DNA from: Advenella mimigardefordensis DPN7
Lineage (GTDB): Bacteria > Pseudomonadota > Gammaproteobacteria > Burkholderiales > Burkholderiaceae_B
Assembly (NCBI RefSeq): GCF_000521505.1
Contig: NZ_CP003915.1
Span: 1,302,001 to 1,366,000, forward strand
Reading direction: 5' to 3'
DNA length: 64,000 nucleotides
Shown in pieces: positions 1 through 64,000 of this stretch. Made by a program: the position numbers and the translations under genes. Each line of letters begins with the position of its first letter. The stretch's first letter is position 1. A model generated the notes under the pieces. It did no database searches, was not told the DNA's origin, and saw nothing but the letters and a program-made list of their open reading frames with translations.

Positions 1-362
1 ATGACGACGATCAGGAGTCGTCCGTCGTTATATCCGGCGAGCGCCGGCTGCTGGAAATCAAGGATTTTGCCGCCGATATGGATCGCCTGCGCAAGATGTT
101 CTCGCTGTTCGAGCAGAAAACCGATCTGATGCAACTGCTGGATGTGACCGATCGCTCGCAGGGTGTGAAAATCTACATTGGCGGTGATTCGCGCCTCGTG
201 CCCATGGAAGACGTCTCGGTTATCACGGCGCCCTATGGCGTTGACGGGCAAATTGTAGGTACGCTTGGCGTGATCGGCCCAAGCCGCATGTCCTACAATC
301 GCGTGATTCCTATCGTGGATCTGACCGCCAGGCTGTTGTCTAACGCGCTTAGTCATCAATAG
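1..362 (+). CDS. hrcA: Heat-inducible transcription repressor HrcA, C-terminal part
   Basis: The reading frame is open from position 3 and ends at TAG 360-362, so only the last 119 codons are present. The visible part carries the conserved HrcA C-terminal signatures: [10 protein letters not shown], then [14 protein letters not shown], and [14 protein letters not shown] followed by [13 protein letters not shown] close to the end. HrcA is a dimeric repressor that binds CIRCE inverted repeats before chaperone genes; its folding depends on GroEL in other bacteria. Its place just before hemH-grpE-dnaK-dnaJ is typical of Bordetella-like genomes. I see no CIRCE element before grpE or dnaK in this window, so its targets are probably elsewhere (groESL is the usual one in betaproteobacteria). 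The N-terminal winged helix lies outside the window. Confidence 0.95.
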
Positions 363-581
363 CAGGGCTTGCGGATTCTGCCACAGCAGGCAGTACACGC
401 CGGCCCATTGTGACAGTTGCGGGCGCCGTGCCCATGGCCAGCGCCCAATCCGGGTACAATCCTATCTCTATATTGCATTTGTAAAAGCTGCCATGCGGGG
501 CGCTTTTTGTGAGTTGCCGCGCCGTCCGTGTCTGGCGGACAGTCAGGTGGACAGCATCTTATCCGCAATCTACAGGAAAGC

Positions 582-1571
582 ATGAATACAGGAGTTGTAC
601 TGATCAACCTGGGCACCCCGGCCAGTCCCGATGCGGGTGCAATCCGGGCCTATCTGTCGGAGTTTCTGTCCGATCCGCGCGTGGTTGAAATCCCGCCTGC
701 CCTCTGGAAGCCGATACTCAATCTCGCAGTCCTGCCTCTGCGGCCGTCCAAACTGGTGCCAAAATACCGGCAGATATGGATGGAAGAGGGGTCGCCGCTG
801 CTTGTTTATGGCAGGCGCCTGGCCCAGGGTGTGCAGGCCCAGCTGGACCATGAGCAGGTTCCGGCCACCGTGGTGCTGGCCATGCGCTATGGCGAGCCCT
901 CCATGCAGCAGGCGTTTGCCCAACTGCGTGACGCAGGCTGCGAACGCATTCTGGTTGTGCCTCTTTATCCGCAGTTTGCCGCCAGTACAACCGCTACCAT
1001 TTTCGAACGAACACTGGCGCTGCATCGCGAGGCGCGTGATGTGCCTGAGTTGCGTTTCGTCAAGCGGTTTCATCAGTTGCCCGGTTATCTTGATACCCTG
1101 GCGCAAAATGTGCGCGAGTATTGGCGCGAGCACGGCAAGCCGCAGCAACTGTTGCTTAGCTTTCATGGTCTGCCCAAGCGCTCGGTGGAGCTGGGTGACC
1201 CTTATCTGAAGGATTGTACGGCCACTGCCGAGGCGCTGCAGTTGCGACTCGCTGCGGAAGAGGTGTCGATAGACATCGCTTTTCAAAGCCGCTTCGGCCG
1301 GGCAGAATGGCTCGGTCCTGCCACTTTGTCGGTGCTGCAGGCTTATCCGGGCGACAATATTCGTCACGTTGATGTGCTGTGCCCGGGTTTTGTGGCCGAT
1401 TGCCTGGAAACGCTTGAGGAAATCAGCATTGAATGCGCGCGTGCCTTCAGTCAGGCCGGTGGTGAGCAGTTCCGTTACATTCCCTGCCTGAACGATCACC
1501 CTGACTGGATTCGCGCCATGGCAGGATTGGTTCGGCAACATCTCGCCGGCTGGCCCCAGCCGGACGCGTAA
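582..1571 (+). CDS. hemH: Ferrochelatase HemH
   Basis: Inserts ferrous iron into protoporphyrin IX, the last step of protoheme synthesis. The 329-residue product has the family landmarks: VVLINLGTP at the N-terminus, VPLYPQFAASTTAT in the middle, and SFHGLPKRSVELGDPY with the catalytic histidine. The frame is open further upstream (an alternative start at 528), but ATG 582 has a good ribosome binding site (AGGAAAG, 574-580) and puts the conserved NLGTP motif near residue 10 as in other HemH proteins. The gene lies between hrcA and the grpE-dnaK-dnaJ cluster, 219 bases after hrcA. No strong promoter was seen in that gap beyond a TACAAT at 456-461 with no clear -35 box. Confidence 0.96.
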   Translation: MNTGVVLINLGTPASPDAGAIRAYLSEFLSDPRVVEIPPALWKPILNLAVLPLRPSKLVPKYRQIWMEEGSPLLVYGRRLAQGVQAQLDHEQVPATVVLAMRYGEPSMQQAFAQLRDAGCERILVVPLYPQFAASTTATIFERTLALHREARDVPELRFVKRFHQLPGYLDTLAQNVREYWREHGKPQQLLLSFHGLPKRSVELGDPYLKDCTATAEALQLRLAAEEVSIDIAFQSRFGRAEWLGPATLSVLQAYPGDNIRHVDVLCPGFVADCLETLEEISIECARAFSQAGGEQFRYIPCLNDHPDWIRAMAGLVRQHLAGWPQPDA

Positions 1572-1661
1572 AGGTCTCTCAGGGTTTAAGTCCGCTCTGG
1601 TGCCTGGGTTCTGCTGCCTGGGTGCATGGGGGGCGGCAATACATGTCTACTTTTTTAGAGA

Positions 1662-2543
1662 ATGGTTATGGCAGTCGTTATCCGTGGTCTTTTCGTTTAC
1701 CCAATTAAGTCGTGCGCCGGCATTGCACTGGACCAGGCTTGTATCAGCGCGGCCGGTGTGAAATGGGATCGCCAGTTCATTCTGGTGGATGCGGCCGGCA
1801 ATATGATGACCCAGCGCACCGTACCGCGCATGGTGCTGGTGCAACCTGCCTTGCAGCCTGAACTGGCGCAAATGGTGGTGCATGCACCTGGCGTGCCGGC
1901 GCTGACGGTTTCGCTCGCGGACGCATCACAGCAAGAGGCGCCGGTGTCGGTTAGGGTCTGGTCCGGCTTCCCGTTGGGTGCTGTGGTCAGCGAAGAGGCG
2001 GATCGCTGGTTCAGCGCGGTATTGGGCCAGCCTTGCCGCCTGTTACGCCTGCATGCCCGGTCGCAGCGTCGTGTTACCCCCGAATTTCCTGATAGCTGGC
2101 AGGCACGGCACCAGGATTGGCGGTCCCTGACAGCTCAGGACCAGACGTTCGGCTTTGCCGACGGGTTTCCTTTTTTAATTACCAATATCGCTTCGCTGGA
2201 CGCACTCAACCACCAATTGGCGGCCAAAGACGTTGCGCCGGTGGGCATGATCCGCTTCCGACCCAATATTGTGCTCGAAGGCCTGCCTGAATACGAAGAG
2301 GACTATATTTTCGGCTTGCGCGCCGGCCAGCTGCATTTTGCGCTGGTCAAGCCGTGCCCGCGTTGCCCGATTCCCAATGTTGATCCGGCAACAGCGGCGG
2401 TGGCCGATGAGCCCGGTATCACCCTGATGCAGACCCGCAGCGCAGAACTGGGCGTGTTGTTTGGTGTGAACGCCGTGCTCACCGACAAGGTCAGTGATGT
2501 GCTGCATATCGGACAACAAGTAGAAGCCGAATACGATTTTTGA
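1662..2543 (+). CDS. MOSC domain protein (N-terminal beta-barrel plus MOSC), YcbX-like
   Basis: The 293-residue product starts with the MOSC N-terminal beta-barrel pattern (GLFVYPIKSCAGIALDQA, then WDRQFILVDAAGNMMTQR) and continues into a MOSC domain whose likely cofactor cysteine sits in KPCPRCPIPNVDP. Proteins of this family carry molybdenum cofactor sulfurase C-terminal-like domains; YcbX and mARC relatives reduce N-hydroxylated compounds such as hydroxylaminopurines. The start may be ATG 1662 or ATG 1668, and TAGAG at 1656-1660 could serve either. It sits between hemH and grpE on the same strand, 90 bases after hemH. A Moco-dependent role fits the presence of a full molybdate transporter 6 kb downstream, but that link is inference. 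Confidence 0.88.
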   Translation: MVMAVVIRGLFVYPIKSCAGIALDQACISAAGVKWDRQFILVDAAGNMMTQRTVPRMVLVQPALQPELAQMVVHAPGVPALTVSLADASQQEAPVSVRVWSGFPLGAVVSEEADRWFSAVLGQPCRLLRLHARSQRRVTPEFPDSWQARHQDWRSLTAQDQTFGFADGFPFLITNIASLDALNHQLAAKDVAPVGMIRFRPNIVLEGLPEYEEDYIFGLRAGQLHFALVKPCPRCPIPNVDPATAAVADEPGITLMQTRSAELGVLFGVNAVLTDKVSDVLHIGQQVEAEYDF

Positions 2544-2620
2544 TCGGCACGATCAGGCGGTCAATAGCGCGCTAGCGGGTAACCCTTTTCGGGGTTTCGC
2601 CTGGACGCCCCCGATATACC

Positions 2621-2648
2621 CTTGATTTTTTCGGTGCCGACCCCATTT
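2621..2648 (+). promoter_or_regulatory. Sigma-32 heat-shock promoter before grpE
   Basis: CTTGATT at 2621-2627 and CCCCATTT at 2641-2648, separated by 13 bases, match the sigma-32 consensus (CTTGAA, 13-15 bases, CCCCATNT) almost exactly. The grpE start codon is 38 bases downstream of the -10 box. Confidence 0.88.
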
Positions 2649-2685
2649 TCGGGGATAACCATATTGATTTGACGCAGGAGTAAAA

Positions 2686-3258
2686 ATGACACAGGAATTT
2701 GACCCCAATAAGAACCAGCCTCAGCAGGCAGAAAACGAAGAAAACCAGCAGGCCGACGCTACCGGAGCAGAACCGGACGAAGCCGGTGCAGTCATGGACG
2801 ATCTGGAGGCGAAATACACCGAGCTGGAAACCAAAGTGAGCCAGTATCACGATCAGTTGCTGCGCGCGCATGCCGAAATGGAAAATGTGCGCCGCCGCGC
2901 CCAGGAAGATGTTTCCAAAGCACGTAAATTCGGCACCGAGTCCTTTGCTGAAAGCCTGGTTCCTGTACGCGACAGCCTGGAAGCGGCGCTGGCGCAGGAA
3001 AATCAGTCATTCGAATCACTCCGTGAAGGACTTGAAACCACCCTGCGTCAACTCGCTGCGGCCTTTGAGCGCAATAATCTCAAGGAAGTGGCGCCCGCCG
3101 CCGGCGACAAGTTCGATCCGCACGTACATCAGGCCATTTCTACTGTTCCGGCAGACGTGCCTTCCGGCACCGTGGCCAATACCCTGCAAAAAGGCTATAC
3201 GATCGCCGATCGGGTCCTGCGTCCCGCACTGGTGACCGTTTCAGCAGGTCAGGGCTGA
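2686..3258 (+). CDS. grpE: Nucleotide exchange factor GrpE
   Basis: Releases ADP from DnaK and so resets the chaperone cycle in the cytoplasm. The 190-residue protein has an acidic, Gln/Glu-rich disordered N-terminus, a long coiled coil (about residues 35-100, containing [18 protein letters not shown]) and the C-terminal beta domain with [10 protein letters not shown] and [15 protein letters not shown], the family signature. ATG 2686 follows CAGGAG at 2675-2680. A sigma-32 promoter lies directly upstream. dnaK starts 228 bases later behind its own promoter, so grpE can be transcribed independently. Confidence 0.97.
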
Positions 3259-3372
3259 CTATAATGCGCCGGCAGGCTCGGTCTTGCCGGTCATATTTCT
3301 GTCGGAATGGCGGTTTGCGATCAAAAAACGTGCCAGAAATGCAAAAAAATCACAAAAATCCGGTTTTTTTCT

Positions 3373-3401
3373 CTTGAAATCGCAAACGGCCAGCCCCACG
3401 T
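3373..3401 (+). promoter_or_regulatory. Sigma-32 heat-shock promoter before dnaK
   Basis: CTTGAAA at 3373-3379 is a perfect sigma-32 -35 box. CCCCACGT at 3394-3401, 14 bases further on, serves as the -10. The dnaK ATG lies 85 bases downstream. No CIRCE repeat overlaps it. Confidence 0.88.
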
Positions 3402-3486
3402 ACAACACAACGAAAGATCCTGTATCGCATCCAAGGTGCCGGCAGGATCCATTATTTTGAATTATTTGATTATAGGGTAGACTCAA

Positions 3487-5415
3487 ATGGGAAAAATCAT
3501 TGGTATTGACTTGGGTACCACCAACAGCTGTGTATCAGTGCTGGACGGCGATAACGTCAAGATTCTGGAAAATGCCGAGGGCGCGCGCACGACGCCTTCT
3601 ATTATTGCGTACATGGAAGATGGCGAAACCCTGGTTGGCGCACCAGCCAAACGTCAGGCAGTAACCAATCCGACCAATACGCTTTACGCGGTAAAACGCC
3701 TGATCGGCCGCAAATTCGAAGAAAAAGCAGTTCAGAAAGACATTGATCTGATGCCTTACGCTATTATCAAAGCGGATAACGGCGATGCATGGGTTGAAGC
3801 GCGCGGCAAAAAAATGGCGCCTCCTCAGGTTTCTGCTGAAATCCTGCGTAAAATGAAAAAAACCGCCGAAGACTATCTGGGCGAAGAAGTAACCGAAGCC
3901 GTTATCACGGTGCCTGCTTACTTTAACGACAGTCAGCGTCAGGCAACCAAAGATGCAGGCCGTATTGCCGGTCTGGAAGTGAAACGGATCATCAACGAGC
4001 CAACAGCGGCTGCCCTGGCTTTTGGCCTGGACAAAACCGAAAAAGGCGATCGCAAAATCGCGGTTTATGACCTGGGTGGCGGTACATTTGACGTGTCCAT
4101 CATCGAAATCGCCGATGTTGACGGTGAGAAACAGTTCGAAGTGCTGTCTACCAACGGTGACACCTTCCTGGGTGGTGAAGACTTTGACCAGCGCATTATT
4201 GACTACATCATCGCCGAGTTCAAAAAAGAGCAGGGTGTTGACCTGGGTAAAGACGTGCTGGCGCTGCAACGCCTGAAAGAAGCCGCTGAAAAAGCCAAAA
4301 TCGAGCTGTCTTCCACCGCACAGACCGAAGTCAACCTGCCCTACATCACGGCCGATGCTTCGGGTCCTAAACACCTGACGCTGAAAATCACCCGTGCCAA
4401 ACTGGAAGCGCTGGTTGAAGATCTGATCGAACGCACGATTGCACCTTGCCGTACAGCGGTTACTGATGCCGGTGTCAAAGTATCCGATATCGACGACGTG
4501 ATCCTGGTCGGTGGTATGACCCGTATGCCCAAAGTGCAGGAAAAAGTGAAAGAGTTCTTCGGCAAGGATCCACGTAAAGACGTGAACCCTGACGAAGCCG
4601 TGGCTGCCGGTGCTGCCATCCAGGGCTCTGTGCTCTCTGGTGATCGTAAAGACGTGTTGCTGCTGGACGTGACTCCTTTGTCTCTGGGTATTGAAACCCT
4701 GGGCGGCGTCATGACCAAAATGATCCAGAAAAACACCACGATCCCAACCCGTTTCACGCAAACATTCTCTACTGCAGAGGATAATCAGCCTGCGGTGACC
4801 ATCAAGGTCTTCCAGGGCGAGCGTGAAGTGGCTGCCGGTAACAAGGCACTGGGCGAGTTCAATCTGGAAGGAATTCCACCTGCTGCACGTGGCCTGCCAC
4901 AAATCGAGGTAACGTTTGACATTGACGCCAACGGTATTTTGCATGTATCTGCAAAAGACAAAGGTACCGGCAAGGAAAACAAAATCACGATCAAGGCCAA
5001 CTCCGGTTTGTCTGAAGACGAAATCCAGCGCATGGTTAAAGATGCTGAAGCACACGCCGACGAAGATCATCGTGTTGCCGAGCTGGCCCAGACCCGTAAT
5101 CAGGCCGACGCGCTGGTTCATTCAACCCGCAAGTCACTGACCGAATACGGCGACAAGCTGGAAGCGGCCGACAAGGAAGCGATCGAAGCGGCCCTCAAAG
5201 AGCTCGAAGACGTGCTCAAAGATGGCGACAAGGCTGCGATCGATGCCAAAGTCGAAGTGCTGACAACCGCATCGCAGAAACTGGGCGAGAAAATGTACGC
5301 TGACATGCAGGCACAGGCGCAAGCCCAGGGTGAGCCAGGTGCTGAACAGGCTCAGCCAGCAGACGACAACGTTGTTGACGCTGATTTCAAAGAAGTGAAA
5401 CGCGACGACAAATAA
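3487..5415 (+). CDS. dnaK: Chaperone protein DnaK (Hsp70)
   Basis: ATP-driven Hsp70 chaperone, 642 residues, the normal length for proteobacterial DnaK. The ATPase domain (about 1-380) opens with [17 protein letters not shown] and contains [17 protein letters not shown] and [13 protein letters not shown]. The linker [19 protein letters not shown] leads into the substrate-binding domain and lid, and the tail ends with [12 protein letters not shown]. The start ATG 3487 is preceded by AGGG at 3474-3477. Codon use is stronger and more AAA-rich than in the neighbours, as expected for a highly expressed gene. A hairpin terminator lies between dnaK and dnaJ, so dnaJ may depend on read-through. Confidence 0.99.
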
Positions 5416-5436
5416 TGCAGTTTGTCTGATTCAAAA

Positions 5437-5478
5437 ACCCGGCCAGTCTGAAAATGACAGGGCCGGGTATTGTTTTTT
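5437..5478 (+). terminator. Rho-independent terminator or attenuator between dnaK and dnaJ
   Basis: ACCCGGCC (5437-5444) pairs with GGCCGGGT (5461-5468), with AGTC/GAC able to extend the stem inward, followed by ATTGTTTTTT. Placed 22 bases after the dnaK stop, it probably lowers dnaJ expression relative to dnaK. Confidence 0.85.
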
Positions 5479-5511
5479 ATATTAGAGAAGAAATCTAAAG
5501 GCGTATAACAG

Positions 5512-6633
5512 ATGGCAAAACGTGATTATTACGAAGCCCTGGGTCTGGCCAAGAATGCTTCGGACGAGGATATCAAGAAGGCATATCGCAAACTCGCCAT
5601 GAAGTATCACCCGGATCGCAATCCGGACAGCAAAGAGGCCGAGGAAAAATTCAAGGAAGCCAAAGAAGCCTACGAAATGCTGTCCGACCCGCAAAAACGC
5701 GATGCGTATGACCGCTATGGTCATGCGGGCGTCGATCCCAACGCAGGCATGGGGGGCGCCGGCGGTGCCGGCTTTGGCGATGTCTTTGGTGACATTTTCG
5801 GCGACATCTTCGGTGGTGGCGGCGGACGGCGTGGCGGTGGCCCGCAAGTATTCCGCGGCGCCGATCTGCGCTATCGGCTGGATATTACCCTTGAGCAGGC
5901 TGCCAAGGGAATGGAAACCGAGATTCGTGTGCCCAGCTGGGAAAACTGTGATGTCTGTCACGGTTCCGGCGCTAAACCGGGCACCGAGCCTACCACCTGC
6001 CACACCTGCCATGGTGCGGGCGCAGTGCGTATGCAGCAGGGCTTTTTCAGCGTCCAGCAAACCTGCCCGACCTGCCACGGCACCGGCAAGGAAATCAAGG
6101 AGCCATGCACGGCATGTGACGGCGTAGGCCGCAAGCGCAAGAACAAAACCCTGCAGGTCAAAATTCCTGCCGGTATCGACGACGGAATGCGTATTCGCTC
6201 TGGCGGTAACGGTGAGCCCGGTGTTAACGGTGGCCCCGCGGGCGATTTGTATGTTGAAATTTCCATTAAGGAGCACAGCATATTCAAACGCGACGGCGAC
6301 GATCTGCACTGCGAAGTGCCGCTGCCGTTTGTGACGGCAACGCTCGGCGGCGACCTGGAAGTGCCCACATTGGGCGGTAAAGGCGAGATAACAGTGCCTG
6401 AAGGAACACAGACCGGCAAGGTTTTCCGTTTGCGAGGCAAGGGCATTAAAGGCGTACGGGCATCCTATCCAGGTGACTTGTATTGCCATGTGGTTGTCGA
6501 AACTCCAATCCGCCTGAGTGACGAACAAAAGGATCTGCTGCGGCAGTTCGAGACGTCGCTTAACGATGGAGGCGATCGCCATTCCCCAAAGAATAAGTCC
6601 TGGACTGACAGAGTGAAAGATTTTTTCAGCTGA
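5512..6633 (+). CDS. dnaJ: Chaperone protein DnaJ (Hsp40)
   Basis: Co-chaperone that stimulates the DnaK ATPase and delivers substrates. The 373-residue product shows the full type I architecture: J domain (about 1-70) with HPD at residues 33-35, a Gly/Phe-rich linker (about 80-115), the zinc centre with four repeats ([32 protein letters not shown]; about 145-210) and the C-terminal beta domains ([12 protein letters not shown]). Start ATG 5512 follows a weak purine-rich stretch. It ends in a strong terminator and closes the heat-shock block. Confidence 0.98.
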
Positions 6634-6673
6634 TCACTGAACATGCCTGTCCAGGCACCCGTTCCTATTTAGA

Positions 6674-6702
6674 ATGCACGTATCACTACGTGCATTTTTT
6701 TT
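6674..6702 (+). terminator. Rho-independent terminator after dnaJ
   Basis: A perfect 9-bp stem ATGCACGTA (6674-6682) / TACGTGCAT (6687-6695) with a TCAC loop is followed by a run of eight T. Confidence 0.94.
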
Positions 6703-6747
6703 GCACTATCGCGTGTTTGCTACGTTCAATCTCGGGGAGTATGTCAT

Positions 6748-7638
6748 ATGTCATCAACAAGCAGTCTTCGTTTTGCGCTGGCCGCCAATCGCCTGCATCA
6801 TGCAACGCCGGATGCAGGTCTGTTTACCTGGCTCAAAGCATCATCCGAGACGATCCGCGAGCTGGATATCGAACTGCACACCGTTGGTCGGACTTATGAC
6901 GCGATTCAGCGTGAAGGCTTTCTGTCGGGTTACCGGAAAAATATTCGCTATCCGTACGGGCGCGAAGGCGGCTTGATGAAGCTGGTATCACGCGTCACCA
7001 TTCACGAAGCCACACCCATTACGCTGGATGGTGCCATTTATCTTATCGATCCGGTCGATCCTTCGTCCATTTTTCCCGAGGCACTCGCGCTGAAACGCCA
7101 GTGTATTACCCACGGCAAGCCATTTATTTCAACGGTCGCGGGGGCGATTGAATGGATGGAAGTGGAACGTGTCATGGCCGGGCGGGACCCGCTCTCAGAC
7201 TGCCTGTCGGCCGAGGTAATCCGTGGTCAGACCCTGGCGCTGATTTCCCACGATGCGCTCAAAGCAGAAATGGTCGCTTATGCCTCGCAGTATTTCGACA
7301 TTCTCTCGCTGTTCGAGCGCCGCGTTGCCACCGGTACGACGGGCGGTTTGCTGAACGAACTGGCGTGGTCCAAGGGCTGGCCAGAAGACAAGCCCTGGGT
7401 GGACCGCTATTTAAGCGGCCCTCTGGGTGGTGACGCGCAGATTGCCGATTTGGTGCTGGATAGAAAATGCCAGCGCGTTATTTTTTTCGAAGATCCGCAT
7501 GTGGCCCGTCAGCACGAAGCAGATATCCAATTGCTGGAGCGGGCAGTGCGCGTGGCGACACACGATGCCACCTGCGCGACCGCAAGAGAAGTGGCTCGCA
7601 AATGGGCCGAGGCGGTACAGCGCGCCAACGCTGGATAA
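6748..7638 (+). CDS. mgsA: Methylglyoxal synthase with an extra degenerate N-terminal MGS-like domain
   Basis: The C-terminal half (about residues 160-290 of 296) matches methylglyoxal synthase, which converts dihydroxyacetone phosphate to methylglyoxal and phosphate: ALISHDALK (H168, D169), ATGTTGG (194-200), SGPLGGD (223-229, the catalytic Asp is D229) and FFEDP with QHEAD (H256, D259). These correspond to the catalytic His and Asp residues of the E. coli enzyme, so activity is likely. E. coli MgsA has only about 152 residues; here about 155 residues precede it. That N-terminal part appears to be a second, decayed copy: RYPYGREGGLMKLV (67-80) lines up with YLSGPLGGDAQIADLV, and IYLIDPVDPS with VIFFEDPHVA, with the catalytic residues lost. 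The GGGGAG at 6734-6739 supports ATG 6748. It is a single-gene unit, isolated by the dnaJ terminator upstream. Confidence 0.82.
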   Translation: MSSTSSLRFALAANRLHHATPDAGLFTWLKASSETIRELDIELHTVGRTYDAIQREGFLSGYRKNIRYPYGREGGLMKLVSRVTIHEATPITLDGAIYLIDPVDPSSIFPEALALKRQCITHGKPFISTVAGAIEWMEVERVMAGRDPLSDCLSAEVIRGQTLALISHDALKAEMVAYASQYFDILSLFERRVATGTTGGLLNELAWSKGWPEDKPWVDRYLSGPLGGDAQIADLVLDRKCQRVIFFEDPHVARQHEADIQLLERAVRVATHDATCATAREVARKWAEAVQRANAG

Positions 7639-7771
7639 ACCGGTTTGCGCCTGGCTGACAGCCGCGGGGTAGGGTGCCGGTTGCGCAGGTGTTTGCCTGC
7701 GGTGAATCGGATTTGCTGGCAGGGCCGCGTTCACTTGCAGGCGTTGACCTTTCAAAGGGATTGCTGCTGTT

Positions 7772-7798
7772 CTCCTGTGACATGATTTGTCACAGGAG
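7772..7798. promoter_or_regulatory. Perfect inverted repeat upstream of the modA ModE box
   Basis: CTCCTGTGACA (7772-7782), five-base loop TGATT, then TGTCACAGGAG (7788-7798). No T-run follows on either strand, so it is not an obvious terminator. It lies 12 bases upstream of the ModE palindrome. It could be a second operator; the regulator is unknown. Confidence 0.55.
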
Positions 7799-7810
7799 TA
7801 GACATCATTG

Positions 7811-7844
7811 GATTCCGATATATAATTACTTATATATCGGAATC
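7811..7844 (+). promoter_or_regulatory. ModE operator (molybdate box) before modA
   Basis: GATTCCGATATATAA (7811-7825), TTAC, TTATATATCGGAATC (7830-7844) is a perfect 15-bp inverted repeat. The core CGATATATA, six bases, TATATATCG fits the ModE consensus (TATATA arms with about six bases between). Since modE is the last gene of the downstream operon, the natural reading is molybdate-dependent repression of modABC-modE. Confidence 0.85.
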
Positions 7845-7916
7845 GACTTCCTGTTGTTGCCAAGTTCATGTGGAGCCGTCCCGTGTTGTCTTAACCCTAT
7901 TATTCTGCAGGAAGTC

Positions 7917-8693
7917 ATGAAACAAAAATCTCTTCGCAGCAACGCGCTGGTACGTGCGCTGGGCGCCGGCCTGGTTCTCTCTGTTGTCTCTTTCGCCGCT
8001 CAGGCAGGCACGCTCACAGTCTCCGCTGCCGCCAGCCTGACCAATGTCTTTAACGATGTTGCCGCCGCCTATAAAAAGGCGCATCCGGATACCACCATCC
8101 AGTATAACTTTGCCGCTTCAGGCGCTCTGTTGCAGCAGATTCGTCAGGGCGCCCCGGTTGACGTGTTCGCATCTGCTGATCAGAAAACCATGAACGACGC
8201 AGCCAAGGCTGGCTTGCTGGACGAAGCCACCCGCAAAAATTTCGTTCGCAATGAGGTTGTGTTGATTACGCCATCGTCATCGAATGGAGAGGTTAAAGAC
8301 CTGCAAAGCCTTAAATCGCCTGCGGTAAGTAAAATTGCAGTGGGCAGCGTTGCCAGTGTACCGGTAGGACGCTACACCGAGGAAGGTCTGGAAAAAAGCG
8401 GCCAGTGGGAAAAATTAACGCCCAAGTTCATTTTTGCTGAAAACGTACGCCAGGTACTGGATTATGTCTCACGCGGTGAAGTGCAGGCCGGATTCGTTTA
8501 TGCTACCGATGCGGCTGTACGCAGCGACAAGGTCAGGGTTGTTCAGTCTTTGCCAATCGATACGGTTGTGAGCTATCCGGTAGCCGTCATCAAAACGTCG
8601 CCAAACGCTGCCGAGGCCCGTTCGTTTGTTGAGTTTCTGGATTCGGATCAGGCTCAGGAAATCTTCTCTAAAGCCGGATTCAGGAAACCCTGA
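7917..8693 (+). CDS. modA: Molybdate ABC transporter periplasmic binding protein ModA
   Basis: Periplasmic receptor of the high-affinity molybdate importer, 258 residues. A signal peptide runs to about residue 30 (AAQA before GTLTVSAAASLT). ModA features follow: VSAAASLTNVFNDVAAAY, NFAASGALLQQIRQGAPVDV, FASADQKTMNDA and GFVYATDAAV. The frame is open upstream to 7674, but ATG 7917 begins a proper signal peptide and follows CAGGAAG at 7908-7914, and the longer form would read through the operator. It is the first gene of modABC-modE. A gap of 206 bases with a small hairpin separates it from modB. Confidence 0.95.
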   Translation: MKQKSLRSNALVRALGAGLVLSVVSFAAQAGTLTVSAAASLTNVFNDVAAAYKKAHPDTTIQYNFAASGALLQQIRQGAPVDVFASADQKTMNDAAKAGLLDEATRKNFVRNEVVLITPSSSNGEVKDLQSLKSPAVSKIAVGSVASVPVGRYTEEGLEKSGQWEKLTPKFIFAENVRQVLDYVSRGEVQAGFVYATDAAVRSDKVRVVQSLPIDTVVSYPVAVIKTSPNAAEARSFVEFLDSDQAQEIFSKAGFRKP

Positions 8694-8732
8694 TCTGGGG
8701 TTCAATTGCAGCGGGGCGCACAAGGCTGAAAG

Positions 8733-8750
8733 AGCAGGCGCCGGCCTGCT
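8733..8750 (+). other. Hairpin between modA and modB
   Basis: AGCAGGC (8733-8739) / GCCTGCT (8744-8750) with a GCCG loop, followed only by GCCTTTG. It could be a weak attenuator or an mRNA-stabilising structure that makes ModA more abundant than ModBC. The rest of the 206-base gap shows nothing else clear. Confidence 0.4.
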
Positions 8751-8899
8751 GCCTTTGTGTCCCCTGCCGCACCTGGTGCGCTTGTTGCGCTTTTTCGCTT
8801 CCATTGCGCCTGGCCATGCGTATGCGCTCTTAACGCATGAGGCGATGCCCGGCGTCGTCACCGCAGTAGTTTTTCTTGTCACTCTAAATTGAATTACTC

Positions 8900-9571
8900 A
8901 TGGAACCTGTCTGGATTCCCTTGCTCATTTCCCTGAAGGTTGCCGGTTTTGCTATCCTCATCAATGTTGTGCTGGGCATCGGCATGGGCTGGTTGCTGGC
9001 GCGACGTTCGTTTCCCGGCCGTGATCTGCTGGATACGGTACTGACGCTGCCCATGGTGCTGCCACCTACCATTCTCGGGTATTATCTGATCGTTTTGCTC
9101 GGGCGCTATGGCTGGCTGGGGCAATACCTGGATCAATGGTTTGGCATACAGTTAATTTTCACCTGGCAGGGCGCGGTCGTGGCCGCTGCTGTGGTATCGT
9201 TCCCGCTGGTGTTCAAGCCGGCCCGGGCTGCATTCGAGAGCATTGACAGAAATTACGAAGATGCGGCCCGCGTACTTGGCTTGTCCGAATTTGCGCTGTT
9301 CCTGAGAGTGACATTGCCTCTGGCGTGGCGCGGTATTCTTGCCGGCCTGCTGCTGGCATTTGCGCGGGCCCTGGGAGAATTCGGTGCGACCCTGATGATT
9401 GCCGGTAATATTCCCGGCAAAACGCAGACGCTCTCTATTGCCGTGTACGCGGCCGTGCAGGCAGGGGCAGAGGCGCAAGCCAATTTCATTGTGGTGGTTA
9501 TTTCAATTGTATGTGTCATCATTCTGTTCGCTGCCCGTTATCTGGCGCCACGCCGAATGGAGTTGCAATGA
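8900..9571 (+). CDS. modB: Molybdate ABC transporter permease ModB
   Basis: Inner-membrane channel of the molybdate importer, 223 residues with about five hydrophobic helices starting at residue 4 (WIPLLISLKVAGFAILI). The cytoplasmic EAA-type loop that contacts ModC is visible (DAARVLGLSEFALFLRVTLP), followed by ALGEFGATLMIAGNIPGKTQTL, the ModB signature region. The start ATG 8900 lacks a strong ribosome binding site. modC follows 64 bases later. Confidence 0.95.
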   Translation: MEPVWIPLLISLKVAGFAILINVVLGIGMGWLLARRSFPGRDLLDTVLTLPMVLPPTILGYYLIVLLGRYGWLGQYLDQWFGIQLIFTWQGAVVAAAVVSFPLVFKPARAAFESIDRNYEDAARVLGLSEFALFLRVTLPLAWRGILAGLLLAFARALGEFGATLMIAGNIPGKTQTLSIAVYAAVQAGAEAQANFIVVVISIVCVIILFAARYLAPRRMELQ

Positions 9572-9635
9572 TCCTGGCATCCCGAATTAACCCTTGTGGC
9601 GTAACCCATTGCAAATGAATGGCGGGAATGTATTC

Positions 9636-10322
9636 ATGACGTCTTTTCAGCTTGACGTATCGCTCCGTAAAAAACTGCAGCACCGGCACCATGGATTTAC
9701 GCTGGATGTGGCGTTTTCTGCGTCGGCCCGCCGCATCGTGATACAGGGCTCCTCGGGGGCGGGTAAGAGCATGACCTTGCGTGCCCTGGCAGGGCTGGTC
9801 GCGCCCGATGAAGGAAAAATCGTCCTTAATGATGACATCTTGTTCGATTCTGCGGCCGGCATCAGCATGTCGTCGCAGGAGAGGCAGGTTTCGTATCTGT
9901 TTCAGGATTACGCCCTGTTTCCCCATTTAACCGTGCGGCAGAACGTCGCATTCAGCCTGACCAAAGGGCTGTTCAATCCTGCACGCAATGCCTGGCGGGA
10001 AGAAACCGATTACTGGCTGGATAAAATGCATATGAGTGCGTACGCGGGTCGCTATCCGGAACAACTGTCGGGTGGCCAGAAGCAGCGCGTGGCGCTGGCC
10101 CGGGCGCTGGCCAGCCGTCCGCGCCTGTTGTTGCTGGACGAACCTTTCGCTGCGCTGGATACGCATTTGCGTCAGCATTTACGTCAGGAAATCAGTCAAT
10201 TGCAATCACAACTGCAATTTCCTCTCATTCTGGTGACTCACGATCCCAGTGATGTGGAAATCTTTGGCGATCTGGTGCTGCATGTGCATAATGGCAGTAT
10301 TCGGGAGCGGGAGACCGTATGA
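9636..10322 (+). CDS. modC: Molybdate ABC transporter ATPase ModC, short form without Mop domain
   Basis: Energises molybdate import. With ATG 9636 the protein has 228 residues: Walker A GSSGAGKS (38-45), Q-loop Q90, signature LSGGQ (144-148), Walker B LLLLDEP (164-170) and switch His H202. Earlier possible starts are ATG 9615 and TTG 9594; GCGGGAA just before 9636 favours the later one. E. coli ModC is about 350 residues because it carries a C-terminal molybdate-binding Mop domain; this one stops after the ATPase core. Its stop overlaps the modE start by four bases (ATGA), so the two are translationally coupled. Confidence 0.93.
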   Translation: MTSFQLDVSLRKKLQHRHHGFTLDVAFSASARRIVIQGSSGAGKSMTLRALAGLVAPDEGKIVLNDDILFDSAAGISMSSQERQVSYLFQDYALFPHLTVRQNVAFSLTKGLFNPARNAWREETDYWLDKMHMSAYAGRYPEQLSGGQKQRVALARALASRPRLLLLDEPFAALDTHLRQHLRQEISQLQSQLQFPLILVTHDPSDVEIFGDLVLHVHNGSIRERETV

Positions 10323-11218
10323 GCAAACAGGGTACGCATTCCATGGCAGGCGCTGCCGGCGCACGAATGGCAGGGGCTGAAAAAGCCGACATTACAAGCC
10401 CGGAAGACCCGCCGGGCGCTGCGGCGGGGCCATCAACTGGTTCAGGTCCGCGGCTGAATGTGCGTACGGCTATCGGTTTTGGTCTGGAACAGCATGAACT
10501 GGCCGATGAGCGCGATCTGCAATTGCTGGGCCATGTGCAGCGCCTGGGTTCCATTACCGCTGCGGCCAGGGCTGCCGGCGTTACTTATAAAACCGCCTGG
10601 GACCGCTTGCGTAATTTGCAGACGCGTCTTGGTCAGGCTGTGATTATCGCTGCTAAGGGTGGGCGTGGGGGGGGTAGAACCCAGCTCAGTGACAAGGGCC
10701 AGGCACTGCTGCACTATTATGAACAGCTGCGCAGGCAACAGGACCATGCAGTTGAACCCGATGTCGCGCTTGATGCCGTTGCCGATCTGGCGGCACGTCC
10801 CTTGCCCCTGAGAAAAACCAGCGCACGCAACCACCTGCAGGGCGTGGTTACGGCAATAGCACGTGGCGGTATTCGTGATGTTATCAGCGTTCAATTGCAC
10901 GAATCACTGCAACTGAGCGTCAATATTACACATGCCAGTACGCTGGCCCTGGGTTTGAAAAAAGGCGTGGCTGTTTACCTGCTCATCAAAGCGCCCGCAA
11001 TCCGTCTGGCTCAGCAGCAGGGCGCGCAGGCGAATGTGTTTTGCGGGCAAGTTCGCCGCAGTCGGCGGTTGCGCGATCAGCAGGAGCTTGAAGTTCAGAT
11101 TGCCCCCGATGTGCACGTGGTCACGATGGCGGGACAGAACCAGGCACAGCCCTTACGCAAGGGGGATGAGATTATGGTGCATATCGACCCCGACACGGTG
11201 ATTCTGGGCGTAGATTGA
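10319..11218 (+). CDS. modE: Molybdate-responsive regulator ModE with N-terminal extension and two Mop domains
   Basis: The 299-residue protein has a LysR-like winged helix (about 65-130; GSITAAARAAGVTYKTAWDRL at 77-97) and two C-terminal Mop/TOBE domains that bind molybdate (about 167-230, SARNHLQGVVTAIARGG; and about 238-299, ending DPDTVILGVD). In E. coli molybdate-bound ModE represses modABC. Unusual here is an Ala/Gly/Pro-rich N-terminal tail of about 45 residues before the helix-turn-helix. An internal start would remove it, but no better ATG with a clear ribosome binding site is seen and the present ATG overlaps the modC stop. The operator before modA makes autoregulation of the whole operon likely. 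Confidence 0.93.
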   Translation: MSKQGTHSMAGAAGARMAGAEKADITSPEDPPGAAAGPSTGSGPRLNVRTAIGFGLEQHELADERDLQLLGHVQRLGSITAAARAAGVTYKTAWDRLRNLQTRLGQAVIIAAKGGRGGGRTQLSDKGQALLHYYEQLRRQQDHAVEPDVALDAVADLAARPLPLRKTSARNHLQGVVTAIARGGIRDVISVQLHESLQLSVNITHASTLALGLKKGVAVYLLIKAPAIRLAQQQGAQANVFCGQVRRSRRLRDQQELEVQIAPDVHVVTMAGQNQAQPLRKGDEIMVHIDPDTVILGVD

Positions 11219-11349
11219 AAAGGCGGCGCGAATAAACAGGCGGCCCGTTTTTCCCGATTCGCCGTGTGCCGGCGGCGATACGGTCATCACAAATAAACCT
11301 GCCCGTCTACGCTTGCCGGAACAGAAAAGCATTACGGTACAGGAAAGCA

Positions 11350-12522
11350 TTATTTAGACAATTGCCGCATGGCTGCTTCAATACCCGTCATGGTGACCGG
11401 GTACATATGGTTCTGCATGATATTGCGAATGACATCAATGGATTGCCGATACTGCCAGTAGGCCTGAGGTTCAGGATTAAGCCAGACGGCCTTGGGCCAG
11501 GCATCCAGAATACGGGCCAGCCATACGGCGCCGGCTTCCTTGTTGTAATGTTCTACCGAGCCGCCGGGGTGTACGATCTCGTATGGGCTCATGGTCGCAT
11601 CGCCCACGAAAATGACACGCCAGTTGGTATTGTAGGTGCGCAGCAGTTCCCAGGTGTCGGTATAGACACGACGTCCGCCCGCGTCATAGCGCCAGAAACG
11701 CTCATAAGGGCAGTTGTGAAAATACCATACTTCGAGATTGCGAAACTCGCTGCGCGAGGCTGAAAATAGTTCCTCAACGCGTGCAATATGATCATCCATG
11801 CTCCCGCCGACGTCCAGCAGCATGAGTACATTGACCGCATTATGCCGTTCCGGCACCATCTTTACATCAAGAAAACCGGCGTTGCGCGCCGTGCTGCGAA
11901 TGGTATCGTCCAGATCCAGCTCTTCTGCGGCACCTTCGCGGGCAAAGCGGCGCAGGCGGCGCAGCGCTACCTTGAAGTTGCGTGTACCCAGTTCCTGTTG
12001 GTCGTCATATTCCCGAAAGCGCCGTTCTTCCCATACCTTGACCGCTGTCCGGTTGCCGGCAGACGGACCGCCAACGCGAATGCCCTCAGGGTGGTAGCCG
12101 CTATTGCCGAAAGGTGACGTACCGCCGGTGCCCACCCATTTACTGCCGCCGGCGTGACGTTCTTTTTGTTCCTGCAGGCGCTCCTTGAACATTTCCATGA
12201 GTTTGTCCCAGCCATGCTTTTCCAGCGCCGCTTTTTCTTCGGGCGTCAGGTTCTTCTGCATTTGACTGATCAGCCAGTCCAGCGGAATGTCGGGTCCGGC
12301 TGGCAGGGTGGCGGGCAGGTTTTTCACAAACAGGCCGAAGGCCTGGTCAAAGCGGTCGAACAGGGTTTCGTCCTTGACCAGCGTGAGGCGCGCAAGATGA
12401 TAGAAGTCGTCCAGGGACGGCGGCATGACGCGCTCGCGCAGGACTTCGAGCAGGGTCAGGTATTCCTTGACCGAGACCGGAATCTTGTGGTTTTTCAGGT
12501 GATAGAAAAAGTCGATGAACAT
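11350..12522 (-). CDS. VWA domain protein, CoxE-like
   Basis: The 390-residue protein belongs to the CoxE/VWA family found next to MoxR ATPases. The N-terminus (MFIDFFYHLKNHKIPVSV) is the usual start. A Lys/Glu-rich and Gly-rich middle (about 95-160) leads to a von Willebrand A domain with a MIDAS-type motif LLDVGGSMDDH (235-245). Such proteins act with MoxR AAA+ ATPases in metal insertion or maturation of enzyme complexes (as CoxDE does for CO dehydrogenase); the target here is unknown. It lies 33 bases after the moxR stop on the same strand, so the pair is one operon. It converges with modE. Confidence 0.9.
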   Translation of the reverse strand: MFIDFFYHLKNHKIPVSVKEYLTLLEVLRERVMPPSLDDFYHLARLTLVKDETLFDRFDQAFGLFVKNLPATLPAGPDIPLDWLISQMQKNLTPEEKAALEKHGWDKLMEMFKERLQEQKERHAGGSKWVGTGGTSPFGNSGYHPEGIRVGGPSAGNRTAVKVWEERRFREYDDQQELGTRNFKVALRRLRRFAREGAAEELDLDDTIRSTARNAGFLDVKMVPERHNAVNVLMLLDVGGSMDDHIARVEELFSASRSEFRNLEVWYFHNCPYERFWRYDAGGRRVYTDTWELLRTYNTNWRVIFVGDATMSPYEIVHPGGSVEHYNKEAGAVWLARILDAWPKAVWLNPEPQAYWQYRQSIDVIRNIMQNHMYPVTMTGIEAAMRQLSK

Positions 12523-12555
12523 GATGGCGTGTCACCCCGCAACCAGCGCGCCCGT

Positions 12556-13428
12556 TTAGCGCCGCGTCTGGCGGGCCAGGCCCGACAGGCGTTCCAGCAG
12601 GCTGATGTCCTGCTCGTTTTTGAGCAGCGCACCGGCCATCACGGGCACGGAGGTGGCCGCATGGGCGTCAATGCGCGCTGCGTCAATATCTTCAGCCAGC
12701 AACAGGGCCAGCCAGTCCAGAAACTCCGATGTAGATGGTTTTTTCTTCAGGCCCGGCGCATCACGCAGCATAAAAAAGTGATCCATTGCGGCGCGCAGAA
12801 TATCGGTTTTAACCTCCGGGTAGTGGACTTTGACGATTTCGCGCAGCGTATCTCGGTCGGGGAACTGGATGTAGTGGAAAAAGCAGCGACGTAAAAAGGC
12901 GTCGGGCAATTCCTTTTCATTGTTTGACGTAATAATGACCAGCGGACGATGGACGGCGCGAATGGTTTGGCCGGTTTCGTACACATGAAATTCCATCTGA
13001 TCCAGTTCGCGCAGCAGATCGTTGGGAAATTCGATATCGGCCTTGTCGATTTCATCAATCAGCACCACGGTAGGCACATCCGATTCGAAGGCACGCCACA
13101 ATACGCCCTTGCGGATGTAGTTGGCAATGTCGCGAACCCGTTCGTCACCCAGCTGGGAGTCGCGCAGGCGCGAGACCGCATCGTACTCGTACAGGCCCTG
13201 GTGCGCCTTGGTGGTGGATTTCACATGCCATTGCAGTAGAGGATAGCCCAGCGCTTCGGCCACTTCTTCGGCCAGCATGGTTTTACCCGTACCCGGCTCG
13301 CCTTTGATCAGCAATGGCCGCTGCAATGTGAGCGCGGCATTGACTGCAAGTTTGAGATCTTCGGTCGCAACATAACGTTCAGTGCCGGCAAAGCGGCTTG
13401 GATTCGATGTGGATTGGCTGGCTTTCAT
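12556..13428 (-). CDS. MoxR-family AAA+ ATPase
   Basis: 290 residues from ATG 13428 (an in-frame ATG at 13464 would add 12 residues; neither has a strong ribosome binding site). It has Walker A GEPGTGKT (about 43-50), Walker B VVLIDEIDKAD (DEID at about 125-128), sensor 1 ITSNNEKELPDAFLRRC with the arginine finger, and the family start RFAGTERYVATEDL. MoxR ATPases are chaperone-like and work with VWA proteins; the CoxE-like partner is directly downstream. Its 5' end faces two c-type cytochrome genes across about 160 bases, so maturation of a respiratory or redox complex is possible but not shown. Confidence 0.92.
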   Translation of the reverse strand: MKASQSTSNPSRFAGTERYVATEDLKLAVNAALTLQRPLLIKGEPGTGKTMLAEEVAEALGYPLLQWHVKSTTKAHQGLYEYDAVSRLRDSQLGDERVRDIANYIRKGVLWRAFESDVPTVVLIDEIDKADIEFPNDLLRELDQMEFHVYETGQTIRAVHRPLVIITSNNEKELPDAFLRRCFFHYIQFPDRDTLREIVKVHYPEVKTDILRAAMDHFFMLRDAPGLKKKPSTSEFLDWLALLLAEDIDAARIDAHAATSVPVMAGALLKNEQDISLLERLSGLARQTRR

Positions 13429-13591
13429 TTCAATTCTGCAACAAAATAGGGATGATTTGAGCATAAGAACTTCAATACTAACCTAATCTGGATCAATTAT
13501 GTCGTACAATCGGAAGCTTTAAAGCTGATCCGACCCGCTGGCAGTCTTGCGGTACGTTCATTATCGACATTCGCTAACAAAAGAGCAAAAT

Positions 13592-13945
13592 ATGAAGTTA
13601 TCCGCTTTCAAGCGCTCAGTTGCTGCGCTCGCCGTTGTGGTTCCCTGTGCCCTCTTTAGTCAGGCATTTGCCCAGCAGGCCGCTGCTCCTAAAGGAGACA
13701 TAGAGGCAGCCAAGGGTAAAATCTCTATGTGTATCGGCTGTCACGGCATTCCTGAATACCGCGCCAGCTTTCCCGAAGTTTATCGGGTTCCAAAGATTTC
13801 GGGCCAGAATGCGGATTACATCGTTGCTGCATTGAAAGAATACAAATCCGGTGCCCGCACATTCCCTTCCATGGTCGCGATCGCAAAAAGCCTGTCTGAT
13901 CAGGATATGCTGGATATTGCCGCCTATTTCTCTCAAGTAAAATAA
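13592..13945 (+). CDS. Small periplasmic c-type cytochrome (first of pair)
   Basis: 117 residues with a signal peptide (cleavage near AFAQ, residue 28), one haem site CIGCH (47-51) and a likely axial methionine M94 in TFPSMVAIA. It resembles class I cytochromes of the c553/c4 type. ATG 13592 follows AAGAGC and starts a good signal peptide; a longer open frame from 13547 is unlikely. The second cytochrome gene starts 13 bases after its stop. They are probably co-expressed electron carriers. Confidence 0.92.
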   Translation: MKLSAFKRSVAALAVVVPCALFSQAFAQQAAAPKGDIEAAKGKISMCIGCHGIPEYRASFPEVYRVPKISGQNADYIVAALKEYKSGARTFPSMVAIAKSLSDQDMLDIAAYFSQVK

Positions 13946-13958
13946 TCCGGGAACCGAT

Positions 13959-14327
13959 ATGAAACGCGTCTCTATTTTATTGTCAGGTGCTGTATGTGCA
14001 CTCGTGGGTATGGCATCTGCCCAGGCGGCAGATCTGGCTGCCGGCAAGGCAGCATTTGAGAAAAACGGTTGTGTGGCCTGTCACGGCGCCGCCGGCGACA
14101 AAACCATTGCGCCAATGTACCCGGTCCTGGCAGGTCAGCATGACGACTATCTGGTTCATGCATTGACTGCATACCAGCGTGGCATAAGCAATGCGCCTAA
14201 TTCGGCCAATATTCGCAAAAATCCGATTATGGGCAACGAAATCAAGAAACTGGGTGCCGCCGATATCGTTAATATCGCAGCATGGCTTTCTGCTCAGCCA
14301 GGCCCGCTGTCCCACAATCGCAAATAA
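13959..14327 (+). CDS. Small periplasmic c-type cytochrome (second of pair)
   Basis: 122 residues: signal peptide to about residue 24 (ASAQAA), haem-binding CVACH (38-42), likely axial methionine M91 in KNPIMGNEI, and the typical C-terminal helix DIVNIAAWLSAQ. It is a paralogue of the upstream cytochrome and is followed by a rho-independent terminator about 90 bases later. Specific partners cannot be read from the sequence. Confidence 0.93.
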   Translation: MKRVSILLSGAVCALVGMASAQAADLAAGKAAFEKNGCVACHGAAGDKTIAPMYPVLAGQHDDYLVHALTAYQRGISNAPNSANIRKNPIMGNEIKKLGAADIVNIAAWLSAQPGPLSHNRK

Positions 14328-14414
14328 TCAGCGCAGTCATGCCGTCATGACGATCGGCATATTGCACTTGTGCTAAGGGCAGTGCCGGCTATATGCTGGC
14401 GTAACCCGTAAAAG

Positions 14415-14442
14415 AACCGGACGAACTGTTCCGGTTTTTTTT
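14415..14442 (+). terminator. Rho-independent terminator after the cytochrome pair
   Basis: AACCGGA (14415-14421) / TCCGGTT (14430-14436) with an eight-base loop, followed by a T-run to 14442. Confidence 0.85.
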
Positions 14443-14559
14443 CGCCCTGACGGCGGGGGGGCAGGGAGGGTCGCTTTTGCGTTATGCAGTAGCGCAGTAG
14501 AGAAGTGCAGTAGAGAAGCGCTGTAGAGGGATCGGCTGCTTAGCCCTGCATCGGCCTGT

Positions 14560-14988
14560 TCAATGTCGGGTGGAGTGCTGGCGCAGCAGTTCCAGATAAT
14601 GATCGGTATCCAGCGGTTTGCCCAGGCGCTGTGATTCCCAGATGACCTGGCCCAGGCACTCCATGATTTCATGCATGGCGTGATGTTCATCCGTACGTGC
14701 AGCCAGTTGCTCGTAGATGCTGCGGATGCCTGGCGGATGGTCGATGGACACCTGTTCGTTGATGGCCAGATGCATAGATAAATGCAAAAACGGGTTGACC
14801 TGTCCTTTTTCTACCGAAAATTCCTGCTGGGCGGCATCCGGGTTTTCGAGTGCCTCATGATACTCCGGGTGCTGCAAAATCCAGGTGAGCGCCATGGACT
14901 CCATTGGCGTAAGGATTTTATGCTGACGATGTTTGGCCCAGGTTTCGGTAAAAAACTGGCGAACCTGATCGCGGGATGGATTGAACAT
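14560..14988 (-). CDS. DUF1841 family protein
   Basis: 142 residues, soluble and acidic, with the DUF1841 pattern: MFNPSRDQVRQFF at the start, NPFLHLSMHLAINEQ in the middle and HHAMHEIMECLGQVIWES near the end. The family is conserved in beta- and gammaproteobacteria and has no known function; the His-rich MHEIMEC stretch could bind a metal, which is speculation. ATG 14988 gives the family-typical N-terminus; the longer open frame up to 15093 has no support. It converges with the cytochrome pair and is divergent from the large synthetase gene. Confidence 0.85.
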   Translation of the reverse strand: MFNPSRDQVRQFFTETWAKHRQHKILTPMESMALTWILQHPEYHEALENPDAAQQEFSVEKGQVNPFLHLSMHLAINEQVSIDHPPGIRSIYEQLAARTDEHHAMHEIMECLGQVIWESQRLGKPLDTDHYLELLRQHSTRH

Positions 14989-15244
14989 ACAAATAGGGTA
15001 ATAAAAAAACGGTGTCGTACGAGCGCGCGGTGGTATGACAAAAAAATACACGATGAAACAGGCGGAAACAGGTGACGCAAGCGCGCCGACCATGCCGGAG
15101 GCTTTTTAAGTGGCCCGTCAGTTCTGATTCTTCATAATTGCTGTCACTTATTGATACCTCATCATACCATGGCTGTTCCATGGGTGGTCGCAAGATGGGG
15201 ACGGTTTTAATGCTATCTGATTGCCCAGGCGCAAGGAACCCTAC

Positions 15245-18200
15245 GTGTTTACTCCCCATCTGTCGATTTTGCGCGGACCCTGTATGCCGCAGTTCCTGCA
15301 GAACGAAACACTGGCCGATATTTTTGAAACCTCGGCAGCCACCTATCCTGACCATACCTGTCTTATTGACGGCCCGCTACGGCTTACGTATAGAGAAGTG
15401 AACGACAGGGCTGACCTCATGGCCCATCATTTGTTATCCGATGGCGTCGCCCCCGGTGACATCATCGGTTTGTGGCTCAGGCGCGGCAGCCAACTGCTGA
15501 TTGCGCAGCTGGCCATCACAAAAGCGGGGGCAGCCTGGCTTCCTTTTGATATAGACACCCCTCTGGAGCGTGTAGCGGTTTGTCTTGAAGATGCCGGTGC
15601 GCGCGGTATTATTACCGAGAAACAAGATACCGCTGCGGCTGTTGCGGGTAGGGCGATCGCACAGTGGCATCCCAAGGAACTGACTGTCCCGGCCAGCCAG
15701 CACATGCTGCGACGCCAGGGAGTGTTGCCATCTGACCCGGCCTATCTGATCTATACATCGGGATCCACAGGCAAGCCCAAAGGCATTGCGATTCGTCACG
15801 ACAATATCTGTCCGTTCCTGCGCAGCGAGAATCATATCCTGGGCATTGCGCATTTTGACCTTGTGTATCAGGGGTTTTCCGTCGCCTTTGATATGTCGTT
15901 TGAAGAAATCTGGATTGCCTGGCTGTCCGGTGCCAGCTTGTGGATTGCGCCCAAAGAGGTCGCCGCCGATCCGGTCGGACTGCCGGCTATCCTGCAGAAA
16001 TCCGGTGTGACGGTGCTGCACGCGGTACCAACGTTGCTGGCCATGTTTGCCGAGGTCCCGGAGAGCCTGCGGCTCATCAATATGGGCGGCGAAATGTGTC
16101 CGGATGCCCTGGTTGCCAAGCTGGATAATGGGCGTATTCGTCTTTTCAATACCTATGGTCCGACAGAAGCGACGGTCTCGGCGACGCTGGAGCAGTTGTC
16201 GATCCACAAGCCGGTGACCATTGGCACGCCGTTGCCCAATTACGGCCTGGCGGTGCTTGATGCGCAGCAGCAGTTGCTGCCAGTCAACGAAGTAGGAGAG
16301 CTGTGTATTTTTGGCCCTGGCGTCGCGCATGGCTATCTTGGGCGTGCCGATCTGACGGCAGAGAAGTTTCTGGACAACCCTTTTGCCGAAGGAGAGCAGG
16401 AGGCGCACCTGTATCGGACCGGTGACCTGGCGCGCATACTGCCGGGGGGAACCATTGAATGCCTGGGACGGGTGGACGATCAGATCAAGATCCGCGGCTT
16501 TCGGGTGGAGCTTGGTGAAATTGAAGCGGCGCTGGCCGAACAAACGGGCGTGGCAACGGCTGCTGTTCTGGTGTGTCCGATCGCGGGTGTGGATCAGTTG
16601 GTGGCGTGGATCGTGCCGGAGCCCGGACAGGAAAAACTACTCGCATCCAGTGCGAATCTGCGCAATATTCTGAAAACACGTCTGCCAGCCTATATGATCC
16701 CGGCTTTTTTTGAATACACCGACAGTGTGCCGCGTCTGGTATCCGGCAAAATTGATCGCAAATCTCTGGCGCAGATGCCCGTTCATACCTGGCCAGATGC
16801 CGGGCAGGAGTCGGACGAGCCCGAAAACGATGCGCAAAAAGCGTTGTTTGACATATTGCGTTCGCTCTTTCCCGGACAGGGTATCCACTTGCAGGCGGAT
16901 TTTTTCTCGGATATGGGTGGCCATTCTCTGCTGGCCGCGCAATTGGTATCGCGTGTTCGCGCAGTCCCCCGTTATGCAGCACTAACGGTACAGGATGTGT
17001 ATCAGAAGCGCAGCGTACAGGCCATCGCCGACTGCATGCAACGCGCCGATACGCAACAAACGGATGCACCATCACAAACGCTATTTTCACCGCCACCGGC
17101 CAATACCTGGCGGCGCCGGTTTGTATGTGGTCTGGCACAGTTTGCTGCCGTGCCATTTTTGATCACGCTGTCTATCATGCAGTGGCTTGCGCCGTTTTTT
17201 ACTTACCACAATCTCACAGGTGAAATGGCCGACAGCACCTGGTATGCCATCGGTATGTCATTTGTGGTTTTTATCGTGGTCTATCTGCTTAGCTTTGTAC
17301 TGGCTATTGTTGGCCGACAATTGCTGACCGCAGGGATCAGGCCGGGGCGTTACCCCTTGTGGGGAGTGACGTTTTTTCGGTGGTGGTTGTCAGATCGGCT
17401 GGCCAATGTGGCGCCGCTTTATCTGATTGCCGGCACGCGCATTTACGCTGCTTATTTACGCTGCATGGGCGCGCGTATCGGGCGCGAAGTCATGCTCAGT
17501 TCCATGACGGTTCGCGTGCCGTCCATGCTGACGATCGAGGACGGTGCCAGTGTTGGTGCTGATGTTCATATTGAAAATGCCCGGGTGCAGAACGGGGAAC
17601 TGGTGCTGGGAACCATTCATCTCGGGAAAAATGCTTACGTTGGCTCCTACTGTGTGCTGGAAGGCAATACCGCTATTGCCCAGGACGGCAGATTAAACGG
17701 CTTGTCGTCGCTTTACGACGGGCAGCACATTGGCGCCGGCCAGATCTGGGAGGGCTCGCCTTCGCGAATGATTGCCAGCCATACCCGTTCCAGCTTGCCG
17801 CCCCGGCCCGTACCCGGCGCGGGTCGTATTGCGTTTGAATGGCTTTTCTATTCGCTGGGCAGCCTGTTTATTGCTTTGCTTTTCTTCACGCCGCTGTTTC
17901 CGACCTTTATCTTCATCGATCTGGTGGATCCTAATTTTGATTATGACAATTTCCTGCTATCGGGAGTCAATTACTTCCTGATCGCTATTCCGGCATCTTT
18001 CGTGCTGATTCTGTTTACCGCGCTGCTCTCGGCGCTGGTACGCTGGCTGGCCTTGCCCAAAATGCAGCCAGGACGCTACTCGATCTATAGCTCGCTGTAT
18101 TATCGCAAATGGCTGATCAACCAGATTCAGGCGGCCAGCCTGCATACCCTGCATGGTGTGTATGCAACGGTTTTTGCCTCGTCCTGGTATCGTCTGCTGG

Positions 18201-19321
18201 GCGCCCGTATTGGTAAAAACGCCGAAATTTCAACCATCATGGGGGCGGCACCCAATATGCTTACGCTGGGCGATGATGCGTTTATTGCCGATGCTGTTAT
18301 GCTGGGGGATGACGAAGTGGATGGCGGCTGGATGACCATTCGCAATACGGTCATCGGCCACCGGAGCTTTATCGGTAATGGTGCCTATGTGCCTGATGGC
18401 ACCGTGGTCGCGCCCAACGTTCTGATCGGTGTGCAAACGCGGGCGCCCGAAAGCGAGCAGATGAAACCGGGAGACACCTGGTTCGGTTCCCCTCCTATCA
18501 TTCTGCCAGCCCGGGAAATGATGACCCGCTTCGACGAGCAATCCACCTTCCGACCCTCCATGAGACGCCGTCTGGGGCGGGCGTTTGTGGAATCGCTGCG
18601 GATTGTGTTGCCGATGTCATTTACTATTTGTGCCGGCTACCTGATTGTTTATGACGTGGTTCGGTATGAATCTATCGTTTCTGTCATGCAATCGGTGCCG
18701 GCGCTGATGCGCGATGGGTTGTGGTATGGGATCAGTTCCTTTGTTATGGTCGTGCTGCTCAAATGGCTTTTGCTGCGGCGCTATCGACCCACCTCCGCGC
18801 CCATGTGGTCGCTGTATGTCTGGGTCAGCGAGGCGATCACGAATGTCTATGAATCGATGGCCGTCTCTCACTTTCTTGATTATCTTCGGGGAACGGCCTT
18901 TTTGCCGCTATTGATGCGTGTGCTGGGGGCTCGTATCGGCAAAGGGGTGTATCTGGACACCACCGATATGACCGAGTTCGATTGTGTCCATATCGGCGAT
19001 TATGCCGAACTTAACGGTTTGTCCGGCCCGCAAACCCATTTGTTCGAGGATCGTGTCATGAAAATCGGGCAGGTACATATAGAGGACGGGGTCAATCTGC
19101 GGGCGCGCAGCACCATTCTGTATGGAAGTACGGTGGGGCAGGGCGCGCTGATCGGCCCTTTAACCACGGTGATGAAGGGTGAGTCGATTCCTGCGGGCAG
19201 CAGCTGGATTGGTTCACCGGCACAGAACTGGCAACAGCACCAGCAGCAGGCAAATAATGCCGCCACTGGCGGCACGCGTGAGCACAAGACAGAGCGGCAG
19301 GCGGAGGCCCTGGTTGGATGA
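15245..19321 (+). CDS. Single-module polyamino-acid synthetase of the Pls/PosA family (NRPS-like, membrane-bound)
   Basis: 1358 residues from GTG 15245 (AGGAA at 15234-15238; TTG 15221 and ATG 15284 are alternatives, but conserved LSILRGP lies before the ATG). Order: adenylation domain (about 20-505) with YTSGSTGKPKG (170-180), FDMSFEE (215-221), YGPTE (304-308), YRTGD (390-394) and the catalytic lysine K502 in SGKIDRK; carrier domain with GGHSL (phosphopantetheine serine S561); then six predicted membrane helices (about 633-652, 668-691, 864-888, 904-932, 1117-1137, 1156-1176) separating three related left-handed-helix/acyltransferase-like C domains. This is the layout of epsilon-poly-lysine synthetase (Pls) and delta-poly-ornithine synthetase (PosA), which polymerise one basic amino acid without a condensation or thioesterase domain. 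By eye the specificity positions read D-M-E-H-I-M-T-V-S-K; the glutamate (E220) suits a cationic side chain. The product is unknown. No phosphopantetheinyl transferase or polymer hydrolase lies nearby. Confidence 0.9.
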   Translation: MFTPHLSILRGPCMPQFLQNETLADIFETSAATYPDHTCLIDGPLRLTYREVNDRADLMAHHLLSDGVAPGDIIGLWLRRGSQLLIAQLAITKAGAAWLPFDIDTPLERVAVCLEDAGARGIITEKQDTAAAVAGRAIAQWHPKELTVPASQHMLRRQGVLPSDPAYLIYTSGSTGKPKGIAIRHDNICPFLRSENHILGIAHFDLVYQGFSVAFDMSFEEIWIAWLSGASLWIAPKEVAADPVGLPAILQKSGVTVLHAVPTLLAMFAEVPESLRLINMGGEMCPDALVAKLDNGRIRLFNTYGPTEATVSATLEQLSIHKPVTIGTPLPNYGLAVLDAQQQLLPVNEVGELCIFGPGVAHGYLGRADLTAEKFLDNPFAEGEQEAHLYRTGDLARILPGGTIECLGRVDDQIKIRGFRVELGEIEAALAEQTGVATAAVLVCPIAGVDQLVAWIVPEPGQEKLLASSANLRNILKTRLPAYMIPAFFEYTDSVPRLVSGKIDRKSLAQMPVHTWPDAGQESDEPENDAQKALFDILRSLFPGQGIHLQADFFSDMGGHSLLAAQLVSRVRAVPRYAALTVQDVYQKRSVQAIADCMQRADTQQTDAPSQTLFSPPPANTWRRRFVCGLAQFAAVPFLITLSIMQWLAPFFTYHNLTGEMADSTWYAIGMSFVVFIVVYLLSFVLAIVGRQLLTAGIRPGRYPLWGVTFFRWWLSDRLANVAPLYLIAGTRIYAAYLRCMGARIGREVMLSSMTVRVPSMLTIEDGASVGADVHIENARVQNGELVLGTIHLGKNAYVGSYCVLEGNTAIAQDGRLNGLSSLYDGQHIGAGQIWEGSPSRMIASHTRSSLPPRPVPGAGRIAFEWLFYSLGSLFIALLFFTPLFPTFIFIDLVDPNFDYDNFLLSGVNYFLIAIPASFVLILFTALLSALVRWLALPKMQPGRYSIYSSLYYRKWLINQIQAASLHTLHGVYATVFASSWYRLLGARIGKNAEISTIMGAAPNMLTLGDDAFIADAVMLGDDEVDGGWMTIRNTVIGHRSFIGNGAYVPDGTVVAPNVLIGVQTRAPESEQMKPGDTWFGSPPIILPAREMMTRFDEQSTFRPSMRRRLGRAFVESLRIVLPMSFTICAGYLIVYDVVRYESIVSVMQSVPALMRDGLWYGISSFVMVVLLKWLLLRRYRPTSAPMWSLYVWVSEAITNVYESMAVSHFLDYLRGTAFLPLLMRVLGARIGKGVYLDTTDMTEFDCVHIGDYAELNGLSGPQTHLFEDRVMKIGQVHIEDGVNLRARSTILYGSTVGQGALIGPLTTVMKGESIPAGSSWIGSPAQNWQQHQQQANNAATGGTREHKTERQAEALVG

Positions 19322-19408
19322 AAGAGGACGAAAGCGGGTCCATATCATATTTTGTTTGGACGTAGGGAATTTCCCCCGCAAAACAGCCGTTTTTCAGTTA
19401 AACTAATA

Positions 19409-19424
19409 AGTCTTATATAAGACT
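19409..19424 (+). promoter_or_regulatory. 16-bp perfect palindrome before icd, candidate operator
   Basis: AGTCTTATATAAGACT is fully self-complementary and lies 54 bases before the icd start codon. It overlaps an AT-rich stretch that could be a -10 region, so it probably controls icd transcription. The regulator is not in view. Confidence 0.6.
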
Positions 19425-19477
19425 CGTTTATCCAACGATTGTCTTCATGTTTTTTACTTGTGGGTTACGGAGCCAGC

Positions 19478-20734
19478 ATGTCTTACCAGCACATCAAAGT
19501 CCCTTCATCGGGCGAAAAAATCACGGTTAACGCCGACTTTTCTCTGAATGTTCCAGATCAGCCGATTGTTCCCTTTATCGAAGGTGACGGCACCGGTGCA
19601 GATATCACGCCTGTAATGCTCAAGGTGGTAGATGCTGCGGTCGAAAAAGCATACGGCGGTAAACGCAAAATTCACTGGATGGAAATCTACGCTGGTGAGA
19701 AATCCACAAAAGTATACGGTTCCGACGTCTGGCTGCCAGAAGAAACACTGGAAGCCGTTAAGGATTACGTTGTTTCTATCAAAGGCCCGCTGACGACACC
19801 GGTTGGTGGCGGTATCCGTTCACTGAACGTCGCGCTGCGTCAGCAACTGGACCTGTACGTCTGCCTGCGTCCTGTACGTTACTTCAAAGGTGTTCCTTCA
19901 CCTGTTCGTGAGCCAGAGAAAACCGATATGGTTATTTTCCGCGAGAACTCTGAAGACATCTACGCCGGTATCGAATTCGAAGCTGAATCTGACCAGGCCA
20001 AGAAACTGATCGCTTTCCTGCAGAACGAACTCGGTGTTAAAAAAATCCGTTTCCCTCAGACTTCCGGTATCGGTGTGAAACCTGTATCACGCGAAGGTAC
20101 GCAACGTCTGGTGCGCAAGGCTATTCAGTACGCAATCGACAACGACAAGCCAAGCGTGACCATCGTTCATAAAGGCAACATCATGAAGTTCACCGAAGGT
20201 GGCTTCCGTGACTGGGCCTACGAAGTGGCACAGAAAGAATTCGGCGCCGAGCTGATCGATGGCGGCCCATGGAGCAAAATCAAGAATCCACGTACAGGCA
20301 AGGAAATCATCATCAAGGATTCCATCGCCGACGCGTTCCTGCAGCAAATTCTGTTGCGCCCAGCCGAGTACTCTGTGATCGCTACATTGAACCTGAACGG
20401 TGACTATGTTTCCGACGCTCTGGCCGCTCAGGTGGGTGGTATTGGTATCGCTCCCGGTGCCAACCTGTCCGACTCTGTTGCCATGTTCGAAGCCACTCAC
20501 GGTACAGCGCCTAAATATGCAGGTAAAGATTACGTGAACCCAGGTTCAGAAATCCTGTCTGCAGAAATGATGCTGCGTCACATGGGCTGGACTGAAGCGG
20601 CTGATCTGATCATCTCTTCAATGGAAAAATCCATTCTGTCCAAAAAAGTGACTTATGACTTTGCCCGTCTGCTTGAGGGCGCAACTCAGGTGAGCTGCTC
20701 CGGCTTTGGTCAGGTTATGATCGAAAACATGTAA
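19478..20734 (+). CDS. icd: Isocitrate dehydrogenase (NADP+), E. coli type
   Basis: Oxidises isocitrate to 2-oxoglutarate in the TCA cycle. The 418-residue product has the type I signatures: [14 protein letters not shown], the substrate loop [16 protein letters not shown] (with the serine that AceK phosphorylates in E. coli), [13 protein letters not shown], and [25 protein letters not shown] 19478 has TACGGAG seven bases upstream; the open frame continues to 19439 without support. The gene is monocistronic: a palindrome lies upstream and a strong terminator follows the stop codon by 26 bases. Codon use is clearly that of a highly expressed gene compared with its neighbours. Confidence 0.98.
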
Positions 20735-20760
20735 TATGAACTAACGTATTCGTTGGTTTG

Positions 20761-20797
20761 AAAAACCCGCACGGTTTATATCATGCGGGTTTTTTTA
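20761..20797 (+). terminator. Rho-independent terminator after icd
   Basis: AACCCGCA (20764-20771) / TGCGGGTT (20784-20791), followed by a T-run. The A-run on the left side may let it also work for the converging Bug gene on the minus strand. Confidence 0.9.
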
Positions 20798-20830
20798 TAC
20801 CCGAAGCTGAATGGGTATGGAGCGCTGATG

Positions 20831-21826
20831 CTATTCCGGCTGAATGCCGGCCTTTTTTATCACCGCCGACCAGCGAGCCGCTTCTTTTTCAAAGAATGCC
20901 TTGTGGCCCTCGGGCGATAGCCTGTCGTCATTCACAATTGAAATTCCCAATGCTTCCTGGCGCTTGATCAGCTCGGGGTTTTTCAGTGCGATACGCAGCG
21001 CGGCGTTGATCTTGTCTACCACTGGTTTCGGTGTGCCCTTGGGCGCATACAGCCCATGCCAGACGCTGAAATTGAAACCCGACAGCCCCGCTTCGTCCAG
21101 CGTTGGCACCGACGCCAGGGTAGGGAGGTTCATGCGTTTCATGCTGCTCACGCCATACACTCTGACCTTTTTGCTTTCTATTTGAGGAATGCTGTTGGTT
21201 GCCTGTTCGCACATGATATCGATTTGCCCACCCATCAGGTCGGTCATTGCCGGGGCAGTGCCTTTGTAGGGAACAAAAGTCATGTGGCTGTTCAGTTCGC
21301 TTTGCAGCATCAGGCTGCACAGATGCGATGCGGAACCAACACCCGCATTGGCCAGATTGATGGCATTATCTTTCTCAGCGATGTATTGTTTCAGTTGCGC
21401 AAAATCGTTGGCGGCTAAGCCGGGTTTGCCAATCAATGTCGATGGGGCCTCGTTGATCAGACCCAGAAACTCAAGATCGTCTATCTTGTAACCGGGATCT
21501 TTGTATAGCGCGTGTGCGGTAGCCAGCCCTATGTGATGGACCAGTAATGTATAGCCGTCATTTTTGGCTCTGGCAACCCGGGCCGTACCAATCGTGCCGC
21601 CTGCACCAAGGCGGTTTTCGATCACGATAGGTTGCCCCATAGGTTCCCGCAGTGCCTCGGCAACATCGCGTGCAATTTTATCGGAAGGCCCGCCTGCCGA
21701 GAATGGCACCACAATCGTGATACTTTTTTCGGGATACGCTGCCAGAGCGGTCGTGCTTGCGGTTGCGGTAAACAAGCCCGCCAGCAGGGTGAAGCCGAAT
21801 TTGATTCGTGTTGCAGGGTTATGCAT
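20831..21826 (-). CDS. Bug-family (TctC-type) periplasmic solute receptor, tartrate cluster
   Basis: 331 residues with a signal peptide (to about residue 29, TALAAYPEKSI). Bug hallmarks: PEKSITIVVPFSAGGPSDKIARDV at the mature N-terminus (in two conserved pieces), VIENRLGAGGTIGTARVA, and VPYKGTAPAMTDLMGGQID. Bug proteins bind carboxylates with two structural waters and feed tripartite tricarboxylate transporters. It lies 40 bases downstream of the D-tartrate dehydratase gene on the same strand, so tartrate or a related hydroxy acid is the likely ligand (inference). No TctA or TctB gene is present, as for most orphan Bug genes. Confidence 0.9.
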   Translation of the reverse strand: MHNPATRIKFGFTLLAGLFTATASTTALAAYPEKSITIVVPFSAGGPSDKIARDVAEALREPMGQPIVIENRLGAGGTIGTARVARAKNDGYTLLVHHIGLATAHALYKDPGYKIDDLEFLGLINEAPSTLIGKPGLAANDFAQLKQYIAEKDNAINLANAGVGSASHLCSLMLQSELNSHMTFVPYKGTAPAMTDLMGGQIDIMCEQATNSIPQIESKKVRVYGVSSMKRMNLPTLASVPTLDEAGLSGFNFSVWHGLYAPKGTPKPVVDKINAALRIALKNPELIKRQEALGISIVNDDRLSPEGHKAFFEKEAARWSAVIKKAGIQPE

Positions 21827-21866
21827 TGTGCTGTCTCCTCTCTATCGTTATGGGGGGTGCTGCGCG

Positions 21867-23033
21867 TTACGCTGATAATTGCTGCATGACCTGATACAGG
21901 TCAGCCTTGCCTTCGAAGCCGATGCCCGGCAGATCCGGCATAGTGATGAAGCCGTGCTCCACTTTCACGGTATCGGGGAAGCCGCCGAAAGGCTGGAAGA
22001 GATCGGGGTAGGATTCGTTGCCACCCAGACCCAGGCCCGCGGCAATATTCAATGACATCTGGTGGCCGCCATGCGGGATGCAGCGTGCGCGCGACCAGCC
22101 ATGTTCATGCAGCATCTCCAGAGTGCGCAGGTATTCAACCAGGCCGTAACTCAGCGCACAATCGAATTGCAGCCAGTCGCGGTCGGCACGCATGCCGCCG
22201 TAGCGAATCAGGTTGCGCGCATCCTGCATGGAGAACAGGTCCTCACCGGTGGCCATGGGGTTTGGATAGTAATTTCGTAGTGCCGCCTGCAGTTCAAAAT
22301 CCAGTGGATCGCCGGGCTCCTCGTACCAGAACAGATCGTACTGGCTCAGGGCCTTTGCGTAAGCGATGGCAGTGTCCAAATCAAACCGGCCGTTTGCGTC
22401 TACCGCCAGTTTTTGCCCGTCCTGCAGCACACTCAGAATGGAGTCGATCCGGCGCAGGTCCTCATCCAGCGAGGCACCGCCGATTTTTTTCTTGACCACG
22501 GTGTAGCCGCGATCAATATAGCTGCGCATTTCATCCTTGAGTTTTTCATGATCCTGGCCTGGGTAATAATACCCACCTGCCGCGTACACAAAAACCCGAC
22601 GGTCCGGCTGCCCGTTGCCATAGCGATCAGCCAGCAACTGGAACAGCGGTTTACCTTCTATTTTTGCAACGGCATCCCAAATGGCCATGTCGATCGTGCC
22701 GATGGCCACAGAGCGTTCACCATGTCCGCCTGGCTTTTCGTTCGAGAACATGGTGGCCCAGATTTTATGCGGGTCCAGGTTGTTGCCCGAATCATCGATC
22801 AGCGTAGCCGGGTCAGCCTGCATAATCCTGGGGATAAAGCGCTCCCGCATCAGCGTGCCCTGGCCGTATCGGCCATTGGAGTTGAAGCCGTAGCCGACAA
22901 CCGGCTTGCCATCACGAATTACATCTGTGATTACCGCGACGAGACTGAGCGTCATTTTGGAAAAATCAATATAGGCATTTCGAATAGGCGAACTGATGGG
23001 CAGTGTTTTTTCGCGAATTTCAACGATTTTCAT
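21867..23033 (-). CDS. tarD: D(-)-tartrate dehydratase, enolase superfamily
   Basis: 388 residues, very like the Bradyrhizobium D-tartrate dehydratase I recall: ISSPIRNAYIDFSKMT near the N-terminus, EKPGGHGERSVA, the catalytic lysine region VVKKKIGG (K181-K183), metal ligands D212, E238/E239 and E264 (VDANGRFD, WYEEPGD, ATGEDLF), and the catalytic histidine in CIPHGGHQMSLN (H321). It dehydrates D-tartrate to oxaloacetate with Mg2+. The alternative is another acid-sugar dehydratase of the mandelate racemase subgroup, but the match over the whole length favours tartrate. It is the first gene of a two-gene operon with a Bug receptor and is divergent from a LysR regulator. Confidence 0.88.
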   Translation of the reverse strand: MKIVEIREKTLPISSPIRNAYIDFSKMTLSLVAVITDVIRDGKPVVGYGFNSNGRYGQGTLMRERFIPRIMQADPATLIDDSGNNLDPHKIWATMFSNEKPGGHGERSVAIGTIDMAIWDAVAKIEGKPLFQLLADRYGNGQPDRRVFVYAAGGYYYPGQDHEKLKDEMRSYIDRGYTVVKKKIGGASLDEDLRRIDSILSVLQDGQKLAVDANGRFDLDTAIAYAKALSQYDLFWYEEPGDPLDFELQAALRNYYPNPMATGEDLFSMQDARNLIRYGGMRADRDWLQFDCALSYGLVEYLRTLEMLHEHGWSRARCIPHGGHQMSLNIAAGLGLGGNESYPDLFQPFGGFPDTVKVEHGFITMPDLPGIGFEGKADLYQVMQQLSA

Positions 23034-23156
23034 TACGGTTCCTGAGGTCTGGATATGTTGTTGTGGTGTTCTGGACAGGCCTCAAGATTACGACTGAAAT
23101 GGTGCCTGATAATTCACTTATAATTAATAATCTATTTACCCATAGTGAACAGAATA

Positions 23157-24080
23157 ATGATTTCGGACCTGGAGTTTATGGTGATACTGGCCAGGTATGG
23201 CAATCTGGCTGCAGCTGCAAGAGCGCTGAATGTGACGCCGCCGGCGGCGACCAGGCGCCTGGCGTTGCTGGAAAAGCGGCTGGGGGTGCGACTGGTGAAT
23301 CGCACAACGCGCAGCTTCAGCCTGACCAGCGAAGGTGAAACCTATCGCCAGCACGCGGCCCGGATACTGGGCGATATCGTGGATATGGAGGACATCATTT
23401 CGTCCAGCCGCAAACCGCGCGGGCTGCTGCGGATCAACGCGACACTGGGGTTTGGTCGGACCACGGTCGCGCCATTGGTGTCCGGGTTTACCAGGCGATA
23501 TCCGCAGGTTGAGGTGCAAATGGAAGTGACGGACAGGCCGGTAGACCTGGTGGAAAATGGTTTTGATCTGGCGATTCGTTTTGGCGCCTTGCCGGATAAA
23601 CGCCTCAATGCCCGACGAATTCTATCCAATCGGCGTTTTCTTTGTGCATCGCCGCTATACCTGGAGCGTCATGGCACGCCCGCAAGCCTGGCCGATCTGG
23701 CACAGCATCGCTGCATTATTCACCGGCAGAACGACGATGCTTATGGTATTTGGCGGTTTGCCCATCACGATCACAGTGAGGTGGTGAAAGTCCACGGGAT
23801 GCTGTCGAGCAACGATGGGGATATTGTGCTTGGCTGGGCATTGGATGGGCACGGCATCCTGATCCGATCCGAATGGGATCTGGCTAAATATCTGGAAAGC
23901 GGTCGACTCCGGGTCGTCCTGCCTGACTTTACGCTGCCGGATGCAGACTTATACGTTTACTATCCCAGCCAGCGCAATCTTCCCGCCCGCACCCGGGCAT
24001 TCATTGATTTTCTGGTTGCGCATTTTGACCAGTCTGGCCGGGCTGAAGGGCACGCCGACAAATCTGCGCCGGCAGGCTGA
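23157..24080 (+). CDS. LysR-family transcriptional regulator, divergent from tartrate operon
   Basis: 307 residues from ATG 23157; GTG 23145 would add four. The N-terminal winged helix is clear (DLEFMVILARYGNLAAAARALNV, then PPAATRRLALLEKRLG) and a substrate-binding domain with an EAIR-like stretch (GFDLAIRFG) follows. The divergent arrangement with tarD over about 120 bases is the classic LysR layout, so it most likely activates tarD and the Bug gene in response to tartrate. The AT-rich stretch 23111-23141 (TTCACT at 23113 and AGTGAA at 23144 flank it) may hold the operator. Confidence 0.9.
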   Translation: MISDLEFMVILARYGNLAAAARALNVTPPAATRRLALLEKRLGVRLVNRTTRSFSLTSEGETYRQHAARILGDIVDMEDIISSSRKPRGLLRINATLGFGRTTVAPLVSGFTRRYPQVEVQMEVTDRPVDLVENGFDLAIRFGALPDKRLNARRILSNRRFLCASPLYLERHGTPASLADLAQHRCIIHRQNDDAYGIWRFAHHDHSEVVKVHGMLSSNDGDIVLGWALDGHGILIRSEWDLAKYLESGRLRVVLPDFTLPDADLYVYYPSQRNLPARTRAFIDFLVAHFDQSGRAEGHADKSAPAG

Positions 24081-24184
24081 TCGCCTTTATTTATTCGCAC
24101 ATTGTGACCTTGCCACTCGCTTTACGGGGTGTCGCAGGGTATTCGTCATTGCGCGTCAATCTTGCTTATAGGTGTTGTCTATTA

Positions 24185-24217
24185 TTGTATTCTGTTGTAT
24201 TCAATAGTATATTTAAA
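24185..24217 (+). promoter_or_regulatory. Candidate GntR operator before the tricarballylate-cluster Bug gene
   Basis: Two direct copies of TTGTATTC (24185-24192, 24195-24202) run into ATTCAATAGTATATTTAAA (24199-24217). The last 19 bases recur with three mismatches upstream of tcuA (26028-26046). The site lies just upstream of the AGGAGA ribosome binding site, in the promoter region. Confidence 0.55.
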
Positions 24218-24245
24218 CGGAATTTCAATCTCAGGAGACGATCCC

Positions 24246-25214
24246 ATGACTTTTTTTAAACCCTGTATGCTCGCGGTCCTGTTGGCCGCGAGTCCGCTAA
24301 CCGTGCACGCAGCTTATCCCGATCAGCCTATCCGTCTGGTTGTCCCGCATCCTGCCGGTGGTTCTTCGGATATTCTGGCCAGAACCATGGCGGCTGCCAT
24401 GTCAAAAGATCTGGGGCAATCCATCGTTGTAGAAAATAAAGGGGGTGGCAATGGTGCGATTGCTGCACAGACGGTGGCCAATGCCAAACCCGACGGCTAT
24501 ACCTTATTGCTGGCAACAGCCAGTACCCATGGCATTAATCCCACCTTGTACCGGAAACTGAACTACGACGCCATCAAGGATTTCGCGCCGGTCACGCTGT
24601 TTGCCACCGTGCCCAACGTACTGGTGGTGGGAGCTGCGCACAAGCAGATGAACAGTCTTAAGGACCTGCTTCAATTTATGAAGGACAATCCCGGCAAAAC
24701 CAATATGGGCTCGGCCGGTAGCGGTACGCCCGGTCATCTGGCCGGCGTCATGCTTAAGGATGCGGAGCATCTGGATCTGGTGCATGTGCCGTTCAAGGGT
24801 GGTGCGCCGGTGATCAGTGCACTGATCGGCGGGCAGATTGATTTCATGTTTACCACCATCCCCGGGGCGATCAGTCACATCAAGGCCGGGTCCATCAAAG
24901 GCCTTGCCGTATCGTCGGCCGAACGCTCCGATGCATTGCCTGAGTTGCCCACGGTTGCTGAAGCGGGCGTGCCTGGATTTGAAGCCGTTTCCTGGCATGG
25001 TCTGGTAGCACCTGCCAAAACGCCGCAACCGGTGATCGATGCTCTGTATCAGGCCGCCAGCAAGGCGCTGAACAGCGAGGATGTCAAAAGCAAGCTGGCG
25101 AACGAAGGGGCCAGGGCCGCCAAAATGACACCGGATGAATTCGGCGCTTTTATTCAGGCGCAAATCAACGCCTGGGGTGCGGCGGTCAAATCATCGGGCG
25201 CGCGTGCAGACTGA
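24246..25214 (+). CDS. Bug-family periplasmic solute receptor, tricarballylate cluster
   Basis: 322 residues from ATG 24246, with CAGGAGA at 24232-24238. Signal peptide to about residue 20 (TVHAAYPDQP), then PIRLVVPHPAGGSSDILAR, VVENKGGGNGAIAAQ and VPFKGGAPVISALIGGQID, all Bug signatures. It abuts, tail to tail without a spacer, the GntR regulator gene, and shares a promoter motif with tcuA, which implies a citrate-like tricarboxylate such as tricarballylate as ligand (inference). In Salmonella the equivalent uptake role is played by the MFS protein TcuC, absent here. Confidence 0.9.
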   Translation: MTFFKPCMLAVLLAASPLTVHAAYPDQPIRLVVPHPAGGSSDILARTMAAAMSKDLGQSIVVENKGGGNGAIAAQTVANAKPDGYTLLLATASTHGINPTLYRKLNYDAIKDFAPVTLFATVPNVLVVGAAHKQMNSLKDLLQFMKDNPGKTNMGSAGSGTPGHLAGVMLKDAEHLDLVHVPFKGGAPVISALIGGQIDFMFTTIPGAISHIKAGSIKGLAVSSAERSDALPELPTVAEAGVPGFEAVSWHGLVAPAKTPQPVIDALYQAASKALNSEDVKSKLANEGARAAKMTPDEFGAFIQAQINAWGAAVKSSGARAD

Positions 25215-25919
25215 TTACTCGCGATCAAGCAGGAAGCGACTCAGCCGGACTTTATAAGCCTCGCTGATATGCCGGCTGGATACTTCCTGCGCCTTATCCG
25301 GATCGCGTTGCTCCAGGGCATTGATAATTTGCGCATGTTCTTCGCGTGCCGTTGATGGGCGTCCGCTTTCGGCCAGGGTGCTTTTGCCCAGCAACAACAT
25401 GGCATTTTGCAGCACCTGCAAGGTTTTGAGCAGGTAGCGATTATGGGCACATTGATACAGAGTCTGATGAAACAGCCGGTTGTTATAGGACAGGGCGGCG
25501 GGATCGTTCAGTGTCTCATCCCGATCGATGATCTGCCTTAAGACCGCGATTTCAACGTCTGTGGCGTGGCGAGCCGCCAGCGCGGCAGCCGTGCTTTCCA
25601 GCACCCGGCGCATCTCGTATAGCTCGCCCACCATGTTCTGGTCCAGTTCGGTAATGATCAGCCCACGCTTGGGATCGTTGCTTACCAGTCCTTCGGACAT
25701 CAGGCGGTTCAGTGCTTCACGAATGGGTGTGCGGCTCAAGCCGATATCAGCGGCCAGCTCAGTTTCACGCAAGCGCGTGCCGGGCGGCAGGGTGCCGTTT
25801 TCCAGCGACTGGACAATATAGCTGTATGCCTGATCGCTTAATGTGACGCCGCGATCGTTGGCTTGTTCCGAATCGGCATCGGAGCGCTGGGTAGCGGGGG
25901 AGGGTTTGGATTTGGCCAT
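25215..25919 (-). CDS. GntR-family regulator with FCD domain
   Basis: 234 residues from ATG 25919, preceded by AAGGAA; an open frame extends further upstream but would read back through the tcuA promoter. The winged helix is visible (AYSYIVQSLENGTLPPGTRL, then GLSRTPIREALNRL), followed by an all-helical FCD ligand domain (DRDETLNDPAALSYNNRLFHQTL region, ending with HISEAYKVRLSRFL). FadR/VanR-type members bind carboxylates. It sits between the Bug gene and divergent tcuAB, both of which carry the same putative operator, so it is probably the local repressor responding to a tricarboxylate. Confidence 0.9.
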   Translation of the reverse strand: MAKSKPSPATQRSDADSEQANDRGVTLSDQAYSYIVQSLENGTLPPGTRLRETELAADIGLSRTPIREALNRLMSEGLVSNDPKRGLIITELDQNMVGELYEMRRVLESTAAALAARHATDVEIAVLRQIIDRDETLNDPAALSYNNRLFHQTLYQCAHNRYLLKTLQVLQNAMLLLGKSTLAESGRPSTAREEHAQIINALEQRDPDKAQEVSSRHISEAYKVRLSRFLLDRE

Positions 25920-26013
25920 GAATGATTCCTTGCTGCAAGTGCTTTTGCACAGCATAACGCAATTGTGGTGTTCTGCGGTTAATTTGGTCATGCTTAAGCA
26001 CAGGAGAAAATAT

Positions 26014-26046
26014 TTGTGTACAATAGAATACAACAGTATATTTAAA
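26014..26046 (+). promoter_or_regulatory. Candidate GntR operator before tcuA
   Basis: TTGTGTACAA (26014-26023) followed by GAATACAA (26026-26033, the reverse complement of TTGTATTC) and ATACAACAGTATATTTAAA (26028-26046), which matches the site upstream of the Bug gene at 24199-24217 at 16 of 19 positions. It lies in the gap between the divergent GntR gene and tcuA. Confidence 0.55.
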
Positions 26047-26069
26047 AGTATTTTTATTAGGAATTCAGC

Positions 26070-27464
26070 ATGAAGGATACCTTGGCGTGCGATGTTCTGG
26101 TGATCGGAGGGGGCAATGCGGCGCTGTGTGCGGCGCTGTCGGCCGCGGAACAGAAGGCATCGGTCATATTGGTCGAAAGTGCGCCGCGTGCCTGGCGTGG
26201 GGGCAATAGCAGCCATACCCGTAATTTTCGCTGCATGCACAATGAACCCACAGACGTACTGACTGACCGTTATCAGGAAGATGAATATTTCCAGGATGTG
26301 TTCCGGGTAACCGGGGGCGAGACCAATGAAGATATGGCGCGCTATGTCATTCGTGAAACGGAAGCCTGTGCGCCGTGGATGAAAGCCAATGGCGTACGGT
26401 TTCAGCCATCACTGGGCGGAACGCTGCACCTGGGCCGGACCAATGCCTTTTTTCTTGGCGGCGGCAAGGCGCTGGTCAACGCTTATTACAAAGCAGCCGA
26501 AAAAGCCGGCGTGCAGATTCTGTACGAGACCGAAGCCACCACGCTGAATTTTTCAGATGGCAACTGTGAAAGTGTGGAGCTGGTCAGAAACGGTCAGGCG
26601 CTCACCATTACAGCCAAATCCGTAGTGATTGCATCGGGCGGATTTGAATCCAATATTGAGTGGCTGGAAGAGGCATGGGGGCCTGCCGCGCGCAATTTCC
26701 TGATTCGTGGCACCCGGTTCAATCAGGGCGTCATGCTGCGCGAGCTGATGCGCAACAAGGCCTGTATTATCGGCGACCCCACTCAGGGACATGCCGTGGC
26801 CATTGATGCTCGCGCGCCCAAGTATGACGGAGGGATCGTCACCCGGGTCGATTGCGTATCCCTGGGGATCGTGCTGAACAAAGAGGGCCGGCGTTTTTAT
26901 GATGAGGGCGAAGATTTCTGGCCCAAACGTTATGCCATCTGGGGGCGTCTGGTGGCCCAGCAACCCGATCAGATTGCCTATTGCATTATTGATTCGAAGG
27001 CCATTGGCCGCTTCATGCCATCTGTATTTAAGTCGATTTCTGCCGATTCGATAGAAGCGCTGGCCGAACGCCTGGGGCTGCCGGTACAAACGGCTGTAGA
27101 AACGGTGGCCGCCTTTAATGCCGCCGTGAAGCCAGGCAAATTCGATCACAGCGTGCTGGATGGGTGCCGCACGCAAGGGCTGCAGCCGGAGAAAACCAAC
27201 TGGGCACAAAAAATTGATACCGGGCCGTTTTATGCGTACCCGCTGGCCACCGGCATCACCTTTACCTATATGGGTGTGAAGGTCACGAAAAAGGCGCAGG
27301 TCATCATGGACGATGAAACGCTGGCGCGCAACGTGTTCGCCGCCGGTGAAATTATGGCAGGAAATATTCTGAGCAAGGGTTACGTGGCTGGTTTCGGGAT
27401 GGCCATCGGAACAGTATTTGGTCGTATTGCAGGCACGGAGGCCGCAAAACATGCAGCAGCTTGA
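26070..27464 (+). CDS. tcuA: FAD-dependent tricarballylate dehydrogenase TcuA
   Basis: 464 residues. FAD-binding Rossmann start DVLVIGGGNAALCAALSAAE (8-27), then a succinate-dehydrogenase/fumarate-reductase-like flavoprotein fold with HTRNFRCMHNEPTD and, at the end, FAAGEIMAGNILSKGYVAGFG. TcuA oxidises tricarballylate to cis-aconitate, which the TCA cycle can use. ATG 26070 follows AGGAA at 26060-26064. The next gene, tcuB, overlaps its end by 14 bases, as expected for a coupled electron-transfer partner. Related FAD dehydrogenases for citrate-like acids cannot be excluded, but the AB pair makes tricarballylate the best call. Confidence 0.9.
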   Translation: MKDTLACDVLVIGGGNAALCAALSAAEQKASVILVESAPRAWRGGNSSHTRNFRCMHNEPTDVLTDRYQEDEYFQDVFRVTGGETNEDMARYVIRETEACAPWMKANGVRFQPSLGGTLHLGRTNAFFLGGGKALVNAYYKAAEKAGVQILYETEATTLNFSDGNCESVELVRNGQALTITAKSVVIASGGFESNIEWLEEAWGPAARNFLIRGTRFNQGVMLRELMRNKACIIGDPTQGHAVAIDARAPKYDGGIVTRVDCVSLGIVLNKEGRRFYDEGEDFWPKRYAIWGRLVAQQPDQIAYCIIDSKAIGRFMPSVFKSISADSIEALAERLGLPVQTAVETVAAFNAAVKPGKFDHSVLDGCRTQGLQPEKTNWAQKIDTGPFYAYPLATGITFTYMGVKVTKKAQVIMDDETLARNVFAAGEIMAGNILSKGYVAGFGMAIGTVFGRIAGTEAAKHAAA

Positions 27465-28545
27465 ACAACTTATCGAAGATGCCCGCAATGCGGTGGGCAT
27501 ATGTAACTCCTGTCGCTATTGCGAGGGCTTCTGTGCGGTCTTTCCGGCGCTTGAACAGCGGCTGGATTTTACGCGCGGCGATCTGCATTATCTGGCCAAT
27601 TTGTGCCACAACTGCAGCGAATGCTATTACGCCTGTCAGTATGCGCCGCCTCACGAGTTCAATGTGAATCTGCCGGTGCAACTGGCTGCGGTACGTCAGA
27701 CCACCTATCAGACATACGCATGGCCTGGTGCTATTGCGCGTGGCTTTGACAAAAGCGGGCTGTTGGCCAGTATGGGATTTTTGCTGGCGCTGATTGTGCT
27801 GCTGGGGTTGGCGGCGCTGATCGGCGGCCCGTCGGTAAATGACCTGAATGGCCAGTTTTATGCCATTTTTCCGCACGGTGTGCTGGCGACGGTTTTCGGG
27901 CTGGCAGCCTTGTGGGTTGTTGTTGCCATGGGAATGGGGTTTCGTCACTTCCTTCGGGATGTTGGAGAGAGGCCTGCCTTGCTGCTGAACTGGAAACATG
28001 TTCGGCAGGGCATGGCCGACGCGTTAAGCCTGAAGTATTTGCATGGCAATGTGAAGACCGGCTGTACTTATCCGGATGATAATATTTCACCGTGGCGCCG
28101 CCGCTTTCACCATTTTACGTTTTATGGATTCATGTTATGTTTTGCGGCCACCGCGTCAGGCACCGTGTTCCATTATGTGTTTGGCTGGGAAGCACCTTAC
28201 GCCTTTTTCAGCCTGCCCAAGCTGACCGGTACACTGGGTGGCATTTCCCTGGCGGTGGGCACGGCAGGGCAGTTCTGGCTCAAGCGCAAAACCGATCCCG
28301 AGATCCGCAATATCCGGCAAATGGGCATGGACTATGCTTTTATTGCCCAGCTGTTTCTGGCTGCGATAACGGGTCTGGCCTTGATGGTCTTGCGCGAAAC
28401 CGCCGCACTGGCACCGTTGCTGGTGATTCATCTGGCTGTGATCCTGTCGCTGTTCATTACGATGCCGTTTGGCAAGTTTGTCCATGGCTTGTACCGCAGC
28501 GGTGCCTTGATTAAATATGCAAAGGAACAGCCCGCTTCGCACTGA
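27451..28545 (+). CDS. tcuB: Tricarballylate utilisation protein TcuB (Fe-S, membrane cytochrome-like)
   Basis: 364 residues from ATG 27451, overlapping tcuA. Two ferredoxin-like cysteine clusters, C18/C21/C24/C28 (CNSCRYCEGFC) and C52/C55/C58/C62 (CHNCSECYYAC), precede several membrane helices (about residues 105-130, 140-165, 220-245, 290-315, 325-350) with scattered histidines that may hold haem. In Salmonella TcuB reoxidises FADH2 on TcuA and passes electrons to the quinone pool. No tcuC follows; the next gene is an unrelated tRNA hydroxylase 131 bases on. Confidence 0.9.
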   Translation: MQQLEQLIEDARNAVGICNSCRYCEGFCAVFPALEQRLDFTRGDLHYLANLCHNCSECYYACQYAPPHEFNVNLPVQLAAVRQTTYQTYAWPGAIARGFDKSGLLASMGFLLALIVLLGLAALIGGPSVNDLNGQFYAIFPHGVLATVFGLAALWVVVAMGMGFRHFLRDVGERPALLLNWKHVRQGMADALSLKYLHGNVKTGCTYPDDNISPWRRRFHHFTFYGFMLCFAATASGTVFHYVFGWEAPYAFFSLPKLTGTLGGISLAVGTAGQFWLKRKTDPEIRNIRQMGMDYAFIAQLFLAAITGLALMVLRETAALAPLLVIHLAVILSLFITMPFGKFVHGLYRSGALIKYAKEQPASH

Positions 28546-28676
28546 AGTCCCGGGGGTTTGATTTACAATAAATGGTTAATTTTCAGGCAAGTTGAGAATA
28601 ATCAAACACAAGGCTGTTCTGTCACAGGCAGGGCAGCTAAAATGAAAGACTTGCCCCATACCCCCATTTCAGTTCT

Positions 28677-29705
28677 ATGTCTCATACCATTGCCGCCCTA
28701 TACAAGTTTGTTGATCTTCCCGATTTTGAATCGCTCAAAGAGCCGTTGCAGGCGTTTTGTGAGCGCCATCACGTTAAGGGGACGCTGCTGCTTGCCCGCG
28801 AAGGAATCAACGGTACGATCGCCGGTCCCAGGGAAGGCATTGATGCCGTTCTGGCATACCTGCGCAATGATCCACGCCTGGCGGACCTTGAGCACAAGGA
28901 GTCCTGGTCCGACGAACGCGATCCCTTTCACCGGATGCGCGTACGCCTGAAAAAGGAAATCGTGACCATGGGGCAGCCCAACGTCAATACCAACAACGCG
29001 GGTACCTATGTGCCGCCGGAAAATTGGAATGACCTGATCTCCGATCCGGATGTGGTGCTGGTAGACACGCGCAACGATTATGAAGTGGATATTGGTACGT
29101 TCAAGGGCGCGGTCAATCCCAATACCGTCACATTCCGCGAATTTCCCGGCTGGGTGCAAAGCCAGTCTGCCGAAGGCGGGTTGCTGGATAAAAAGCGTAC
29201 GCGCAAGGTGGCCATGTTCTGCACGGGTGGTATTCGCTGTGAAAAATCCACGGCCTATATGAAGTCTCAGGGGTTTGACGAGGTTTATCATTTGCAGGGC
29301 GGGATTCTGAAATACCTTGAAACCGTTCCGCCCGAGCAAAGCCTGTGGGAAGGCGAGTGTTTCGTTTTTGACGAACGGGTTTCTGTTGGTCATGGCCTGA
29401 AACCCGGTCCGTATATTCAGTGTCGCGCATGCCGTCATCCACTGAGCGAGGAAGAACGCGCCTCGCCCAAGTATATTCGTGGGGAAAGCTGCCCGCATTG
29501 CTGGGATGACAAAACAGAGGAGCAACGCGAGCGCTTCCGTGAACGCCAGCGGCAGGTGGATCTGGCAGCAGCGCGTCACGAGGAACATATTGGTGCAGAT
29601 ATGCAGGAGCAGATTCGCCAGCGACGAGCCCTGAAAGAGGCGCGTAAAGAGGCGGCGCGTCAGCGCGCCTTGCAGAAATCGACACAAAAAGGTGCAGAAA
29701 ACTAA
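28677..29705 (+). CDS. trhO: tRNA uridine(34) 5-hydroxylase TrhO (YceA)
   Basis: 342 residues. N-terminal UPF0176 acylphosphatase-like part ([15 protein letters not shown]), central rhodanese domain with [19 protein letters not shown] and the catalytic loop [15 protein letters not shown], then a C-terminal zinc-like segment ([14 protein letters not shown]) and a Lys/Arg/Glu-rich helical tail. TrhO hydroxylates U34 of certain tRNAs using oxygen, the first step to cmo5U/mo5U. It is monocistronic and followed by a hairpin terminator about 175 bases downstream. Confidence 0.95.
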
Positions 29706-29770
29706 TGGAAAATGCTAAAAACTAGTGCATTCCCTAAGTGTCATATATAGGAATCACGGGCATAATTTGT

Positions 29771-29805
29771 CTCATGCAGGTGAGGAGACAAACGCTCTGC
29801 ATGAG
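29771..29805 (+). repeat. 9-bp inverted repeat downstream of trhO
   Basis: CTCATGCAG (29771-29779) and CTGCATGAG (29797-29805) with a 17-base loop. There is no T-run, so it is a stable RNA hairpin of unknown role in the 3' region of trhO. Confidence 0.5.
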
Positions 29806-29878
29806 CAGGCTTTACCACTTGATTGAAATATTTAGTTAAGTGTGTGCACAATAGCTGTATCCATAACAAAAATAAACG

Positions 29879-29922
29879 AAAGGCGGAAAATCAATATAAA
29901 TTGATTCCGCCTTTCTTTTTTT
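29879..29922. terminator. Terminator between trhO and the Smr gene, probably bidirectional
   Basis: AAAGGCGGA (from 29879) pairs with the CCGCCTTT that ends at 29914, and AATCAAT/ATTGATT extends the stem to a loop of ATAA. A T-rich tract follows on the plus strand; on the minus strand the stem is followed by TCGTTTATTTTTG. Confidence 0.85.
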
Positions 29923-29983
29923 CTGCCGCCTGAATATTTAAAAAAAAATTGCACATGCCATTGCTGACCGGGTAGCATGCTGC

Positions 29984-30046
<63 letters not shown>

Positions 30047-30114
30047 ACCAGCTCTGCCGCTTAACTCACAAACCGGTCTGTTCCGTTTCCCCGCCAGCGC
30101 GCTGATGAGCCGAA

Positions 30115-30849
30115 TCAATCGCTTTCAGAGGTCTTCAGCAGAACGATCTGGGCTCCCGTACCACCCATATTTTCAGGGGCTGGCGCAAATGCCAGTACGG
30201 CATCCATGTTTTTCAGCCATGCCAGTACCTGGTCTTTCAGGACGGCATTCCCGTCCGCAGAGCCATATCCCTTGCCATGCACAATGCAAATGGCGCGGAC
30301 CCGATGTTCAAGACAGGAATGAATGAAGCGATCAAACCGCTCTGCTGCCTGGGCTGAGTTGGCGCCGTGCAGATCCAGCGTTGCGCCCACCGGCCACTGT
30401 CCGGATAGCAGTTTCTTGATTAAATCGACACTATCGGTTCGCTGTACATAAGCGCCTTCGGGCAGTGCGGCAGCTCGACGGCCTTTAGGGACGGCCGCTG
30501 AACTGCGCTTTTTCTCGGTGCCACGGTCAGGGGAGGCCGGTTTATGCGGTTCAGGCAGTGCCGCGCCTTCTGCCTGACGTCGTTTAGCACGGAAATATTC
30601 ATTATTGCCATAATCCAGTGCCTGTCGCGGGTAGCGGTTGGCGGGTGGCAGCGGTGTGACGGATCTGACCGTCTGGCGAAACAATACACTGTCCTCTGCT
30701 GTAAAAACAGCAGGGGCAGCGGTGCCGGTTGCGGTCTTGCCGGGCCTGGGCGCGTTCTGTTGTGCCTTGGCGCGGCGTGTTTCTTCACGGGCTTTGGCTT
30801 TTTGCAGCTGGCGCAGGTCTTCGAGCTTACCTTTGATGGGGGTAACCAT
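30115..30849 (-). CDS. Smr/MutS2 C-terminal domain protein
   Basis: 244 residues from ATG 30849. The N-terminal two thirds are basic and low complexity (KLEDLRQLQKAKAREETRRAKA; a Pro/Ala/Lys-rich middle). The C-terminal Smr domain has the LDLHG motif (GATLDLHGANS) and the nuclease-type loop IVHGKGYGSADGNAVLKD. Smr proteins act as endonucleases on nucleic acid or stalled-ribosome mRNA (SmrB in E. coli). A longer open frame reaches 30996 but would overlap trxB; the chosen start leaves a 43-base gap to trxB, which precedes it on the same strand, so they may be co-transcribed. Confidence 0.9.
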   Translation of the reverse strand: MVTPIKGKLEDLRQLQKAKAREETRRAKAQQNAPRPGKTATGTAAPAVFTAEDSVLFRQTVRSVTPLPPANRYPRQALDYGNNEYFRAKRRQAEGAALPEPHKPASPDRGTEKKRSSAAVPKGRRAAALPEGAYVQRTDSVDLIKKLLSGQWPVGATLDLHGANSAQAAERFDRFIHSCLEHRVRAICIVHGKGYGSADGNAVLKDQVLAWLKNMDAVLAFAPAPENMGGTGAQIVLLKTSESD

Positions 30850-30892
30850 AGCAATTGCGGCCCGCAGCGCTGGCTGGCGGGCCTGTCCTGTT

Positions 30893-32156
<1,264 letters not shown>

Positions 32157-34559
32157 ATGGCACGCACTTCAAATACCGCAACCACTCGTCCCGCCCGCAA
32201 CAGTTCCGCCCGCAATACACGTAATGCAGGGGCACGATCATCCGCCAGGAATGCGCGCAACGCACAGAATGCCGAACCCAGCCGGCTGGCCGCCATGTTT
32301 ACGGAAGCCAAATGGGTTCTGTATGCTGCGTTGGCCGCAGCCCTGTCGGTCATGTTGTTTACCTGGCATCCGAATGACCCGGGTTGGGTCAGCACCTCGT
32401 CATCTACCCTGGTTCATAACCGGTTGGGTGCGGTGGGTGCGTACGTGTCCGATATCCTGCTGTATCTTTTTGGCTTGTCGGCCTGGTGGTTTGTTGCCTT
32501 GTGTCTCAAACGCATGTGGGTGGGCTACAAAATGCTCATGAGTCGCATTGTGGCCAATCCCGATGCCGCGCTGCCGCGTGTGCACTGGGAGCAGGGCGTG
32601 GGTTTCGCTTTGCTGTTTGTCGGCTCAATGGGTTTTGAAGCCAGTCAGCTGGCGCACATCGGCTCGCAATTGCCGGGCGGGGCGGGCGGCGTACTGGGCC
32701 AATATGTCGGCACCTTGTTCTCGACGGCCGTGGGTGTGCCGGGCGCAGTGCTGATTCTGTTTTTCATGGTTGTGCTGGGTCTGGGCCTGTTTCTGGATTT
32801 TTCCTGGTTGTCACTGGCTGAGAGAATCGGCTCGACCATCCAGCGTCTGTTAAATGCACTGATCAATCTGAAAACCGCCCGTCAGGATCGCAAGGCTGGT
32901 GAAATTGCCCAGGTCGCGCGCGAAGAACAGGTGGTGGTGCAAAAAGAGCAACTGGTGCACGAAACCTCGGTACGCATTGAACCGCAAATCACGGTATTTC
33001 CTACGTCCGAGCGCGTGATCAAGGAAAAGCAGCGCACGCTGTTTGAACCGCCCAAAAATGCCAGCGGTGAACTGCCTGCGCTGGAGCTGCTGGACCCGCC
33101 CGGTGAAAATATCGAATCGGTTTCCCCTGAAACCATCGAATATACCTCGCGCCTGATCGAGAAAAAACTGCGTGACTTTGGCGTGCAGGTGACCGTGGTC
33201 ACTGCGCAGGCAGGACCGGTCATTACCCGCTATGAAATCGAGCCGGCAACCGGTGTCAAGGGCAGCCAGATCGTCAATCTGTCCAAGGATCTGGCGCGCG
33301 CGCTCAGCCTGGTCAGCATTCGCGTGGTTGAAACCATTGTTGGTAAAAACCTGATGGGTCTGGAGTTGCCCAACCCGCGCCGCCAAATGGTCCGGCTCTC
33401 GGAAATCATTGGCTCCAAAACCTATCATGACAATGCTTCATCGCTCACCATGGCGCTGGGCAAGGACATCGCTGGCAATCCGGTGGTGGCCGATCTGGCA
33501 AAAATGCCGCACTTGCTGGTGGCCGGTACGACGGGCTCGGGCAAATCGGTGGGGATCAATGCCATGATTATCTCCCTGCTTTATAAGGCCGATGCATCGC
33601 AGGTCCGCCTTATTCTGATTGACCCGAAAATGCTGGAAATGAGCATTTATGAAGGCATCCCGCATCTGCTGGCGCCGGTGGTCACCGATATGCGCCAGGC
33701 TGCCAATGCGCTAAACTGGTGTGTGGGCGAGATGGAAAAGCGCTACAAGCTCATGAGCAAAATGGGCGTGCGCAATATCAGCGGCTTCAATAGCAAAATT
33801 CGAGATGCGGCCAAGAAGGGCGAATCCATTCCCAATCCGTTCTCACTCACACCTGAAGAGCCGGAACCGTTGAAAACACTCCCCATGATCGTGGTGGTGA
33901 TTGATGAGCTGGCCGATCTGATGATGGTGGTGGGCAAAAAAATTGAAGAGCTCATTGCCCGTCTGGCGCAAAAGGCGCGGGCAGCCGGTATCCATTTGAT
34001 TCTGGCAACGCAGCGCCCCAGTGTCGATGTGATTACCGGTCTGATCAAGGCCAATATTCCAACGCGCATCGCGTTTCAGGTGTCCTCTAAAATTGACTCG
34101 CGCACGATTCTGGATCAGATGGGTGCCGAGGCGTTGCTGGGCCAGGGCGATATGCTGTATCAGCCACCCGGTACCGGTTTGCCGAATCGGGTCCATGGCG
34201 CCTTCGTAGACGATGATGAAGTGCATCGTGTGGTTGATTATCTGAAAGAGCAGGGCGAGCCCGATTATGTGGATGGCCTGCTGGAAGGGGGCGTCGCGGG
34301 TGAGACCGGTGATGGTGTAGGCAGTGTCACCGGCTTTACCGATAATGAGTCTGATCCCCTGTACGATCAGGCGGTGGCTGTGGTGTTGAAAAACCGTCGT
34401 GCCTCCATTTCATCGGTTCAACGGCATCTGCGTATTGGCTATAACCGTGCCGCGCGGCTGCTGGAGCAGATGGAGCAGTCTGGCATTGTGTCGACCATGC
34501 AGTCTAATGGCAACCGGGAAATTCTGGTGCCTGCCGGACAGGAAGAGCCCGACGCGTAA
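32157..34559 (+). CDS. ftsK: DNA translocase FtsK
   Basis: 800 residues from ATG 32157 (TTG 32139 is a less likely alternative). The basic Arg/Asn/Ala-rich N-terminus precedes a 4TM membrane anchor (about 50-220), a short Glu/Gln-rich linker, and the motor domain with Walker [12 protein letters not shown] (about 456-466), Walker [14 protein letters not shown] and [20 protein letters not shown]. The C-terminal gamma domain ([31 protein letters not shown]) reads KOPS sites and activates XerCD at dif. The linker is much shorter than in E. coli FtsK (1329 residues), as usual in betaproteobacteria. lolA and rarA follow on the same strand, the standard ftsK-lolA-rarA-serS order. Confidence 0.97.
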
Positions 34560-34639
34560 AGCGGGCGTTGCAGGCATGGCAGTTCCTGTCTGTAATGCGC
34601 AGTAACCAGCAGGTTTTCGCCTGATTGTCTGGCAGTATC

Positions 34640-34664
34640 TACGGCATCCCTTGCGGATGCCGTA
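34640..34664 (+). terminator. Hairpin after ftsK, possible terminator
   Basis: A perfect 10-bp stem TACGGCATCC (34640-34649) / GGATGCCGTA (34655-34664), loop CTTGC, followed by AGTATTTTG. The T-run is short, so termination may be partial. Confidence 0.65.
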
Positions 34665-34823
34665 AGTATTTTGTAGCGCTGTGCCAAATTACAGCGATGC
34701 AATTGTATTTACGATTTTGTAACATCCTTCTCTGGCCAGTTAATGTTAAAACAGGTCATGTTTCCGGTGGTATTCACAGGGCCTGACCCGACTGCCGGAA
34801 GGAACAACAACAGGAGTTCATTC

Positions 34824-35555
34824 ATGAAAAAGACCTTACTTGCGATTTGCCTGGCGATGGTTGCAGCGGTACCCGTTGCGACAATGGCGCAGGACATTAA
34901 AGTGAACCCCGATATGATGAATCCGGATGCCGGCCTGTCCACCACGCTGGAAGGCGTAACTTTCGAGAAAATTCCCGACGTTAAAAACACGCAGCAGACA
35001 GATGCCCGGCAACAACTGAAGGATTTCGTGGCGCAGGTCAGATCGGCCAGTGGCGAATTTGCCCAGAAAACATCCGGCGGCAAGGCCAAGAACAGGGCGG
35101 CTCAGACCGGCACCTTTTCTTTTGAGCGTCCGGGAAAATTCAACTGGAGCGTGGTCAAGCCCTATGCGCAAAGCGTGATTTCCGATGGCAAAACAGTCTA
35201 TCAATATGATCCCGATCTGAAACAGGTGACCGAACGTCCGGTAAGCAAAGCGGTGGGTGCGTCGCCGGCGGCCATTCTGTTTGGCTCGGGTACGCTGGAT
35301 GATTCGTTCACGCTGTCTGCGCTGCCAGACAATAATGGCATGGTGTGGATGCGTGCGACGCCTAAAGTATCGGATGCCGGCCTGGCGCATGTGGATATCG
35401 GCTTTGCCAATAACCTGCCGGCCGAGCTGGTCATCCTGGATTCTTTCGGCCAAACCACGTCGATCAAATTGCGCAATTTCAAAAGCAACGCGAAAATTCC
35501 GGCCAGCGCTTATCAGTTCAAGGCCCCTCCTGGCGTAGATACCGTTAAAATGTAG
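34824..35555 (+). CDS. lolA: Outer-membrane lipoprotein carrier protein LolA
   Basis: 243 residues. Signal peptide to about residue 22 (ATMAQDI), then a LolA domain: QLKDFVAQVRSASGEFAQK, GTFSFERPGKFNWSVVKPY, DGKTVYQYDPDLKQVTERP and a C-terminal LRNFKSNAKIPASAYQFKAPPG split over the last strands. It shuttles lipoproteins from the LolCDE complex to LolB through the periplasm. Between the signal peptide and the domain lies an unusual insert of about 35 residues (KVNPDMMNPDAGLSTTLEGV and on). ATG 34824 follows CAGGAG at 34811-34816. A terminator follows the gene. Confidence 0.94.
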   Translation: MKKTLLAICLAMVAAVPVATMAQDIKVNPDMMNPDAGLSTTLEGVTFEKIPDVKNTQQTDARQQLKDFVAQVRSASGEFAQKTSGGKAKNRAAQTGTFSFERPGKFNWSVVKPYAQSVISDGKTVYQYDPDLKQVTERPVSKAVGASPAAILFGSGTLDDSFTLSALPDNNGMVWMRATPKVSDAGLAHVDIGFANNLPAELVILDSFGQTTSIKLRNFKSNAKIPASAYQFKAPPGVDTVKM

Positions 35556-35595
35556 CCTGATAAAGGGCCTGTACCCTCACTTCGCTGTTCAGCTC

Positions 35596-35620
35596 AAGGG
35601 CCGTTGCGACGGTCCTTTTT
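35596..35620 (+). terminator. Rho-independent terminator after lolA
   Basis: AAGGGCCGT (35596-35604, with one G-U pair) / ACGGTCCTT (35609-35617), loop TGCG, followed by TTT. Confidence 0.75.
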
Positions 35621-35675
35621 GTACCTGGCTGCGGTTCACCCCTATGCGCAGTGATTCTGGAAACCCAATATAGTT

Positions 35676-37016
35676 ATGACCGATTTTTCCGATAGCGATC
35701 TGTTCAATGGTGCCGGTGCAGGCGCGAATGCCCCGCTGGCCGAGAGACTGCGTCCGCGCAATATCGACGAGGTGATCGGACAGTCGCATCTGCTGGGCCC
35801 GGACAAACCCTTGCGGGTGGCGTTCGAGGCGCGTCGTCCGCACTCCATGATTTTCTGGGGGCCGCCAGGTGTCGGGAAAACCACGCTGGCGCGCCTGATG
35901 GCCGACGGTTTTGATGCGCATTTTATTGCCATCTCTGCAGTGCTGGGTGGCGTCAAAGATATTCGTGACGCGGTTGTCAAGGCCCAGGTCGCGCAGGCGC
36001 AGGGACGCAAAACCATTCTTTTTGTGGACGAGGTGCATCGCTTTAACAAGGCACAGCAGGATGCATTCCTGCCTTATGTTGAAAGCGGCCTTTTCACCTT
36101 TATAGGTGCCACCACCGAAAACCCGTCGTTTGAAGTCAATTCGGCGCTCTTGTCGCGTGCCCAGGTCTATGTGCTTACCGCGCTGTCGGACGAAGAACTG
36201 GGCCAGTTGCTGTTGCGTGCCAAAGAGAGTGGGGCGATTGATCTGGATTTTGATGATCAGTCTATCGCTGTGCTCACCGGCTATGCCGATGGCGATGCCA
36301 GACGGTTTTTGAATTTACTGGAGCAGACCAGCACGGCTGCGATGGCTGCGCAGGTTACACAGATCACGCCCGAATTTATGCAAAACGCGCTCACGCTGAA
36401 TCTGCGTCGTTTTGATAAGGGCGGTGACAGTTTCTATGACCAGATCTCTGCGCTGCATAAGTCGGTGCGGGGTTCGCATCCTGATGCAGCGCTGTACTGG
36501 TTCACGCGCATGCTCGATGGCGGCGCCGACCCCAAGTATCTGGCGCGCCGCATTGTGCGCATGGCCTGGGAAGATATCGGTCTGGCCGATCCGCGCGCCA
36601 TGCAGATGGCCAATGAAGCGGCCACAACCTATGAGCGCCTGGGGTCGCCGGAGGGTGAACTGGCATTGGCGCAGGCGGTGATCTATTTGTCTATCGCGGC
36701 CAAAAGTAACGCGGGCTACAACGCCTATAATCAGGCGCGCGCTTTCGTCAAGCAGGATAAATCGCGTGAGGTGCCGGTGCACCTGCGCAATGCGCCTACC
36801 AAACTGATGAAAGAGCTGGGTTATGGCCATGAGTATCGCTATGCCCATGATGAGCCCAATGCCTATGCCGCCGGCGAGACCTATCTGCCCGATGGAATGC
36901 GGGAGCCGGGCTGGTATCGTCCTGTGCAGCAGGGGCTGGAAACGAAAATTACGGAAAAACTCAATTATCTGCGCTCATTGGATCGCGAGGCGCGGCAAAA
37001 TAAAAAGACCAGATAA
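35676..37016 (+). CDS. rarA: Replication-associated recombination protein RarA (MgsA/WHIP family)
   Basis: 446 residues, AAA+ clamp-loader-like ATPase that acts at stalled replication forks. N-terminal PLAERLRPRNIDEVIGQSHL, Walker A GPPGVGKTT (about 62-70), Walker B TILFVDEVHRFNKAQQDAF, sensor 1 GATTENPSFEVNSALLSRA, then the tetramerisation region SLHKSVRGSHPDAALYWF-like (here SALHKSVRGSHPDAALYW) and KLMKELGYGHEYRYAHDEPN. The name MgsA is also used for this family and should not be confused with methylglyoxal synthase. It stands in the usual ftsK-lolA-rarA-serS order, though an extra gene separates it from serS. Confidence 0.96.
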   Translation: MTDFSDSDLFNGAGAGANAPLAERLRPRNIDEVIGQSHLLGPDKPLRVAFEARRPHSMIFWGPPGVGKTTLARLMADGFDAHFIAISAVLGGVKDIRDAVVKAQVAQAQGRKTILFVDEVHRFNKAQQDAFLPYVESGLFTFIGATTENPSFEVNSALLSRAQVYVLTALSDEELGQLLLRAKESGAIDLDFDDQSIAVLTGYADGDARRFLNLLEQTSTAAMAAQVTQITPEFMQNALTLNLRRFDKGGDSFYDQISALHKSVRGSHPDAALYWFTRMLDGGADPKYLARRIVRMAWEDIGLADPRAMQMANEAATTYERLGSPEGELALAQAVIYLSIAAKSNAGYNAYNQARAFVKQDKSREVPVHLRNAPTKLMKELGYGHEYRYAHDEPNAYAAGETYLPDGMREPGWYRPVQQGLETKITEKLNYLRSLDREARQNKKTR

Positions 37017-37367
37017 CAAAAGAACCAAAAGGGGCAGATAATAATAAAAAGGCCAGATAAATAATAATGGCAAGTGGCATATTGGCCAGAAGCCAGAAGC
37101 CAGAAGCCAGAAGCCAGAAGAAGCCAGTTGCGCAGTGCTCGCTCGATGGGTTGCGCATGTCTGCCGAATGTCAGCTCAAAGACAGTTACATAATACTTCG
37201 TACAACGACGTAATAAACTCCCCGTTTCTATTGTCTAAGGTGTAAGTTAGGCGTAGCTGGCTATGATCTCTGGTCAGGGCCTGACTACCGTGCATTGAAC
37301 GGCATGAAGAATAATGGTGCCGGACGAAGTGCATGGTCGGGTACGTTATCAATAACTGGAGCAGAAC
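37017..37367. other. Gene-free stretch after rarA
   Basis: 351 bases. Apart from the GCCAGAA repeat array (listed separately) and an AATAATAATAAAA-rich start, no gene or clear terminator is visible. The second half should hold the promoter of the Met/His-rich protein gene. Confidence 0.6.
37085..37119. repeat. Heptanucleotide tandem repeat, GCCAGAA x5
   Basis: Five perfect consecutive copies of GCCAGAA, then a partial GAAGCCAG. It lies about 70 bases after the rarA stop codon. Confidence 0.92.
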
Positions 37368-37874
37368 ATGAAAAAGACCGTTATAGCGACACTGGCAGGA
37401 GCCTTCACATTGGCGCTGGGTATGCATTCAGCGATAGCGGCAGACATGAAAATGAATGCCGACAGCAAGATCGATCAGAAACCCATGCATCAATCAGGCA
37501 CGACAGGTACGCCAACGCCGGGTTGGGAAAAACTCAGTAAAAACAAGAACTGGAAGCCTGCAGCGTCCGGCGCGGGTCAGCCGCATGCCAGTCCTGTGAA
37601 AGCGGACAGCAATGTCGTTCCCGAACACCAGGGTACGAGCGGGATGCACACGTCGCATGCCAGCAAAAGTAAGCCTACAGCAGCGGCGCCTAAGCATAAA
37701 ACGAGCATGGCGGTCAAATCCGACCAAGGGCATAGCGGGCACATGAAGTCCGGCGCGGCCAAACCAGCCGGGCAGGGTGGTGCTATGCCGATGCAGCACG
37801 GCACCTCTGGCATGAAGTCGGACAGCAATGTGGTTCCGGTGGAGCATGGGCAGGCTCACAAACCAGCGATGTAA
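37368..37874 (+). CDS. Secreted Met/His-rich low-complexity protein, function unknown
   Basis: 168 residues. A clear signal peptide (MKKTVIATLAGAFTLALGMH, cleavage near SAIA-AD, residue 24) leads to a mature part of about 144 residues with 11 His and 10 Met, no Cys, and much Ser, Gly, Lys and Pro. It contains a diverged internal repeat: KADSNVVPEHQ with GTSGM, and again GTSGM with KSDSNVVPVEHG. It looks disordered. Met/His spacing (KMNADS, GMHTSH, GHSGHMK, AMPMQH) suggests periplasmic copper or silver binding, which is inference only; I do not recognise a family. ATG 37368 follows GGAGCAG at 37357-37363. Genes on either side (rarA, serS) are unrelated. Confidence 0.75.
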   Translation: MKKTVIATLAGAFTLALGMHSAIAADMKMNADSKIDQKPMHQSGTTGTPTPGWEKLSKNKNWKPAASGAGQPHASPVKADSNVVPEHQGTSGMHTSHASKSKPTAAAPKHKTSMAVKSDQGHSGHMKSGAAKPAGQGGAMPMQHGTSGMKSDSNVVPVEHGQAHKPAM

Positions 37875-38005
37875 ATGAAAGACCGTGCCCGGCGGCAGTC
37901 GCTTGCCTTTCGGGCCGGAAGGCTGATTTTTTCTCCGGGAAAGCAGGTCGCGGGCGCGCGTTGTTCTATCCGCGCCCACTGCCGGCGTATAGCTGTATAT
38001 AATGA

Positions 38006-39403
<1,398 letters not shown>

Positions 39404-39543
39404 TAATGATGGTCATGTTCTGCCGGGCTTTGATGGTCGGCAGGCAGACCTGCTTTGTCATGATGTATTGACGACGTTCCAGGCTACCGACGGGAGCGGC
39501 GTTCACTCCAGATTCACCCCTATTCCATTCAAGGTTGTCCGTC

Positions 39544-40314
39544 ATGCTTTTTCTGCTTTCTCCTGCCAAAAAACTCGATTACGACTCTCCTGTTTCCACC
39601 CGCACGCATACCCAGCCTCTTTTTGTCAAACGCTCAGCAGAGCTGATCAAAGTGCTTAAAACCAAAAGCGCCGAGGATATTGCCGGGCTGATGAAGCTGA
39701 GCCAGGCATTGTCCGAGCTGAACGTACAACGGTACGCGGAATGGAAACCCAAATTTGATCAGAAAAATTCCCGGCAGGCCGTGCTCGCTTTCAATGGCGA
39801 CGTATATGAAGGACTGGCTGCAGAGACGCTGAGCGAATCACAACTGACATGGGCTCAGGAACACGTGGCCATTCTGAGCGGCTTGTATGGGGTGTTGCGC
39901 CCGCTGGATCTGATGCAACCCTATCGGCTGGAAATGGGAACGCGCCTGCAAAATAGCCGAGGCAAGAATCTGTACGAGTTCTGGGGTTCTGAGATCGCTC
40001 AATACCTGAATGAACGCCTGGCTGATCAGCCCTCGCGTATTGTGATTAATCTGGCTTCGGAAGAGTATTTCAAGGCGGTGGATCTGAAGGCGCTGGATGC
40101 CCGTGTGGTTCAGTGCGTATTTCAGGACTATAAAAACGGCGTGTATAAAATTATCAGTTTCAACGCCAAGCGTGCGCGTGGGCTGATGGCGCGGTTTGCC
40201 ATAGAAACCAAAGCCAAGACGCCGGCAGCCCTGAAAAAATTCAATGTCGAAGGCTATGCCTTTGCCGCCGAGGAGTCTACGGAAGATAAACTGGTCTTCC
40301 GGAGAAAACAATGA
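39544..40314 (+). CDS. yaaA: Peroxide stress protein YaaA (UPF0246)
   Basis: 256 residues from ATG 39544. Family pattern: LFLLSPAKKLDYDSP at the start, FNGDVYEGL, HVAILSGLYGVLRPLDLMQPYRLEMG, and the final YAFAAEESTEDKLVFRRK. In E. coli YaaA limits free iron during peroxide stress and has a DNA-binding fold. Its stop overlaps the start of the MFS gene by four bases (ATGA), which ties the two together in one transcript. Confidence 0.95.
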   Translation: MLFLLSPAKKLDYDSPVSTRTHTQPLFVKRSAELIKVLKTKSAEDIAGLMKLSQALSELNVQRYAEWKPKFDQKNSRQAVLAFNGDVYEGLAAETLSESQLTWAQEHVAILSGLYGVLRPLDLMQPYRLEMGTRLQNSRGKNLYEFWGSEIAQYLNERLADQPSRIVINLASEEYFKAVDLKALDARVVQCVFQDYKNGVYKIISFNAKRARGLMARFAIETKAKTPAALKKFNVEGYAFAAEESTEDKLVFRRKQ

Positions 40315-41543
40315 GCCGCCAGGCCGCGATAAGAATTTTTGCGCTTTTTGCGCTGGGTTATTTTCTATCCTATGTGTATCGCGGCCTGAATATCGGCTTT
40401 GCGCCGTTCCTGTCGCGCGAGATGGGTCTGACCGCCAGCGATCTGGGCTTGTTGACCAGCTTTTATTTTATCGGTTTTGCGCTGGCGCAGTTGCCTGCCG
40501 GGCTGGCGCTGGATCGCTATGGCGCGCGCCGCACCGACGCGGTTCTGCTGCTGGTGGCTGCGGTAGGAACAGTGCTCTACGGTATGACGCATAGCATGCA
40601 GGGGCTGATTGTCGGCCGCATTCTGATCGGCGTAGGTGTCTCTGTTTGTCTTGGCGCCGGCTTTCTGGCAATCGCCCAGAATTTTCCGTCCTCGCGCTGG
40701 CCCCTGCTGAATGGGCTGATGGTGGCGCTTGGCGGTATGGGCGGGGTGGTGGTAGGGACGCCGCTGGCCGTCTTGCTTACGCAATACAGCTGGCGCGAAA
40801 TCAGTATAGGGATGGCGGTGTTCACGGTTGCCGTGGCTGCCGTGATCTGGTTGCTGGTGCCCGAATCGAAGCAGCGTCATGCCTCGCATGAATCAGTCTC
40901 CAAGCAGATTCATGGCATCCGTATTATTCTTAAGAACAGTGTTTTCTGGCGCGTCGTGCCTTTCCCGTGCGCGGTCGGCGGCGCCTTTTATGCAGCCCAA
41001 TCGCTTTGGGTTAAACCGTATCTGACCGACGTGTCTGAATTGACAGCGCGTCAGGCTGATAGCCTGGTGTCCATGCTGGGCCTGACCATGGTGGCCGGCA
41101 CCGTCATTACCGGTATGGTCGCGCGCAAAATCGAGCGATACGGGCTGGGGCTGCGTGCCTTCTGCGGACTGGGTATGGCGCTGTTTGTGCTGGTGCAGTT
41201 GCTGATCCTGTTCCGGGTACCCGTTTCTCTGACCCTGATCTGGGGGGCTTATGGGTTTCTGGCAGCCAGTTGTATTCTGGCGTATGCTTTACTGGCCGAA
41301 GTCTTTCCACGCAAGGTGGTCGGCCGCGTCACAACCGCCTTCAATATGATTTTTTTCATCAGCATTTTTTCCATGCAGGTGGGGGTCGGGTTTGTGCTGG
41401 ATTTCTGGCCTGCAACGGAAGGTCATTATCCGGCGGTTGCCCATCTGACCGCCTGGGGTATGATGGTTGCCATCCAGCTGCTGTCGGCGATCCTGTATTT
41501 CTGGCCCGGTGCCTTGAAGGTGGATGAGCAGTTGTTTGAATAG
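40311..41543 (+). CDS. Major facilitator superfamily transporter
   Basis: 410 residues, about 12 hydrophobic helices. The MFS motif A-like loop is visible after helix 2 (LAQLPAGLALDRYGARRTDA) and a second one in the C-half (GMVARKIERYGLG). The substrate is not evident; close to the general RhmT/CynX-like group by feel only. Translationally coupled to yaaA, so a link to oxidative or metal stress is possible but unproven. The 266 bases after it hold a short tandem repeat. Confidence 0.88.
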   Translation: MSRQAAIRIFALFALGYFLSYVYRGLNIGFAPFLSREMGLTASDLGLLTSFYFIGFALAQLPAGLALDRYGARRTDAVLLLVAAVGTVLYGMTHSMQGLIVGRILIGVGVSVCLGAGFLAIAQNFPSSRWPLLNGLMVALGGMGGVVVGTPLAVLLTQYSWREISIGMAVFTVAVAAVIWLLVPESKQRHASHESVSKQIHGIRIILKNSVFWRVVPFPCAVGGAFYAAQSLWVKPYLTDVSELTARQADSLVSMLGLTMVAGTVITGMVARKIERYGLGLRAFCGLGMALFVLVQLLILFRVPVSLTLIWGAYGFLAASCILAYALLAEVFPRKVVGRVTTAFNMIFFISIFSMQVGVGFVLDFWPATEGHYPAVAHLTAWGMMVAIQLLSAILYFWPGALKVDEQLFE

Positions 41544-41610
41544 GTAATTGCATATGGCATATACCCATGGCTGCCGGTATCTGGCGGTTATGGATGAAGT
41601 GCTGGCGCGC

Positions 41611-41646
41611 AGAGGCACAGAGGCACAGAGGCACAGAGGCACAGAG
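41611..41646. repeat. Octanucleotide tandem repeat, AGAGGCAC x4.5
   Basis: Four copies of AGAGGCAC plus AGAG in the gap between the MFS gene and the converging FUSC gene. Confidence 0.92.
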
Positions 41647-41809
41647 TTGCGCCGTGCGCCACTACACCCTCAATCGCGATGCCACACTCTTAATCAAGAA
41701 TAACAATCCACCGTCAACCATCCACCCTTAACGCCCTGTAGGGATGCGCGCGAACCCGTCGTTCCCCGCACAGAGCGGTACCGGTTCTGTCAAACCGCGG
41801 CTATCCTGC

Positions 41810-43999
41810 TTACATCAGGCCAATATTGGTGGACTGCTGGCGGATGCGCAGCGCAGCCTGTTGCATCTGTTTTAGCGGGAAGACCAGGCTGCCATATTGG
41901 CCCTCGGTTTCAATTTGCGTCGGCGCCTCGGTAATGGTCTGTGCGTCCTTGTCCAGCAGGTCAGACACGTTGGACAGGGTCTGCTGCATATTGGGCGGTA
42001 TTTTATCCAGGCCCGCCATGACAGGTGCAATGGCAGCAATCTGACTGGCTACGGCGTCGGTCTGTACCAGAATCGTGTTCAGTTCCTTAATGTGGATCTG
42101 CTTGGATTTCGGTTCATTCATCATCCTGTAGAAACTGTCTGCAAACGCGCCAAAGGCCGTATGCATATTCTTGCGGGACAGCTGCGCATGTACATAACGT
42201 TCGTTTTCAGCCGAGGGGACTTTGTGTTCCGGGTCGGCATGCACCGAGTTGATGTACGCCTGTACCGCCAGAATATACTCGTGTGCAGCCGCTACGGCCT
42301 CTTGCGCCAGCGGCATGATGCGCTGCTTTTCCCACCAGGGCAGAATCGAACCGCAGGCAAAGGCCAGGGCACAACCGGCCAGGGTGTCCAGCGCGCGTTC
42401 GCCGATAATCAACAGATTGCCCGGGCTTAGGAAGTGAAAGGCAATCAGGATATAGATGGTCATCAGCAGCGAGCTTAATGGATAGTTGGTCAGGACAAAG
42501 GCATTGCCCAGCACCATCGCCGGAATCATGATGGCAATAAGAATAAATGGGTTGCTGGTCAGGTTAAAGAGGGCAATGGTGATCAGGCAACCCACCAGCG
42601 TTCCGACCAGTCGACCAATGGTGCGCTGGCGGGTGAGGGCGAAACCCGGTCGCATGATAATGAGCACCGTCAGAATGATCCAGTAGCTGTGCGAAGTAAA
42701 CGCCTGTACTAATTCGGAATGACCGTAGACCAGACTGACCACAGTTGAAATCAGCAGCACCAGCGTTACCACAAACGTGGTACGCAGGGCGTAGCGGAAG
42801 ATCGAGGAGTTGAAATTCAGATTGCGTTTGAACGGGCCCAGGGTAATCGACTGCGGCGTAATGAAACGGCGCAGCGACTGGTCACGCTTGAGGCTGTCTA
42901 CCGGTTCCAGGCGCATGCCGCGCAGATTGTCGGCCATCCGGTCCACAAACCGGCTGGCGTTACGCAGTCGACGCACAATCTGCACCAGCAGCATATAGGT
43001 TTCGGGCTCAGTACGCTGAATACCGTCCTGTTTCAATTGCAGCAGTTCGTATTCCATGGCGCGTAACTCGGCTTTCACGCTATTGCGGTAATCCACCGGC
43101 TTGTTGCGCGCCAGGCTGTAGGCAGTGCGATTGAGCGTACGACTGATCTTGAACAGGGTATCGCGCATGAACAGCAGGATATCGTGGTCCTGAAAGCGTG
43201 CGCGCAGGGTGGCGTAGTCAGTTTGTGATGCCACCATGGTATCGAGCAGTGCAATCATGTCGATGAACACATTCCACAGCAATATGCGCTGCTGGTCGCT
43301 CGCGTCGTTGTCGCGCGGCAGATTGCGCAGCACCACGTCGCGCGCACTTTGGTGTTGCTCTGTCATGGCGATCATTTGCGGAATCAGTCGCCGATAGCTG
43401 TCGTCCAGGTTTTTGTGGGTGTCGTAAAAATCGGCGCGGGTGCTCACATAGGAAGCGGTGGCATACAGGGCGGCAGACAGGGTCTGCCGTTCTTCGCGCA
43501 GCTTGAACAGGTGGCTGATGGAGGTGCTGTAAAGGATGTAGAAAATACCACCCATGGCAGTATAGCTGGTATGGGTAAGCGCCTCGTTGACCGACATGGG
43601 GGTGTGCATGGACAACATCATCTGCAGCAGGCAGCCGAACCCAATCAGGCCGCCGCGCCGGCCATAGACCGAGAGCATGGAATAAAAGAATACCTGAGCC
43701 GATACCACCAGCCAGAGCAGAGCAGGATAGGGGCTGGCCAGCCCGGTAAGCAGCCCGGAAATCTGCCCCAGGACGATGCCGCCCAGCATTTCATTCAGGC
43801 GCGAACGCTTGGTGCCGCCAACCTGATCAATAATGGCCGGACACAGGGCGCCGGTCGCCAGCGCGACGCCGATAAGAGGCTGATTGAACAGCCCTGCCAT
43901 CACGAATACCGGTAGCAGGACTCCCGTAGCCTGGCGCGTTCCGTGGAAAAAATGGGAACTGTAGAAGAATTTGATAAAATTTTCTGCGCGGATATCCAT
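41810..43999 (-). CDS. FUSC-family inner-membrane protein (YccS/AaeB-like)
   Basis: 729 residues with two hydrophobic blocks: an N-terminal one (about 20-170) and a second one (about 400-530; YALRTTFVVTLVLLISTVVS, ILTVLIIMRPGFALTRQRT, RLVGTLVGCLITIALFNLTS), each followed by a soluble region. This is the FUSC/YccS layout, with a C-terminal cytoplasmic helical domain rich in Gln and Lys. AaeB relatives export aromatic carboxylates; the role of YccS-type proteins is unclear. It stands alone and divergent from ilvB. No membrane-fusion (AaeA-like) gene is adjacent, which argues against a complete Aae-type exporter. Confidence 0.87.
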   Translation of the reverse strand: MDIRAENFIKFFYSSHFFHGTRQATGVLLPVFVMAGLFNQPLIGVALATGALCPAIIDQVGGTKRSRLNEMLGGIVLGQISGLLTGLASPYPALLWLVVSAQVFFYSMLSVYGRRGGLIGFGCLLQMMLSMHTPMSVNEALTHTSYTAMGGIFYILYSTSISHLFKLREERQTLSAALYATASYVSTRADFYDTHKNLDDSYRRLIPQMIAMTEQHQSARDVVLRNLPRDNDASDQQRILLWNVFIDMIALLDTMVASQTDYATLRARFQDHDILLFMRDTLFKISRTLNRTAYSLARNKPVDYRNSVKAELRAMEYELLQLKQDGIQRTEPETYMLLVQIVRRLRNASRFVDRMADNLRGMRLEPVDSLKRDQSLRRFITPQSITLGPFKRNLNFNSSIFRYALRTTFVVTLVLLISTVVSLVYGHSELVQAFTSHSYWIILTVLIIMRPGFALTRQRTIGRLVGTLVGCLITIALFNLTSNPFILIAIMIPAMVLGNAFVLTNYPLSSLLMTIYILIAFHFLSPGNLLIIGERALDTLAGCALAFACGSILPWWEKQRIMPLAQEAVAAAHEYILAVQAYINSVHADPEHKVPSAENERYVHAQLSRKNMHTAFGAFADSFYRMMNEPKSKQIHIKELNTILVQTDAVASQIAAIAPVMAGLDKIPPNMQQTLSNVSDLLDKDAQTITEAPTQIETEGQYGSLVFPLKQMQQAALRIRQQSTNIGLM

Positions 44000-44491
44000 A
44001 CACCAAACCAGTGAAAAGACCGGGGTTCACAATCGCCTGCCGCCAGACGCCTACCGAATCCTGCAGGTACGGATAGGGTGGCAAAAAAACCTATTGTACC
44101 GTTGCTGCCGAACAAATTTACACATAATGAATATTCCTGATTGCGTTTGATGTTGCAATACGGTACATTTGAGGACTATACCTGCGCACAATCCGTCGCC
44201 GGTATGAACGGACACCTGATTTTAGCTACCCGCTACAATTTTGCAGTGCGCCTTAAATGAACGAACAATAGCGGTTATTCGTGCCAAAAGCGTGAATAAA
44301 CGTCTCCATTTCGAACTCTCCCGCACCCAGTGTGCGCGCAGACCCAGATTGATGGCCAGGCTGGTACATCAGTGTCTGCAGGTGGCGTTCCTCCGTGAGG
44401 AACAAAGCGCTGCAGATGTTGGCGGATCCTTCCGAAGCCGCAGGTCACAGGACCAATCAACGCGGGAATGCTGGTTATGAAAGGAAATAAC
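44000..44491. other. Gene-free stretch before ilvB
   Basis: 492 bases between the divergent FUSC and ilvB genes. TTGCAA followed 17 bases later by CTATAC (near 44154-44182) could be the ilvB promoter. I looked for a Leu/Val/Ile-rich leader peptide with a hairpin, the usual ilv attenuator, and found none. Confidence 0.45.
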
Positions 44492-46210
44492 ATGGAACTC
44501 AATGGCGCCGATATCGTCGTGCGCTGCCTGGCCGAAGAGGGCGTCGAGCACGTTTTCGGTTACCCTGGTGGCGCGGTGCTCTACATTTACGACGCAATTT
44601 ACAAACAGAAAGACTTCAAGCATATTCTGGTACGACACGAGCAGGCTGCCGTGCACGCTGCTGATGCCTATTCGCGCTCCTCCAATAAGGTTGGCGTGTG
44701 TCTGGTTACCAGCGGCCCGGGCCTGACCAACGCGGTCACCGGCATTGCCACTGCCTACATGGATTCCATACCGCTGGTCATCATCAGCGGACAGGTACCC
44801 ACCAAGGCCATTGGTGAAGACGCCTTCCAGGAATGCGATACGGTCGGTATCACCCGACCCTGCGTTAAGCACAATTTCCTGGTCCGCGACGTACGTGATC
44901 TGGCCGATACCATGCGAAAGGCATTTTATATTGCTCGCACTGGCCGTCCCGGCCCGGTTTTGGTGGATATCCCCAAAGATATCTCCATGACCATGTGCAA
45001 ATACGCGCCGCCCAAGTCCGAAATCAAGATGCGTTCTTATGCGCCGGTGGTCAAAGGTCACCTGGGTCAGATCAAAAAAGCAGCCCAGTTGCTGGCCAGC
45101 GCTGAACGTCCCATGATTTATGCAGGCGGCGGCGTTATCCTGTCCGATGCCTCCGAGGAACTGCGCGAACTGGTGCGGCTCAGCGGTGCACCGGTCACGA
45201 CCACCCTGATGGCGCTGGGCGCACAGAACCCGGATTCAGAACAGTATCTGGGTATGCCGGGCATGCATGGCACGTATGAGGCCAATATGTCCATGCAGAA
45301 CTGCGATGTGCTGATCGCTGTTGGCGCGCGTTTTGACGACCGCGTGATCGGCAATACCAGGCACTTTGCACAAGCACAGCGCAAGATTGTTCATATCGAT
45401 ATCGATCCTTCGTCCATTTCCAAGCGGGTCAAGGTGGACATCCCCATCGTAGGCAATGTCAGGGAAGTGCTGCAGGAAATGAACCCGCTGGTCGCAGACG
45501 CACTGGCCGAACAGAAAAGTGGTCGTTCGCTGCAGGCCTGGTGGAAGCAGATCAATGAATGGCGCGGCCGTGATTGCCTGAAATACGATCGTGGCAGCGA
45601 CCTGATCAAGCCGCAATTTGTGGTTGAAACCCTGTGCAAAGTGACTGAAGGCAACGCTTTTATCACTTCCGACGTGGGTCAGCACCAGATGTGGGCGGCG
45701 CAATATTATCGATTCAACCATCCGCGGCGCTGGATCAACTCCGGCGGCCTGGGTACCATGGGCGTTGGCCTGCCATACGCCATGGGCGTGCAGATGGCGC
45801 ACCCCGATGCACAAATTGCCTGCATTACCGGTGAAGCTTCAATCCAGATGAATATCCAGGAGCTGGCAACCTGCACACAGTATCATTTCACGCCCAAAGT
45901 ACTGTGCCTGAACAATCGTTATCTGGGCATGGTGCGGCAATGGCAGGAAATTGACTATCAGTCCCGCTATTCGGAGTCCTACATGGATTCCATCCCCGAC
46001 TTCGTCAAACTGGTCGAAAGTTATGGTCATATCGGTCTGCAGATCGACAAACCGGCAGATGTCGAACCGGCGATCAAGGAAGCTTTCGGCAAGCACAAAG
46101 ACCGTCTGGTCTTCCTGGACTTTATCACTGACCGGACCGAGAACGTCTGGCCAATGGTCAAGGCAGGCAAGGGCCTGACCGAAATGTTGCTGGGTTCAGA
46201 AGACTTGTAA
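44492..46210 (+). CDS. ilvB: Acetolactate synthase, large catalytic subunit
   Basis: 572 residues from ATG 44492, which has AAAGGAAA (44479-44486) upstream; ATG 44468 and 44477 are in frame but less likely. ThDP- and FAD-dependent enzyme making acetolactate and acetohydroxybutyrate for Val, Leu and Ile. Features: VEHVFGYPGGAVLYIYDA with the catalytic glutamate region after it (RHEQAAVHAADAYSR), LVTSGPGLTNAVTGIATAY, and the ThDP site ITGEASIQMNIQEL to NNRYLGMVRQWQ. The usual GDG of the ThDP motif is GEA here. ilvH starts nine bases after its stop, forming an ilvBHC operon. Confidence 0.97.
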   Translation: MELNGADIVVRCLAEEGVEHVFGYPGGAVLYIYDAIYKQKDFKHILVRHEQAAVHAADAYSRSSNKVGVCLVTSGPGLTNAVTGIATAYMDSIPLVIISGQVPTKAIGEDAFQECDTVGITRPCVKHNFLVRDVRDLADTMRKAFYIARTGRPGPVLVDIPKDISMTMCKYAPPKSEIKMRSYAPVVKGHLGQIKKAAQLLASAERPMIYAGGGVILSDASEELRELVRLSGAPVTTTLMALGAQNPDSEQYLGMPGMHGTYEANMSMQNCDVLIAVGARFDDRVIGNTRHFAQAQRKIVHIDIDPSSISKRVKVDIPIVGNVREVLQEMNPLVADALAEQKSGRSLQAWWKQINEWRGRDCLKYDRGSDLIKPQFVVETLCKVTEGNAFITSDVGQHQMWAAQYYRFNHPRRWINSGGLGTMGVGLPYAMGVQMAHPDAQIACITGEASIQMNIQELATCTQYHFTPKVLCLNNRYLGMVRQWQEIDYQSRYSESYMDSIPDFVKLVESYGHIGLQIDKPADVEPAIKEAFGKHKDRLVFLDFITDRTENVWPMVKAGKGLTEMLLGSEDL

Positions 46211-46219
46211 GGGGAAACC

Positions 46220-46714
46220 ATGAAACACATTATCTCCATTCTGCTGGAAAATGAGCCCGGTGCGCTGTCCCGTGTGGTGGGCCTGTTCTCGGCCCGGGGC
46301 TACAACATTGAAACGCTCACCGTTGCACCGACCGAAGACGCAACCCTGTCGCGCCTGACCATCATGACTGCGGGCTCTGAAGATGTTATTGAACAGATCA
46401 CGAAACACTTGAACCGTCTGGTTGATGTGGTTAAAGTAGTTGATCTGACCGAAGGGGCACATGTCGAGCGTGAACTCATGCTGGTCAAGGTACGTGCAGT
46501 GGGCAAGGAACGCGAAGAAATCAAGCGCCTGGCCGACATCTTCAGGGGCCATATTGTGGATGTGACCGACAAGTCCTACACAATTGAACTGACGGGTGTA
46601 CAGGAAAAGATCCAGGCATTTCTGTCTGCGCTGGATCGCAGTGCGATCCTGGAAACGGTTCGTACAGGCGTGTCCGGTATCGGGCGCGGCGAACGTATTC
46701 TGCGGGTGATGTAA
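46220..46714 (+). CDS. ilvH: Acetolactate synthase, small regulatory subunit
   Basis: 164 residues: N-terminal ACT domain (MKHIISILLENEPGALSRVV, then GLFSARGYNIETLTVAPTED) that binds valine for feedback inhibition, and the C-terminal ALS_SS domain (VREELMLVKV-like, here VERELMLVKVRA, and SGIGRGERILRVM at the end). It stimulates and regulates the large subunit. GGGGAAA at 46211-46217 is the ribosome site. ilvC follows 63 bases downstream. Confidence 0.97.
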   Translation: MKHIISILLENEPGALSRVVGLFSARGYNIETLTVAPTEDATLSRLTIMTAGSEDVIEQITKHLNRLVDVVKVVDLTEGAHVERELMLVKVRAVGKEREEIKRLADIFRGHIVDVTDKSYTIELTGVQEKIQAFLSALDRSAILETVRTGVSGIGRGERILRVM

Positions 46715-46777
46715 TCGGGTAGTGAAGCGCAGTAAGCAGACATTCAAACAAATTTAACTAATTTCTTGAGGCTTTAA

Positions 46778-47794
<1,017 letters not shown>

Positions 47795-47806
47795 GTGTAG
47801 GCTTGA

Positions 47807-47885
47807 GCGCCAGAGGCTCCTATCTGGTTCTGGCGCTGGTTTATACTGTCAGGCCTCTGAGTAATCAGAGGCTTTTCTCTTTTTT
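47807..47885 (+). terminator. Terminator after ilvC, preceded by a second hairpin
   Basis: GCCTCTGA (47853-47860) / TCAGAGGC (47865-47872), loop GTAA, is followed by TTTTCTCTTTTTT and is a strong terminator. Upstream GCGCCAGA (47807-47814) / TCTGGCGC (47829-47836) forms another hairpin without a T-run. CAGAGGCT occurs in both structures, so alternative pairing is possible. Confidence 0.85.
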
Positions 47886-47898
47886 CAAGGCGGCAATT

Positions 47899-48678
47899 AT
47901 GAATATTAAAATGCTCATTGCGGCAGGCATCCTTGCCGCCGGCACCATCAGCGCGCCTGTATGGGCCCAGGAAGTGCTCAAAGTCGGGGTCGAGGCCCTG
48001 TATCCTCCGTTCGAGAGCAAAACCCCCGACGGCAAACTGGTGGGCTTCGATGTGGAACTCAATGATGCGGTCTGTGCCAGGCTCCAGGTGAAGTGTGAAT
48101 GGGTCGAAACCAGCTTTGACGGACTGATCCCTGCGCTGAATGCACGTAAATTCAATTACATCAATTCGGCAATGAATATTACCGAGCCGCGCCAGAAAGT
48201 GATCGATTTCACTGTGCCTATCTACGATGTCCCCAGCCAGCTGATCGCCAAAAAAGGATCGGGTCTGCAGGCCACGCCGGAAAGTCTGCAATCCACGGTT
48301 GTAGGCGTACTGCAGGGATCGGCGCAGGAAGCCTTCGTTAAGAAGCACTGGGCGCCCAAGGGTGTAAAAATTGTCTCTTACGCCTCTCAGGATCAGATTT
48401 ACCAGGATCTGCGAAGTAATCGCATCCAGGCAGCGGTGCAGAAAACACCGAGTGCAGTCAGTGCTTTTCTGGACAAACCCGAAGGCAAAGACTACGAAGT
48501 AACGGGCGCACCGCTGGACGATACCTCGGTGCTGGGTGTTGGGACCGGCTTCGGTATCCGCAAGGGCAATGACGAACTTAAAAAGCGTCTTGACGGCGCG
48601 ATTGATGCCCTGAAGAAAGATGGTACGATAAGCAAACTTACCCAAAAATACTTCAACGCCGACTGGGTCGCCAAATAA
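47899..48678 (+). CDS. Periplasmic basic-amino-acid-type ABC binding protein (HisJ/ArgT family)
   Basis: 259 residues from ATG 47899, with AAGGCGG upstream. Signal peptide to about residue 24 (APVWAQEVL), then a type II periplasmic binding domain: KVGVEALYPPFESKTPDGKL, VGFDVELNDAVCARL, EWVETSFDGLIPALNARKF, and two conserved cysteines (C56 and C62 by my count) as in ArgT. The likely ligand is lysine, arginine, ornithine or histidine. No permease or ATPase gene lies beside it. It has its own terminator and sits alone between ilvC and an aminotransferase. Confidence 0.9.
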   Translation: MNIKMLIAAGILAAGTISAPVWAQEVLKVGVEALYPPFESKTPDGKLVGFDVELNDAVCARLQVKCEWVETSFDGLIPALNARKFNYINSAMNITEPRQKVIDFTVPIYDVPSQLIAKKGSGLQATPESLQSTVVGVLQGSAQEAFVKKHWAPKGVKIVSYASQDQIYQDLRSNRIQAAVQKTPSAVSAFLDKPEGKDYEVTGAPLDDTSVLGVGTGFGIRKGNDELKKRLDGAIDALKKDGTISKLTQKYFNADWVAK

Positions 48679-48698
48679 GTCGATTGTTTGACAAGCGC

Positions 48699-48724
48699 AA
48701 CCGGCCCGGGCGGCCGGTTTTTTT
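48699..48724 (+). terminator. Rho-independent terminator after the binding protein gene
   Basis: AACCGGCC (48699-48706) / GGCCGGTT (48712-48719), loop CGGGC, followed by a T-run. Confidence 0.93.
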
Positions 48725-48748
48725 CATTTCGTCTATCAGGTAACGATC

Positions 48749-49891
48749 ATGCAGATCCGTTCAAAGCTGCCCGCCGTGGGCACCACTGTTTTCAGCGTTA
48801 TCGGTGATCTTGCCGAGCGTCATCAGGCCATCAACCTGTCGCAGGGCGCGCCCAACTTCCCGTGTGCACCGGAACTGATTGATCACGCCATCGACGCCAT
48901 GTCCGAAGGGCACAATCAGTATTCCCCGATGATCGGCATTGAGTCCTTGCGCAACAAGATTGCCGAAAAAATTCAACTGCTATACGGGCATAGTTACGAC
49001 GAACTCAATGAAGTAACGGTGATGGCCAGTGCCAGTGAGGCCCTGTATTGCGCCATAGCAGCATTGGTTCATCCTGGCGATGAAGTGATTTATTTCGAAC
49101 CCTGTTTTGACAGCTACGCACCCATTGTGCAGTTGCAGGGGGCCGTGCCGGTGGGCATCAAACTGTTGCCACCTGCCTACGGAATAGACTGGGACGCGGT
49201 GCGCGATGCGGTGAATGATCGCACGCGAATGATTATTATCAATTCACCTCACAACCCCAGCGGTGCCGTGCTGTCTGATGCGGATATTGCTGCCTTGCAG
49301 GATATCGTGGCCGATACCAATATCGTCATCCTCTCTGATGAAGTGTACGAGCATGTGGTATTTGATCAGGACATTCATCGCAGTATGTCGCGCTACGCCG
49401 GCCTGCGCGAGCGTGCGGTAGTGGTCTCGTCTTTTGGCAAGACATTTCATGTGACCGGGTGGCGTGTCGGTTATTGTGTCGCGCCGACTGCAATCATGGC
49501 TGAAATACGCAAGATTCATCAATTTCTTATGTATTGCGCCGACACGCCTATGCAGTATGCGCTGGCGGCCATGATGGAGACACCTAATCATTACCTGAAT
49601 CTGTCTACCATTTATCAGGAAAAGCGTGATCTGCTGGCTCATGCGCTCAAAGAGTCAAAATTTGAATTGCTGCCAAGCAAAGGCAGCTTTTTCATGCTGG
49701 CCCGCTTTCATCATTTCAGCTATTTGTCTGACGTACAACTGGTGCGTAAGCTGATCGAAGAATTCGGCGTGGCCACCATCCCGGTGTCCGCTTTTTATTC
49801 GGATGGCACCGATTTAGGGGTGATCCGTCTGTCCTTTTCCAAGGATGACGCCACCCTGGAAGAAGGCGCAAGACGCCTATGCAAATTATGA
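48749..49891 (+). CDS. PLP-dependent aminotransferase, methionine/kynurenine type (YbdL-like)
   Basis: 380 residues of fold-type I, class I/II. N-terminal LSQGAPNFPCAPELIDHAID, NSPHNPSGAVLSDADI, and the PLP-lysine in SSFGKTFHVTGWRVGY (K231). The sequence fits the YbdL/kynurenine aminotransferase group, which prefers methionine and aromatic amino acids; the exact substrate is uncertain. It starts 24 bases after a terminator and is followed after 32 bases by a Bug receptor gene, an unusual partner. Confidence 0.88.
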   Translation: MQIRSKLPAVGTTVFSVIGDLAERHQAINLSQGAPNFPCAPELIDHAIDAMSEGHNQYSPMIGIESLRNKIAEKIQLLYGHSYDELNEVTVMASASEALYCAIAALVHPGDEVIYFEPCFDSYAPIVQLQGAVPVGIKLLPPAYGIDWDAVRDAVNDRTRMIIINSPHNPSGAVLSDADIAALQDIVADTNIVILSDEVYEHVVFDQDIHRSMSRYAGLRERAVVVSSFGKTFHVTGWRVGYCVAPTAIMAEIRKIHQFLMYCADTPMQYALAAMMETPNHYLNLSTIYQEKRDLLAHALKESKFELLPSKGSFFMLARFHHFSYLSDVQLVRKLIEEFGVATIPVSAFYSDGTDLGVIRLSFSKDDATLEEGARRLCKL

Positions 49892-49923
49892 TATTAAGCA
49901 GTCATCTCGTTCAAGGAAAAACA

Positions 49924-50913
49924 ATGACAAACTTCAGGAAACTGACCATTAGTTCGGTTCTGGCAGCCAGTGGTGTGCTGGGCCTGTCGGCTACTGCAGC
50001 AGCCCAGGACAACTGGCCCGCTAAACCCATCACATTTATTGTGCCCTACGCAGCCGGCGGTTTTGCCGATACCCGTATGCGCCTGCTGGCGGAAGAACTG
50101 AGCAAGGAACTCAAAGCCAACGTAGTGGTAGAGAACAAAGCCGGAGCGGGCGGCGTGATTGGTACAGACTACATTGCCCGCGCCAAACCAGACGGTTATA
50201 CCATTGGCAGCGGCAACCTGGCACCACTGTCGGTTAACCCAACGCTGATGCCAAAAAATGTCAAATATGATGTGAGCAAAGATCTTGCGCCCGTCATTCT
50301 GATCGAAGAAAGTCCGCTGATCCTGAGCGTTAACAATAAGCTGGCAGTGAAAAACGTGGCTGATCTGATCGCAATGGCCAAGAAAGAACCCGGCAAACTT
50401 ACCTTTGGCTCGTCCGGTGTAGGCGGCGCGCACCATCTGTCTGGCGAGCTGTTCGCCACCGATGCGCAGATTGAGCTGACTCACGTCCCTTACAAGGGCG
50501 GCGCCCCTGCCGGCAGCGACCTGATGGCGGGTCACATCGATATGATGTTTGAAATGGGTTACGCTGCCATGCCGGCGATTCAGTCTAAAAAAGTACATCC
50601 CCTGGCCGTGACCAGCGCCAAGCGACTGCCATTGCTGCCCGATGTGCCTACCATGCAGGAAGCGGGCCTGAAGGGCTTCGAATCTTACAACTGGCAGGGC
50701 GTGATCGCGCCGGCAGGCACACCTGAGCCGATCATCAGCAAACTGAATACGGCATTCAACAATATCCTGAAAAAGCCTGAAGTGCAAAAGGCGTTTGAAA
50801 GTACCGGCGGGCAGTCTGCCGGCGGCACACCTGAAGATTTCGCTAAATTCATTCAGAGCGAAACAGCCAAGTGGGCTCAGGTGATTAAAACGTCGAATGT
50901 GACGGTGAACTAA
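49924..50913 (+). CDS. Bug-family periplasmic solute receptor, downstream of aminotransferase
   Basis: 329 residues from ATG 49924 with AAGGAAA upstream. Signal peptide to about residue 28 (ATAAAQDNWP), then PAKPITFIVPYAAGGFADTR, VVENKAGAGGVIGTDYIA and VPYKGGAPAGSDLMAGHID. Bug hallmark motifs are complete. Because it probably shares a transcript with the aminotransferase, the ligand might be an amino-acid-derived carboxylate, which is inference. A terminator follows. Confidence 0.9.
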   Translation: MTNFRKLTISSVLAASGVLGLSATAAAQDNWPAKPITFIVPYAAGGFADTRMRLLAEELSKELKANVVVENKAGAGGVIGTDYIARAKPDGYTIGSGNLAPLSVNPTLMPKNVKYDVSKDLAPVILIEESPLILSVNNKLAVKNVADLIAMAKKEPGKLTFGSSGVGGAHHLSGELFATDAQIELTHVPYKGGAPAGSDLMAGHIDMMFEMGYAAMPAIQSKKVHPLAVTSAKRLPLLPDVPTMQEAGLKGFESYNWQGVIAPAGTPEPIISKLNTAFNNILKKPEVQKAFESTGGQSAGGTPEDFAKFIQSETAKWAQVIKTSNVTVN

Positions 50914-50947
50914 ACGGGTTTTTGCGATCTACTGTTGTTACCCGTAG

Positions 50948-50981
50948 CGGGCGGCTGCCAATTTGGCGCCGCCCGTTTTTT
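50948..50981 (+). terminator. Rho-independent terminator after the Bug gene
   Basis: CGGGCGGC (50948-50955) / GCCGCCCG (50968-50975), followed by six T. The loop TGCCAATTTGGC can itself pair (GCCA/TGGC). Confidence 0.93.
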
Positions 50982-51263
50982 ATATGGCCGAGCGTGACCA
51001 TTTGCGGTTATGGGGATTAGAAAACAGTCGTTCGTCGTGCACTGTCAACGTGTCATCGTATGATGCGTGACGCATACGTTTTTGGCAATCTCAACTCAAT
51101 CCGTCTTGCAAAAAACGGCAATTCAAAATCTACATCAATGCATATTCCCGTATCTCAAAAGTAAGATGACCTCTTTTTAGTAATAGAAATGCGTCTCAAA
51201 ATAAATTTCATTAATACAGAAAACCATAATTGGGCGACCAGGCGATAACGTAACGGAGAATTT

Positions 51264-53477
51264 ATGGCTAAAAACAAGCATAGACTTCTTTCTTTGCCGA
51301 CAACACTTGCGCTGTTGTTTGGCATTTTCCCTGGCTCGCTGCTGTGGGCTCAGGACGCGGAGAGCGAAGCACTTCCAACTGAGAAGCTGGAGCCTATCGT
51401 AGCGGTGGCAAGTGCAACGCCACGGTCAATCGAGGAGATAGCTGCGACCGTTTGGTTTATTGACAGCAAGAGGATCGCGCAGTCCAGCGCAATGGGTAAA
51501 ACGCTGGGGCAAATCCTTGGCGATGAGATTCCCGGTCTGGATGCCAGCAGCGGTGGGCGTACGAACAATGGCCAGAATTTGCGGGGGCGCGGCATTCTGG
51601 TCATGATAGATGGTGTGTCGCTCAATTCTTCGCGTCAGATCAGTCGACAGCTTGATTCGATCTATCCCAATAATATCGAGCGCGTCGAGGTGCTGTCCGG
51701 CGCTTCTGCGGTCTACGGCGGGGGCGCTACCGGGGGCATTATCAATATCGTTACGAAGAAATCCGATTCAGGCATTCAGGGTAGTTTCTCCGTGAATGGT
51801 GTCTCCGGGTTCAAAGGCGGCCAGGACGGCGATTATTCCATGTCCGCCGAGGTCAGTGGCGGTAACGAGCGTATGTCTGCTCGGGGTGCAATCTCTCTGG
51901 GGCGCAATCGGGCTACGTATAATGCAGATGGTGAGCTGATTGTGCCTGACATTACACAGGGGTCGCTTCAGTACAATCGGACGGCAGACATTATGGGCAG
52001 CACCCGATTCAATTTTGATAACGATAAAGCCCTTGATCTATCAGTACAGTATTATGAAAGCAAGCAGCGTAACCGGTATGGTCTGAATTTTGGAAAAAAC
52101 TTCAAGTCTTTTCCTAATTTTGAAATTTCTGACGGGTATGAAGCCGACCGTCAGGGAGCGACGCGTCGCTGGGCGATTAACGCACAATATAGTGATCAGG
52201 ATTTTTTGGGGCATCGTTGGTATAGCCAGTTATCGTGGCGACGCGAAGTGCTGGACTTTATACCGTTTATCTATACACGGCCAGCTCCGTACTTTGCCGC
52301 TTCGCAGCAAACGACAAGTGTGCTTTCCGCGCGGACGGCCCTGGAGAAGCAATGGAATAATCTCAAATTCACTTACGGGTTTGATGGCTATATCGATAGA
52401 CTCGATAGCAACCAAATTATTTTCGACAGAAAAATGAGTGCAGCCAGTGGTGGCCTGATCAATGAGCGATACAAAGAAATAGGCCGGTACCCAGGGACAC
52501 GGGTTTCGTCTGCTGCTGGATTTCTGCAACTGGATTACGCAATTTCGCCTCAATGGCAGGTCTCTGGCGGCTATAGGTACCAATACCTGAAGAACCGGAT
52601 TGATGATTTCATTGGCGCGGCACAGCAGACACGGCTGGCTCTGGGTTTAGGGCGTTCTGCCGATCATATTGCCGGTGGCACGAACAGTTACCGTGTAGGG
52701 TTGTGGAATCTCGGCACCGTATACAAATTCTCACCGCAAACCAGATTATGGGCAAACTTTTCACAAGGGTTTGAATTACCGGATCCCGCCAAATTTTATG
52801 GACAGGGCAAATATGTGTTCTCACAGGGACATTACAAACTTGTTAACGGCTCCAATGTGAGCGGTAGTCGCCTCAAGGGCATTAAAACCGATAGTTTTGA
52901 AGTTGGCGGTCGCTATGCGGACAGCAGCGCCGAGGCGCAAATTAGCGCGTTCTACTCTATCTCTGATGGCAGTATTGATTATGATCGCAAGACCTTACTG
53001 ATTACGCAAAGCGATAATAAAAAGCGCATTTTTGGTGTAGACGGCAAGGTGAGCTATTGGCTTACTAAACAGTTGCAATTGGGCGGCCTGGGGCATTATG
53101 TGAACACCCGCATTAAGTCCGGTGACCGTTGGGCCAAGGCCAGCATTACCGATGCCAGCCCATCCAAAGCCAGTGTGTGGGCCTTATGGCGTACCGGCAC
53201 TTTCGATGCAAAAATACAGGCTAATCGCATCTTCAGCATGGAGGATGGCTCAGGCCATCGTTTGAATGGTTACACCACGGTGGATGCCTCATACCTACAG
53301 CAACTGGGAAGGGGTGAGATAACCATTGGCATTCAAAACCTATTCAATAAAAAATATACAACGGTTTGGGGGCAACGGGCGAAGGTGTTTTACGCAGTTG
53401 GTGGTATACCGGAATCTATGTTTGATTACCAGGGGCGGGGCCGCACGTTCTCGCTGGGCTATACCTACGCATTTTAA
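51264..53477 (+). CDS. TonB-dependent ferric siderophore receptor, IutA-like
   Basis: 737 residues. Signal peptide to about residue 29 (LLWAQDAE), plug domain with IEEIAATVWFIDSKRIAQS, QNLRGRGILVMIDGVSLNSS and GASAVYGGGATGGIINIVTK, then a 22-strand barrel ending in GRGRTFSLGYTYAF. Long stretches match what I recall of the aerobactin receptor IutA (RYQYLKNRIDDFIG, NFSQGFELPDPAKFYGQGKY, NLFNKKYTTVWGQRA), so a hydroxamate/citrate siderophore is likely. GGAGAA at 51255-51260 fits ATG 51264. The preceding 280 bases are AT-rich, but I could not find a convincing Fur box. No siderophore synthesis, TonB or ABC genes are adjacent. Confidence 0.92.
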   Translation: MAKNKHRLLSLPTTLALLFGIFPGSLLWAQDAESEALPTEKLEPIVAVASATPRSIEEIAATVWFIDSKRIAQSSAMGKTLGQILGDEIPGLDASSGGRTNNGQNLRGRGILVMIDGVSLNSSRQISRQLDSIYPNNIERVEVLSGASAVYGGGATGGIINIVTKKSDSGIQGSFSVNGVSGFKGGQDGDYSMSAEVSGGNERMSARGAISLGRNRATYNADGELIVPDITQGSLQYNRTADIMGSTRFNFDNDKALDLSVQYYESKQRNRYGLNFGKNFKSFPNFEISDGYEADRQGATRRWAINAQYSDQDFLGHRWYSQLSWRREVLDFIPFIYTRPAPYFAASQQTTSVLSARTALEKQWNNLKFTYGFDGYIDRLDSNQIIFDRKMSAASGGLINERYKEIGRYPGTRVSSAAGFLQLDYAISPQWQVSGGYRYQYLKNRIDDFIGAAQQTRLALGLGRSADHIAGGTNSYRVGLWNLGTVYKFSPQTRLWANFSQGFELPDPAKFYGQGKYVFSQGHYKLVNGSNVSGSRLKGIKTDSFEVGGRYADSSAEAQISAFYSISDGSIDYDRKTLLITQSDNKKRIFGVDGKVSYWLTKQLQLGGLGHYVNTRIKSGDRWAKASITDASPSKASVWALWRTGTFDAKIQANRIFSMEDGSGHRLNGYTTVDASYLQQLGRGEITIGIQNLFNKKYTTVWGQRAKVFYAVGGIPESMFDYQGRGRTFSLGYTYAF

Positions 53478-53508
53478 TTGCATCTGCAATTTTCAGTCCT
53501 CACCTGGT

Positions 53509-53535
53509 GGCGTGGCTTGAGTAAGAAGCCACGCC
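53509..53535. terminator. Hairpin between convergent receptor and dadA genes
   Basis: GGCGTGGCTT (53509-53518) / AAGCCACGCC (53526-53535), 10-bp perfect stem. A second GGCGTGGCC copy at 53549-53557 could compete for the right arm. There is no long T-run; it is probably a weak bidirectional terminator. Confidence 0.6.
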
Positions 53536-53575
53536 TTCTATCGCTAAGGCGTGGCCATTACTATTGCTTATCTGA

Positions 53576-54823
53576 TCAGTACGCTGGCTGCAACGAAGGA
53601 TTTTGCGCCGATGCATCAACCAGTTCACCCAGCATCTGCGCTGTGATGGCAGACAAAGTCCATCCCAGGTGCCCGTGTCCGGTGTTATAGAATACGCCGG
53701 GTTTGCGCCCGCGGCATACGCGCGGCATCATATCGGGCATCATCGGACGCAGGCCGCACCATGGCACCACGCGTCGGGTCGCAATCTCGGGAAACAGGCG
53801 GCGGGTCCAGTCGATCAGAGGCTGTACCCGGTCAGCGCGAATGTCTTTGTTGAAGCCGTTGAATTCGGCGGTGCCGGCCACACGGAAGCGATCGCCCAGG
53901 AAGCTGGTGACGATTTTGGCGTCTTCGTCCAGCAGGCTGACCCGCGGCGTTGCTGCCAGGCTGGCTGCATCGTCCAGATGAACACTGATGGAATAACCTT
54001 TGACCGGATACACATTCATCGTGTCGCCTAGCATGCGGGCAATGCTCCGGCTGCCTGTGCCTGCGCACACAACGATCTTCTCGGCTTCAATAAAGGCAGA
54101 CTCGCCGTTGTCGTAACGTTCATGGAAAATCTGGTGCTGTTGCCGATCGCTCGCGATGCGGGTGACAGAGGTATCCATGATGAAACGCACCCCCAGCCTG
54201 CGGCATGCGGCAGCCAGGCCATTGGTGAACTTGTGAATGTCGCCGGTGGCGTCCGATGGGGTATATAGGCCGGCAAAGAAATCAGCTTTCAGTGTGGGTT
54301 CAATGCTGAGGGCTTCATCGCGCGTGACTGCATAGCGTTCCAGCCCGCCAGCCTGTAGCAGCGCATTGCTTTTGACGGCCTTGTCAAAGCTGCCCTTGTC
54401 GTAATAAATGTGCAGAATACCCCGACGCTCCAGATCAAAATCAATGTTTTCCTGCTCTGCCATGGCATATAAATGACGACGTGCTTCAATCGCCAGCCGG
54501 GTGGTTTCGATGGTATTGGTTTTGTGGTTGGGGATATTGCGAATGAATGCCGCAAGCCAGCTGTATTTATGCCAGCTGAAAGCAGGATTGAGCAGCAGGG
54601 GCGCATTGCGTTTGCCGATCCAGCGCAGCCCTTTCATTACGGTAGCGGTGCTGTTCCAGACTTCTGCATTACTGGCCGAGAGCTGGCCGCCGTTGGCAAA
54701 CGAGGTTTCCATGGCAGGATCCCGGTTCTTGTCCAGGACAGTGACCGAATAGCCGAGTTTTGCCAGAGTATAAGCGGTGGTGATGCCGGTAATGCCGGCG
54801 CCGATGATAGCGACACGTGACAT
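53576..54823 (-). CDS. dadA: D-amino acid dehydrogenase-like FAD oxidoreductase, under glycine riboswitch
   Basis: 415 residues from ATG 54823, with GGAGA just upstream. FAD-binding VAIIGAGITGITTAYTLAKLG at the N-terminus (in two motifs), FANGGQLSASNAEVWN, PVKGYSISV, and NTGHGHLGWTLSAITAQ near the C-terminus, the DadA pattern. DadA oxidises D-amino acids at the membrane and passes electrons to quinone. The tandem glycine aptamer in its leader strongly suggests that glycine (or a linked D-amino acid such as D-alanine) is the relevant substrate, so glycine dehydrogenase/oxidase activity is a fair alternative name. Confidence 0.9.
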   Translation of the reverse strand: MSRVAIIGAGITGITTAYTLAKLGYSVTVLDKNRDPAMETSFANGGQLSASNAEVWNSTATVMKGLRWIGKRNAPLLLNPAFSWHKYSWLAAFIRNIPNHKTNTIETTRLAIEARRHLYAMAEQENIDFDLERRGILHIYYDKGSFDKAVKSNALLQAGGLERYAVTRDEALSIEPTLKADFFAGLYTPSDATGDIHKFTNGLAAACRRLGVRFIMDTSVTRIASDRQQHQIFHERYDNGESAFIEAEKIVVCAGTGSRSIARMLGDTMNVYPVKGYSISVHLDDAASLAATPRVSLLDEDAKIVTSFLGDRFRVAGTAEFNGFNKDIRADRVQPLIDWTRRLFPEIATRRVVPWCGLRPMMPDMMPRVCRGRKPGVFYNTGHGHLGWTLSAITAQMLGELVDASAQNPSLQPAY

Positions 54824-54872
54824 GAACGTCTCCGATAGGGATGATACAGACCACACGATCTGCATACCCCAT

Positions 54873-55033
54873 CTGTCACGGTACCTGAGAGTTTCACCGG
54901 CCTGAATGAAGCCGGTTCCCCTTCGGTGGGCGCGTGCGCCTCTCTCCAGAGTGTCGCGTTATTTGCAGTCCTTTTGCCTGAGAGTTTCCGGGGTGGTTGC
55001 TCCGTCGGCGCCAGCAGGGCTGATCTCTCCTGC
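54873..55033 (-). ncRNA. Tandem glycine riboswitch before dadA
   Basis: Read on the minus strand, aptamer 1 (about 55033-54966) begins GCAGGAGAGATC and contains CGACGGAGCAA and ACTCTCAGGCAAAAGGACTG, the classic glycine-aptamer core. A short linker leads to aptamer 2 (about 54953-54873) with TGGAGAGAGGCGC, CACCGAAGGGG and AAACTCTCAGGTACCGTGAC. The dadA start codon is about 50 bases further on. No terminator hairpin is evident after aptamer 2, so control may act on translation or as an ON switch for glycine use. Confidence 0.93.
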
Positions 55034-55155
55034 AAACACGTATGTCGACAAGGCATATGATAGCCATCTGTTGCAAGACAACAAGCCGGGGTTTACCCTA
55101 AGCAAGGCGATCCCGGTCGACCACTGGCCGGGTGTGCGATCCTGCCGGTTTATGT

Positions 55156-55192
55156 TATTTCAAATGAAAAAACTGGTATTTCAAATGAAAAA
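55156..55192. repeat. Direct repeat with near-palindromic core
   Basis: TATTTCAAATGAAAAA occurs at 55156-55171 and again at 55177-55192, a 21-base period (two helical turns). Each copy has a TTTCA-AA-TGAAA dyad. It sits upstream of the glycine riboswitch and could be a tandem operator for dadA. Confidence 0.55.
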
Positions 55193-55224
55193 CCCGGCTG
55201 GCCCACATTAGGGCAACCGGGCTG
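55190..55224 (-). terminator. Terminator after the minus-strand Bug gene
   Basis: On the minus strand AGCCCGGTTGCCC folds with GGGCCAGCCGGG and is followed by TTTTTCATTT. The stem is imperfect in the middle. Confidence 0.7.
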
Positions 55225-55252
55225 CTGATGCGCCAATGCAGTGACTGCGAGG

Positions 55253-56212
55253 TTATTGCACCGTAATATTATTTTCCTTGATGATATTGTCGTACAGTGC
55301 AGAATCCCGTTTAATCAGTTCGCTCAGCTCAGCGGCGGAGCCACCGACAGGTACAAAACCGGCGGTTTTAAACTTGTTCTGCACATCCGGGTCTTTCACG
55401 ATCTCAGCAATTTCCGATGAGACGCGATCCACGATGTCCTGCGGCGTTCCTTTGGGAGCCAGCAGCGACGTCCATGAGTTCATCACAAAGCCCTTGAAGC
55501 CGGCCTCTTCCATGGTGGGGATGTCGTCTTCACCGTCCCAGCGTTTGGCCGAGGTAATGGCCAGCGCATTGAGTTTGCCTTCCTTCACATAAGCCATAGG
55601 CACCAGGATCGGATCAAAGACCATGGACACCTGGCCACTGAGCAAATCGGCCAGTATCGGTGCGCTGCCTTTATAGGGAACGTGTGTCATTTGAATGCCG
55701 GCCTCGTCGGCAAAATGCGCGCCTGTCAGGTGTGCGCTTGAGCCTGTGCCGCTGGACGCATAGGTCAGGTGATTTTTCTTGCCATATTCCACCAGCTCTT
55801 TGACGTTTTTGGCAGGTACCTGCTTGCTGACGAACAGAAACAGGGGCAAGTCTGCAATATGCGATACCGGGGCGAAATCGTCGTTGCTATAGTTCAGTTT
55901 ATATAAATGTGGATTGGCCGAATAGGCTGCCAGGACGGTGACAAACGTATATCCATCAGGTTTGGAGCGCGCAGCCTGACTGGTGCCGATGGTGCTGTTG
56001 GCGCCTGGCTTGTTTTCAATAACGATGGGTTGCTTGAGCTTTTCCGACAGTTTTTGCATGACCACGCGGGTGACGGTGTCGGTTGCGCCACCGGGGGTAT
56101 ACGGAACGATGACTTTGATGGGTTTATCGGGCCACGCTGCTGCAGCCGTGATGGGCAGAGCAAGGGCAGCCAGCGCGGTGTACGCAAGAAGAGATGTCCC
56201 TTTTATTTTCAT
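55253..56212 (-). CDS. Bug-family periplasmic solute receptor
   Basis: 319 residues from ATG 56212 (AAGGATT upstream on the minus strand); an open frame reaches 56263 but would displace the signal peptide. Signal peptide to about residue 24 (ITAAAAWPDKP), then PIKVIVPYTPGGATDTVTR, VIENKPGANSTIGTSQAA and VPYKGSAPILADLLSGQVS. The ligand is unknown. It is a single-gene unit flanked by terminators, with neither enzyme nor regulator beside it in the same direction. Confidence 0.9.
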   Translation of the reverse strand: MKIKGTSLLAYTALAALALPITAAAAWPDKPIKVIVPYTPGGATDTVTRVVMQKLSEKLKQPIVIENKPGANSTIGTSQAARSKPDGYTFVTVLAAYSANPHLYKLNYSNDDFAPVSHIADLPLFLFVSKQVPAKNVKELVEYGKKNHLTYASSGTGSSAHLTGAHFADEAGIQMTHVPYKGSAPILADLLSGQVSMVFDPILVPMAYVKEGKLNALAITSAKRWDGEDDIPTMEEAGFKGFVMNSWTSLLAPKGTPQDIVDRVSSEIAEIVKDPDVQNKFKTAGFVPVGGSAAELSELIKRDSALYDNIIKENNITVQ

Positions 56213-56328
56213 TTTGAATGAATCCTTATGAGATTTGGATAACCTGACAAGGATAACAAACATTAATCAAGAAAAAGTAGTCTGTCGATGAAATAAAGAA
56301 GGAAATCGCCTTGTTTTTACAAAATGAA

Positions 56329-56361
56329 AAAAGCCCGCAGAGCGAGACTGGGCGGGCTTTT
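56329..56361 (-). terminator. Rho-independent terminator after the nitroreductase gene
   Basis: AAAAGCCCGC (56329-56338) / GCGGGCTTTT (56352-56361). Read on the minus strand it ends in TTTTTTCATTTTG, so it serves the nitroreductase gene upstream on that strand. Confidence 0.88.
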
Positions 56362-56473
56362 GCACAGCGGAACAAAATTCGGATGGCAGGGGCAATATGA
56401 CCGCTTACCGTGTTCCGCCTACTGCGATGAATTTGCCTGATGCAGACGGCGCTGCAGGCCAGGCAAATGCAAT

Positions 56474-57073
56474 TTAGGCAAAGACGCGGAAGCGTTCTTC
56501 GTCGTTCATATACTCTTTTTCGCCGGCTGGGCTGACGATGCTGCCAAAAGGCATCTGGGCACGCAATTTCCAGCTGGAAGGAATATTCCATTCTGCTTTG
56601 ACTTTATCGTCGATCAGCGGATTGTAGTGTTGCAGTGAGGCGCCAATATCGTGTTCAGCAAGCGCTGTCCACACGGCCAGTTGAGCCATGCCGGTAGAGT
56701 GCTCGGACCAGATAGGGAAGTTGTCTGCATACAGTGCAAATTTTTTCTGCAGATCGCCTACAACATCCTGATCTTCATAGAACAGCACGGTGCCGTAAGC
56801 AGCCTGAAAACCACTGAGTTTTGCTTCGGTGGCTGGGTAAGCATCAGCCGGTACGATGGCTTTGAGTGTTTCCTTGGCAATTTCCCAAAGACGGTCCTGG
56901 TGTTTGCCCAGCAGGACAACGGCACGGGACGTTTGGGAATTGAAAGAGGAGGGCGCTTGCTTGATGCTGTTTTGGATCAGGCTGACCAGTTCCTCGTTAC
57001 CGAGTTTAACGTCGCGACCCAGCGCGTAGATGGTACGGCGGTTTTTCAGGTGCTGCAGTACATTTGCGGACAT
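56474..57073 (-). CDS. Nitroreductase-family protein, Frm2/Hbn1-like
   Basis: 199 residues, FMN-binding nitroreductase fold. N-terminal LKNRRTIYALGRDV (the RRT/RRS FMN phosphate site), SSFNSQTSRAVVLLGKHQDRLW, and ENSTGMAQ-like stretch EHSTGMAQLAVWTALAEHDIGASLQHYNP. This subgroup resembles the fungal Frm2/Hbn1 oxidoreductases with unusually long central helices. Function is probably reduction of quinones or nitro compounds; physiological role unclear. It is monocistronic with palindromic sites upstream, which suggests regulated expression, perhaps under oxidative or electrophile stress. Confidence 0.88.
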   Translation of the reverse strand: MSANVLQHLKNRRTIYALGRDVKLGNEELVSLIQNSIKQAPSSFNSQTSRAVVLLGKHQDRLWEIAKETLKAIVPADAYPATEAKLSGFQAAYGTVLFYEDQDVVGDLQKKFALYADNFPIWSEHSTGMAQLAVWTALAEHDIGASLQHYNPLIDDKVKAEWNIPSSWKLRAQMPFGSIVSPAGEKEYMNDEERFRVFA

Positions 57074-57123
57074 GATAGTAAAACCTTCAAAAAATGTTTA
57101 ATGGATAGTCTGTTTTTTAGATG

Positions 57124-57139
57124 CCGCAATTCATTGCGG
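57124..57139 (-). promoter_or_regulatory. Inverted repeat near the nitroreductase promoter
   Basis: CCGCAAT (57124-57130), TC, ATTGCGG (57133-57139): a perfect 7-bp dyad about 50 bases before the nitroreductase start, a fitting position for an operator. Confidence 0.5.
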
Positions 57140-57203
57140 TCTTTGCATAGTCAATATTATGCTGCAATGCAGGGTGAGTTTGTTTCATCTGGTTTGTAGG
57201 ATA

Positions 57204-57222
57204 CATTCAAAATATTTGAATG
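57204..57222 (-). promoter_or_regulatory. Palindrome upstream of the nitroreductase gene
   Basis: CATTCAAA (57204-57211), ATA, TTTGAATG (57215-57222): perfect 8-bp arms, about 130 bases before the nitroreductase start. The shape suits a MarR/TetR/HxlR-type dimer; no such gene is adjacent. Confidence 0.5.
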
Positions 57223-57464
57223 ATAAGCTTGTGAATAAGTCTAAAAGGCGTGTTGGCACCGTTAAACGGGGATAGACGGAGGAGCACGCAGAACCAAATG
57301 GGCGGTAATGACCCATGGTAGTGATGGCGATTCGGCGGCGGATGTAATTCGTGCTGACGGGCTTGTCAGCGTGCCGCTGGGGTGCGGGCTTTGATGTGAC
57401 CTCTGACCTCTGTCCGGTACCTGCAGAAAATCAGAACCAGACAGAGGAGAGGGTAGTGAGGCGT

Positions 57465-58448
57465 TTACTTTTTCCTGAACCCCAGTGATTCAAGCACTTT
57501 GCCTTCGTCTGCGGTGGTTTTCTTCGCAAACTCGGTGTATTGCTGGGTGCTCATATACAGTGGCTCCATGTCATACTTTTCCAGCGCTTCGCGAAAATTA
57601 GGTTTCTCCATAGCCAGCTTGAGTGCGTCATGCAGTTTTTTCACGATGTCCGGATCGGTGTCCTTGGGCACCGCCAGGCCGAAAGGAGACAGCTGGACAC
57701 GGTCGATACCAGACTCTTTGAGGGTAGGCGCGTCAGGAAATTTTTTGCTGCGTTTTTCACCCCAGGTAGACAACAGGCGCAGCTTGCCGTTTTCTACATA
57801 AGGCGCCCATGCGGGCGTATCTGCCACCGACATCACAAACCCGCCAATAATCGCCTTGAGTGATTCGGCATTGCCTTTATAGGGAACGTGAACCAGCTTG
57901 ATGCCGGCATCCTGGGCAATGGCCTCCATGGTGATATGCAGGGTAGTCATAATGCCGGGCGTTCCATAGGTGAGTTTTTCCGGATTCTGTTTGGCGTATT
58001 CGATATATTCCTGCATTGATTTGATTGGCGAATCGGCCGGCACGACCAGCCCGAAAGAATAACCGGCCAGGCCGATCACATAGGTCAGATCGGTTGCCGG
58101 GTTCCAGTCAATCTTGCTGATGTAGGGAAGGCGAAACACCGGCGTGGGTGTCTGGGCAAGGGTGTAGCCGTCGGGCTTCTTGCTATGTAGTTGCATGGCC
58201 GGTAAAACGCCGCCGGCCCCCGGTTTGTTTTCAACAATGACCGGTTGCTTGAGAATGCCTGTCAGGTTTTCTGCCAGCACCCTGAACGGGATGTCAGTTG
58301 AACCCCCGGCCGTGTAGCCAATCACGATTGTGATTGGCTTGTCAGGAAAGTTCTGGGCGGCTTCAGACATGGCCTGAGCGGACTGCATACCGCCAGCCAT
58401 GAAAGCAGCAATGGCGGCGGTATAGATGGACTTGCCTGGTTTTATCAC
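57465..58448 (-). CDS. Bug-family periplasmic solute receptor of the acyl-CoA operon
   Basis: 327 residues. Signal peptide to about residue 26 (GMQSAQAMSE), then PDKPITIVIGYTAGGSTDIPF, VIVENKPGAGGVLPAMQL and VPYKGNAESLKAIIGGF. It follows the acyl-CoA dehydrogenase gene after 86 bases on the same strand, as last gene of a four-gene run controlled from near the IclR gene. That suggests it captures the carboxylate that the operon degrades as its CoA ester (inference). Confidence 0.9.
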   Translation of the reverse strand: MIKPGKSIYTAAIAAFMAGGMQSAQAMSEAAQNFPDKPITIVIGYTAGGSTDIPFRVLAENLTGILKQPVIVENKPGAGGVLPAMQLHSKKPDGYTLAQTPTPVFRLPYISKIDWNPATDLTYVIGLAGYSFGLVVPADSPIKSMQEYIEYAKQNPEKLTYGTPGIMTTLHITMEAIAQDAGIKLVHVPYKGNAESLKAIIGGFVMSVADTPAWAPYVENGKLRLLSTWGEKRSKKFPDAPTLKESGIDRVQLSPFGLAVPKDTDPDIVKKLHDALKLAMEKPNFREALEKYDMEPLYMSTQQYTEFAKKTTADEGKVLESLGFRKK

Positions 58449-58534
58449 ACTTGTCTCCTATTTTTTTGGGTATTGCGGATAATGACAGATGGCTCGTCTG
58501 GATGTGCGATCAGATTGCTGCAGGATCTTACAAA

Positions 58535-59689
58535 TCAGATATTACCTTCTTTAATCAGATCCTTTGCAATAATGATTTGCTGAATTTGTGAGGTGCCTTC
58601 GTATAGACGGAAAAGGCGTACATCGCGATAGAAGCGTTCGATCGCATATTCTGAAACATAACCCGACCCGCCATGGATTTGTACTGCTCTGTCAGCAACG
58701 CGGCAGCACATTTCAGTTGCAAAGTATTTTACGCAGGAGGCCAGTGCTGACACACTTTCACCGTTGTCGCGTCGGCTTGCGGCATCCAGCAACATGCATT
58801 CGGCTGCGTAAATCTCGGTTTTGCTATCAGCAAGCATACCCTGAATCAATTGAAAATCAACTAGAGGATGCCCGAACTGCTTGCGGTCTTTGGCAAAGCT
58901 GAGTGCATCGCTCAGCATGCGTTTGGCCGCGCCAATCGCAACAGCGGAAATATGCAGGCGGCCTTTGTCCAGGACTTTCATCGCGGTCTTAAAGCCCACG
59001 CCTTCTTTGCCGCCAATTAACTGACTTGCCGGGATGCGACAGTTCTCAAAAATCACATCGCTGGTGTGAGCACCTTTCTGGCCCATTTTCTTGTCGCGTT
59101 TGCCTATTGTCAGACCGGGCGTGCCGGCTTCAACAATGAACGCTGAGATACCCGAGGCACCCTTGATGTCCGGGTTGCTGCGCGCCATGACGGTAAATAT
59201 GCCAGCATGCGGTGCGTTGGTAATGAAGCGTTTGGTGCCATTGATAATGTAATGATCGCCATCACGTACGGCGGTCGTGCGCAGGGAGCCTGCATCGGAG
59301 CCGGCTTCCGGTTCAGTAAGGGCAAACGAGCCAATCAGGTCGCCGCTGGCCAGGCGTGGCAGATATTGTTCTTTTTGTTCCGGGGTGCCGTCGATCACAA
59401 TACCCGAGGAGCCAATGCCGTTGTTGGTGCCGATGTATGAACGGAACGCAGGGGAGGTGCGACCCAGTTCCATTGCAATGCGTGCTTCTTCTTCCATGGT
59501 CAGGCCAAGGCCGCCATATTGTTCAGGCAGCGCCAGGCCGAACAGACCCAGCTCTTTCATCTGGTCGCGGATCTGCTGGGGGATTTCATCGGTCTCGGCC
59601 ACTTCGTTTTCGGCCGGGACGAGGACTTCGCTAACGAAGCGACGAACGCCTTCTTCAAGAAGGCTCTGGGTTTCCTGATCACGTATCAT
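58535..59689 (-). CDS. Acyl-CoA dehydrogenase
   Basis: 384 residues, the standard length. FAD/substrate motifs FALTEPEAGSDAGSLRTTA, ISAFIVEAGTPGL, KDRKQFGHPLVDFQLIQGML and the C-terminal RFYRDVRLFRLYEGTSQIQQ with the catalytic glutamate in YEGT. Introduces a 2,3-double bond into an acyl-CoA and passes electrons to ETF. It is the third gene of an operon after a flavin oxidoreductase and a crotonase-fold enzyme. Substrate chain is not predictable, perhaps short or branched. Confidence 0.94.
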   Translation of the reverse strand: MIRDQETQSLLEEGVRRFVSEVLVPAENEVAETDEIPQQIRDQMKELGLFGLALPEQYGGLGLTMEEEARIAMELGRTSPAFRSYIGTNNGIGSSGIVIDGTPEQKEQYLPRLASGDLIGSFALTEPEAGSDAGSLRTTAVRDGDHYIINGTKRFITNAPHAGIFTVMARSNPDIKGASGISAFIVEAGTPGLTIGKRDKKMGQKGAHTSDVIFENCRIPASQLIGGKEGVGFKTAMKVLDKGRLHISAVAIGAAKRMLSDALSFAKDRKQFGHPLVDFQLIQGMLADSKTEIYAAECMLLDAASRRDNGESVSALASCVKYFATEMCCRVADRAVQIHGGSGYVSEYAIERFYRDVRLFRLYEGTSQIQQIIIAKDLIKEGNI

Positions 59690-59717
59690 GAGTGTGATTA
59701 ATCCTTATAAAAAATCG

Positions 59718-60464
59718 TTATTTCGCCAGAAAGCGGCTGAATGCCGCCTTGGCTTCAGGCGATGCCAGGCATTGCACAAACCGTTCTCTTTCGGCATCCA
59801 GGGTGGCTGCAACGTCCTGGGCCGCAGCACGCTGCAACAGCGCTTTGGTGCTGGTCAGGGCCAGTCTGGACTGACCGGCCATGTCGCGGGCCAGTTCCTG
59901 GGCCGTGCTTTCGGCCTGGCCGGCCACCACCACGCGATTGATCAGCCCTGCCTGCTGGGCTTCTTCGGCTGTAAAGGGCGTGCCACGGTAGAGCCATTCG
60001 TTCGCCTTGCGGATACCCACATAACGGGCCAGCAGCAGGCTGGATGCGCCTTCGGGGCACAGTCCCAGTGGCACGAAGGGGATGCGAAACTGTGTGCCGG
60101 TGCCGGCAACCACAAAATCACAGTGCAGCAGCATGGTGACGCCAATACCAATGGCACCGCCTTCGAGAGCAGCGATGATGGGAATGTTGACTTTGCTGAT
60201 GGTTTTGAGAAAAGTCAGCGCCGGGCTGGCGCCTCCGGAGGCATTGAGAAAATCCTTCAGGTCGTTGCCGGCTGTGAAATATCCGCCAGCGCCGGTGAGC
60301 ACAATGGCGTGCAGATCGTCCCGCGCAGTGGCCTGCGCCAGTGCAGCGGTGAGCGCGTCATAGGTGGCGCCGTCCAGGGCGTTTTTCTGAGCAGGTCGGT
60401 TGATGGTCAGCGTCAGCACGCGTTCGCTTTCGTTGATCAGCAGGGTGTTCGTCGATTGGTTCAT
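59718..60464 (-). CDS. Enoyl-CoA hydratase/isomerase, isomerase-like active site
   Basis: 248 residues from ATG 60464. Crotonase fold with oxyanion-hole residues in GYFTAGNDLKDF (61-72) and ALEGGAIGIGVTMLLHCD (99-116). The segment PFVPLGLCPEGASSLL (129-144) has its glutamate, E138, in a PEGxSS setting as in delta3,delta2-enoyl-CoA isomerases, so isomerase activity is a good alternative to hydratase. The start overlaps the stop of the upstream flavin oxidoreductase gene by one base, so the two are coupled. Confidence 0.9.
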   Translation of the reverse strand: MNQSTNTLLINESERVLTLTINRPAQKNALDGATYDALTAALAQATARDDLHAIVLTGAGGYFTAGNDLKDFLNASGGASPALTFLKTISKVNIPIIAALEGGAIGIGVTMLLHCDFVVAGTGTQFRIPFVPLGLCPEGASSLLLARYVGIRKANEWLYRGTPFTAEEAQQAGLINRVVVAGQAESTAQELARDMAGQSRLALTSTKALLQRAAAQDVAATLDAERERFVQCLASPEAKAAFSRFLAK

Positions 60465-61432
60465 TATGCGTTCTCGCTGGCAATGCGCTGGCGCGCGGTC
60501 TGGTATTCCTGTTGCATGCGCTGGGCAATCGTGGCAACGGGATCGATTGAGTCGATGGTGCCCACGCCCTGACCGGCACCCCAGACATCCTTCCATGCCT
60601 TGACACGGGTTGAGCCAAAGTTGGTCGATAATTTGTCCTGCTCCTGCAGGTTGTTCGGATCCAGACCTGATGCAGTAATGCTCGGCGTCAGGTAATTACC
60701 GGGGATGCCAGTGAAAAACGGCGTGTACAGAATATCCTTGGCGGCGGAATCGACGATCATCTGCTTATAGCCTGGATCGGCGTTGGCTTCCTGGCTGGCG
60801 ATAAAGCGTGTGCCGATATAGGCAAAATCGGCGCCCATTGCCTGAGCGGCCAGAATGGAGCCGCCGTTGGTGATTGAGCCCGAAAGAATAATCGGACCGT
60901 CGTAGAATTTACGTACTTCAGATACCAATGCGAACGGACTTAACGTGCCGGCGTGACCACCCGCGCCCGCGGCAACCAGAATCAGGCCGTCCACACCCGC
61001 CTCCAGTGCCTTTTCGGCATGGCGGATCGTTGTGACATCGTGAAAGACCAGGCCACCCCAGCGATGGACTGCTGATGCGACGTCAGTCGGCGCACGCAGG
61101 CTGGTGATAATGACGGGGACCTTGTATTTTTCGCAGGCCTGCATGTCGTGATCCAGCCTGTCGTTTGAGGTATGAATGATCTGGTTGACGGCAAAGGGGG
61201 CGATTTTCTGCTCCGGATGCTGCTTGCGTTCATCATCCAGCGTGCGGGTGATTCGATCCAGCCATTCATCCAGCAGCGATGCCGGACGGGCGTTTAACGC
61301 CGGGAACGATCCGAGCAGCCCGCTTTTGCATTGTTCAATCACCATGTCCGGATTGGAGACGATGAACATGGGAGAGCAGATTACGGGAAGCGACATTTGA
61401 GCGCGCAATTTTTGTACGACAGGATGAGCCAT
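60464..61432 (-). CDS. Nitronate monooxygenase-type NAD(P)H-dependent flavin oxidoreductase
   Basis: 322 residues, 2-nitropropane dioxygenase/FabK-like TIM barrel. LPVICSPMFIVSNPDMVIEQ at the start, GLLGSFPALNARP, the FMN region LVAAGAGGHAGTLSPF, and GADFAYIGTRFIASQEANAD. Family members oxidise alkyl nitronates or act as enoyl reductases. First gene of the operon with the crotonase and acyl-CoA dehydrogenase, where an enoyl-CoA-type reaction is as likely as nitronate detoxification. It is divergent from the IclR regulator across 372 bases. Confidence 0.9.
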   Translation of the reverse strand: MAHPVVQKLRAQMSLPVICSPMFIVSNPDMVIEQCKSGLLGSFPALNARPASLLDEWLDRITRTLDDERKQHPEQKIAPFAVNQIIHTSNDRLDHDMQACEKYKVPVIITSLRAPTDVASAVHRWGGLVFHDVTTIRHAEKALEAGVDGLILVAAGAGGHAGTLSPFALVSEVRKFYDGPIILSGSITNGGSILAAQAMGADFAYIGTRFIASQEANADPGYKQMIVDSAAKDILYTPFFTGIPGNYLTPSITASGLDPNNLQEQDKLSTNFGSTRVKAWKDVWGAGQGVGTIDSIDPVATIAQRMQQEYQTARQRIASENA

Positions 61433-61590
61433 AAATACAAACCTCAGTCAAAGAATTTCATATGCACTATTGGCAGCGAACGGGTGCAGGAGCATGCCGG
61501 AACGGGTCGAGGCCGACAGCACGGTTGGTGTGGCAAGCCGGCTGCACGCGGCTATGATGGGGACCGGTTAATGGAAATATTGAAATAAAA

Positions 61591-61605
61591 TTCCGCATTG
61601 CGGTA
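61591..61605. promoter_or_regulatory. Candidate IclR operator 1
   Basis: TTCCGCATTGCGGTA has the perfect core CCGCA-T-TGCGG. A 15-bp TTCCGCA/TGCGGAA-like dyad fits operators of several IclR-family proteins. It lies about 160 bases before the flavin oxidoreductase start. Confidence 0.5.
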
Positions 61606-61689
61606 CAATTCATAGCGTCGTGTGTTGACCTTAAGCGCTTTATAATAGACTACTCTGCTTGCGCGGGCAATGAAATTTTCTTTTTAAAC

Positions 61690-61718
61690 ATAGTATAAAA
61701 CGGGTATTATTATACTAT
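61690..61718. promoter_or_regulatory. Candidate operator 2 before iclR
   Basis: ATAGTATAA (61690-61698) and TTATACTAT (61710-61718) form a perfect 9-bp inverted repeat with an 11-base spacer, about 90 bases before the iclR start codon. It may be an autoregulatory site. Confidence 0.5.
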
Positions 61719-61804
61719 TGAGCAACGGCAGGAGGCACAATGCGGCTCGCGAAGCGACGCTGTATTCTATTCTGCACATTGGAATTTTTCCGGCAAACTT
61801 ATTT

Positions 61805-62626
61805 ATGACATCTGACATTCGCAAAACCCTTAACAAACCGCCCCTGGCCAGCGAATACGAGGACGATCGCCATTTCATCACGGCCATCGCCCGCGGCCTT
61901 GATGTATTGGCCTGCTTTCGCTCCGGCAACAAGGTGCTGGGCAATCAGGAGATTGCGCAGCGCTGCAAGCTGCCCAAGTCAACGGTGTCGCGTATTACCT
62001 ATACGCTTACGCGGCTGGGTTATCTCACTCATAACGAGGACAGCAGTAAATATCAACTGGGTATGGCAACACTTTCACTGGGCGTGGGTTTGCTGGCCAA
62101 GCTCGATATCCGTCAGGTAGCCCGGCCGCTTATGCAGGCATTGGCCGAAGAAACCCAGGGCATGGTCACGCTGGGGACGCGTGATCGTTTGTCGATGTTA
62201 TATCTGGAGAACTGCCGCAGCCGTTCGGCGCTAACGCTCAGTATGGACGTGGGCGCCCGCATCCCTATCGTATCAACAGCCATGGGCAGGGCCTATCTGG
62301 CGGAGATTCCGCAGCAGGAGCGTGAAGAGATATTCGGTCGGGTGCGCGAACTCGATGAGCTGGCCAGTGATGCGCTTATGAGCGGTATCACCGCTTCGCT
62401 GGCCGATTATGAGCGACTGGGATGTACCTGCTCGTTTGGCGATTGGCAAAAGGATGTGAACGCCATTGCTGTGGGCTTGAATCTGGGGCGGCAGTTTCCG
62501 ATCATGGCGATCAGCTGCGGCGGGCCGTCCTTCAATTTATCTGAACAGTACCTGCTTGAAGAAGCGCGGCCCAAATTGCTGGAAGTGGTCAGTAAACTTA
62601 AAGAAACGGTGGGCCAGCCGGCCTGA
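61805..62626 (+). CDS. IclR-family transcriptional regulator
   Basis: 273 residues from ATG 61805 (a TTG-started frame from 61718 would overlap the palindrome). Winged helix: AIARGLDVLACFRSGNKVLG, NQEIAQRCKLPKSTVSRITYTL; then the IclR effector domain with QLGMATLSLG, VGARIPIVSTAMGRAYLAEI and GGPSFNLSEQYL. Divergent from the acyl-CoA operon, which it most likely controls; the effector would be the substrate acid or its CoA ester. Confidence 0.92.
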   Translation: MTSDIRKTLNKPPLASEYEDDRHFITAIARGLDVLACFRSGNKVLGNQEIAQRCKLPKSTVSRITYTLTRLGYLTHNEDSSKYQLGMATLSLGVGLLAKLDIRQVARPLMQALAEETQGMVTLGTRDRLSMLYLENCRSRSALTLSMDVGARIPIVSTAMGRAYLAEIPQQEREEIFGRVRELDELASDALMSGITASLADYERLGCTCSFGDWQKDVNAIAVGLNLGRQFPIMAISCGGPSFNLSEQYLLEEARPKLLEVVSKLKETVGQPA

Positions 62627-62670
62627 TGTGCTGGTGGCAAAGTGCCTGTTGGCGAACCCATCAGGCGCCT

Positions 62671-62694
62671 TGCCGGCTGCTTAAGCTGCCGGCA
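62671..62694. terminator. Hairpin between convergent iclR and thioesterase genes
   Basis: TGCCGGC (62671-62677) / GCCGGCA (62688-62694) with the self-complementary GCTTAAGC in the loop. No T-run; possible bidirectional transcription barrier. Confidence 0.45.
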
Positions 62695-62709
62695 GTGTGT
62701 TCACATTTG

Positions 62710-63129
62710 CTATTTCTTGTCTATCATTGAAAACAAGGCAGTCGCAAAGGCCACTTTTTTATCCCCTACGCGCAAATCACAGTTGGCAAAAATAACCCGC
62801 TTGCCCTTGCGCTGAATATCCACGGTTGCTTCCAGCCAGTCACCCTCACGCACCGGTGACATGAATTCACAGGTGAGCGACATGGTCACAAATGCCACGG
62901 GTTCATCATGCGCGTTGAGTATGGCATCGCCAAAGGCATTGTCTGCAACGGTCATGATAAGGCCGCCATGGGCAACACCCACCTTGTTCAGATGTGTCGC
63001 TTTTACTCTTACGCCAAGACCTGCATGGCGCTCGTTTATGACTTTTTCATAGAAAGGTCCGGTCAGGTCCGAAAAGGTGCTGAACCGGTTCAGCAGGCGG
63101 TAGTGTTCTGGAATCGTCTGGTCAGTCAT
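62710..63129 (-). CDS. PaaI-type hotdog-fold thioesterase
   Basis: 139 residues. The hotdog signature HGGLIMTVADNAFGDAI holds the catalytic region (HGG...D), followed by VAFVTMSLTCEFMSPVREGDWL and a final KVAFATALFSMI strand. It hydrolyses an acyl- or aryl-CoA, often to relieve CoA trapping in degradation pathways. It lies 15 bases downstream of an acyl-CoA dehydrogenase gene on the same strand, so the two act in one operon that enters the window from the right. Confidence 0.9.
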   Translation of the reverse strand: MTDQTIPEHYRLLNRFSTFSDLTGPFYEKVINERHAGLGVRVKATHLNKVGVAHGGLIMTVADNAFGDAILNAHDEPVAFVTMSLTCEFMSPVREGDWLEATVDIQRKGKRVIFANCDLRVGDKKVAFATALFSMIDKK

Positions 63130-63144
63130 GATACGGGTGTTTCC

Positions 63145-64000
63145 TCAAGCGGCGTCCTGGGTTTTTTGTGATGTTAGCAAACTATCACTATAGCGCTGCA
63201 AATGGAAGTCGGCATCGCCATACTGGCTATTGAGTACGGTCACCCGTTTGAAGTAATGAGGTACCGCCAGTTCGTCGGTAACGCCCATGCCACCGTGCAG
63301 TTGCACGGCTTCTTCGCCTACGTGGCGCGACAGTTTTGCCAGCAGCACTCTTGCTGCAGCGCCTTTGATGATGCGGTCCTGCGGGTCATCGCCAGCCTGG
63401 CCGATAGCGGCCAGCAACGCCATGGAGGTGGCCTGTTCTGCCGCGATGGCCATATCGGCCATGCGATGCTGCAGGGCCTGGAATGTGCCAATGGCCACGC
63501 CGAACTGCTTTCTGGTTTTCAGGTATTCCAGCGTTGCCTCGTTCAGTGCCTGAATCAGGCCCGCTGCCTCGGCTGCCAGTGCGGCATTGGTGGCGGCCAG
63601 TGCCTGCATGATGGCGGGGTAGGCTGTGTCGGCATCGCCAATCAGGGACTCTGGCGGCAATTGTGCGTTGTTGATCACCAGATCAGCGGCCAGATGGCCA
63701 TCATGCAGGCGGTACGATTTGGCAGTAATGCCAGGATGGTCTGCTTTGACCAGAAAGACAGACAGGCCGTTGCTATCGTTATTCTGGCCGGCGGTTCTGG
63801 CCGTAATCAGCCAGTGATCACATACCGGCGCGTCAATCACGACGGCCTTGTGGCCACTCAGTATCCAGTTGCCTGCTTTGTTTTCAGCCTTGGTATGGAT
63901 GCGTGATTCCTGATAGCGCGATTGCACATCGTAGTGGGCAAAGGCAAAACGGGCTGAGCCATCGGCGATGGCGCCAATCAGTACGTTGCGCTGCTGCGCA
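63145..64000 (-). CDS. Acyl-CoA dehydrogenase, C-terminal part (cut by window end)
   Basis: The frame is open to the right edge; 285 codons including the stop are visible and the N-terminus lies outside. Visible features: a middle beta domain (GNWILSGHKAVVIDAPVCDHW), KTRKQFGVAIGTFQALQHRM with the FAD/tetramer signature, and LHGGMGVTDELAVPHYFKR near the end. The YEGT catalytic glutamate motif seen in the other dehydrogenase (58535-59689) is absent from this C-terminus; in such proteins the base may lie elsewhere or a partner subunit may supply it. It is probably a subunit of a two-subunit acyl-CoA dehydrogenase for a dicarboxyl- or bulky acyl-CoA (inference). Confidence 0.9.
   Translation of the reverse strand, partial: AQQRNVLIGAIADGSARFAFAHYDVQSRYQESRIHTKAENKAGNWILSGHKAVVIDAPVCDHWLITARTAGQNNDSNGLSVFLVKADHPGITAKSYRLHDGHLAADLVINNAQLPPESLIGDADTAYPAIMQALAATNAALAAEAAGLIQALNEATLEYLKTRKQFGVAIGTFQALQHRMADMAIAAEQATSMALLAAIGQAGDDPQDRIIKGAAARVLLAKLSRHVGEEAVQLHGGMGVTDELAVPHYFKRVTVLNSQYGDADFHLQRYSDSLLTSQKTQDAA

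Follow-up and report, generated by a model that had tools for sequence, protein, structure and literature searches.

PosA of Acinetobacter baumannii is a characterised enzyme of the Pls/PosA family for which ornithine activation, pocket contacts with their mutants, and a delta-linked product of 7-12-mers formed in vitro are in print (PMC10522769). According to that paper, ornithine is the best substrate and delta-poly-L-ornithine the product. The ornithine contacts are Asp217, Met218, Glu221, Thr304, and Ser313, of which Asp217 and Glu221 are essential, Ser313 and Thr304 are important, and Met218 affects chain length, and the specificity code is given as DMEHNGTVSK (PMC10522769).

The window analysed here, the whole 64,000-nucleotide stretch from Advenella mimigardefordensis DPN7 (host genome of 4,764,126 bases in two contigs), contains a posA-like open reading frame (ORF) that runs from 15245 to 19321 on the plus strand and encodes 1358 amino acids from a GTG start. 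The longest open version, 15221-19321, begins at TTG; the GTG at 15245 looks like the better start, with AAGGAA ahead of it. Advenella belongs to the Alcaligenaceae, Betaproteobacteria, and the nearest named relatives of the host genome are Advenella incenata (88% identity, best segment) and A. kashmirensis (80%). For A. mimigardefordensis, gene deletion with a sacB system has been described (PMC5373536). No promoter-like site lies close to the start or end of the gene in a sigma-70 promoter scan, and a terminator scan gives a single weak terminator-like site, on the minus strand within the 3' end of the gene. The features of the locus are as follows.

14560..15093, minus strand: DUF1841 gene, left flank (PF08897, 186.4 bits)
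15233..15238, plus strand: AAGGAA, probable ribosome-binding site of the GTG start, as read in the sequence
15245..19321, plus strand: posA-like gene, predicted delta-poly-L-ornithine synthetase (TIGR02353, 693.7 bits; 701/1333 identities to PosA P0104)
15245..16774, plus strand: adenylation (A) domain, approximately residues 1-510 (PosA A-domain chain 8g95, 488.4 bits)
16817..17044, plus strand: carrier domain, approximately residues 525-600 (PF00550, 25.3 bits)
17117..19231, plus strand: C-terminal membrane domain in which a repeat with predicted beta-helix strands (C1, C2, C3) comes after each of three pairs of helices
18974..19183, plus strand: cluster, in C3, of polar residues invariant in the family (E1244, D1252, Q1263, H1265, E1268, K1273, Y1293, K1311, and E1313), each unchanged in 96% or more of 49 rows
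19475..20734, plus strand: isocitrate dehydrogenase gene (icd), right flank (PF00180, 302.1 bits)

The order of domains is that of the family, with a single adenylation domain and, after it, a single carrier domain whose phosphopantetheine attachment residue, Ser561 in GGHSLLA, is a GGxS-type serine. The C-terminal domain scores 693.7 bits against the NCBIfam model TIGR02353, "Pls/PosA family" (cut-off 423.1), and the adenylation domain scores 401.6 bits against TIGR01733 (cut-off 317.4), making this the sole protein among 27 matches in the host genome to exceed the nonribosomal peptide synthetase adenylation cut-off. Pfam gives six families at E <= 0.001; AMP-binding, AMP-binding_C, PP-binding, and Hexapep are among these, and families of condensation or thioesterase domains are not. 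Both hydropathy and the AlphaFold2 model place six membrane helices as three pairs between three tandem repeats, the Kyte-Doolittle pairs lying at approximately 625-653/661-698, 862-896/902-940, and 1117-1139/1158-1177; an extra hydrophobic stretch at 435-459 falls within the A domain and is taken as part of its soluble core. The initial annotation, made from the sequence alone, had described exactly this layout, with one A domain, one carrier domain (S561), six helices, three C-terminal repeats, and neither a condensation nor a thioesterase domain.

Comparison with PosA extends through the whole protein, with 53% identity and 72% similarity over 1333 aligned positions, or 58% identity in the A domain, 51% in the carrier domain, and 51% in the C-terminal domain. 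Of the PDB entries, the A core matches PosA itself best (8g95, 488.4 bits), and the epsilon-poly-lysine synthetase 7wew scores 198.9 bits. The substrate pocket is formed by D216, M217, E220, H259, T303, V311, and S312 together with K502 of SGKIDRK, and all five of the ornithine-contacting residues of PosA are kept, as D216, M217, E220, T303, and S312. When read at what we take to be the specificity positions of PheA, the code is DMEHIMTVSK, which reproduces by alignment the code initially proposed, whereas PosA reads DMEHILTVSK, with L in place of M at one near-pocket position. Relative to this assumed PheA register, the published PosA code is offset by one residue at code positions 5 and 6. 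In the register of PMC10522769, the 10-residue code of the posA-like protein is DMEHNGTVSK, identical to that of PosA, and the M/L position is absent from the contacts given in the accessible text of that paper. The comparison of specificity residues with characterised enzymes that the initial annotation had proposed was thus run for PosA, where both the five contacts and the code in the register of PMC10522769 match, and its suggestion that the glutamate in the pocket fits a basic side chain is supported, the side chain here being that of a diamino acid.

As the protein closely resembles a characterised enzyme, its product becomes predictable. On the evidence of sequence, the gene very probably encodes a Pls/PosA family enzyme of the PosA type, for which delta-poly-L-ornithine would be the most likely product, with a chain length that is not predictable. 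The product had initially been called unknown; that description does not hold, given a relative at 53% identity that makes delta-poly-L-ornithine in vitro and has an identical code in the register of PMC10522769. The gene is accordingly a new example of a known enzyme type and not a new type, and the candidate need not count as a source of a new polymer.

The monomer could conceivably be another diamino acid, 2,4-diaminobutyrate (Dab) or lysine, so that a family member of the same architecture would make gamma-poly-Dab or epsilon-poly-Lys. The codes of A domains for basic amino acids overlap, and the Dab-activating domain of syringomycin synthetase has most of the pocket residues in common. 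PosA itself is, moreover, weakly active with Lys and Dab (PMC10522769). We nevertheless regard this alternative as improbable, because the chain-length position is Met as in PosA, where the accessible text of PMC10522769 gives Ala for Pls and Phe for the poly-diaminopropionate (PDAP) and poly-diaminobutyrate (PDAB) enzymes, and because the tree groups the protein with PosA and away from sequences with DAES.. and DFEA.. codes. In this unrooted FastTree tree of 50 sequences, a split with support of 1.000 separates the window protein, PosA, and PosA-coded sequences from those with codes DLED.., DFEA.., DAES.., DVEA.., and DSECYG... The single exception, L157, is 36% identical and has the code DMEHNGTVTK, yet lies across the split from PosA, and the code is consequently an imperfect marker.

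Surveys of the code bear on how well it discriminates. Among the best 120 of at least 7956 passing matches (at least 8000 candidates scored; PosA included), 103 have the identical code, 13 have DMEHNGSVSK, and 4 have DMEHNGTVTK. The 80 genome loci divide similarly into 74 with DMEHNGTVSK, 4 with DMEHNGTVTK, and 2 with DMEHNGSVSK, a uniformity that is biased, since the peptide patterns used to gather these loci contain pocket residues (DMSFEEIW). For two loci, L105 and L106, which did not pass the motif filter, the codes come from other code readings. Loci gathered via a C-terminal model are free of that bias and also show the codes DLED.., DFEA.., DFEC.., DAES.., DVEA.., and DSECYGGVTK, the last of which is the Bdellovibrionales code given in PMC10522769.

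A plausible route to the polymer can be drawn from these likenesses. A phosphopantetheinyl transferase (PPTase) encoded elsewhere in the genome would arm Ser561. The A domain would then bind L-ornithine, with the first Asp to the alpha-amine and Glu, Thr, and Ser to the delta-amine, and make ornithyl-AMP, from which the carrier would be loaded. In the C-terminal membrane domain, repeated attack of the delta-amine on the ornithyl thioester may yield an isopeptide-linked chain, the release of which would involve no thioesterase and might occur at the membrane. For the posA-like protein, this scheme draws on PosA domains, a PosA pocket, and a position on the PosA side of the family tree.

Neither a peptide hydrolase, a PPTase, nor an exporter is found by Pfam among the nine neighbouring ORFs at 10322-23033, one of which has no match; to that extent the locus is, as first annotated, a single gene with no such partner adjacent. 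It had also been proposed that the enzyme makes and releases the chain alone. For polymerisation this is plausible; a carrier domain needs a PPTase for activation, so the statement requires a caveat. The host genome has two PPTase-family matches, both elsewhere than the posA-like locus. One (L083) lies in a 161-amino-acid frame, the size of AcpS; the other (L084) is a 273-amino-acid PPTase-superfamily protein that adjoins a ketoacyl-synthase ORF far from the posA-like gene and lies above the Pfam cut-off and above no NCBIfam cut-off.

Related loci offer another arrangement. In 15 of the 80, a PPTase-like ORF that resembles the neighbour of the Herminiimonas gene sits no more than about 120 bp from the synthetase, in the same orientation; nine of these 15 ORFs were run against Pfam, which places five above the PPTase-superfamily cut-off and one below, and gives no match for the other three. 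Since A. baumannii posA is a single-gene operon (PMC10522769), both single-gene and PPTase-linked arrangements exist. When the 2012 flanking ORFs (at least 120 codons, within 5 kb) of the 80 loci were clustered, the PPTase-like cluster was the only one of the top 14 viewed to be closely linked in several genera, with 13 loci under 8 labels and gaps of -24 to +119 bp. Two other clusters lie close by in one genus each, LysR (14 ORFs) in Janthinobacterium and GGDEF-EAL (10 ORFs) at four loci of Collimonas, and are otherwise found at mostly scattered distances.

The C-terminal repeats may help to locate the joining of monomers. Their reading as condensation domains was ruled out, as there is no Pfam condensation match and they look like beta-helices. 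In sequence and model they resemble hexapeptide acyltransferases, whose left-handed beta-helix fold is a candidate for each repeat, and the Foldseek-derived list excludes no fold family. As such enzymes usually acylate one acceptor, it could be imagined that a basic amino acid is activated without homopolymer formation and that one residue or a short chain is passed to another acceptor at the membrane. This seems very unlikely, as PosA, with a C-terminal domain 51% identical, makes 7-12-mers in a purified-enzyme reaction (PMC10522769), and no acceptor pathway gene is recognised among the nine neighbours.

With homopolymer formation as the preferred reading, the distribution of conserved residues singles out the third repeat as a candidate polymerising centre. 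Near-invariant polar positions number 10 in C3, 4 in C2, and 2 in C1 among 49 family sequences, of which about half are PosA-coded and some are near-duplicates, with hand-set limits for the three repeats, one sequence with an internal stop (L143) left out, and one row gapped through much of C3. C1 and C2 could, on this contrast, be mainly structural. The accessible text of PMC10522769 names no active site for the polymerisation step. A joint reading, which we put forward tentatively and at slightly less than even weight, is that polymerisation takes place at one C3-based centre with C1 and C2 mainly structural, and that the posA-linked PPTase-like ORFs of other Betaproteobacteria are dedicated activators, replaced in Advenella by a PPTase acting in trans. 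The invariant residues of C3 and the linked PPTase-like ORFs provide testable handles on how the membrane domain joins monomers, a question left open in PMC10522769 as far as its accessible text goes.

Within Advenella, the gene lies between DUF1841 and icd in three of nine genomes, and in the other six the flanks adjoin without it (a tenth genome, G009, has no clear icd match and is omitted from the count). By the measure used, the DUF1841-icd spacing is 206-440 bp in the six empty genomes versus 4475-4523 bp in the carriers. Similarity to two of the empty sites (G008 and G004) begins at approximately 19340, about 20 bp past the stop codon of the posA-like gene, and similarity to a third (G007) at approximately 19376, about 55 bp past it. 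Searches with the whole gene (tblastn and blastn, 1e-3) find no remnants in the six empty stretches, and both other carriers give near-full-length matches. A tree built from six genes of the flanks joins the carrier G003 to two non-carriers, G008 and G004 (support 94). Presence is thus patchy, a pattern that would follow either from several losses or from several gains at a single site. Loss is favoured over gain, as judged from sequence relationships, because the Advenella posA genes form one group. Absence from the site in six of the nine genomes indicates that the gene is dispensable. A recent foreign insertion, judged by composition, is unsupported, with a total GC of 0.561 for the gene versus 0.545 for the window; GC3 is higher in the gene (0.628) than in icd (0.55).

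Beyond the genus, the samples at family, class, and phylum level have TIGR02353 matches above cut-off in 10 of 151, 6 of 274, and 24 of 299 genomes, respectively, against 3 of 10 in the genus sample, each sample including the genome of the window itself. All seven carriers outside Advenella in the family sample have the PosA code. Plasmid carriage was considered and set aside, as a distant blastn search of a plasmid collection gives 130 records with a partial match and none that covers 80% of the gene. The initial annotation regarded a polymer of this kind as new for a betaproteobacterium. Its novelty survives for the product, as no characterised betaproteobacterial product of the Pls/PosA type was found in the literature searched, which took in few subscription papers, and fails for the gene type, which is present in many betaproteobacterial genera. 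Our results support a view in which PosA-type synthetases occur in many Betaproteobacteria and, in Advenella, take the form of a stand-alone, dispensable gene.

In comparison with known systems, the posA-like protein is most readily placed beside PosA of A. baumannii (A-domain structures 8G95-8G98), with which it has in common the domain order, the five contacts, the code in the register of the paper, and the single-gene locus, and from which it differs in host and in having M where PosA has L at the near-pocket position in the PheA register. Pls, the epsilon-poly-L-lysine synthetase of Streptomyces albulus (7WEW), has a like adenylation-carrier-membrane architecture with six membrane helices and three tandem repeats (PMC10522769; PMC8117764), and differs in Ala at the chain-length position (PMC10522769). 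The poly-diaminobutyrate and poly-diaminopropionate synthetases are likewise alike in family and architecture (PMC10522769; PMC8117764, both as far as accessible), with Phe at that position (PMC10522769) where the posA-like protein, as in PosA, has Met.

Within Advenella, posA, the predicted delta-poly-L-ornithine synthetase gene, is either present or missing as a single unit in the interval between a DUF1841 gene and icd (isocitrate dehydrogenase): 3 of the 9 genomes examined carry it there, and the other 6 show no trace of it between these flanks (loci L132-L139).

Window 14560-15093, DUF1841 gene, left flank
Window 19475-20734, icd, right flank

At one empty site (L134, genome G004), the icd, cytochrome c, AAA ATPase, and VWA genes were each matched in separate pieces, a pattern seen in this genome only. 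As all four genes are split in one genome, base-calling errors rather than real pseudogenes are suggested.

Two tripartite tricarboxylate transporter receptor (TctC, PF03401) genes also lie near posA.

Window 20831-21826, TctC receptor gene
Window 24129-25214, TctC receptor gene

In four Collimonas loci (L043, L047, L050, and L069), the synthetase has a gene for a GGDEF-EAL protein, its Pfam assignment taken from L047 only, 238-411 bp upstream on the opposite strand.

In several Betaproteobacteria, a phosphopantetheinyl transferase (PPTase)-like ORF directly adjoins the posA-type gene. Similarity identifies one at 15 of 80 related loci, five exemplified below; Pfam searches on nine of the 15 placed five above the cut-off and one below, with three unmatched.

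L063:5453-6064, PPTase-like ORF
L058:11985-12518, PPTase-like ORF
L039:11592-12323, PPTase-like ORF
L022:7553-8119, PPTase-like ORF
L033:2810-3514, PPTase-like ORF

The second PPTase of the window's genome (L084) is adjoined by a ketoacyl-synthase ORF, and from their resemblance to one, the two may belong to an aryl-polyene-type cluster.

G000:C1:4659427-4659651, second PPTase (L084)
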